Part shown: positions 1 to 27,798 of the stretch, piece after piece | Layout of the letters: each line of letters starts with the position of its first letter | Numbering within the stretch: the stretch's first letter is position 1 | Virus record (IMG/VR): IMGVR_UViG_3300024520_005213 | Coordinates: 1 to 27,798 of that record | Source: a virus | DNA: 27,798 bases | Direction: 5' to 3' (one strand) | Translations under genes and position numbers: made by a program | Notes under the pieces: generated by a model | The model's database searches: none | What the model saw: the letters and a program-made list of their open reading frames with translations, nothing else | What the model was told of the DNA's origin: nothing

Positions 1-1
1 T

Positions 2-124
2 TGGGATGGCAAACGAGTGTGGGACCCGCAGCAAGGCCGAGCAGGAAAGGTCGCATATAGGAATCAAATGGCGCGGGAAGTTGCAATTACCGGCATCCAG
101 CGCGCTGACGAGAAAGGACAGTAA
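2..124 (+). CDS. 3' end of an unrecognised phage gene (partial)
   Basis: The frame is open from the left edge of the window to a TAA at 122-124 and gives about 40 residues ending in ADEKGQ. The composition is hydrophilic (DGKRVWDPQQGR, then VAYRNQMAREV) and looks like real coding sequence. The next gene starts 3 nt after the stop, and its AAAGGA ribosome binding site lies inside this gene's last codons, as in the coupled junctions that follow. The start and most of the protein lie outside the window, so no function can be given. Confidence 0.6.
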   Translation, partial: WDGKRVWDPQQGRAGKVAYRNQMAREVAITGIQRADEKGQ

Positions 125-127
125 CTA

Positions 128-937
128 ATGAGCAGACCCAAAAGACGATGGAGCGACAATGACCGGCACTTTGGACCGTTCACGCTGGCTCTCGGTGACT
201 ACCGACAATTCAGCATCATGCTGGATTCCGGCCACGACGAATATCCCGGCTGCTGCCTACGTCTGCGAGCATTCGGTGCAACGCTGATAATTGAACTACC
301 AGCCATTATTAAGCCGTGGCGAGAAAAAATTATTGCTGGATGGGATGCGGCAACAGTCGAGCGCCTGCGCCGCAACTGGTATTGGAATGAATATGCTCGC
401 GAGTACGGCTTCGCCCTTATTGAGGGTGAGGTGCATTTGCGCTACGGGCGGCAAACCAACGACAGTTCAACAGATCAGGGCGAAGTGTGGTTTCTGCCGT
501 GGATGCAATGGCGGCATGTCCGGCACACACTGTATGGTCTGGACGGTTTTTTTGTATGGGCGGAGCTTGAAGGGATGCCCTGGGAGCAGCGTCACGAACG
601 CACTTATCTGTGCCCGTCATTATCCTTTGAATTTGATGACTATGACGGAGAGCGCATTACTGCGCGAACCAAGATCGAGGAACGCGAATGGCTTTTCGGC
701 ACGGGTTGGTTCAGGTGGCTGTCACTGTTTCGCCGGGCAAAGGCCATCCGATCACTTGATATCAGGTTTTCAAGTGAGGTCGGCAAACGAAAGGGATCAT
801 GGAAGGGCGGAACGATCGGCCATTCCATCGAAATGCGATCCGGCGAACTGCATGAATCAGCATTCCAACGCTATTGCTGTGAACACGATATGGCATTCGT
901 CGGTGCACCTGACCACGACGAACAGGAACCAGAATGA
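128..937 (+). CDS. Hypothetical phage protein, 269 aa
   Basis: I do not recognise a named family. The protein is rich in Trp, Arg and Tyr, with a basic start (SRPKRRW), and has no signal peptide or membrane segment. A segment near residues 218-247 (GSWKGGTIGHSIEM, then ESAFQRYC) has the look of uncharacterised proteins in phage early regions, but that is recollection rather than proof. The ATG at 128 follows an AAAGGA sequence at 113-118, with 9 nt spacing. The end overlaps the next gene through ATGA (934-937), so the two are probably co-translated. The long alternative frame at 291-950 is a shadow of this gene. Confidence 0.75.
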   Translation: MSRPKRRWSDNDRHFGPFTLALGDYRQFSIMLDSGHDEYPGCCLRLRAFGATLIIELPAIIKPWREKIIAGWDAATVERLRRNWYWNEYAREYGFALIEGEVHLRYGRQTNDSSTDQGEVWFLPWMQWRHVRHTLYGLDGFFVWAELEGMPWEQRHERTYLCPSLSFEFDDYDGERITARTKIEEREWLFGTGWFRWLSLFRRAKAIRSLDIRFSSEVGKRKGSWKGGTIGHSIEMRSGELHESAFQRYCCEHDMAFVGAPDHDEQEPE

Positions 938-1476
938 AAGAACTGATTGAGGCCCGTGTTCAGAATATGCGCGAGTGTGCGGATCGACTCAATAGATTTG
1001 ATCGAAGCTCTGGCGCGGCAGTTTGCCTGCGGCGTGACGCACAAATAATTGAGGACATGCAAGCAGTGATAGATGCTGCGACTCAAACGATTTTAGAGTT
1101 ACGGACACAGACTGCTGAAGTCACTGGCTTACAGGATCGATTGACCAAGATTTGGCTCGAAACTAAGTTTGTCAGTCCACGAATCGTCGAGATAAAACGA
1201 CTAGCTGACACCGCCTCAGGTAGTCACAAGCGAACCGGCATCAAAAATATCAAAGATTCCATACGCGCATTGGAAGCACAGCAGGCAGTGATAGATTCGA
1301 CACTTCCCTTTTGGACTTGGATGTACAACCAAGGTTACACGCAGGGGCATCATGACACCGTTGAAAGCATGTATACAGACGTACAGTCTGTTGATATGGA
1401 AACCTATCACGACGACATTGTTTCGGAACTGTTAGGAGAATACGCACAAACACTCGCCAAGCTGGATGAGAAATGA
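934..1476 (+). CDS. Hypothetical protein, 180 aa, helical
   Basis: Unrecognised. The protein is rich in Glu, Gln, Arg and Ala and probably mostly alpha-helical. It has heptad-like stretches in residues 35-70 and 100-125, so it may be a small coiled-coil protein. There are no catalytic motifs, signal peptide or membrane segment. Its ATG at 934 overlaps the previous stop (ATGA), and its own stop overlaps the next ATG at 1473 in the same way, so it is the middle gene of a coupled run. The position among small accessory genes suggests an early-region role, but no specific function is supported. Confidence 0.72.
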   Translation: MKELIEARVQNMRECADRLNRFDRSSGAAVCLRRDAQIIEDMQAVIDAATQTILELRTQTAEVTGLQDRLTKIWLETKFVSPRIVEIKRLADTASGSHKRTGIKNIKDSIRALEAQQAVIDSTLPFWTWMYNQGYTQGHHDTVESMYTDVQSVDMETYHDDIVSELLGEYAQTLAKLDEK

Positions 1477-1844
1477 GCGCACGGATTAAACTGGCTGAGG
1501 CAATGGGCTGGAAACATATCCACAAAAAGTATGTGAAAATGGACGGTCAAAGCTATCCGTTTGGTTGCCCACCTGCTAAAGAGTATTCAGACGGCAAGAT
1601 CAACAAAAAGTACCAGGAGCAAATTCCCGATCCCGAAAACAAAGCTAACGACTGCGAGGCTTTGATTCGGCATTTACAAGCAAACGGTTGGCGCGTAGTT
1701 ATCCATCACAGAGAAAAGTCCGGTGCTACCATTCGGGTTATTTTGCCGAGGCAACTTCAGTTTCATGATTGGAGCGGCGACAACTGGAAAACCGGCGTAT
1801 GCGAACTGGCCTGCAAGGCTCTATCTATCGGAGACTCAGGATAG
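1473..1844 (+). CDS. Hypothetical protein, 123 aa
   Basis: A small soluble protein with a basic N-terminal half (MGWKHIHKKYVK) followed by a proline-bounded segment (PDPENKANDCEALIRHL). That pattern recurs in small phage proteins that carry a 'PDP...ND..AL..' region and predict an amphipathic helix. I cannot attach a function. The ATG overlaps the previous stop as ATGA. The TAG stop at 1842-1844 overlaps the GTG start of the J-domain gene (TAGTG), which supports translational coupling across the junction. Confidence 0.7.
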   Translation: MSARIKLAEAMGWKHIHKKYVKMDGQSYPFGCPPAKEYSDGKINKKYQEQIPDPENKANDCEALIRHLQANGWRVVIHHREKSGATIRVILPRQLQFHDWSGDNWKTGVCELACKALSIGDSG

Positions 1845-2392
1845 TGGCACTGGACCCTTACGCCATTCTCGGTATCGAGCCTGACGCTACACAGGAAGAG
1901 ATTCGCAAGGCTTATCGAGCCATGGCGAGCATTCACCATCCCGATAAGAATCTTGACGATCCGTTTGCCAAGACGAGGTTTCAGCAGGTCAAAACCGCTT
2001 ATGAAATTCTCAAATATCCGACACGCCGGGCGCGCTTTGATGGCGGTGAAAGTACTGACAAATTCGATATTCGAGGGGCGTCGGTCGGGCTGTTGATTCA
2101 AGTCTTTTTCGATGTGCTGCAGCAGGGCGATCAGCATATTATTTTCCGCATAAAGGAAGCGCTCGATGTTCGGTCGAGGACGACCGGGGAGACTATCAGA
2201 GAAAACAAAAACATCGCGACCAATCTTTTGAGAGTCAAGCGGAATTTTTCGCACTCTGGAGATGGTCGCAACTTTCTGGCTGACGCGATTGACAGCCAGC
2301 ACGAGAAGGTGGCCGAGATGCTTAAAAACCTAAAACGCGAAGCAGCGGTGACCGATCATGCCAAAGTGGTTCTAGGCGAGTTTGCAGATTGA
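1844..2392 (+). CDS. DnaJ-like J-domain protein
   Basis: The N-terminal ~60 residues form a J domain: DPYAILGIEPDATQEEIRKA, then a helix ending in the diagnostic HPD (residues 32-34, in IHHPDKN), then a third helix (FQQVKTAYEILKYPTRRARF). In J proteins HPD stimulates Hsp70 (DnaK) ATPase activity, so this protein probably recruits host DnaK. The remaining ~110 residues have no Gly/Phe-rich linker or zinc-finger CxxCxG repeats, so it is not a full DnaJ. The C-terminal part (IDSQHEKVAEMLKNL) is unrecognised and may bind the client. GTG at 1844 is preferred because it overlaps the previous TAG and places the J domain at the N terminus. An upstream ATG at 1769 would add 25 residues that only shadow the previous gene. 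Confidence 0.85.
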   Translation: MALDPYAILGIEPDATQEEIRKAYRAMASIHHPDKNLDDPFAKTRFQQVKTAYEILKYPTRRARFDGGESTDKFDIRGASVGLLIQVFFDVLQQGDQHIIFRIKEALDVRSRTTGETIRENKNIATNLLRVKRNFSHSGDGRNFLADAIDSQHEKVAEMLKNLKREAAVTDHAKVVLGEFAD

Positions 2393-2438
2393 CGGGTTTC
2401 ACAACTTTTACCATCTCGACCGCATACCGGGGATAAAT

Positions 2439-2834
2439 ATGAAAACCGCGAAAGAAATGCGTCCGCTGGAAGGTCGCCGCTGTGAGATAACCATTATGGA
2501 CTTCCGCAAAGCGCCGGGTGAGGTGTTCGCTCAGGTTGCCATGGGCATGACGTTCATAGTGACAAGGCAGGGCGCGCCGATTGCTACCATCGGGCCGCCT
2601 TCATTTACCGATATCGCGGCGATAATCGAGGGGCATGGACATGAAATTACGTGGGAAATTCTCGGTGGAGATGAAGGATGGTATGCTTGGGCATCTCACA
2701 GCGGCGACTATGACGCGCATAATTTTAAGTGTTCTGACCGTGGCGACACGGTTTATGATGCAGTATCCATCGTGTCCAGGCGGCTCTCTGATTTCGGGCC
2801 TGTCTGGGCACAATTAAAACCTACTGAGAGGTAG
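2439..2834 (+). CDS. Phd/YefM antitoxin-like domain protein with C-terminal extension
   Basis: Residues ~16-53 read as ITIMDFRKAPGEVFAQVA, then MTFIVTRQGAPIATI. This matches the Phd/YefM pattern of a short strand, a 'FR..P.EV' helix, then 'G.tfiVTr.G.PvA.I'. In antitoxins this N-terminal fold binds operator DNA. The C-terminal ~75 residues (GWYAWASHSGDYD, then VSRRLSDFGPVW) are not a usual toxin-binding tail, and no toxin gene is adjacent, so a DNA-binding or regulatory role is more likely than a toxin-antitoxin pair. The start at 2439 has a GGGGA sequence 5 nt upstream. An ATG at 2382 would overlap the J-domain gene and adds residues outside the domain. Confidence 0.6.
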   Translation: MKTAKEMRPLEGRRCEITIMDFRKAPGEVFAQVAMGMTFIVTRQGAPIATIGPPSFTDIAAIIEGHGHEITWEILGGDEGWYAWASHSGDYDAHNFKCSDRGDTVYDAVSIVSRRLSDFGPVWAQLKPTER

Positions 2835-2840
2835 AGAACG

Positions 2841-3428
2841 ATGAATAAATTCCTATTACCGATGTTGCTGTTTTTGCTTGCTGGCGCCGCCCATGCGCAA
2901 GAAATAGTTTTCACCGCTGAAACGACCACTGGTGACGCGGTTGTGACGCCAGTTCTTTCGTGGTCTACCAATCCGGCAGCCGATAGCTGTACGGCAAGCG
3001 GGGATTGGACTGGCGCGAAGTTGTCTGCGGGCAGCGAGACATTGCCTGATATTCAATCCTCTGCGACTTACATCCTTGACTGTTTTTGGACAACAGGGAT
3101 GGCAACGCTGACATGGACGCCACCGACGACGAACACTGATGGCACCACTCTGACTGATCTGACGAGTTACAAAATTTATCAGTTGGCCGGCGGTGAGGTT
3201 GTGAGCGAAACGCTTAACAGCGATGTCGGAACCGTCCCGCCGTTTGTTATCAATGATTTACCGGCCGGGGATCACTGTTGGGTTGTGGCGGCGATCAATT
3301 CCCGAGGCATTGAAGGGCCGCTGTCGAATGAATCGTGTAAAACGATCACGGCGGAGAGCAGCAGCAGGGGTGTGGCGATCACCGTCAATCCGGCGCCGTC
3401 AGGAATTGTTGATCTTGGCGTACTGTGA
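2841..3428 (+). CDS. Exported fibronectin-III/Ig-like protein
   Basis: The N terminus is a clear Sec signal peptide: MNK, a run of Leu/Phe/Met, then cleavage at AHA|QE after residue 19. The mature part has an Ig-like stretch with a possible disulfide pair (C in ADSCTASGDW, C in YILDCFW). A fibronectin-III-like domain follows at about residues 90-172 (LTWTPPTTNTDG, SYKIYQLAGG, GDHCWVVAAINSRG), with a second Cys pair. The last ~25 residues are a Ser-rich tail. The protein is probably periplasmic or surface-exposed in the infected cell, perhaps binding carbohydrate or protein. No enzyme motif is present. Ribosome binding is by GAGAGG upstream of ATG 2841. Signal peptides are uncommon in phage structural blocks. 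Confidence 0.8.
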   Translation: MNKFLLPMLLFLLAGAAHAQEIVFTAETTTGDAVVTPVLSWSTNPAADSCTASGDWTGAKLSAGSETLPDIQSSATYILDCFWTTGMATLTWTPPTTNTDGTTLTDLTSYKIYQLAGGEVVSETLNSDVGTVPPFVINDLPAGDHCWVVAAINSRGIEGPLSNESCKTITAESSSRGVAITVNPAPSGIVDLGVL

Positions 3429-3489
3429 TAGCCGACGACGCGAAATCGGGGCCGGTAGGGGCAATTCAGTGCGTCACAGAATTATATAG

Positions 3490-4098
3490 ATGTCCCTGAA
3501 AAACGACTTCACTTTTCTGGGTATTACCTTGCGAGACTGGCCGGAAAGCATGGTCGGGAAGTTTTCCGGGACGCGGCTCATTCTATGTGCTGGTGCTGCG
3601 TGTATTTGGGATGACCTGGCTCTACTTGGGGTCCGCAAAGAGACGAGCGACACGCACTTCATGGCGGTCAACGACGTTGCAATGCATCTGCCGCTCAAGA
3701 TCCGCCATTTGTACTCCAACGATCACAAGATGTTCGGTCACTGGATCGGCGCCCGGCGCGCTCAATACGTCCGGAGGTTCGGAGACATCGAATACACGCA
3801 TTCCAACCGGGTTGGGGGTCAGCATAGCTGGCCATGGCCCGGACACGGTACAAGCGCTCTCGGTGCGGTGTATACTGGCCTTGCGATGGGGTATGAACCA
3901 ATTATTTTGTGTGGCTGCCCTTTGGACGATTCCCCGAACTATTTTTCCCCATCGTGGGAGGTGAGAAATTTTACCCGGGAAGTTTCCGACCGTCCTGATG
4001 GCAAGATGGCTTACTGGTCTGATGCGGCCAGGAAGTGTTTCCGGGGGAGGGTTAAATCGATGTCCGGTCGCACGAGAGAGTTATTAGGAGCGCCATAA
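3490..4098 (+). CDS. DUF115/MptE-like protein (putative sugar- or nucleotide-related)
   Basis: After ~25 residues the protein reads RLILCAGAACIWDDLALLG, then 'MAVNDVA', then a central GQHSWPWPGHGTSALGAVYTG followed by LAMGYEPIILCGCPLD. The opening Rossmann-like strand-loop (GAGAs..dD), 'vNdv' and the 'GtsAl.Av..a..mGy..IiL.G.pld' block are typical of the DUF115/MptE-like group, which includes glycosyl- and motility-associated proteins, and of related phage proteins. The substrate is unknown. The location before an appendage gene and a glycosyltransferase cassette fits a sugar-transfer role. The Shine-Dalgarno signal before ATG 3490 is weak; the start may rely on the small upstream frame whose TAG (3487-3489) abuts it. 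The stop overlaps the next ATG (TAATG). Confidence 0.6.
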   Translation: MSLKNDFTFLGITLRDWPESMVGKFSGTRLILCAGAACIWDDLALLGVRKETSDTHFMAVNDVAMHLPLKIRHLYSNDHKMFGHWIGARRAQYVRRFGDIEYTHSNRVGGQHSWPWPGHGTSALGAVYTGLAMGYEPIILCGCPLDDSPNYFSPSWEVRNFTREVSDRPDGKMAYWSDAARKCFRGRVKSMSGRTRELLGAP

Positions 4099-5414
4099 TG
4101 CCTGATTCAGCACTGACGCTTTGGTACACATTCGCCGAGTCGAAGAGTCTTGCGGCGGAAGGTGGGTTGGGTCCGACGCTCGGCATAGTTCGCGCGACCG
4201 AAGCTACGTATTTCGATTCTGCCGGGGTGTTGCAAACTGCGGCGAGTGGGGAAGCGCGTTTCGACCACAACCCGGCGACAGGTGAAAGTCTGGGCCTGTT
4301 GGTTGAGCCGTTACGCACCAACATCTGCCTGCAAAGCGAGGACGTAACCACTACTTGGACCAGCGAAAACATCACACTTGTAGCCAATACCGATGTCGCT
4401 CCTGATGGAAATAGTACGGCAGACACTCTTACGGACGCCAGTGCTGGAGCCTTTGGCCTGATAAACCAAACCATAACAATAGCTGATGACAATGCTGTCT
4501 ACACATTCAGCGTTTTCATAAAGAAAACGAGTTCCGCCATATTCGGGGTGAACTATCGCCTTCTGGGCGGGACTACAGAGGTCAACGCTTTTGGCAGATT
4601 TCAGCCAAGTACAAATACCTTCAATTCGTCCGCGCCCGCTGATGCCGTTTCAGAAGATGTCGGAGACTACTACAGAATAAGCTGGTCCATCACCAATAAT
4701 ACGTCTGGCAACACAACCATGCAGTTGATTCTTCAGCCCGCAGTACGTTCGACTATTGATGGCGGGGACGACGCCACAGTTACCGGCAGTCAAGTAATCT
4801 GGGGCGTGCAGGTAGAAGCCGGTACTTTCCCGACATCCTACATTCCGACGACCAGCTCGGCCGTACAACGTAACGCTGACGTTCCAAATACAAATGATGT
4901 GAGTTGGGTCAACCAATCAGCCGGCACACTCTACATACGTGTAACACCTCTTGATATCACGCAAGATTACGATTTTGTTTCTCTGAACGACACGACCTTC
5001 CAAGAGAGTCACTACCTGAGAATAAAGGACGGTGACGGTACGGCCGTAGCCAACAGCAGGGACGGCAACGTGGATCAGTACGATATGTCGAGTGCCGCAG
5101 CGTTGTCGGTTGACACAGAGTCGATACTGGTCTCAGCATGGGAACTCAACAACGTGGCGGCATACGTTGATGGCGCTGAAATGTCCGGCTCTCCAGACGC
5201 CGCAGCAACTATGCCGACAGTCACAAGATTTGGGTTAGCAAGTGGCGGGCCGGGGTTTGGCGGTGATTTCGCTACTTACTGCATGGCCGAAATACGCTAC
5301 TACAACGAGCGCAAGGCCGATGCGTTTCTGGCCGATCTGTCGAACGGGCTCATCAGCGAAAGGGCAGTATCGAGAGTGTCAGGACTTGGCTTCAAATACG
5401 GGGTATCCATGTGA
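4098..5414 (+). CDS. Tail appendage / receptor-binding-like protein
   Basis: A 438-residue beta-rich protein, Thr/Ser/Asn/Asp-rich and low in Lys. It contains blocks seen often in phage appendage proteins: LGLLVEPLRTNICLQSED, a jelly-roll-like stretch (YTFSVFIKKTSSAIFGV, then GDYYRISWSITN), then WGVQVEAGTFPTSYIPTTSS. The second half resembles a concanavalin/LamG-type fold (YVDGAEMSG, EIRYYNERKADAFLADL). It is likely a virion surface protein that binds glycans or the host, and is well placed next to a sugar-transfer cassette. A strong AGGAG at 4086-4090 lies 7 nt before ATG 4098. There is no pectate-lyase or sialidase signature, so depolymerase activity is not claimed. Confidence 0.75.
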   Translation: MPDSALTLWYTFAESKSLAAEGGLGPTLGIVRATEATYFDSAGVLQTAASGEARFDHNPATGESLGLLVEPLRTNICLQSEDVTTTWTSENITLVANTDVAPDGNSTADTLTDASAGAFGLINQTITIADDNAVYTFSVFIKKTSSAIFGVNYRLLGGTTEVNAFGRFQPSTNTFNSSAPADAVSEDVGDYYRISWSITNNTSGNTTMQLILQPAVRSTIDGGDDATVTGSQVIWGVQVEAGTFPTSYIPTTSSAVQRNADVPNTNDVSWVNQSAGTLYIRVTPLDITQDYDFVSLNDTTFQESHYLRIKDGDGTAVANSRDGNVDQYDMSSAAALSVDTESILVSAWELNNVAAYVDGAEMSGSPDAAATMPTVTRFGLASGGPGFGGDFATYCMAEIRYYNERKADAFLADLSNGLISERAVSRVSGLGFKYGVSM

Positions 5415-5420
5415 TGAATC

Positions 5421-5963
5421 ATGCGTGCTGAGGAAGTCAGGAAATATACCTGCTGCTACAGCAAGAAGAACTACCGGATGGCCAAACGGAACCGGGCGCG
5501 TGCATTCAAGGATATTATGTCGATTCCGGATAGAGCAAACTACCTGGATGTAGGCTGCGGTCGCGGCGAAACCCTTGATATGGCGAACCATCTGGATCGT
5601 TCCGGCGTCTTTGGCGTCGAAATCGTTCCTTCTCTTTGCCTTCGATACCGTGTTACTCAGGCCAGCATTACCAACCTGCCGTTCGCAGATAATTCCATGG
5701 ATTACGTGTCGTGCTACGATGTGCTTGAGCATCTGCCGACTGAGGACGTTGAAACCGCCTTGTCCGAACTTTGGCGGGTTACTGACAAGGCGCTATTCAT
5801 CACCACCAACGATCACAAGTCGAATTATCTTGGCCTTGACCTGCACTTGACCAGAAAGCCGAGAGAGTGGTGGGAAGAGTGGTTTCATAAGTTTGGCTAC
5901 GCGGCAATCGACAGGTGCGTATTTGCAACTGAAAGGGATTGGCATTGGCGCATAGAAATGTAG
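5421..5963 (+). CDS. Class I SAM-dependent methyltransferase (1)
   Basis: The glycine-rich SAM-binding motif I is at residues 42-49 (LDVGCGRG), followed by an acidic end of strand 2 (FGVEIVPS) and the MDYVSCYDVLEHLP segment typical of Methyltransf_11-like enzymes acting on small molecules or sugars. It has 180 residues, short but enough for a minimal Rossmann methyltransferase. There is no DPPY/NPPY motif, so a DNA N-methyltransferase is unlikely. It is the first gene of the 5.2 kb modification cassette and starts 6 nt after the appendage gene. The ATG at 5421 has a poor Shine-Dalgarno sequence, so the exact start is uncertain. Confidence 0.8.
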   Translation: MRAEEVRKYTCCYSKKNYRMAKRNRARAFKDIMSIPDRANYLDVGCGRGETLDMANHLDRSGVFGVEIVPSLCLRYRVTQASITNLPFADNSMDYVSCYDVLEHLPTEDVETALSELWRVTDKALFITTNDHKSNYLGLDLHLTRKPREWWEEWFHKFGYAAIDRCVFATERDWHWRIEM

Positions 5964-6136
5964 GCTGTTCAAAAGTCGGTTACCCGAACGTCAAGGCTGC
6001 CCGAACGGCGCTGCACGAATGTCAGAAACATCGCGGAAGGCTCAACCGCAGGAAAGAGGCATCATTTTATCGCTGCGAAAGGTGTGGACAGTTTCACATC
6101 ACGAAAGCGCTACCGGGAGAGAAACGATTTACCTAG
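5945..6136 (+). CDS. Small zinc-ribbon-like protein
   Basis: A 63-residue basic protein whose C-terminal part reads FYRCERCGQFHITK. The CxxC followed by an aromatic and a His looks like half of a zinc-binding knuckle; an upstream Cys (in ALHECQKH) and His may complete it. Similar tiny phage proteins ending '..FYRCp.CG.wHlT..' are common and of unknown function. No ATG is available; TTG at 5945 is preferred because AAGGGA (5933-5938) sits 6 nt upstream, with TTG 5939 as the alternative. The gene overlaps the 3' end of the methyltransferase, and its stop is 12 nt before the glycosyltransferase ATG. Confidence 0.65.
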   Translation: MAHRNVGCSKVGYPNVKAARTALHECQKHRGRLNRRKEASFYRCERCGQFHITKALPGEKRFT

Positions 6137-6147
6137 ATAAGCTGACC

Positions 6148-6879
6148 ATGATCGTGCCCGTCTACGAACAGCCACTTATGTTGGCCGAGCAACTGGCAAC
6201 ATGGGCTTGCTACGACGATCACTTGCTTGAAAGAATAGAGTTCATCGTCGTTGACGACTGCAGCCCGACCCCGATCGAACCAATCGTCAGGGCGGCGAAT
6301 CCGCGCATTCAGAAGTGCCTCTACCGGATGAACAAAGACGTTCAGTGGAACCGGAACATCTGTCGGAATGCTGCCGTGCAAGCCGCCGAAACAGAATGGG
6401 TGCTGAACGTTGACGCCGACCACATCCTTCCGCCCCTGAGCGCACTGCGGTTATTTGAAGTGAATCTCAACGCTGGCGCATGGTACAGGTTTCCGAGGTG
6501 GAGAATCGGCGCGGCCGACGAGACGCGCCGCAAAGACGCTATTCCGGATGACTGCGAGTTCGGCGAGATAAAGCCTCACATCGATTCGCATCTGATGGCA
6601 CGAGAGTTGTTCATGCGGTCTCCGTATGACCCGGAGTACACCGGTTTTCTCGGTGGCGGTTCGCCGTTCCTGGCTCGGTTGCAGGAAATTGCGCCGGTAG
6701 AACTGCTACCTGACAGCGTGCATTTGTACGTTCATACCCGGCACGAGGTTGCCGATGCATCGATATTGAATCTTGATCGTGATACCAGCAGATACAAGAG
6801 ACTCAGGGGCGAAAAAGAAATGGCCAAAGACACGGTGCCGAAAAAACTCTTTGAACACGATTGGGAGCGGGTGATTTGA
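6148..6879 (+). CDS. GT2-like (GT-A fold) glycosyltransferase
   Basis: The protein opens directly into the GT-A core: MIVPVYEQP (usual 'iviPvYN'), VVDDCSPTP at about 35-42 with the conserved Asp pair, RNAAVQAAETEWVLNVDAD with the metal-binding DAD at 89-91, and a later aromatic/Gly segment (YTGFLGGGSPFLARL) typical of the acceptor side. It would transfer a nucleotide-activated sugar in the cytoplasm; donor and acceptor cannot be read. ATG 6148 is chosen because the GT-A fold starts there. The frame is open up to an ATG at 6019, but those residues shadow the zinc-ribbon gene. The Shine-Dalgarno sequence is weak, so translation may be coupled to the preceding stop. Confidence 0.8.
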   Translation: MIVPVYEQPLMLAEQLATWACYDDHLLERIEFIVVDDCSPTPIEPIVRAANPRIQKCLYRMNKDVQWNRNICRNAAVQAAETEWVLNVDADHILPPLSALRLFEVNLNAGAWYRFPRWRIGAADETRRKDAIPDDCEFGEIKPHIDSHLMARELFMRSPYDPEYTGFLGGGSPFLARLQEIAPVELLPDSVHLYVHTRHEVADASILNLDRDTSRYKRLRGEKEMAKDTVPKKLFEHDWERVI

Positions 6880-6980
6880 CCGTCGTGACCATTAGAGAGT
6901 CAGTATTTTATCGGCCTGTGCCGCAGGCGCCAAACAATGCAGTCAAGCGAGATTGCATTCTGTATCGGACGCTACTATAA
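6876..6980 (+). CDS. Possible 34-aa small protein
   Basis: A TTG at 6876 overlaps the TGA of the glycosyltransferase gene and is preceded by a purine-rich GGGAGCGGGTGA stretch. The frame encodes a 34-residue basic peptide (TIRESVFYRPVPQAPNNAVK and so on, ending YRTLL) and ends with TAA at 6978-6980. It fills most of a 129-nt gap that would otherwise be empty before the next gene's ribosome binding site. Its length gives no statistical support, so it is a candidate only. If translated, it would feed ribosomes to the GT-D gene start at 7009. Confidence 0.25.
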   Translation: MTVVTIRESVFYRPVPQAPNNAVKRDCILYRTLL

Positions 6981-7008
6981 GCATGTTAGTCAATGGGAAG
7001 ACGTTCAC

Positions 7009-7671
7009 ATGAAAGGTTGGCCCAACGTTGTAGGCGAGTTTGAAACGGTCAAAAAACTGGCAGAGGGATATTCGATATCGCGTCACGGTGATGGCGAATT
7101 TAAGCTGCTTGATGGCAAAAGTCACACTAGATTACATTGGATAGAGAACCCGAAACTGACTGAAGAATTGCGTCATTGTATAACTAAACCAAATGCCGGT
7201 TGTTTGATTGGCATACCGACCATGGACCCAAAGGGGGACAAATACGAGAACTGGAAGCGCCATAAAATACGGTTTGCGAAATGGCTTAACACACGCACGA
7301 AATATTACTCTGCGTTTATATCGCGACCTGACTGCGGCACTGCATGGATGGAGTGCTATGAGTACGCCGAGGCGCTACGAACAATCTGGGCCGGCAAGCG
7401 AATAGCTATTGTCTGCGAGCCGGACAGCAAGCTTCTTACGGAGGTTCGCAACACGAATATGAGGGTCGACCACATCGTTTGTCCGTCTTACAATGCATAT
7501 GACGAGATTGACAGATTTGAGAGGGAGATATTGGCAATCAAGCCGGAAATCACGCTGTTGTCGGTCGGTTTGACGGCGACGGCATTGGCGAACAGAATCG
7601 CTGGACATGGTTTTCAAGCGGTTGATATGGGGAGCATAGGAGCCTTTTTTCAGAGATGGCCAATTACGTAG
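7009..7671 (+). CDS. GT-D fold glycosyltransferase (DUF1792-like)
   Basis: The order of motifs matches the GT-D/DUF1792 family: SISRHGDGEFKLLDG at residues 22-36, where D-G-E (28-30) is the family's metal-binding DXE; then CLIGIPTM; a SRP near FISRPDCG; IWAGKRIAIVCEP; the 'CPSYNAYDE' segment; and LLSVGLTATALANR followed by AVDMGSIG. Family members transfer glucose or related sugars onto glycans or glycoproteins. ATG 7009 has GGGAAG at 6995-7000 (8 nt spacing) and puts the GT-D core near the N terminus. An upstream ATG at 6937 would add 24 residues overlapping the possible small gene. The 3' end overlaps the dehydratase gene by 16 nt. Confidence 0.8.
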   Translation: MKGWPNVVGEFETVKKLAEGYSISRHGDGEFKLLDGKSHTRLHWIENPKLTEELRHCITKPNAGCLIGIPTMDPKGDKYENWKRHKIRFAKWLNTRTKYYSAFISRPDCGTAWMECYEYAEALRTIWAGKRIAIVCEPDSKLLTEVRNTNMRVDHIVCPSYNAYDEIDRFEREILAIKPEITLLSVGLTATALANRIAGHGFQAVDMGSIGAFFQRWPIT

Positions 7672-8594
7672 TAACCGGAGCCGGCGGCTCGATCGGCTCA
7701 CAATTATGCGCGAAGTTAGTTTCTCAGAACGTGGAAGGCATCGTTCTGGTGTCGCTGACCGAATCCGGGCTTTACAACGTCGAGCGCAAACTTCGGGCGA
7801 TTCGATCCAAGACAAAGATAACCGGGGTGCTTGGGAGTGTCTGTGATCTGGATTTGATGATTGACGTATGTGAGGGGGCAGATGTTGTGATTCACGCAGC
7901 GGCGCACAAGCACGTACCGATCTGCGAGGCGAATCCCCTTGCTGCGATCGAGAACAATGTTCGCGGCACAATCAAAGCCGCGCAGGCTGCCGAGATAGCC
8001 CGCGTCGGTCAGTTTTTACTGATATCCACTGACAAGGCAGTGCATCCCAAGTCGGTCATGGGCGCGACAAAGCGAGTCGCTGAAATGTTCGTCGCTGGCG
8101 AGATATCGGACACGATATTCACGACCGTCCGTTTCGGCAATGTCCTCGATTCTGCTGGATCGGTGCTTCCTCTGTGGCGCGAGCAAATAACCAAAGGTGG
8201 ACCGATAACGCTTACTGACGAACGCTGCGAGAGATATTTCATGTCGATCCCGCAGGCTTGTGAACTGATACTCGGGGCACTGAGAATGAGACGGCCCGGA
8301 ACGTTCGTATTTGACATGGGCAAGCCACGGAAGATGGTTGACCTGGCCAAACAGCTTATTCACGACTCGGGGAAGGACTGCGAAATCAAGATAACCGGTC
8401 TGCGGCCCGGAGAGAAACTTACCGAAGAACTGTACGCCGACAGCGACCTTGATCGAACCAGCCATCCGGAAATATTCGAAGTTAGGGGGTGGGCAAGATC
8501 GACGCAAATAGTATTGCTTCCGGATCTTCTTAGCGCGTCCAAGTGTAACAAACCGAAACTGGCGGTCGAACTGCTAATGGAAATGACATGCTGA
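7656..8594 (+). CDS. CapD/FlaA1-like nucleotide-sugar 4,6-dehydratase/epimerase
   Basis: An extended SDR enzyme of the Polysacc_synt_2 group. The NAD(P) loop is TGAGGSIGS at residues 7-15. AAAHKHVPICEANPLAAIEN and then STDKAVHPKSVMGATKR at 124-140 carry the active site. The usual SDR Tyr is Met135 (M-G-A-T-K139), as in WbpM/CapD-type enzymes. RFGNVLDSAGSVLPLW and GLRPGEKLTEELY are further hallmarks. It probably converts UDP-GlcNAc (or a similar sugar nucleotide) to a 4-keto-6-deoxy sugar. Its 312 residues match soluble FlaA1/PseB forms and lack the membrane region of full CapD. It would supply a rare sugar to the neighbouring transferases. No aminotransferase is seen nearby, so the product may be the keto sugar or be finished by host enzymes. 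Confidence 0.87.
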   Translation: MANYVVTGAGGSIGSQLCAKLVSQNVEGIVLVSLTESGLYNVERKLRAIRSKTKITGVLGSVCDLDLMIDVCEGADVVIHAAAHKHVPICEANPLAAIENNVRGTIKAAQAAEIARVGQFLLISTDKAVHPKSVMGATKRVAEMFVAGEISDTIFTTVRFGNVLDSAGSVLPLWREQITKGGPITLTDERCERYFMSIPQACELILGALRMRRPGTFVFDMGKPRKMVDLAKQLIHDSGKDCEIKITGLRPGEKLTEELYADSDLDRTSHPEIFEVRGWARSTQIVLLPDLLSASKCNKPKLAVELLMEMTC

Positions 8595-9094
8595 TATCTG
8601 ACAATCACAGGTCGCAATACCAGCAATATTTCGATCAACTGTCTTTCGACCATAAACCGAATCGCTGGCAGGACAAGGTGGAGCGGTTGTACCATCAAAC
8701 CAACTCAAAATCGGTCATTGATTATGGCTGCGGCATCATGGCCAGTCTCAGCGAGTTCAGTGACCTACCTATTATCAATTATGATCCCGGTGTCCCGGCT
8801 TACTCACAACTGCCGCCACCAGCCGACTTGGTTGTGTGTCTGGACGTTCTGGAACACGTCGAGCCTGATTGTATGGAACACGTTTTGAACCACGTTATTT
8901 TACTGGCGCAAAAGGCTTTATTCGTGACAATATCAACTCAGGAATCTACCAAACTATTGCCCAACGGTGCCCCTTGGCATTGCTTTGTCCGGGACAAACA
9001 TTGGTGGCGAGAAAAACTTCATTCATTCACAGAGGAAGCAGCGATGGGTGCGCGCAAAGAATACGTCGCTGTACTATATAAGTATGGACACTAA
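8588..9094 (+). CDS. Class I SAM-dependent methyltransferase-like protein (2)
   Basis: A 168-residue protein with a shortened SAM-binding motif (SVIDYGCGIMASLSEF, about residues 42-57), an Asp-bearing strand (IINYDPGVP) and LVVCLDVLEHVEPD, the motif-II region of Methyltransf_11/23-type enzymes. The core is compact, so the substrate-binding insert is minimal. It lies between the dehydratase and another methyltransferase, which suggests O- or N-methylation of a sugar. The ATG at 8588 overlaps the previous stop (TGA 8592-8594), and its own end overlaps the next start by 11 nt, so the genes are probably coupled. Confidence 0.75.
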   Translation: MLISDNHRSQYQQYFDQLSFDHKPNRWQDKVERLYHQTNSKSVIDYGCGIMASLSEFSDLPIINYDPGVPAYSQLPPPADLVVCLDVLEHVEPDCMEHVLNHVILLAQKALFVTISTQESTKLLPNGAPWHCFVRDKHWWREKLHSFTEEAAMGARKEYVAVLYKYGH

Positions 9095-9776
9095 AATCAC
9101 TGACGAAATTGTAGCGGGCTTTCGTGATAAAGATTCGAAGAAACCGCACTTCCGGGAACTGTACGAGAAGCACGACTTTCTGACCGCGTATTCCAAACAC
9201 ACCGACATGCGGGTTGAAGACAATCCGACCGGAGCCATTGGCCGGGTTGACGAGTGGGAGACTCACGGCATAATGCAATGGTATTTCATGATGGATATGG
9301 GTATGAGCCATGAACACCGGTTTCTCGATGTCGGCTGCGGAGTTGGCCGGGCCGCGAGAATCTTCGCACCATACCTGGATGTTGGTAATTACACTGGCAT
9401 CGACATCTCACCAAAAGCGCTTCGCTACGCAATGAACCTGTCCGAAAGCGAGGGATGGATCGACCGGCGACCTACATTCCTGATCAACTCTGACGCCGAT
9501 CTGGGGCAAGAGTTCGACTTCGCGTGGGCGCATTCCGTGTTTACTCATTTGCCAGACTGGCAGATTGAAAAGATGATTCACAATCTCGCCAAGATCGTTC
9601 ACCGCAAGTTCGCGTTCACGTACAAGTTCGCCGAGGTGCCGCGCCGCAGTGGCCTGAAACAATTTCAGTTTAATGTGCCGTTCTTCGAAAGCATCGCCAG
9701 GTCCGCTGGTTTCAGGCTGGAAGACCATCCGAAGAGGTGGCCTGCGGGGCAACGCACGATCGTACTGAGAAAATGA
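9084..9776 (+). CDS. Class I SAM-dependent methyltransferase (3)
   Basis: A full-length methyltransferase domain of 230 residues: RFLDVGCGVGRAARIFAPYL at about 79-98, YTGIDISPKALRYAMNL (strand 2 acidic residue), then FDFAWAHSVFTHLPDWQ (motif II region) and a C-terminal GFRLEDHPKRWPAGQRTIVL strand pair. Small-molecule or glycan methylation is the likely class of reaction; it has no DNA-methylase catalytic tetrapeptide. ATG 9084 is chosen because it starts just before the domain and overlaps the previous stop by 11 nt. The frame is open to an ATG at 8967, but those residues shadow the upstream gene. The stop overlaps the next start as ATGA. Confidence 0.82.
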   Translation: MDTKITDEIVAGFRDKDSKKPHFRELYEKHDFLTAYSKHTDMRVEDNPTGAIGRVDEWETHGIMQWYFMMDMGMSHEHRFLDVGCGVGRAARIFAPYLDVGNYTGIDISPKALRYAMNLSESEGWIDRRPTFLINSDADLGQEFDFAWAHSVFTHLPDWQIEKMIHNLAKIVHRKFAFTYKFAEVPRRSGLKQFQFNVPFFESIARSAGFRLEDHPKRWPAGQRTIVLRK

Positions 9777-10600
9777 CCCGTAAGCCCGTAGTGGCTACCC
9801 GCCGCGGCCGGACTGCCGTCGCTGAACCACCTCCATTTGTCGAGAGGCTGTACCAACTCGAAGTCGATCAGGGCAAGCGAAAAGACGAGAGCCTTTCGGT
9901 CGTTTGTTATTTCTGGAAAGAGCGAGGTTACAGTGAACCTCGAGGATTCGAGTCGTCACACGTCAATGCTTTGGCAAATGGTGTGGCCGCCAACCTGGCG
10001 CATCCACATCGATTTATCTGCATCACTGACGAGACTGAAGGCTTCTCGGAGAACGTTGAATTGATGCGGCTGCCAGAGGAAGCGCGCGAGGCGGCGAACG
10101 TTCCAACGGCTCAGGGCCACACGAGGTTTCCTTCCTGCTATCGTCGCCTGTGGACGTTCTCTGAGTCTGCCCGAGCGCTTGGCGATATGGTGCTGGTGCT
10201 GGATATCGACTGCTTTATCACTGGCTCCATCGATGCACTGTTTGATTTTCAACCGCTGGCTGATTTTGTCGGATGGAATCCAGTGCAGGCGTGGGGAAAA
10301 ACGAAGGTCGGTGGAGGAACATGGAGAATCAGGACTGGCACGAAAACGCGGATTTGGAGGCAGTTTTCGCAGGTGGAAGCGCTGAAAATCAAGAATCTTG
10401 GCTACAATGGATCAGATCAGGCTATTTTATCGTATAAACTAGCTGACCAACCTGTGTTTCCGAACGGATGGATACTTAACCGACAGGACATGCGGCGCCT
10501 GGGCGGTAAGGTTCCGGAAACAGCGAAAATTGTGCATTGCAACGGCCCGAAAGGCATGAAGGGGTTTTCGAGCATCAGAGACGTTCCATGGACGCGCTAG
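9773..10600 (+). CDS. GT-A glycosyltransferase-like protein with DxD
   Basis: After a basic, Pro-containing N-terminal tail (~40 residues), the protein has a GT8-like arrangement: LSVVCYFWKERGY, ICITDETEG, SCYRRLWTFSE, then VLVLDIDCFITGSIDALF with the metal-binding DID at 144-146, a Trp/Gly segment (WNPVQAWGKTKVGGGTWRIR), GSDQAILSYKL and IVHCNGPKGMKG near the end. The 'DxD ... DQ ... H.nGp' order is characteristic of retaining nucleotide-sugar transferases. It is the last gene of the cassette. ATG 9773 overlaps the previous stop (ATGA). The end overlaps the terminase start by 13 nt. Confidence 0.75.
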   Translation: MTRKPVVATRRGRTAVAEPPPFVERLYQLEVDQGKRKDESLSVVCYFWKERGYSEPRGFESSHVNALANGVAANLAHPHRFICITDETEGFSENVELMRLPEEAREAANVPTAQGHTRFPSCYRRLWTFSESARALGDMVLVLDIDCFITGSIDALFDFQPLADFVGWNPVQAWGKTKVGGGTWRIRTGTKTRIWRQFSQVEALKIKNLGYNGSDQAILSYKLADQPVFPNGWILNRQDMRRLGGKVPETAKIVHCNGPKGMKGFSSIRDVPWTR

Positions 10601-13005
10601 ACTCATTCAGCAACGCAGAACTGCTTGACGCGCTTTCCACGGTCACGGCAGAGAACGAACTGTTCGCCTGGTTCGATCCGGAATACCCGTACTGGTGGCA
10701 AAAGCAGTTTTTCGACGCAGGATCATTCGCAAAGCAGCGTTTAGTTATAGCGGCAAATGGATGCGTCAGTCCGTGGACGATTATTGAAACGGTTCCTCAA
10801 TCGCGCCGGATCGTAGATATTCTCGGTGAGACATCATTCGATGTGCGTTCGTGGGCCGGTGAATCCGAATGTGTTGCTCAAGGTCACGGCGTATTTTTGA
10901 AGAGCATCGAGCCAGCGTTTCGTTTTCATTTGGACAACGGCGAGTTCTTCGACTGCACCGATAAGCATCGGGTATTGACTGACGACGGGTGGCTTGCGGC
11001 CGGCCAGTTAGTTCGTGCTTCAAGTGGTCTCCGTTGGAAGCAAACAATTCAAGATTTTCAGGCCAATTGTGGCGTGGATGTTCATTCTTGTGATGGACAA
11101 CCTCGATTGGCGTCAGGTAGCGATGTAGTATCACTTCCACTAAAAGCCGATGCTCAAAAATCCTTCCTGTTTTATTTCGGGCCGATGGATGCAGAGGTGC
11201 GTATACCTCGATATAGCCATGCTTATCAAGCGCTCGCCCAGACTTCCATTGATGAGACTGCTCGCCAGATCGCGGACCTGTGCGAGCGGTTTGAAGATCC
11301 ATTCGCCTGCATCGCCTTTCTACACTCGTCCGATGTACACCAAGCATGTCGGCAATCCGTTGCTGAGTTAAGCCATTATGAATCAACTCAGCAATTACAG
11401 AATCATCCAACTTCTTTGGCGTCGTCTTTGGCCGAGAGGGGCGTATTTTGCGCCGATGAAGAAACGCCTGAAGGGAAGCAAAGGTTACGTCTATCTCCGA
11501 CGCAATATTTCGAATGGTGTGATGTTGGTCAAGCCTCGCTTGGATTAGAGCAACGTGAGTCTCACACGGAGATTTTCTACCCATCGACTCATCCTGTGTT
11601 GAAAGGAGACCGTAGAATTATATCTGTGGTCCCGCTCGGTTACCAGCCAATACTAGACTTTACAGTGGAAAAGACTGCATGTTATTGGTCTGGCGGCGCC
11701 ATCCATCACAACACAGGAAAATCCCAGACAGTTTGCGCTGAACTCGCCATGCACGTCACCGGCCGATACCCGCCATGGTGGAAAGGAGTCCGCTTTGATT
11801 ATGGTGGATGGGAGTGCTGGATAGGGTCGATCGACAACGACATGCAGAAGCGTGGGCCGCAGCGGGCGCTGTTGGGTCGCGAACTTGACCAACTGGGGAC
11901 CGGGTTAATTCCGAAGGACGCAATCGCCAAAGATCCCCAGTTAAGGCAGGCCGGCGTTAAGGGGGTTGTAGACACACTGGTAATCAACCATGCATCCGGC
12001 AAGCCGGTCACCATGAAGTTCCTGACGTTCGAACAGGGATGGAGAAAGTGGCAGTCCGGCGACCCAAAAATCATTCTCTGGGACGAAGAACCTGACGACT
12101 CCAACGTAGATCAAAAAGACATTCTCTCAGAAGTTCTTACTCGATTGGTGCGGAACAATGGAATTTTCATAGTCGGCTACACGCCGCTGTTGGGCGAAAC
12201 CGAACTGACCAGACACTTCATGCATTCCGAAGACGATCAGGTATGGCACATCAGCGCGACATGGGACGATGCGCCGCACATGGATGATGCCGCAACGGAA
12301 ATGATCAAGAAACAATACCCGGAGCATCAGCGCGAAGCGAGAACCAAGGGCATTCCGATGCTTGGTGAGGGCCGAATATTTCGTGTCGCTGAATCCGATT
12401 TGCTGGTGGACCCCTACGAGATACCGGATCATTGGGCCAGAATTTGTGGCATTGACCTTGGACTGGCGCATCCTGCGGCCTGCTCATGGCTGGCGTGGGA
12501 CCGGGATAGCGGTAAGACGGTTTTGTATGACTGCTGGCGGAAAAAAGGCGCGCTGACGAAGGAACATGCTGGCGTCATAAATGGTCGCGGCAGGTGGATA
12601 CCGGTCGCATGGCCGCATGATGGGGAGAAGCGAGACCCGAAAAGCGGCGCGCGATTCCACGATATTTATCGCGATGAATACAAAGTAAACATGCTGTCGA
12701 AGTCTGCCCGTTACAAAAGGGGAGTGGGCGGGGCACAGGCTCAGTGGCCAGTTATCGAGGACATTCGCAATGACATGGAAGCCAGCCAGTTTGAGGTTTT
12801 CCGTACCTGCAAATACTGGATTGATGAATATCGGAGCTACCACGTAAAGGACGGTAAAATAGTTTCGCTACGAGATGACACACTAAAAGCCAGTTTTTAC
12901 GCTAAGATGATGCAGCGATACTCAGTTTCGAAGCGAGAAGGTGACCGCATGATCAGCACGGTTCGGCAAATTCCAGCGCCAATCACTACCTCGGTGCGCC
13001 GATGA
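10588..13005 (+). CDS. terL: Terminase large subunit with an intein in the Walker A motif
   Basis: The packaging motor ATPase/nuclease. The 805-residue precursor minus a 317-residue intein (residues 59-375) leaves 488 residues, normal for TerL. Removing the intein joins IAANG to TGKSQT, rebuilding the P-loop AANGTGKS, followed by AMHVTGRYPPWWKG, a common TerL context. Walker B is IILWDEEPD (D499, E500, E501 in the precursor). The C-terminal RNase H-like nuclease starts at CGIDLGLAHPAA (Asp 623) and has a late acidic patch (SLRDDTLKASFYA). ATG 10588 starts the domain and overlaps the glycosyltransferase gene; an in-frame ATG at 10537 adds residues shadowing that gene. Without splicing the ATPase should be inactive. 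No small-terminase gene is evident nearby. Confidence 0.93.
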   Translation: MDALDSFSNAELLDALSTVTAENELFAWFDPEYPYWWQKQFFDAGSFAKQRLVIAANGCVSPWTIIETVPQSRRIVDILGETSFDVRSWAGESECVAQGHGVFLKSIEPAFRFHLDNGEFFDCTDKHRVLTDDGWLAAGQLVRASSGLRWKQTIQDFQANCGVDVHSCDGQPRLASGSDVVSLPLKADAQKSFLFYFGPMDAEVRIPRYSHAYQALAQTSIDETARQIADLCERFEDPFACIAFLHSSDVHQACRQSVAELSHYESTQQLQNHPTSLASSLAERGVFCADEETPEGKQRLRLSPTQYFEWCDVGQASLGLEQRESHTEIFYPSTHPVLKGDRRIISVVPLGYQPILDFTVEKTACYWSGGAIHHNTGKSQTVCAELAMHVTGRYPPWWKGVRFDYGGWECWIGSIDNDMQKRGPQRALLGRELDQLGTGLIPKDAIAKDPQLRQAGVKGVVDTLVINHASGKPVTMKFLTFEQGWRKWQSGDPKIILWDEEPDDSNVDQKDILSEVLTRLVRNNGIFIVGYTPLLGETELTRHFMHSEDDQVWHISATWDDAPHMDDAATEMIKKQYPEHQREARTKGIPMLGEGRIFRVAESDLLVDPYEIPDHWARICGIDLGLAHPAACSWLAWDRDSGKTVLYDCWRKKGALTKEHAGVINGRGRWIPVAWPHDGEKRDPKSGARFHDIYRDEYKVNMLSKSARYKRGVGGAQAQWPVIEDIRNDMEASQFEVFRTCKYWIDEYRSYHVKDGKIVSLRDDTLKASFYAKMMQRYSVSKREGDRMISTVRQIPAPITTSVRR
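10781..11584 (-). CDS. HTH-HNH homing endonuclease encoded antisense inside the intein
   Basis: 267 codons on the minus strand. Residues ~12-48 and ~58-100 look like two helix-turn-helix units (TIRNIASEIDVTFASLQAFL; LTQQRIADMLGVHRTSVERR). The linker QSHQWKSGRALDKHGYIEVY matches the 'W.gGr..d..GYv.vy.p.HP' lead-in of phage HNH_3 endonucleases. The nuclease core is at ~144-190: EHRLLVE, RYLTPIEVVHHKNEHPRHNW and PENLELFASNGDHLKHELTG, with His 164/165, Asn 173/177 and His 187 or 190 as likely active-site residues. The last ~70 residues are Arg-rich and antisense to the intein's N-terminal splicing domain; they may be readthrough to the first stop. The start has AGGA 7 nt upstream and a perfect TATAAT before it. 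It would cut intein-less terL alleles to drive homing. Confidence 0.88.
   Translation of the reverse strand: MGRKSPCETHVALIQARLDQHHTIRNIASEIDVTFASLQAFLHRRKIRPSRPKTTPKKLDDSVIAELIHNGLTQQRIADMLGVHRTSVERRCRRMDLQTARTGPRSGEQSHQWKSGRALDKHGYIEVYAPLHPSARNKTGRIFEHRLLVEVILHRYLTPIEVVHHKNEHPRHNWPENLELFASNGDHLKHELTGRPQATRRQSIPDAYRCSRRTRRCPNENETLARCSSKIRRDLEQHIRIHRPTNAHRMMSHREYLRSGAIEEPFQ
11585..11645 (-). promoter_or_regulatory. Candidate promoter and RBS of the antisense endonuclease
   Basis: On the minus strand a perfect -10 box TATAAT lies at 11622-11617. A weak -35-like TGGTAA (three of six matches to TTGACA) lies at 11645-11640, 17 bp away. The predicted start of transcription near 11610 would leave a leader of about 26 nt. 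AGGA at 11595-11592 is 7 nt before the ATG at 11584. All of this lies inside sense codons of the intein (around residues 275-295). The -10 sequence is seen directly; activity is inferred. Confidence 0.5.
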
Positions 13006-13388
13006 ATGACCAACTGGAAAAAGACGGATATGCCGTCAACGGTGAGAAAACGCCGAAATTCTTTGAGGAATGGGCCAAGCGCAATATGATGAAGCCTGTC
13101 TGCAAGGTGGTTGATCCGGATGGAGAGATTTTACTTGCTGATTCTCACGAACCCATCCGCGTACTCGGAGTTTATCGGTGCGGGTACGCTATTCACCGGT
13201 CTGGCCTTGAGATTGGTAATTACCACGACTACCCGGTCAAGGATTATGCGTTCATGACCAGGGCTAAGGGCATCGAACATCGGGTCGCAGAGGCCCTTGC
13301 ACATGCTCGCCAAACTCAGCAACAGTTGGTAAAAGCAGGATTTTACGATGCCGAAAGAAAAGGCAGTTTCAATATCGACTTACATTGA
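13002..13388 (+). CDS. Hypothetical protein between terminase and portal, 128 aa
   Basis: Unrecognised. A soluble protein with a central KPVCKVVDPDGEILLADS segment, then IRVLGVYRCGYAIHRSG, which suggests a small beta-rich fold, followed by a helix (IEHRVAEALAHARQTQQQLV). The ATG overlaps the terminase stop (ATGA), and the 3' end overlaps the portal gene by 41 nt. The position is where many podoviruses place a small head-completion or unknown gene; no assignment is supported. Confidence 0.7.
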   Translation: MNDQLEKDGYAVNGEKTPKFFEEWAKRNMMKPVCKVVDPDGEILLADSHEPIRVLGVYRCGYAIHRSGLEIGNYHDYPVKDYAFMTRAKGIEHRVAEALAHARQTQQQLVKAGFYDAERKGSFNIDLH

Positions 13389-15159
13389 CGAATCAGATTT
13401 CGATTCGGTTTCTAAGGCGATCGTCCAGGAGTGGAAGGATCGTAAGAAGCGCCGTGACGACCTAGAAAAGCATTGGGATGAGATTGACCGGCAGTTGAGA
13501 ATGCAGCCGGAACTCAGCCACAAGAGCGATATCAAGGGCAATCTGATCAAGGGCCGGGAATGGATGCCCGAGACCGAGCTTCCGCTGCAGGCTCAGACTC
13601 TCGAAATACTATCGGCTGACGTAAGGCGACTGACGTTCCCCGCCAATCGTGATTCATTCACTGCCCGGGCGGCGATGACTGAGCGGTACATCAGTAGGTT
13701 TGATCGGGCCGGGTCTCCGTTCGCGGGTGAAAGGCCAGCAAAGGACGAGGGGCCACACGCGATACTGAACCAGGACAACGGCGACAGGCTCGCGGCGGCA
13801 ATGATTACTCATTGGCGCTCGCAATATGATTACCGCGCGCACATAGACACGATCAACGCGCAAGCCCTATCGAAAAGTTTTGGTGTTGGCCGGTTGCGCA
13901 AGGTCCGTCGCAGAATCCTCGGTTACGACGCCCGCCCGAACGGGTCTATCAATCAGAAAATCCCTGTATTGGTGCCGCGCGACGTGCGCAAGGTTTATCT
14001 GGACGATAATGTATCCGCGGTCATGCATGAGGGCGAATCGCTCGGGCCGAACATCATTCAGGAAGCTACGATAACTTATGCCGATCTGGCTGCGTCCTCG
14101 GAAGATGGCGGCACGGACCCGCGTCAGGAAGATGGCGGTTATGTTCCATCCCAGATAGCAAAACTTGCTGGCAGTAAGAAAATCGATCTGGTCGAGATGG
14201 AAGGCGATTTAGTCGTTGATTCAGGCCAAAGCACGCTGATTATCAGAGACGTTATCGTGACGGTCGCGGTCGGGACCATCAGTAAAAGCAAAACCAACCT
14301 CGGACTGGTCCGCTACCGGCTCGGGGAGCAATTTTCGAGTTACATCGTTCACCACTATCACCTCGAAGGGCCTGAATTCACTTATGGCGCATCGCCGTTA
14401 CTCAAGGGAATGTCGATCGCCAGGCTGGCCGCGCAAGCCATGAATCGCATCATGGAGTCTGCGCAACTGAAAAACTCGCCGCCGGTTGGATGGGACAAGA
14501 GCGATGTAACGCTTGCGCAAAAGGGCGGGCCAGTTATCGAACCTTATGCGCAGTGGTCGACAGCCGACCTGGATGCAATCAAGGTATTTGTCGAGGTTGG
14601 CGGTGATCCTAGTGTGCTGTTCGCCGTGTTTACCGGCCTGGTCAACCTGTATGCCGACATGACTGGCGTTACTCCGCCGAGACTTGGAGCGCAGACCAAG
14701 AGCCATACGACAGCCTTTGCCAAGGACGTTGAACTCAATCAGGGGGCGGTCAGGACGGTTGATTTTGTGCGATCAACCATTGAGGGCCCGATGACCCGGA
14801 GTTTACAGCTTGAATATCGAATGGGCCTTTCAGCCATGCGCGGCCGACAGACCATTTACGTGCCGAACTGGAATGAATTTGTCAGCATTACCAAGTCTCA
14901 TCTACCGGAGGTGGTTAAATTTACAGCCATCGGCGCCGGGGCTCCTGCGGAAGATCAGGCACGCACCGCCCGCAAGATGGAAGCTGCGAATACCGCTATC
15001 CAGATAGACCGAATGGCTCAGGAAGCAGGGAATCAGTCAAGCCTGAAGCTTCCGGCACTGGTGCGTAATGTGCTGGTAGAAGGCGGATGGGTTGACACGG
15101 AAGAGATAGTCGTTGCGGGGGCTGAAGAGTTACCTGCGCCCGCAGGACAACCACTATGA
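13348..15159 (+). CDS. Portal protein
   Basis: A 603-residue protein directly downstream of the terminase, the usual size and place for a podovirus portal, the dodecameric ring through which DNA is packaged. Visible features are an N-terminal helical part (VQEWKDRKKRRDDLEKHWDE), a beta-rich middle containing VRKVYLDDN, 'VRYRLGEQF', then HHYHLEGPEFTYGASPLLKG, and IARLAAQAMNRIMES, the long helix near the channel found in this family. MTGVTPPRLGAQTKSHTTAF follows. No other gene here fits the role. The start at 13348 has AGCAGGA 7 nt upstream and lies within the previous gene. Confidence 0.85.
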   Translation: MPKEKAVSISTYIDESDFDSVSKAIVQEWKDRKKRRDDLEKHWDEIDRQLRMQPELSHKSDIKGNLIKGREWMPETELPLQAQTLEILSADVRRLTFPANRDSFTARAAMTERYISRFDRAGSPFAGERPAKDEGPHAILNQDNGDRLAAAMITHWRSQYDYRAHIDTINAQALSKSFGVGRLRKVRRRILGYDARPNGSINQKIPVLVPRDVRKVYLDDNVSAVMHEGESLGPNIIQEATITYADLAASSEDGGTDPRQEDGGYVPSQIAKLAGSKKIDLVEMEGDLVVDSGQSTLIIRDVIVTVAVGTISKSKTNLGLVRYRLGEQFSSYIVHHYHLEGPEFTYGASPLLKGMSIARLAAQAMNRIMESAQLKNSPPVGWDKSDVTLAQKGGPVIEPYAQWSTADLDAIKVFVEVGGDPSVLFAVFTGLVNLYADMTGVTPPRLGAQTKSHTTAFAKDVELNQGAVRTVDFVRSTIEGPMTRSLQLEYRMGLSAMRGRQTIYVPNWNEFVSITKSHLPEVVKFTAIGAGAPAEDQARTARKMEAANTAIQIDRMAQEAGNQSSLKLPALVRNVLVEGGWVDTEEIVVAGAEELPAPAGQPL

Positions 15160-15368
15160 ACCTGACGAAGCAGGAAGAGATATTTCTGAGAAACCTTCGC
15201 AACAACGATATCTGGATGTCGATACTCGATAAAGCCGAAGCGGATCAGGAAATCAAGCCGTGGAAACCAGGTGAGAAGCAAAATGAAGACGAAAAAAATG
15301 CCCATTGGGTATATGATTCAGGTCGCAAAAGGGGCGTTTTGGACCTTTTGACAATATTTCGCATGTAA
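15156..15368 (+). CDS. Small hypothetical protein, 70 aa
   Basis: A 70-residue charged, helical protein (LTKQEEIFLRNLRNNDIWMS, then KPWKPGEKQNEDEKNAHWVY) without Cys or membrane segment. The ATG overlaps the portal stop (ATGA), and it precedes the scaffold-like gene by 15 nt. Small proteins in this place of podovirus late operons are common and uncharacterised. No function assigned. Confidence 0.65.
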   Translation: MNLTKQEEIFLRNLRNNDIWMSILDKAEADQEIKPWKPGEKQNEDEKNAHWVYDSGRKRGVLDLLTIFRM

Positions 15369-15383
15369 CAACGAGGAACGATC

Positions 15384-15998
15384 ATGCCAGAAGACAATGC
15401 CGCAACCAAGCTTGACGAATACCTGAACGAATGGAGCGCCAAGAAAGGAGATGGCGATCCAGCCGCTTTGATTGCCAGGCTGGACGCGCTGGAAAAGGAC
15501 AACAAAACCCTTCACGACAAAAATGACGCTTACGAGAAGGAGCGGCAGCAATTTGCTGAAGCGGACGCATATACTCGCGACATCAAGCCGGCCGTCGCAA
15601 TATTGAAAGGCGATTCTTCAGCGACCGACGAGTATGCCGAAAATTGGCTGAACGCCATGGCCAACAAAGACTCCAAGCTCCAGGCTTTGTGGAATGATCG
15701 AGCCGAGAACCGCGAGGCGTTCGAAGAGGCGGTGAAAGACCTGGCGCCGAAATTCAAGGAGGCTGCCGAGGCAGAAGCAAAGGCAATCCTGAACGTAGAT
15801 GACGATCCCCAGAACGACGACCCGGCCGGCCGATCTTTGTCGCAGGCCGCCCGCATTGCCAGAAACGCCAATCTGCCGACCGGCGGCGATCTTGACGATA
15901 TTGAGTGGGGTTCACTCAGCGGGCACGACTTCGCAGTAGAGTCGCAGAAGGTATTTGCGGCCATGCGGAGCGGTGAGTTGAAGCCGATTCCGGGATAA
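15384..15998 (+). CDS. Putative scaffolding protein
   Basis: A 204-residue acidic, strongly helical protein with heptad-like stretches (LIARLDALEKDNKTLHDKND, then EEAVKDLAPKFKEAAEAEAK) and a polar C-terminal tail (WGSLSGHDFAVESQKVFAAM). It lies between portal and major capsid, the canonical scaffold position, and has the composition of scaffold proteins, which guide procapsid assembly and then leave. Family identity cannot be read from motifs, so the call is by position and composition. GAGGAA at 15373-15378 precedes ATG 15384. It is followed by a 206-bp leader before the capsid gene. Confidence 0.65.
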   Translation: MPEDNAATKLDEYLNEWSAKKGDGDPAALIARLDALEKDNKTLHDKNDAYEKERQQFAEADAYTRDIKPAVAILKGDSSATDEYAENWLNAMANKDSKLQALWNDRAENREAFEEAVKDLAPKFKEAAEAEAKAILNVDDDPQNDDPAGRSLSQAARIARNANLPTGGDLDDIEWGSLSGHDFAVESQKVFAAMRSGELKPIPG

Positions 15999-16014
15999 TC
16001 CGAAGCCATTACGG

Positions 16015-16042
16015 TTGACAACCGTTGATGGCTGTGCATACT
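16015..16042 (+). promoter_or_regulatory. Candidate sigma70-like promoter before the capsid gene
   Basis: A perfect -35 TTGACA at 16015-16020 is followed, after 16 bp, by CATACT at 16037-16042 (four of six matches to TATAAT). It lies in the 206-bp gap between scaffold and capsid genes, the largest gap in the late block, where extra capsid transcription would make sense. The -10 is imperfect, so activity is uncertain. Confidence 0.4.
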
Positions 16043-16106
16043 GGCAAACTGTAAGGTCAATCAGGTCAATCCGATCTGGGCTGCAAAAGCCCTGCTGAGG
16101 AATCCG

Positions 16107-16160
16107 ATGAGACTGCGAGTGATTTTGTTCTGCTTTCGAGCGGGACTGATATCTCAATAG
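16107..16160 (+). CDS. Possible 17-codon leader peptide before the capsid gene
   Basis: ATG at 16107 is preceded by TGAGGA with about 6 nt spacing, a strong ribosome binding site, and opens a short frame (MRLRVILFCFRAGLISQ) ending at TAG 16158-16160. The peptide is basic and hydrophobic. The strong site is the only argument; length gives none. It could be a leader that influences translation of the capsid gene 45 nt downstream, or chance. Confidence 0.22.
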   Translation: MRLRVILFCFRAGLISQ

Positions 16161-16161
16161 A

Positions 16162-16177
16162 CTGGCTCTAATGCCAG
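16162..16177 (+). other. Small hairpin in the capsid leader
   Basis: CTGGC (16162-16166) and GCCAG (16173-16177) form a perfect 5-bp stem with a 6-nt loop (TCTAAT), 27 nt upstream of the capsid ATG. There is no T tract, so it is not a terminator. It might shape the leader RNA. Its size makes chance a fair alternative. Confidence 0.25.
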
Positions 16178-16204
16178 AATCTTGTCGGACTTTTCAGGTG
16201 ACGT

Positions 16205-17287
16205 ATGGCCCTTACCATCTCTGCAACAGACTCGGAACTGCCGAAGCCGGTCAATTCTGTATTCAACCAAACCTTGCTACGCAACGCGAAGCCTCGCGCT
16301 CCGTATTTTGCGGGCACTATGCCCGGCACGCTGACGAAACAGCGCGGCGCATCCACGGTTACCTGGCGACGCATCGAGAACCTGGCTGCGGCTACCTCGG
16401 CGCTCTCGGAACTGACGACCACGGCCAGCTACATGCAGGGTCGAAGCTCTGCCGCGCTGTCGGTCACCAACGTCAACGCGACGGCCAGCAAGTACGGCAA
16501 CTTCGTCATTTTGAACGAAGAAGTCGACTTGTTCAATTTCCCGGAGCAGTTTGCCAAGATTCTTGAGGTTATCGGAATCAACGCCGGCAAGAGCCTGAAC
16601 ATCCTTCAGCGCAACGTCGCCGAGGATAATGTGACGCTGGTTCAGGCGGGCAACGTTGCCTCTGACGGGCTCCAGGGATCTATCATCACGCTCGTTAGCA
16701 TCAAGAGCGTCATCAATACGCTGGACAAGAACTCAGCGACGACTTTCACGCCGATGACAACCGGCGCCCTGCAGATTGGCACTGTGCCGGTTAACATGGG
16801 CTATTGGGGTCTGTGCCATCCGGACGTGGCGATCGATGTCGCCGGCCTCGCCGGTTTCACGTCGATCGAGAAGTATGCTGGCCAGACCGAGACGGTGCTT
16901 GGCGAGTTCGGCACGATTACCGTCGCCGGCAAGGCTGTGCGGTTTATCTCGTCCGAGGACGCAGGAGTTGACGCAGGGGCAGGCGTGAATGGTTCCGACT
17001 CAAGTGGCCTGAATGGCACCGCTGACGCGCATGACCTGTACACCACGGTCATCTACGGCCAGGACGCTATTGGTTCAGTCGGTCTGGGCGTACAGTACAG
17101 CGACGGCATTTTCCGTGCTGGCGACGACCTTGATCCGGTCGATGTGATCGTTAAAACGGAAGGCGGCACGTCTGATCCGTTTGACGAAATCAAGACCGTG
17201 GCATGGAAAGCATGGCATACTGGCGCTGTGTTGAATGCCAATTGGGCCCGAGGCATCCGCTCCGGATCGACCGACCTGACTCAGTAA
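16205..17287 (+). CDS. Major capsid protein (N4-gp56 family)
   Basis: The 360-residue protein carries features of the N4-gp56 major capsid group: an N-terminal part leading to TLTKQRGASTVTWRRIENL, 'SKYGNFVILNEEVDLFNF' (usual 'yG....isee.dl'), a central GYWGLCHPDVAIDVAGLAGF (the 'hp....dl' segment), then LGEFGTITVAGKAVRFISSE and a C-terminal VAWKAWHTGAVLNANWARGI. It has an HK97-type fold by family knowledge and forms the shell. The codon pattern is notably regular (GGC/GCC/AAC-rich), as expected for the most highly expressed gene. It has its own leader and promoter candidate, and a strong terminator follows. The AGGTGA upstream of ATG 16205 is close but usable. Confidence 0.9.
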   Translation: MALTISATDSELPKPVNSVFNQTLLRNAKPRAPYFAGTMPGTLTKQRGASTVTWRRIENLAAATSALSELTTTASYMQGRSSAALSVTNVNATASKYGNFVILNEEVDLFNFPEQFAKILEVIGINAGKSLNILQRNVAEDNVTLVQAGNVASDGLQGSIITLVSIKSVINTLDKNSATTFTPMTTGALQIGTVPVNMGYWGLCHPDVAIDVAGLAGFTSIEKYAGQTETVLGEFGTITVAGKAVRFISSEDAGVDAGAGVNGSDSSGLNGTADAHDLYTTVIYGQDAIGSVGLGVQYSDGIFRAGDDLDPVDVIVKTEGGTSDPFDEIKTVAWKAWHTGAVLNANWARGIRSGSTDLTQ

Positions 17288-17308
17288 CAGGTCATTCCGT
17301 TTCAAGAG

Positions 17309-17334
17309 AAAGGGCCCCTGCGGGCCCTTTTTTT
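17309..17334 (+). terminator. Rho-independent terminator after the capsid gene
   Basis: GGGCCC (17312-17317), a 4-nt loop CTGC and GGGCCC (17322-17327) form a perfect 6-bp GC stem that AAA/TTT pairs can extend to 9 bp, followed by a run of seven T (17328-17334). It lies 22 nt past the capsid stop and just before the GGAGG of the next gene, so it should limit readthrough and set capsid mRNA apart from the tail operon. Confidence 0.93.
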
Positions 17335-17347
17335 GTGGAGGAATGAA

Positions 17348-17959
17348 ATGTCATCGGAATTATACGATTTCATCGGTGAAGACAGCCGCCAGCCAATTCA
17401 CAGGTTGCGCCGGTTTCAGTTGCACAGGATAGCTGACAGCATGGGTTTACAATATCCGCCCGGCGCCACCAAGGACGTAATGATCAAGCTGTTTGAAATG
17501 CACGATATTGATGTCACGCAGACGGCGCTTGTGCAGTGGCAGATATTTACCGGCAAGGATGTGGATGGCAATATGCGACAAGAAGCCTACCCGGTGATAG
17601 AGCCGTCGAACAGCGCGCGAAACGGTGTGAATGCCGCGGCGGTTTTGACTGAGCGAATGAGCGCCAAAGAACAAGAAGAACAGAAGTTCCAGGACGCACG
17701 GTTGGGAGTGCTGGAACGCGAAAACGCAGAATTGAAGAAAACCAACGAGCAATTACAAGGGATTCTTGAAACACGCCTGGCCGCACTGGAAGACAATCGG
17801 GAGACAGATCCGCCCACTGAAGAGGACACGCCTGTAAAACGGTTCTGGGGCCTGTTTCGGAAGGCGCGCGATTTGGGACTTGCAGTCCGTCGTGACATGA
17901 AGGAACCGCAGATTCAGGCGCTCATCGACAAGCACGAGAGAGAGCAACAAAATGGCTAA
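17348..17959 (+). CDS. Coiled-coil protein with N-terminal SAP/HeH-like segment
   Basis: A 203-residue protein. The first ~55 residues (LRRFQLHRIADSMGLQYPPG, then ATKDVMIKLFEMHDID) resemble the helix-extended-helix/SAP pattern 'L...el..iA...gi..pg.tK.ell..l', which often binds nucleic acid. Residues ~100-150 form a clear coiled coil (RLGVLERENAELKKTNEQLQ). A Pro/Glu-rich spacer and a basic helix end the protein. It follows the capsid terminator with GGAGG at 17337-17341, the strongest ribosome binding site nearby, so translation is likely high. Possible head-completion or DNA-associated role; not assigned. The ATG at 17343 is in another frame. Confidence 0.65.
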   Translation: MSSELYDFIGEDSRQPIHRLRRFQLHRIADSMGLQYPPGATKDVMIKLFEMHDIDVTQTALVQWQIFTGKDVDGNMRQEAYPVIEPSNSARNGVNAAAVLTERMSAKEQEEQKFQDARLGVLERENAELKKTNEQLQGILETRLAALEDNRETDPPTEEDTPVKRFWGLFRKARDLGLAVRRDMKEPQIQALIDKHEREQQNG

Positions 17960-18662
17960 GACGTTGCTGAACGGAGTTAATGAGGTACTGAAGAAAGTCG
18001 ACATTATAGAGGGCGATACCGGCCTTTTAACGTCTCTCACTGACTCCGCGCGCCAGGGATTTATTGACACGGCCGTACAATCTCTAAACGAAATTGTCGA
18101 TGAACTCTATTCCGCTACGGATAAGCCAAAACCGCAACAATTGGCGGAGGACACTATCACGCTGGCCACCGATGATCAGGACTATGCGCTGGCGACCGAT
18201 CTGGTCACGCTGCTGCCGAAATTTGGCCTGATAAACACCGCGAACAATCACATCATCAACATCCTTGACGATGAAGACGCTTACCGTCAGTTGATTGTCG
18301 CGGATCTGGATCAGGACGATACGGGCCTGCCGGATTCAGCGGCGATTCGTCCGACCGATGGCCAGCTTTACATGAACCGCAAGCCAACATCTGCCGAGAA
18401 CGGCCGGGTGTACAACTACCGGTACAATAAGGAGCTTGAACTGGTAATACTCACCGACACATTCCCGTTTGCTAATACCGTGTTTCGGGCCGTGGTTCCC
18501 GCGGCGGCTGAACTGTGGCGGCGTCACAGACGTAAAGAGTTCGACCAGGGGATATTCGATGCGTCGATGGGGCGCGCCGCCCGGCTGGTTACCGGGGTTC
18601 CCGCTCGCGATTCCTGGCGCCCAGGCCAGCCGCATAATGCTACCGACCCGTTTGAGCAATAA
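17952..18662 (+). CDS. Head-tail adaptor-like protein
   Basis: A 236-residue soluble protein with an N-terminal helix bundle (LLNGVNEVLKKVDIIEGDTG, then FIDTAVQSLNEIVDEL) and a C-terminal helical part (VPAAAELWRRHRRKEFDQGI). Between lies a beta region with a DGQLYMNRKPTSAENG loop. Size, place after capsid and before the large nozzle-like gene, and 'NEvL..iGe/DtgllsS' at the start resemble T7 gp11-type adaptors, which join portal to nozzle. Assignment is mainly by position and overall pattern. It overlaps the previous stop by 8 nt, and its TAA overlaps the next ATG (TAATG). Confidence 0.65.
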   Translation: MAKTLLNGVNEVLKKVDIIEGDTGLLTSLTDSARQGFIDTAVQSLNEIVDELYSATDKPKPQQLAEDTITLATDDQDYALATDLVTLLPKFGLINTANNHIINILDDEDAYRQLIVADLDQDDTGLPDSAAIRPTDGQLYMNRKPTSAENGRVYNYRYNKELELVILTDTFPFANTVFRAVVPAAAELWRRHRRKEFDQGIFDASMGRAARLVTGVPARDSWRPGQPHNATDPFEQ

Positions 18663-20257
18663 TGCCAACCACAATCAAAAATGAAGATGGATTGATAGTC
18701 AGGTTTGGTGGTGGTCAGAATTCTCGGGCGTCACAGGACCAGATAGACAATCTGGAATGCACCAGCGGCGCCAACTTTCTACTGGACCCTGGAAACAGCG
18801 AGTTTCGCCCGCGGCCGGCGTTCGATCTGCTTGGGACCGCGCCCAACGGCTCAGAGATACGGGGATTTGCGACACTCCTGAAGTCTGATGGAACCGTGAC
18901 CATGCTGGTTCAGGCTGGCGCCACGGTCTACAAGTGGGACGGCAGTGCATTCACCAGTGTTGGCACGGTCAATCAACTGGCGCAACTCAGGGGCCCCAGA
19001 GAGGCCAATTGGGCGCTTGCCGACAAAGTTCTGATATCCGACCTTAATTTGAAGGAAGAAATGCACGAATGGGACGGCACGACGTTCCAGCAGACCACGT
19101 TTCTGCAAAGTGACGGATCGAGTGCATTCGGCACATTCAGGGCTCGATATTGTATTGTCGAGGATGAGCGGGCATTTTTTGCCAACATCCACGATAACGG
19201 TACGGATTTTCCGCATTTACTCGTGTCTAGTCAGCGCGGCGACTACCTGGTGGTTTCATCTTCTGACCGCCCGGCCGCGGCATTGGGCGACGATGCTCCG
19301 TGGTTTTTACCTGTTCCTCAGTTGAAGCCGATCAATGGACTGGCCTTTTCTTTCGGGATATTGGCGATCAGCCAGGAAGCGGGGGCATTCGAAAAGCTGA
19401 CGGGCTCGACAGCAAAAGACTTTGATCTTGATAAGCTGCATGACGGGTCCGGGGCGCGTGGTCGCGAATCCGTGGTGGCAACCAGCAACGATATTATCTA
19501 TGGCTCACCGGGAAAAATTGAAAGTCTGAATTCGACTGATAAATTTGGCGATGTCGAATTTGATGACTTGTCATTCAAGATTCGGCCGGACATTCTGACA
19601 TTTACTGGCTGGACGAATATTTACAATCCGCGCCTGAAGCGAGTGTATTGCTTTCCGGATAACCAGCAGGAAGTGTGGGTGCTACACCTAGACTTTGTTG
19701 GCACGGAACTTTCTCCGTGGGTCAAATGGACGACCAGGCACGAATTGTCGTTTCTGCCGACTGCTACAATGGTGTGCCGTGATCCGTTGGACGGGCTGGA
19801 ATATACGTTCATGGGGGATTCGGTTGGTCGGCTCTATCGTTTGGAAGGATCTGGAACGTCGGGTGACGGTGGCACGGATTCGGTTGAGGTTACACGCATA
19901 TCCAAGCTCAATTCGGCGCCGCTGGATTCGAAGTTGCATCAGATGGAAGGATGGTTATCGCACAGGAAATTAGCAACCAGCAGCACTGTAACCCTGAAGT
20001 TTTTATTTTCTGGCGAACACGCATTTGACTCCGAGAAGGTGATTACAACGACGGCCGTTACCTACGATACGCCATACGGCGGCGCCGTTTATTATGGCGG
20101 TAATTTTTACTATGGACCAAGACAGCTTAATCGAATCATCCGGCGCATCTTTGATGTCCCCGGACAAGGAAATCAATTCCAAGTACAGGCCACGGTCGAT
20201 GATAACAACGACTTTGCGATTACAGAAGTCGGGCTCAGGTTCGACTTCGCCAGTTAA
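18662..20257 (+). CDS. Tail nozzle-like beta-propeller protein
   Basis: A 531-residue protein made of repeated strand-turn units, many with Gly/Asp turns: LVQAGATVYKWDGSAFTSVG, 'MHEWDGTTFQQTT', HLLVSSQRGDYLVVSSSDR, GLAFSFGILAISQEAGAFE, SGARGRESVVATSNDIIYGS, then YNPRLKRVYCFPDN and TFMGDSVGRLYRLEG. Strand repeats of this kind fit the beta-propeller nozzle proteins (T7 gp12/P22 gp10 type) that sit below the adaptor in podovirus tails. No enzymatic motif is seen. It has no signal peptide, which fits assembly in the cytoplasm. Confidence rests on architecture and gene order. Confidence 0.7.
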   Translation: MPTTIKNEDGLIVRFGGGQNSRASQDQIDNLECTSGANFLLDPGNSEFRPRPAFDLLGTAPNGSEIRGFATLLKSDGTVTMLVQAGATVYKWDGSAFTSVGTVNQLAQLRGPREANWALADKVLISDLNLKEEMHEWDGTTFQQTTFLQSDGSSAFGTFRARYCIVEDERAFFANIHDNGTDFPHLLVSSQRGDYLVVSSSDRPAAALGDDAPWFLPVPQLKPINGLAFSFGILAISQEAGAFEKLTGSTAKDFDLDKLHDGSGARGRESVVATSNDIIYGSPGKIESLNSTDKFGDVEFDDLSFKIRPDILTFTGWTNIYNPRLKRVYCFPDNQQEVWVLHLDFVGTELSPWVKWTTRHELSFLPTATMVCRDPLDGLEYTFMGDSVGRLYRLEGSGTSGDGGTDSVEVTRISKLNSAPLDSKLHQMEGWLSHRKLATSSTVTLKFLFSGEHAFDSEKVITTTAVTYDTPYGGAVYYGGNFYYGPRQLNRIIRRIFDVPGQGNQFQVQATVDDNNDFAITEVGLRFDFAS

Positions 20258-20297
20258 GCGCTCCCTGCTGAAGCGCAAGCCAAGAATCAGGCATATT

Positions 20298-20744
20298 ATG
20301 GATTCGGATATGCGCTGGCTGTGGGCGGCTTATCAGTTGGGCATGTGGCGCGATATTATGGCGGGCAATCTATCGCAGGATGGCTTTGAGGAAAAGGCGC
20401 TAGAAATTATAGCGGGCGCTCCTTACGAATGGATAGTTGAAGCTCAGGGAGATGACGGTCTTCGACCGGTGTGCGTGTTCATGGCGCAGACCATGGGAGC
20501 CAATGGTATTGAGCCCGCGGTTCAATGGTTGCCATGGGCGACCCCCAGAAATAGAGTGGAGGCGATAGCGGTGTTTCTGAAAGAGATATCGAAGCAAATG
20601 AAAATCTTTGTTTTCTCCTGTGATGATAACGTAAGGTTTTGGACGCGCATGGCGTCATACGGATTGGTGCGGCGGGGCTGCAAGGTTGTGGATTATTTTT
20701 CTCGCGGTAACCACGCCATGTTATTCTATACTGTCGGTCAATAA
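20298..20744 (+). CDS. GNAT-like phage protein (1)
   Basis: A 148-residue protein with a GNAT-like layout: N-terminal helix (DMRWLWAAYQLGM), a strand (APYEWIVEAQGDD followed by PVCVFMAQ), then QWLPWATPRNRVEAIAVFLK, KIFVFSCDDNVRFWTRMASY and a final strand pair. Phage proteins with 'W.pwAsprn....' of this size are usually called acyltransferase-fold, but the acetyl-CoA pyrophosphate loop (Q/RxxGxG/A) is not visible, so it may be catalytically inert. ATG 20298 has TCAGG six nt upstream. The open frame reaches back to 20094 inside the nozzle gene, and an earlier start (20199) cannot be excluded because KRKPRIRH upstream looks protein-like. Confidence 0.55.
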   Translation: MDSDMRWLWAAYQLGMWRDIMAGNLSQDGFEEKALEIIAGAPYEWIVEAQGDDGLRPVCVFMAQTMGANGIEPAVQWLPWATPRNRVEAIAVFLKEISKQMKIFVFSCDDNVRFWTRMASYGLVRRGCKVVDYFSRGNHAMLFYTVGQ

Positions 20745-20763
20745 CCGCGCGCCTTGATTCAGC

Positions 20764-21213
20764 ATGATAGTCAGAGCGGCAAAAGAGCCAGACTTCGCCG
20801 AAATGGCATTGAAGGGCAGATCGTTTTGGGAGCAAACGGAGTATAGCGCAGAAGTACCATATGACGAAGAGTCAATTATGCGCTGGCTACCGATCATGGC
20901 TGATCAGGGGTTGTTATTTTTAGCACAGGAGGACACTGAAATAGTGGGGTTTGTAGGCGGCGTATCTGCTCCGATATTTGCGAACGACGGTTACAAGGCT
21001 GGCACTGAAATGTTTTGGTATATGGACCCGGCGTATCGTCATAGAGGGGCTGCCAAGGGGTTGCTTGAGGCGGTAGAAAATGCCGCACGAGCAATTGGCT
21101 GCACGTATTGGACGATGATTGCTCTTGAATCAATGCAGCCGGTTCGGGTAGGCGAGATGTATGAGAAAGCTGGATACACACCGCATGAACGATCGTTTGC
21201 GAAGAGGTTATAA
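20764..21213 (+). CDS. GNAT family acetyltransferase (2)
   Basis: A 149-residue single-domain GNAT. VRAAKEPDFAEMALKGRSFW opens the fold. LFLAQEDTEIVGFVGGVSAP is the beta2-beta3 hairpin, EMFWYMDPAYRHRGAAKGLL carries beta4 and the CoA-binding R-x-x-G-A loop (about residues 92-98), and YWTMIALESMQPVRVGEMYEKAGY gives beta5 and the C-terminal YekaGY hallmark. It would acetylate a small molecule or protein amine. It is the second GNAT-like gene in a row in the virion block, an arrangement known from other podoviruses but of unclear purpose. It starts 19 nt after the previous stop with a weak Shine-Dalgarno sequence. Confidence 0.8.
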   Translation: MIVRAAKEPDFAEMALKGRSFWEQTEYSAEVPYDEESIMRWLPIMADQGLLFLAQEDTEIVGFVGGVSAPIFANDGYKAGTEMFWYMDPAYRHRGAAKGLLEAVENAARAIGCTYWTMIALESMQPVRVGEMYEKAGYTPHERSFAKRL

Positions 21214-21216
21214 GCG

Positions 21217-21939
21217 ATGGGTGTATTGACTACATTAGCATTAGTGGCGGGCGGGGTAGCTGCGGCGACCCTTGGCTCTAAGGAGCAAGGCAAGGCCGGT
21301 GATGCCCTAAGCTCATTTAGCCCGGCTGGATTTAGCTCGCCTGGACTCTCTGGATCATTTAATCGCAATACCAATAGTTTTAATCTTAACCGAACGGCGG
21401 AAGGTGAGGCGGCATTGTCGGATGTTCGTGGTGGATTTGAAGGGCTGTCAGAAGAGATCCGTGGACTTCGGCCCGATGTAAAACCTGGTTTCGGTCGTCT
21501 CACGAAAAGTCGTATTGAAGCAATTCGTGCCGCGGGTTCAAGAACGGTTGGCAATCTTCGCGAAGAACTCGGGAAGCGCCGGGTTTTAGGTTCAAGTTTC
21601 GCTTCACGAGAGATTGCATCTACTGAGGCAGAGTTTGGTCGGATTGAAGAAGCAGCACGCGCTGAGTCGTTCCTTCAGGAATTTGAACTGACGCGGCAAC
21701 TTATTAGCGATGAGTTTCAATCGTCAATAGCGGGTGCGACGGCAGTGTTAAGTCAATTGAACTTTGAAACAACCCTTGCGGCTAATTTATCCGCTAGTGC
21801 GTCACAACAGAACCAAAACATTTCAGTTGCGACAGCAGAGATGCGTTCGGCTGCTGCTAGCGGTTTTTTCGAGTTAGCCGGAACTCTTTTCGGCCTTGGG
21901 AAATCAACCTTCGGTGGCGCGCGACCATCCACCGCTTAA
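21217..21939 (+). CDS. Internal virion / ejection-like protein, 240 aa
   Basis: The protein starts with a short hydrophobic, Ala/Gly-rich segment (VLTTLALVAGGVAAATLG) and continues with Gly/Ser/Phe/Asn-rich sequence (PAGFSSPGLSG). A helical body (EAIRAAGSRTVGNLREELGK) follows, then an Ala/Ser/Gln-rich C-terminal part (ATAEMRSAAASGFFELAGTL). This composition is typical of small ejection proteins (T7 gp14/P22 gp7-like role: membrane-associated, released with DNA). The N-terminal segment could insert into a membrane but has no charged n-region, so it is not a classic signal peptide. Family assignment is by pattern and by place ahead of two larger internal proteins. Confidence 0.55.
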   Translation: MGVLTTLALVAGGVAAATLGSKEQGKAGDALSSFSPAGFSSPGLSGSFNRNTNSFNLNRTAEGEAALSDVRGGFEGLSEEIRGLRPDVKPGFGRLTKSRIEAIRAAGSRTVGNLREELGKRRVLGSSFASREIASTEAEFGRIEEAARAESFLQEFELTRQLISDEFQSSIAGATAVLSQLNFETTLAANLSASASQQNQNISVATAEMRSAAASGFFELAGTLFGLGKSTFGGARPSTA

Positions 21940-21973
21940 TTGAATGTGTAATACAGGTCAAAGGTATTAAGCT

Positions 21974-23608
21974 ATGGCTAATTTTGATTCGCCGGGCGCT
22001 GGCCTGGCTAGGGGTTTGAGGTCTGGTCTTGCCATAGGCGATTCCATCAACCAAAGAAAAGTAGAGGCCGATGAAAGGGAGAAGGCAGAGGCCACTGCCG
22101 CAATTCAGAAGGTTGAGGATGCTGCCGAGAAAGCCCGGGAATCGGCCGTCAACAACGTAAGCATGATTGCTGGTTACGCCAGAGACGCTGCCGCGAAAGG
22201 CGCCCTGCCGGAACAGATGGAAAAATTTCGGCAAGCGGCGCTCGCTTCAGCCATGTCTTATGGTCAATTTCTTGAAGAGGCCAGGGCTACTGCAGCAAAC
22301 TCTAAAATAGACCCAAGTGCCATTCCATCTGGCCGGGATTTTGTTGATAGGCAAATGGCCCTGTTCGATGCTGGCGTACAGAGTGCGTCTATTGAGGACA
22401 CGAGTGGCGACTTCACGACTCTTACGCCAGAGCAAAAAGCCGCTGCAGGATTCGCAGAAGATGATCCGCGCGTCATTCAGGCTGGCCCCGACGAGCGATT
22501 GAGCCCGGTATCTCAGCCAACTCGCGACCCGGCGAGCGCTGCGGCCGACCAGTTCGTAACCCTGCCTGATGAGAAGGCGGTAGCGCTCGGGTTCCCCACT
22601 GGAACCATTGTTCAGGAACAATCCAACGGGAAGCTGATAACGAGTTTCAGCCCCGGTGGCGAGGATTCGAAAACGACATTCGAAACCCTTTCACCGGAAG
22701 AAGTGGTCGAGCAAGGATTCACTCCGGGGTCTATCGTGCAGAGGGATTCCAACGGGAAATTGCATATTACTTTCGGCTCCAAAGAGCCGGAAGGTGGTGG
22801 CGAGTTTACGTTACTCTCTGACGAAGAAGTGGCTGAGGCCGGGTTCCCTGTGGGGGCCGTTGTGGAGCGCGGTCCAAATAAACAGGTTACGCTCAAGTTC
22901 GACCCGACCGAGGATGAGTCAGCGATTGCCGAGCGCGTAGCCCTGCTGACCCCATTCGTCGGTGACGAAGCTGCGGTTGGTATAGCGACAGGTCGATTTG
23001 CTGTCAGCACGAATCCGATTACGAATGAAAGCGTGGTTCTTGACAAGGCGACTGGCGATCCTGTTGGCGATCCGATTCCGGCTCCGCCGCCGGAAGTCGT
23101 TCCGCCGATCGTTGAGACGGATGTTGATTTGGGCGCCGCTCTCGGCGGCGAAGGCGTATTCAAGAATGTCGTGAATGTACTGACAGATGCCATTGGAGCG
23201 GGGGCGACATTTGAGGACACGCAGGCGTCGACTACTGCGCTGAACACCTTGCAGCAGAAGACGAAACTCTCTCTGCAGGCTGCGATTCCTGGTCGGCCAG
23301 CCAAAGACATTCGCGAAGACCTTTTGAAGTTGACGGTTACGCCGAACAGCCTTTTAACTGGACCGGATCGCGCGAAATCAAAATTTCAGGGTGTGGTTCA
23401 ACTGGTCGACAGTGAAATTACCCGTATGCAGAACATGCTGAAAACGCCGTTGAGCCCCGAAGATCAGGGCGCGCTGAAAGGCAATATTAGCGAACTCGAA
23501 TCACTGAAGGCTGCATACAGTCAGTTGATTGAGTCGTTCGACGTAGAGGAAGATGTCGATGCTGAGATGGAGGCGGATCTGGATTTCTTCGCACCGGAAG
23601 AAGAATAA
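21974..23608 (+). CDS. Internal virion protein with a fourfold repeat
   Basis: A 544-residue protein. Residues 1-110 are helical and Ala/Glu/Lys-rich. Residues 147-310 hold four degenerate repeats of 'F..L..EE....GF..G.iVq...nGk', the third and fourth best conserved. A Pro-rich hinge (PIPAPPPEVVPPIV) follows at about 369-382, then a helical C-terminal part ending in an acidic tail (DVDAEMEADLDFFAPEEE). Modular, low-Cys, acidic proteins like this sit in the ejection-protein position in marine-type podoviruses. No lytic transglycosylase or peptidase signature is visible. An AAAGG sequence lies ~10 nt before ATG 21974. The stop overlaps the next ATG (TAATG). Confidence 0.6.
   Translation: MANFDSPGAGLARGLRSGLAIGDSINQRKVEADEREKAEATAAIQKVEDAAEKARESAVNNVSMIAGYARDAAAKGALPEQMEKFRQAALASAMSYGQFLEEARATAANSKIDPSAIPSGRDFVDRQMALFDAGVQSASIEDTSGDFTTLTPEQKAAAGFAEDDPRVIQAGPDERLSPVSQPTRDPASAAADQFVTLPDEKAVALGFPTGTIVQEQSNGKLITSFSPGGEDSKTTFETLSPEEVVEQGFTPGSIVQRDSNGKLHITFGSKEPEGGGEFTLLSDEEVAEAGFPVGAVVERGPNKQVTLKFDPTEDESAIAERVALLTPFVGDEAAVGIATGRFAVSTNPITNESVVLDKATGDPVGDPIPAPPPEVVPPIVETDVDLGAALGGEGVFKNVVNVLTDAIGAGATFEDTQASTTALNTLQQKTKLSLQAAIPGRPAKDIREDLLKLTVTPNSLLTGPDRAKSKFQGVVQLVDSEITRMQNMLKTPLSPEDQGALKGNISELESLKAAYSQLIESFDVEEDVDAEMEADLDFFAPEEE
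22412..22903 (+). repeat. Four degenerate repeats of about 32-36 residues in the internal virion protein
   Basis: Protein residues 147-173, 194-226, 236-268 and 278-310 share F-x-x-L-x-x-(D/E)-(E/Q), then G-F-x-x-G-x-(I/V)-V-(Q/E), then N-(G/K)-x-(L/V)-x-x-x-F. The first copy lacks the second half (GFAEDDPRVIQAGPDER). The last three are spaced 42 residues apart, start to start. DNA identity among copies is low, so this is an old duplication kept at the protein level, not a recent DNA repeat. Confidence 0.75.
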
Positions 23609-26307
23609 TGGCCGAACAAACTTTACAAAGGATGGAACGCGCATTCAAGGCTGCGGCTGCGGCTTCTCGTGAAGCCGACAATGACGAAGACAAAGAGAGG
23701 GCTGCGGCGGCGGCCAAGAGACTCGGCACCGCCATCCGCCGCAAGCGCATCGAAGACCGGAGCGCTCTTGAGCGACTTGATGCCGGAACCGGTGTCGGGA
23801 TCGCGCAGACTGTCGGCGCGCCGGTCGATCTTGCTAATGCCATGCTGAATGTGGTGAATCTGGGTCATGAGGCCCCACTTGGCGGCTCGCAGAATATCCA
23901 GAGCATGATGGCCAAGGTTGGCCTGACGGTCCCGCCGGGGCAGGAAGAGGCGCTAGGACGCGCAGGACGGGTTGGACAGGTCGTAGGGGCATCAGCGGTC
24001 GCCGCGCCCGCGATTGTCGCTGCTGGCACCAGAGCGGCAGCCTCACAGATATTACCGCGCCAAGTGCCGGGGGCGATTACTCAGGCTCAGCCGGGCGTAG
24101 CCAGTGCAGTTGCTCAGGACGTTGCTGAAACTGCCGTTAGGGCACCCGGAGCATTTATTACGGCAGAGACCACAGCGGCAGCATCGGCCGGTCTGGCAGC
24201 GTTTGAAGCGGCACAGCGATTTCCTGACTCTCCGGGCGTGCAAGCCATGGCCGAGATTATCGGTGGGTTTGGTCCGAGTGCGGCCCCCCCTTTGGCGCGA
24301 TCCGCTGGAAGGGCCACCTCGAATCTAATTGAAAAAATTCCTCTTCTGGGACCAAAGATAGCGAGCGGCGTGCGCAGCATTATTGCCGGGCTTAGCCGAA
24401 GGGGCGGCAGACGGCGCGCGGAGGCGAGAGTGCGGCGAGCGGTTGAAGACCCGGATGTAGCGGCAGCGAGACTTGAAAGGACGGATGTTCTGGAAGATGC
24501 TTCGTTGACTGCGGCTCAAAAAATTGAAGAAGAAAGCCTTCTGTCGCTTGAGGCATCGGTTCTTGAATCAACTCCGGAACTGTCAATTGAGAGGCAGCGC
24601 CAATTGTCCGACGTAAATAAAGTCATTCGAAGCGCAATGCAGGAGGAAGTCAGGGAAATACCAACTGCAAAGGTAAAAGACTATTTGAGGGAACTACTGG
24701 ATACCCGGCTGAGTATGGCCGCCGCGCGTTCTGATGAGCGCCTTGCTGAGTTGGGTGTTTCTGGCACTCAAGAGGACATCAATCGCATTGCTCGTGAGGA
24801 AATTCTGAGGGTTCGAAAGGCGGCACGAAATCAGGAGCGACAGTTACACCGATCGATTGATCAAGATGCCGCAGTGCCAACTACTGCCGCGCAGGAAAAA
24901 TACGTGGAGTTCACGCTGGATTTGGGCAAGGCACAACAGGAAGACATCCCTGCCGCCGCAAGAAAGTTCCTTGATCCTGGGACCGAGCAAGCGCCGAACG
25001 GCAATTTCTTTGGCGATGAGACCACAGTCAGGGAACTTCGCAGCCTGCAGGGTAAGTTGCGTGAAACGGCACGATCAGCAGAAGCCGACTTTAAATTCAA
25101 TGAAGCGCGTGTTGCAAACGAACTGGCTGATGCGATAACTGAGGACATTGCCAATACTGTTGGTGGCCCAGAAGTCCGCGAAGCGGTTGATGTTGCAGTG
25201 GCGTTCTCGCGCGACTTTAATGATCGATTCACTCGCGGGCCGGTTGGCAGGTTGCTTGGGGCGGATAAGCGTGGTGGCGATGCAGTTCCATCGTCTTTGA
25301 CCTTACAAAGCACGGTTGGCGTTAGAGGTCCGCGCGCCAAGGTCGAGACGGATGCGCTGATCGAGGCTGTTCGCAGAAGCGGCGACGAAGAAGTTATGCG
25401 GAAGCATATCTCGGATTTTTTAATCACCGATTTCAAACGATCGGTGCTTGTTGACAACAGGGTAAATCAGGCTGCCGCGCGAAACTTCCTGAAGCAGAAT
25501 GAAGAGGTTTTGGCGAGGTTCCCGGAGACTCGCCGGGCGATGGAGCGAGCGCAGATAGCGGCCGGCGAACTGGAGGCTCTTGAACAATTTGCTGACCCAC
25601 TAATTTCTCGCGCATCGGTATTCGTGAATGCACCTCTTGGCACCGAAATTCAGTCTGCCATCAAAACGGCTAAGCCCCAGGAAGCGATGGAAGGGCTCGT
25701 TGCTCTAACGCGGCAAGACCCGACCGGACAGGCCGAGCGAGGACTGAAAGCTGCATTTATGGATTTCCTGATGCGCAAGTCATTGATTACAAAATCACTG
25801 GATAAGAATGATCAGGCATTCGTATCCGGCGCCGAACTGATTAAACAGCTTGACGACCCGGAAGTGCTTGCGGCGATGAAGGGCCTTTTTACCCGCGAAG
25901 AATTGCAGCGTATTGTGAAAATAAAGAATACGGCTGTGGTTCTCGATCGAGCGAGAAAGGCAACACAAGCAGGAGAGGGCGTTATTGGCGATACGCCTGG
26001 TCAGATAACATCTCTTCTGGGCCGGGTAATAGGCGCACAGGGCGGGCGTGTGATTGCCGGCAAGACCGGTGGCGGCACGGTCCAAACGCCGGGAATCATA
26101 GCGTCCCAAGTAGCAAGGTTGCTCAAAGCCGGGGTACAAGACCCTGCTCGGCGGTTGTTGAACGACGCGATTCAGGACGAGTCTTTATTCCGTGTGTTGC
26201 TGATGCCGGGCAAAACCCATGCGACTGCTGCCAGAATACGCGCTCGTTTAAACGCATGGGTTGTCGATGTCCTGACCGAACAGGGCGCGATTGACGAGGA
26301 AGAGTGA
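23608..26307 (+). CDS. Large internal virion / ejection-like protein, 899 aa
   Basis: Mostly helical and rich in Ala, Arg, Glu and Gln. The N-terminal half has Ala/Gly-rich, moderately hydrophobic stretches (QVVGASAVAAPAIVAAGT, then AAASAGLAAFEAAQRF) and a strongly basic patch (LSRRGGRRRAEARVRRAVED) that could contact DNA or membrane. The rest alternates long coiled-coil-like helices (EEILRVRKAARNQERQLHRS). No peptidoglycan hydrolase motif is seen. Size, composition and place as the last internal gene before the fibre genes match large ejection proteins of podoviruses (T7 gp15/gp16-like in role only). The ATG overlaps the previous stop (TAATG). A separate short ATG frame overlaps its TGA at 26307. 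Confidence 0.65.
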   Translation: MAEQTLQRMERAFKAAAAASREADNDEDKERAAAAAKRLGTAIRRKRIEDRSALERLDAGTGVGIAQTVGAPVDLANAMLNVVNLGHEAPLGGSQNIQSMMAKVGLTVPPGQEEALGRAGRVGQVVGASAVAAPAIVAAGTRAAASQILPRQVPGAITQAQPGVASAVAQDVAETAVRAPGAFITAETTAAASAGLAAFEAAQRFPDSPGVQAMAEIIGGFGPSAAPPLARSAGRATSNLIEKIPLLGPKIASGVRSIIAGLSRRGGRRRAEARVRRAVEDPDVAAARLERTDVLEDASLTAAQKIEEESLLSLEASVLESTPELSIERQRQLSDVNKVIRSAMQEEVREIPTAKVKDYLRELLDTRLSMAAARSDERLAELGVSGTQEDINRIAREEILRVRKAARNQERQLHRSIDQDAAVPTTAAQEKYVEFTLDLGKAQQEDIPAAARKFLDPGTEQAPNGNFFGDETTVRELRSLQGKLRETARSAEADFKFNEARVANELADAITEDIANTVGGPEVREAVDVAVAFSRDFNDRFTRGPVGRLLGADKRGGDAVPSSLTLQSTVGVRGPRAKVETDALIEAVRRSGDEEVMRKHISDFLITDFKRSVLVDNRVNQAAARNFLKQNEEVLARFPETRRAMERAQIAAGELEALEQFADPLISRASVFVNAPLGTEIQSAIKTAKPQEAMEGLVALTRQDPTGQAERGLKAAFMDFLMRKSLITKSLDKNDQAFVSGAELIKQLDDPEVLAAMKGLFTREELQRIVKIKNTAVVLDRARKATQAGEGVIGDTPGQITSLLGRVIGAQGGRVIAGKTGGGTVQTPGIIASQVARLLKAGVQDPARRLLNDAIQDESLFRVLLMPGKTHATAARIRARLNAWVVDVLTEQGAIDEEE

Positions 26308-26310
26308 TGA

Positions 26311-27201
26311 CTGTCGGAGGATATCGCCATCTCTAATCCATACACTTCTGTTGCTGTAAGCGCGGCTTACAATGCCTCACCGCCTTCTGATGATGCGAGC
26401 GAGGTATCAGGGAATCAGCTTGAGTGGGGTAAGCACGTCAGCAAACTCTCTGGCCCGCTGAAGACCGCACTTGAGTCGATCAACACGAACAGCGTCAACG
26501 CTCATGCTGCACAGTTTGGCGGGACGTTCGAAACCAAGTCGACTGCTTACTCGGTTGCGGCGCCCGGGGATCGCGGCAAGGTTTTTTCGGTTACCGGAAC
26601 CACTACAATTACCCTGCCTGCCGTGGCGGATGCCGGTGACGGCTTTCCGGTTGGGATATTCAATACGGGCTCAGCGATTGTCACAATCGATGGGAATGCC
26701 TCTGAGTCAATCAATGGTTCTCCGACCGTCTCTCTAGCGGCTGGTCTCGGCGTCATTATTACTTGTGACGGGGCCGAGTGGATTGGCCTGATCTATAACC
26801 TGGACTTCTCCGGACTGGCGGCGATTGAGGGTAATGCGCTTGCGGCGACGGACGGGTTTATCGTTGACGATGCCGGCGTGCCGAAGCGGATGGAGTATAC
26901 GGACGCAGGGATACGCATCCAGACCATCACCGACACGACCGACACGCTGGCGACGGCTGACATGAACACGTTCATTCGGTACAACAACGCCAGCGCAATC
27001 GCTGTTACGCTGGATACTGGCACTGGCAAGGTCGGAAATTTCGTGATCATCAAGCAGGACGGTGCCGGCCAGGTAACGGTATCTGGCACAGCAACGCTTG
27101 AAACCGCGATCGGCAGCAAAACCCGGAAGCAAAAGAGCGTCATTATCTTGTTCCAGGATGAAGCAGACGTGTGGTCTGTGTACGGAGACACGGCAGCATG
27201 A
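26311..27201 (+). CDS. Tail fibre-like protein with a non-standard start
   Basis: The reading frame is open from 26311 to the TGA at 27199-27201 (296 residues if CTG 26311 starts it). The N terminus, AISNPYTSVAVSAAYNASPP followed by LEWGKHVSKLSGPLKTALES, is a pattern I associate with podovirus fibre/appendage proteins, so the whole frame is coding. There is no ATG, GTG or TTG in frame until GTG 26617. CTG 26311 has a GAGGAAGAG-like sequence about 7 nt upstream; ATC 26323 lies only 2 nt after GGAGG. The rest is beta-rich, with repeats like 'G.G..v.I...g...v.v.gt'. It is probably a virion surface protein. The stop overlaps the next ATG (ATGA). Confidence 0.7.
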   Translation: MSEDIAISNPYTSVAVSAAYNASPPSDDASEVSGNQLEWGKHVSKLSGPLKTALESINTNSVNAHAAQFGGTFETKSTAYSVAAPGDRGKVFSVTGTTTITLPAVADAGDGFPVGIFNTGSAIVTIDGNASESINGSPTVSLAAGLGVIITCDGAEWIGLIYNLDFSGLAAIEGNALAATDGFIVDDAGVPKRMEYTDAGIRIQTITDTTDTLATADMNTFIRYNNASAIAVTLDTGTGKVGNFVIIKQDGAGQVTVSGTATLETAIGSKTRKQKSVIILFQDEADVWSVYGDTAA

Positions 27202-27650
27202 ACCCGGTTTTTGCGGCTGCGGTTATGGCGGGGGGCGGCACTACGTTCCAGGTCGATGATGTCGTTACGGCCGTCGCCATTGATGCCGGTTCCCCCTACG
27301 ACTCAACGGTTGGCTTTCGGTTCCTGACGGATGGCACCTATGAAAAGCGCGACGATATTGATGGCGCTGAGAATTGGGACTTTGTAGGGAATTGGGCTGA
27401 ACCGCCGGAAAGGGCGGGGTTAGAGACCGTACACGTTCGATTTACGAACAAGGTAGGGTCAGGGGCGTTTACGACACTGGCCGCGGCTGAGGATGCGTGG
27501 ATCGAGGTAAGCGCGACGAGAACATGGGAATGGAATGACACTGGTGCTACGACCAATGATTCCACTTGCGACATACAGATCAGCCTGGATGCCGGTTCAA
27601 CGGTTCATGATACCATCGGCGGCAACAGCTTCAGCATAGACAACATATAG
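27198..27650 (+). CDS. Hypothetical structural-like protein, 150 aa
   Basis: A beta-rich, Thr/Asp/Gly-rich protein with a short hydrophobic start (MNPVFAAAVMAGGG). It has recurring 'DAGS...' motifs (VAIDAGSPYDSTVGFRFLTD and ISLDAGSTVHDTIGG). Composition is like small tail or fibre-associated proteins, and it is coupled (ATGA) to the fibre-like gene. No named family recognised. A longer frame starting at 27171 only shadows the previous gene. Confidence 0.65.
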   Translation: MNPVFAAAVMAGGGTTFQVDDVVTAVAIDAGSPYDSTVGFRFLTDGTYEKRDDIDGAENWDFVGNWAEPPERAGLETVHVRFTNKVGSGAFTTLAAAEDAWIEVSATRTWEWNDTGATTNDSTCDIQISLDAGSTVHDTIGGNSFSIDNI

Positions 27651-27657
27651 GCTCGTC

Positions 27658-27798
27658 ATGATTACAAATATCCCGGTCGTGTACATCTGCCCGAAACAAT
27701 GTCCATACACGATCGAAGGCGTCAATCTAGCCGAGATGCGACGGGCCAAACTTCGAACCATTGCGAAGAAACTGAAACTGTCGCCGGATGGAACGAAG
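27658..27798 (+). CDS. 5' part of an unrecognised gene (partial)
   Basis: ATG 27658 begins 47 codons that run off the window: NIPVVYICPKQCPYTIEG, then RRAKLRTIAKKLKLSPDGTK. The second half resembles the first part of a SAP/HeH-like helix pair (compare the 17348 gene). A Cys pair (C-P-K-Q-C) lies just before. Codon use is like the neighbours. The true length and function are unknown. Start support is only the position 7 nt after the previous stop, with no clear Shine-Dalgarno sequence. Confidence 0.5.
   Translation, partial: MITNIPVVYICPKQCPYTIEGVNLAEMRRAKLRTIAKKLKLSPDGTK

Follow-up and report, generated by a model that had tools for sequence, protein, structure and literature searches.

Phage TerL inteins with an HNH endonuclease gene on the antisense strand

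Inteins are the textbook case in which a splicing domain harbors an endonuclease in its own reading frame. In a viral sequence of 27,798 nt (record IMGVR_UViG_3300024520_005213, hereinafter the window, whose numbering is used for all positions), the TerL gene contains an insert that resembles an intein when read on the sense strand and an HNH homing endonuclease gene when read on the opposite one. The question raised by this locus is whether both readings are real, and if so, whether they constitute one mobile element. Features of the locus are listed in Table 1.

Table 1. Features of the TerL locus in the window, with the intein on the plus strand and the HNH gene with its putative expression signals on the minus strand
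Feature	Position	Strand	Comment
TerL N-extein	10588..10761	+	58 aa, ending ...RLVIAANG directly ahead of Walker A TGKS
Class 1 intein	10762..11712	+	317 aa, C1 ... HHN, +1 Thr next
Intein N-terminal splicing domain	10762..11016	+	Blocks A to B; block B His 10966-10968; predicted HINT half, pLDDT ~97
Intein middle, residues 90-270	11029..11571	+	Faces HNH core and HTHs; predicted disordered (pLDDT ~45); stop-free
Intein C-terminal splicing domain	11572..11712	+	Blocks F and G, ...GGAIHHN
TerL C-extein	11713..13005	+	Rest of Walker A (T|GKS), then Walker B DE and nuclease; Terminase_6N
Antisense HNH homing endonuclease gene	10781..11584	-	267 aa, ATG at 11584, stop 10783-10781
Two N-terminal helix-turn-helix units of HNH protein	11303..11569	-	Residues 6-44 and 61-94
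HNH core	11009..11248	-	Residues 113-192: W113...EHR144-146...VVHH162-165...N173...N177...N184...H187
C-terminal helices of HNH protein	10811..10927	-	Residues 220-258, facing intein residues 17-56; folds predicted for both strands, with apparent constraint on each
-35-like hexamer CTGGTA	11641..11646	-	Weak; 18-bp spacer; putative antisense promoter
-10 hexamer TATAAT	11617..11622	-	End 32 nt ahead of HNH ATG; within intein C-terminal domain codons
Shine-Dalgarno-like AGGA	11592..11595	-	7 nt ahead of HNH ATG

The TerL gene occupies positions 10588–13005 of the plus strand; its start at ATG 10588 is assumed, and an in-frame TTG at 10537 is also present upstream. The intein extends from C59 to N375 and carries the class 1 residues C59 (C1), H127 of block B, H374–N375, and T376 at position +1; no variation is seen among 58 sense proteins at C1, at the block B His or at the terminal Asn. 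In the AlphaFold model two HINT halves are predicted with high confidence, and the residues between them, facing the HNH core and the HTHs, are predicted to be disordered. The Ssp DnaB mini-intein is matched both by this model in Foldseek (E 7.7e-7) and by the sense protein in profile comparison (4.6e-19), the latter also matching solved mini-inteins and TerLs, and the Intein_splicing domain is found in 43 of the 58 homologues. Catalytic residues and the HINT fold thus satisfy the definition of a class 1 intein, the splicing activity itself being inferred, and the middle part, disordered and unlike a homing endonuclease, does not satisfy that of a canonical in-frame endonuclease.

The best match of the antisense protein among the PHROG HNH endonucleases is phrog_7545 (E 1.5e-19, residues 61–200). 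A Pfam search with the window protein returned HTH matches only, HNH_3 not being reached at E 0.01; HNH_3 is found in 56 of its 58 homologues, and E144, R146, H165, N173, N177, N184 and H187 of the core are invariant across the alignment of these 58. The AlphaFold model (mean pLDDT 88.5) consists of two HTH units, followed by the HNH core and C-terminal helices; when it was compared to PDB with Foldseek, nothing matched significantly. The protein therefore has the signature of an HNH_3 homing endonuclease, that is, an HNH active site with HTH DNA-binding domains, and cleavage of the intein-less allele is inferred. The initial annotation had proposed a 317-residue class 1 intein in TerL with no endonuclease motif in frame, and a 267-residue HTH–HNH protein on the opposite strand of its DNA. 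Both proposals held, the former in the catalytic residues, HINT fold and disordered middle, the latter in the open reading frame, PHROG match, conserved core and predicted fold; they are refined by two predicted HTH units and by a C-terminal helical domain which, according to the model, is dual-coded with the N-terminal splicing domain of the intein.

Relatives were sought in IMG/VR, GTDB contigs and cultured phages with alignment A2 as the query, alignment A4 being too diverse for that. We identified 350 antisense placements of the HNH inside inteins in 349 records, all in one overlap phase and none in frame. As the scans overlap on some contigs, the number of distinct antisense HNH sequences, 245, is a fair count; these fall into 136 clusters when grouped at 70% identity. 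Each of the 80 top hits of the profile scan is antisense in an intein, and scans starting from three further subclades and from the intein N-domain had the same antisense outcome. The layout is found in an IMG/VR relative (L001), there in a different TerL, in two MAG contigs (L097 and L098), and in the cultured Pectobacterium/Dickeya phages Ymer, Abuela, Sabo, Koroua, Amona, Taid, Pappous and Setonix. In these phages the element is inside the TerL CDS, which is labelled hypothetical in seven of them, including Ymer, and is missing from the annotation of Setonix. Cultured-phage rows were left out of the structure models. None of about 42 free-standing HNH relatives, taken as a control, lies opposite an intein, and none of 18 close intein relatives is without the HNH. 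The two-strand arrangement is thus a family and not a single case, and a chance origin is excluded because 245 distinct antisense HNHs share the arrangement and the phase, compared to none of the free-standing relatives. A single antisense origin of the HNH clade is not rejected (AU p 0.82); it remains a compatible but unproven possibility.

In the common phase, the third codon position of the HNH gene faces the second position of the sense frame, and the second faces the third, therefore selection on each strand is readily distinguished. In the HNH core of 48 disjoint pairs, the ratio of changes in the third and second HNH positions is 5.0 (44 pairs versus 1), and in the TerL C-extein of the same pairs the corresponding sense ratio is 4.66 (44 versus 0). 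For the closer pairs of the first set, the sense ratio is 3.2 for the intein N-domain, falls to 0.23 over the HNH core, and is 8.2 for the intein C-domain and 6.3 for the C-extein; the constrained strand therefore flips twice within a single open reading frame. Hence, the sense frame is constrained in the splicing domains and exteins, and the antisense frame, in the HNH core. Where the HNH tail overlaps the N-terminal splicing domain (intein residues 15–56), the sense ratio is 1.06, compared to 2.05 without the overlap, as would be expected if both strands matter; this is no more than suggestive, as pair divergences differ between the groups.

The sense frame across the HNH core has no stops in 229 antisense genes, with 2.66 per gene expected when their own synonymous codons are shuffled. 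In free-standing HNH relatives, on the contrary, the opposing frame has 4.42 stops per gene, equal to the shuffled value, and only one of 40 is open, the other 39 containing stops. Therefore, in all likelihood translation covers the whole TerL–intein precursor, which makes the insert a protein element and not an RNA intron.

The HNH gene starts approximately 38–44 codons short of the last intein residue in most family members, and this region is enriched in candidate expression signals. A Shine–Dalgarno sequence of 5 nt or longer is located ahead of 34% of HNH starts compared to 2.9% of control positions; for sigma70-like promoters with 10 or more of 12 bases matched, the figures are 31% of representatives and 0.3% of controls, with the end of the –10 box mostly 20–39 nt ahead of the HNH start. 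As this DNA also encodes conserved intein residues, a stricter control was applied, in which codons were re-drawn locus by locus with the sense protein and codon usage unchanged. The enrichment remained, with 28 promoters observed in 94 loci at the same threshold compared to 4.5 expected, and 43 Shine–Dalgarno sequences compared to 12.4 expected. One locus (L182) has a perfect TTGACA–17–TATAAT. The signals of the window itself are modest, with a weak –35 box and a Shine–Dalgarno sequence of 4 nt only; a first promoter scan restricted to the window gave merely a chance-level site, and the signal emerged on family-wide comparison ahead of the HNH starts. Separate expression of the HNH thus appears likely, but it is inferred from sequence alone, without RNA data, and so is its timing.

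These data bear on the remaining proposals of the initial annotation. That a mobility enzyme and a splicing element share DNA on opposite strands is supported by the absence of in-frame placements among the 350, and that the endonuclease can be expressed separately, by the enriched antisense promoters and ribosome-binding sites, timing, cleavage and splicing being inferred. None of the outcomes named as refuting was observed: the protein has HNH-annotated homologues, including free-standing ones, and is not merely a reverse complement of intein relatives, and constraint is not confined to the sense strand, as codon positions in the HNH core demonstrate.

Data on mobility come from occupied and empty sites. 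The Pseudoalteromonas phages PHS3 and AL are ~95–99% identical in DNA around the site, and their sole difference there is a 900-bp intein in TerL of PHS3, inserted between GGAG and SGKS; the comparison of near-identical phages with and without the element rests on this one pair. TerLs 63–74% identical to that of the window (L141–L145) have an uninterrupted Walker A, AANGVGKS. Precise presence or absence at a conserved site, expected of a homing intein, is thus observed in both comparisons. All mapped insertions are in the P-loop, 179 at x^[CST]GK, 47 at GK^[ST], and 15 at degenerate or nearby positions. The trees of the HNH and the intein imply three to four changes of site each and are in little conflict (4 of 24 supported splits); the TerL tree implies ten changes and conflicts with 11 of 24 HNH splits. 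As the HNH and intein trees agree with each other more than with TerL, the element likely travels as a unit across TerL lineages.

Several details of the sites may be added. The residue at +1 in the window (11713–11715) is Thr, needed for splicing, and Val in the intein-free relatives, as if a splicing-friendly residue arrived with the insertion; as these empty relatives have Val and not Thr at this position, the exact cut site in the window phage is inferred. Sister elements in similar TerLs occupy two P-loop sites 9 bp apart, AGNQ^SGKT in L030/L031 and AGNQSGK^T in L034, as if the element moved by three codons. In L166 and L175, antisense-HNH inteins are found at a third P-loop position (GNQYGKGE^T and GNQFGKNE^S, respectively), in host proteins without a Pfam terminase match. 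In PHS3 (L004, KX912252, 1724–3702), GenBank gives a truncated TerL and a separate HNH gene; the TerL frame actually continues through the intein.

The explanation we consider very probable is a mobile homing intein comprised of a splicing element and an independently transcribed antisense endonuclease gene in the same DNA. The two open reading frames, both predicted folds, selection on two strands, expression signals, exact presence or absence of the unit, and the discordant TerL phylogeny are shown computationally; cleavage, splicing and early timing are inferred, with no biochemical or RNA data. In this model, the class 1 intein interrupts the Walker A loop of TerL on the sense strand, the whole precursor would be translated, and the intein would excise itself, allowing TerL to function. 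The antisense gene, driven by a promoter and ribosome-binding site of its own located within the insert, would produce a tandem-HTH/HNH endonuclease, presumably early, ahead of late terL. The enzyme would cut at the conserved P-loop codons in intein-free terL, whether of a co-infecting or a resident phage, and repair from the occupied copy would install the intein and the endonuclease together. A bolder reading, which we also regard as likely, is that this is a widespread, undescribed class of mobile inteins of tailed phages, with the splicing element and the homing endonuclease on opposite strands in one fixed phase, the promoter and ribosome-binding site of the endonuclease in synonymous positions of the intein, and, in a part of the family, folded domains of both proteins on the same base pairs.

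Four other readings have been considered. The antisense frame could be a chance one opposite a real in-frame intein insert, with a spurious HNH likeness, and long antisense open reading frames are indeed common in the window. Against this, the homology to HNH proteins is specific and includes free-standing genes, the active-site residues are conserved, substitutions track HNH codon positions, which by itself refutes the reading, and the antisense protein is predicted to fold confidently where the sense region opposite the HNH core and HTHs is predicted to be disordered. Conversely, the HNH could be the only real gene of the insert, the sense frame belonging to a group I intron or to a broken or split TerL, as the annotation of PHS3, with a truncated TerL and an adjoining HNH gene, might suggest. 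This disagrees with the invariant catalytic residues of the intein, the constraint on splicing domains in the sense frame, the HINT fold, and the absence of sense stops in 229 HNH cores, with ~2.7 per gene expected; moreover, an Rfam search of positions 10400–12100 gave no match at E up to 1, so that no group I ribozyme core was identified, and the sense frame is open. Both readings are practically ruled out: a chance antisense ORF, an RNA intron and a broken TerL were rejected on the evidence of codon-position selection, the open sense frame, Rfam and HINT.

The HNH could also serve the phage, either as a packaging nuclease acting with TerL, in the manner of HK97-like HNH proteins, or by regulating terL from the antisense strand, without being involved in homing. 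It resides in terL, an antisense transcript across terL could repress it, and HNH proteins beside terminases function in packaging in some phages (Kala 2014, as cited in PMC10448857). Still, the HNH moves with the intein across TerL lineages, its insertion is limited to the P-loop sequence, and it is absent from the TerL relatives of the window and from the near-identical AL; the clean absence from AL makes a packaging or regulatory role less likely, and we regard this reading as improbable. Finally, homing cycles often finish in degenerate enzymes, and the HNH could be a former homing enzyme that now cuts little and persists mostly by hitch-hiking with the intein. This seems even less plausible, as the family has retained the catalytic residues, promoter and Shine–Dalgarno sequence, purifying selection on the core is strong, and no HNH-less inteins are found among the 18 close intein relatives.

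Compared to known systems, the preferred element, a homing intein with an antisense endonuclease gene, combines familiar parts in an unfamiliar arrangement. Canonical homing inteins, including those in the TerL P-loop of mycobacteriophages (Kelley 2016, PMC5050341), share with it the class 1 blocks, the insertion in the TerL ATPase domain and the location of the endonuclease between the N- and C-terminal splicing domains, but here the endonuclease is encoded antisense, by a separate gene with its own putative promoter and start, outside the spliced protein. The ShiLan domain, a hidden out-of-frame HNH in phage methylases (Arsenault 2025, PMC11855218), also overlaps an open host-gene frame with a disordered sense reading, and its HNH is a distant relative of the antisense one (E ~1e-7); however, it is encoded on the same strand, and neither splicing domains nor a ribosome-binding site have been found there, whereas here the strand is opposite and the intein domains are clear. 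Homing genes of nuclear group I introns (I-DsqI, Dir.S956-2; PMC9548176) are likewise antisense to the host gene within a self-splicing element and separately transcribed, but there the element is an RNA intron, located in a region of eukaryotic rDNA whose host strand does not encode protein, and here both strands appear to be translated. In split inteins with a homing endonuclease gene between the halves (Dassa 2009 as cited; MIJ3 PolB, PMC6892783), the endonuclease is also a separate gene inside the intein, but here the intein stays one continuous open reading frame across it. Free-standing HTH–HNH_3 phage endonucleases (phrog_7545 and others) share the domain plan and the active site, and differ in having no intein overlap and, as described above, an interrupted opposing frame.

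The initial annotation knew of no described case, and we found no earlier description of an antisense endonuclease in an intein in the full-text literature searched, which excludes most subscription papers and preprints, among them Gosselin et al. 2025 (bioRxiv 10.1101/2025.01.02.630785) on actinobacteriophage inteins of “non-canonical architecture.” As the element is apparently still a homing intein in function, itself inferred, it is likely a variant rather than something categorically new.

In such an element, the endonuclease and splicing would be uncoupled in expression yet inseparable in DNA; the homing enzyme could be produced early, from a host-type promoter, independently of late terL, and many mutations would be seen by two proteins. 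As a natural case of paired sense and antisense genes in 136 clusters, the family can be used to test theories of overlapping coding and of the homing cycle, and homing itself can be tested directly with the PHS3/AL phage pair. The element is missed by annotation pipelines, which call terL hypothetical or truncated.

As to the neighboring genes, the protein encoded at 128–937 (plus strand), near the left end of the contig, matches the CBASS inhibitor Acb3 (Pfam PF25187, E 3.3e-75), that is, an anti-defence gene. Directly upstream of terL, the region 6019–10600 (plus strand) encodes glycosyltransferases, a Polysacc_synt_2 epimerase of polysaccharide biosynthesis and methyltransferases, and similar-looking open reading frames are located upstream of TerL in L001.

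Follow-up and report, generated by a model that had tools for sequence, protein, structure and literature searches.

A phage terL intein with an antisense HNH endonuclease gene and predicted expression signals in intein codons

Introduction

In phage T4, the promoters of the endonucleases I-TevI, II and III lie inside the intron and are middle or late, never early, and I-TevI is autorepressed (PMC2988022). In nuclear group I introns, the Didymium homing endonuclease genes (HEGs) of Dir.S956-2 and Dsq.L2066 run antisense and have an internal promoter (PMC9548176). Antisense homing genes in nuclear group I introns and endonuclease promoters in T4 introns are thus known already. Among inteins, the conventional large ones (LAGLIDADG, VMA or RecA type) are mobile, sit at a conserved ATPase motif and have a Hint domain split by an insert that encodes the endonuclease in frame. 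The "fractured genes" of Dassa et al. from 2009 are said to comprise split inteins with a free-standing endonuclease gene between the halves.

Here, we analysed a stretch of viral DNA of 27,798 nucleotides (IMG/VR record IMGVR_UViG_3300024520_005213, hereafter the window), in which the terminase large subunit gene terL contains an intein with an HNH endonuclease gene on the opposite strand. Like the three T4 introns, the element holds an endonuclease gene with its own, here predicted, promoter; in T4, however, the gene lies on the same strand of an RNA intron and uses middle or late promoters, whereas here it is antisense within an intein. With the Didymium genes it shares the antisense orientation and the internal, here predicted, promoter, but those elements are RNA introns in eukaryotic rDNA whose other strand need not code, while in the window both strands code and the putative promoter is written in intein codons. 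As in conventional large inteins, the insertion site is a conserved ATPase motif and an insert that codes for an endonuclease divides Hint, and comparison of alleles in a relative suggests that this intein is mobile too; in contrast to them, the endonuclease is a separate protein encoded on the opposite strand with its own predicted signals, and the in-frame insert is predicted to be disordered filler. The fractured genes likewise have a separately encoded endonuclease gene between intein halves, yet the window intein is one continuous open frame, as for cis-splicing, without stops across the endonuclease gene. Finally, the HNH motif is common to the window protein and phage HNH_3 homing endonucleases of the I-HmuI type (PDB 1u3e), from which it differs in its antisense position within an intein, its extra N-terminal helix-turn-helix (HTH) elements and a C-terminal domain that overlaps the Hint N-terminal half.

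Results

The intein and the antisense HNH gene

The features of the locus are collected in Table 1. The extein of the window terL is ~38% identical to phage TerLs, and translation more likely begins at ATG 10588 than at TTG 10537.

Table 1. Coordinates of the terL intein, the antisense HNH gene and the predicted minus-strand signals in the window.
Feature	Position	Strand	Evidence or remark
terL ORF (terminase large subunit) containing the intein	10537..13005	+	Terminase_6N 9e-8; PHROG terminase
Intein, 317 aa, in the Walker A P-loop	10762..11712	+	AANG^CVSP...GGAIHHN^TGKS
Hint N-terminal half, intein residues 1-85	10762..11016	+	pLDDT ~95
Intein "linker", residues 86-268	11017..11565	+	antisense of the HNH gene; predicted disordered; kept open
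Hint C-terminal half, residues 278-317	11593..11712	+	predicted minus-strand promoter and ribosome site lie in its codons
HNH endonuclease gene, 267 aa (HTH, HNH and C-terminal helical domain)	11584..10781	minus	PHROG HNH endonuclease 1.5e-19
HNH C-terminal domain, residues 212-267	10784..10951	minus	overlaps Hint N-terminal codons; pLDDT ~92
Weak -35-like TGGTAA	11645-11640	minus	17-nt spacer to the -10
-10 box TATAAT	11622-11617	minus	exact match; sense codons ATT ATA (Ile-Ile), Hint block F
Predicted 5' leader, ~26 nt	11610-11585	minus	inferred from the -10 position; start 7 nt past the -10
Shine-Dalgarno AGGA	11595-11592	minus	7 nt ahead of ATG 11584

By itself, the window intein sequence scores below library thresholds for Hint/intein profiles, and neither the whole sense intein nor its C-terminus returned anything usable as a direct search query. 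A profile of the intein family, in turn, matched PDB inteins with a best value of 1.6e-19 (DnaB inteins 1e-17 to 1e-19), and PF14890 (Intein_splicing) was found in 24 of 26 sense inteins of the family. C1, H69 (the block B His) and N317 are invariant across these 26 members, and the +1 residue is T, S or C. In the predicted structure, both Hint halves exceed a pLDDT of 90 and are joined by a disordered linker that corresponds to the antisense of the HNH core. On this sequence evidence, the terL insert is an intein with predicted splicing activity.

The endonuclease is not encoded in the Hint reading frame: the HNH gene is antisense, and the in-frame sense insert is disordered. PF13392 (HNH_3) matched 37 of 39 antisense family proteins, residues H145, H165, N173 and H187 are invariant in the HNH family, and the family profile matches PDB 1u3e with E=0.003. 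The predicted HNH model is confident, including the tail that overlaps Hint N; used as a Foldseek query, it returned helix-turn-helix pieces only, none at E<=0.001. By these sequence criteria, the minus-strand ORF is a genuine gene for an HTH-HNH endonuclease, its product a predicted nuclease. Segment 10784-10951 encodes the HNH C-terminal domain on one strand and the Hint N-terminal half on the other, and both are predicted to fold confidently; as modelled, this segment is a rare case of true double coding.

Occurrence in phages and bacteria

A profile scan of IMG/VR yielded 80 loci with the closest viral relatives of the window HNH, 79 of which have the HNH gene antisense within a terL intein; L078 is the sole locus without an antisense intein frame. 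The open frames of the 79 end as a typical intein C-terminus, HNYxAxGxxHHN^[TSC], in the terL P-loop, where two neighbouring insertion points are used, one before GK[ST] and one after GK. The antisense phase of HNH relative to the terL frame was identical in every locus measured, the intein C-end and the HNH start usually lay ~120 nt apart in the IMG/VR loci, and L002, the top relative of the initial scan, shares the window's layout. HNH genes antisense in a terL intein were also found in eight Pectobacterium phages, in Pseudoalteromonas phage PHS3 and in Enterobacter and E. coli prophages. Among bacterial genomes, the six best clear matches with an antisense frame (L087-L090, L092 and L108) take in the chromosome of an Enterobacter cloacae and the genome of an Acinetobacter, and the weaker matches are free-standing HNH genes; such free-standing homologues occur in many bacteria. 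Antisense-HNH terL inteins are thus, as judged by sequence, widespread in phages.

Several of these loci carry misleading annotations. The terL of PHS3 (L006, 1724-3850) is annotated as truncated because of the antisense HNH, and that of E. coli MEI003 as an N-terminally incomplete pseudogene, owing to the call of the antisense HNH; in Pectobacterium phages Taid and Ymer (L004/L005), the entire intein-containing terL is a "hypothetical protein" and the HNH has no annotation. PaP3-type phages were rejected as intein carriers, since their alignment at residues 360-391 is an overhang and their orf3 encodes an ordinary TerL of 482 aa.

In related E. coli prophages, as distinct from the window's own phage, one gene occurs in both an occupied and an empty form. 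MEI003 (L244, 1740-4027) has an occupied terL P-loop allele with a close copy of the element, and ET729 (L245, 1834-3138) has an intact empty site, YVAGFG^SGKTWVGCGG. In two further loci, L073 (2435-2935) and L082 (2980-3408), the HNH frame is broken and the intein frame is still open, as expected for decaying homing genes.

Constraint on both strands

The terL frame is free of stops across the HNH gene in 50 of 50 loci, against 7.0 stops expected when HNH codons are redrawn, while the other two antisense phases of the same loci contain 8-10 stops. In free-standing HNH relatives, the terL-equivalent frame was open in none of 21 (a mean of 8.5 stops). Substitution rates by codon position were obtained from 19 close pairs. 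In the extein, changes fall mostly at sense third positions (0.382). In the HNH core, the fastest position is the HNH wobble position (0.242) and the slowest is the sense third position (0.071), and in the C-terminal tail of the longer HNHs, which overlaps the Hint N-terminal half, all three positions are slow. These substitution and stop patterns indicate that both strands are under selection.

Minus-strand signals in the window

The first-pass annotation had described a TATAAT box, a weak -35 (TGGTAA), a leader of ~26 nt and an AGGA ahead of ATG 11584, and all of them were found on the minus strand exactly where it had placed them. The -35-like hexamer agrees with TTGACA at three of six bases and is the reverse complement of conserved Gly-Tyr-Gln codons in intein block LGYQPI, which dictate its sequence. 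A sigma70 consensus scan omits the TATAAT site because this -35 is too weak. The window contains five TATAAT hexamers against 5.45 expected by chance; all five (3481, 11617, 17359, 18003 and 20406) are on the minus strand. Nor is ATA a rare codon in the terL-intein gene, where it accounts for 11 of 43 Ile codons. When the intein amino acids were held fixed and the codons were redrawn from the gene's own usage, the window promoter reached p=0.34 and the ribosome site p=0.24. Judged alone, the window signals are no better than chance; the case rests on the relatives, where the signal is strong.

A predicted promoter and ribosome site across the family

Upstream of HNH, the top sigma70-like score lay above that of synonymous recodings by a mean z of 1.44 in a set of 52 non-redundant loci and of 1.43 (sem 0.15) in 72 loci, as scored with an approximate E. 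coli sigma70 matrix, which may not suit the actual hosts. The excess persisted after averaging over 17 clades (z=1.56, p=4e-6) or over seven (p=0.0013), and the best -10 lay 30-49 nt from the HNH ATG in 46 of the 72 loci. Within the same loci, z values of -0.53 to +0.52 were obtained for controls taken from the sense strand, from the HNH strand of the extein and from the interior of the HNH gene. In an identical slice, ordinary inteins, represented by 20 C-terminal regions from one bacterial phylum with a few doubtful members, scored 0.26 (sem 0.25) against 1.69 (sem 0.14) for antisense-HNH inteins (p=1.2e-5). About two thirds of the loci failed to reach p<0.05 when tested singly, some of them because the choice of the first ATG as start is probably wrong. 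Near-consensus -35 boxes (TTGACA/T) occur in relatives such as L006, L043, L065, L067 and L085, with TTGACA-17-GATAAT in PHS3 and TTGACA-18-TATATT in L065. Ribosome-site matches upstream of HNH averaged 3.79 bases against 2.63 under the recoding null (p=3e-6).

In the main group, which includes the window, the -10 coincides with a conserved Ile-Ile/Val/Leu codon pair of Hint block F, so that ATT-ATA reads TATAAT on the other strand, ATT-GTA reads TACAAT and ATT-CTA reads TAGAAT. At the second residue of this dipeptide, NTA codons were used in 29 of 48 cases, where 8.6 would be expected (z=8); none of 200,000 simulations gave more than 21, and the bias in other columns reached a z of 3 at most. 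The loci are related to one another; with clade averaging, the bias persisted at 12 or more clades (p=0.027 to 7e-5) and was not significant at six, the coarsest clustering (p=0.44). Divergence at fourfold sites fell from 0.471 for the extein and 0.34 for the remaining Hint C codons to 0.136 across the promoter zone, and was 0.200 for the leader. The promoter and the ribosome site thus appear, from codon statistics, to be kept by synonymous codon choice in the Hint C codons.

The prediction that the -10 would be conserved despite synonymous freedom therefore holds for the family, through the promoter excess, the NTA bias and the fourfold constraint. Among the four nearest relatives, L007 (TACAAT; 47% HNH identity to the window) and L010 (TAGAAT) have a good -10 in the same place, L009 has a shifted, extended -10, and L008 lacks one at this position but offers a different site farther upstream. 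The broader claim of a dedicated antisense promoter and ribosome site in intein codons gains support from an excess over recodings on the HNH strand only, and such signals would allow the endonuclease to be transcribed independently of terL. Taken together, the family excess, the codon bias, the fourfold constraint and the alleles make the predicted embedded promoter of the HNH gene well supported.

The window leader (11585-11610) was not hairpin-rich by folding analysis. Hairpins sequestering the ribosome site were not found as a general feature of the family (mean leader folding z=+0.26); among the loci folded, only L006 (PHS3, 2950-3020) had a strong predicted hairpin around the HNH start (-25.8 kcal/mol, z -5.4). 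No Rfam RNA was detected in the region. Around the putative -10 (TGTTACACT) of L090 (3225-3300) and L244 (3110-3180), there is an inverted repeat, CTGCAAC...GTTGCAG, which is conserved in both the Enterobacter and the E. coli copy and is a possible operator.

Discussion

We propose that the window carries a mobile terL intein with a homing HTH-HNH gene on the opposite strand, whose own promoter and ribosome site lie in Hint C codons, and we put the probability of this reading at about 80%. Sequence comparison supplies its architecture, phase, open frame, two-strand selection, promoter and ribosome-site enrichment, synonymous constraint and the empty-site allele of a relative. On the sense strand, the two Hint halves would splice the terminase precursor, and the long disordered linker that joins them would be the mere antisense of the HNH gene, kept without stops. 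The HNH gene would have a sigma70-type promoter to itself, represented in the window mainly by TATAAT, and a ribosome site for its translation, both signals ~120 nt from the intein C-end. Its product would cleave the P-loop of terL alleles that lack the intein, and the whole element would then be copied into them. What we infer in this explanation is that the gene is in fact transcribed, that the precursor splices, that the DNA is cut and the element homes, and when all this happens. Since T4 endonuclease promoters are middle or late, "early" expression of the HNH, which the first-pass annotation had suggested with terL being late, is not to be assumed.

Could the TATAAT and AGGA of the window be a product of chance, dictated by the Hint amino acids, with the HNH gene silent or transcribed by read-through? 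The window-level recoding tests, the chance frequency of TATAAT, its omission by the consensus scan, the Gly-Tyr-Gln codons that force TGGTAA and the common use of ATA would all fit. We nevertheless consider this unlikely, as the family excess over recodings is specific to strand and position and absent in controls and ordinary inteins, NTA bias and fourfold constraint meet at the -10, and L007 keeps TACAAT in the same column. Still harder to sustain is the notion that the antisense ORF, whether in decay or a spurious shadow of intein codons, yields no protein. Biased codon usage can yield long antisense ORFs, and L073 and L082 have a broken HNH frame in an intact intein frame; nonetheless, the HNH_3 matches with invariant H/N/H residues, the gathering of substitutions at HNH wobble sites, which marks the HNH frame as clearly the constrained one, the confident predicted fold and the free-standing homologues in many bacteria make this reading barely credible.

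Two further readings concern what the promoter is for. A transcript from it would necessarily be antisense to Hint-N and the 5' terL region, and the first-pass annotation had suggested that it could dampen terL; such damping may occur, being possible by geometry. That the promoter serves mainly to make an antisense RNA repressing terL early, with the endonuclease secondary, is quite improbable, because an excess of ribosome sites and strong constraint on the HNH coding sequence mark the protein as the selected product. Autorepression of the endonuclease promoter through an operator resembling the homing site, as in T4 I-TevI, has a precedent (PMC2988022), and both the HTH domains of the HNH and the CTGCAAC/GTTGCAG arms around the -10 in L090 would suit it. 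Promoter regions resembled their own homing sites no more than mismatched pairs did (12.65 vs 12.36, sem 0.25), and we rejected an operator of this I-TevI type; autorepression as a whole seems doubtful to us.

Returning to the mobile intein with its own antisense signals, we found no account, in the open-access literature, of an intein that houses a homing gene in antisense, nor of intein codons that hold the promoter of such a gene, and the arrangement may be new. With somewhat less confidence than for the window itself, we think it probable that these elements make up a large, undescribed class of mobile inteins in the terL P-loop, with splicing and homing on opposite strands, signals held by synonymous codons and, in some members, the window among them, an HNH C-terminal domain and a Hint N-terminal half that are both folded.

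If this is true, a mobile element overcomes a compact-genome problem: the opposite strands of ~1 kb encode a pair of folded proteins as well as a promoter, with synonymous codons as the store of the regulatory signal. The recurrent misannotation of such loci, with terL called truncated in PHS3 or a pseudogene in MEI003 and the endonuclease missed in Pectobacterium phages, would be explained, and the signature of an open antisense frame with an NTA-coded -10 could reveal other hidden antisense genes. Mobility and splicing could then each have their own time of onset during infection, and the way in which a selfish intein times its endonuclease apart from the host gene becomes testable.
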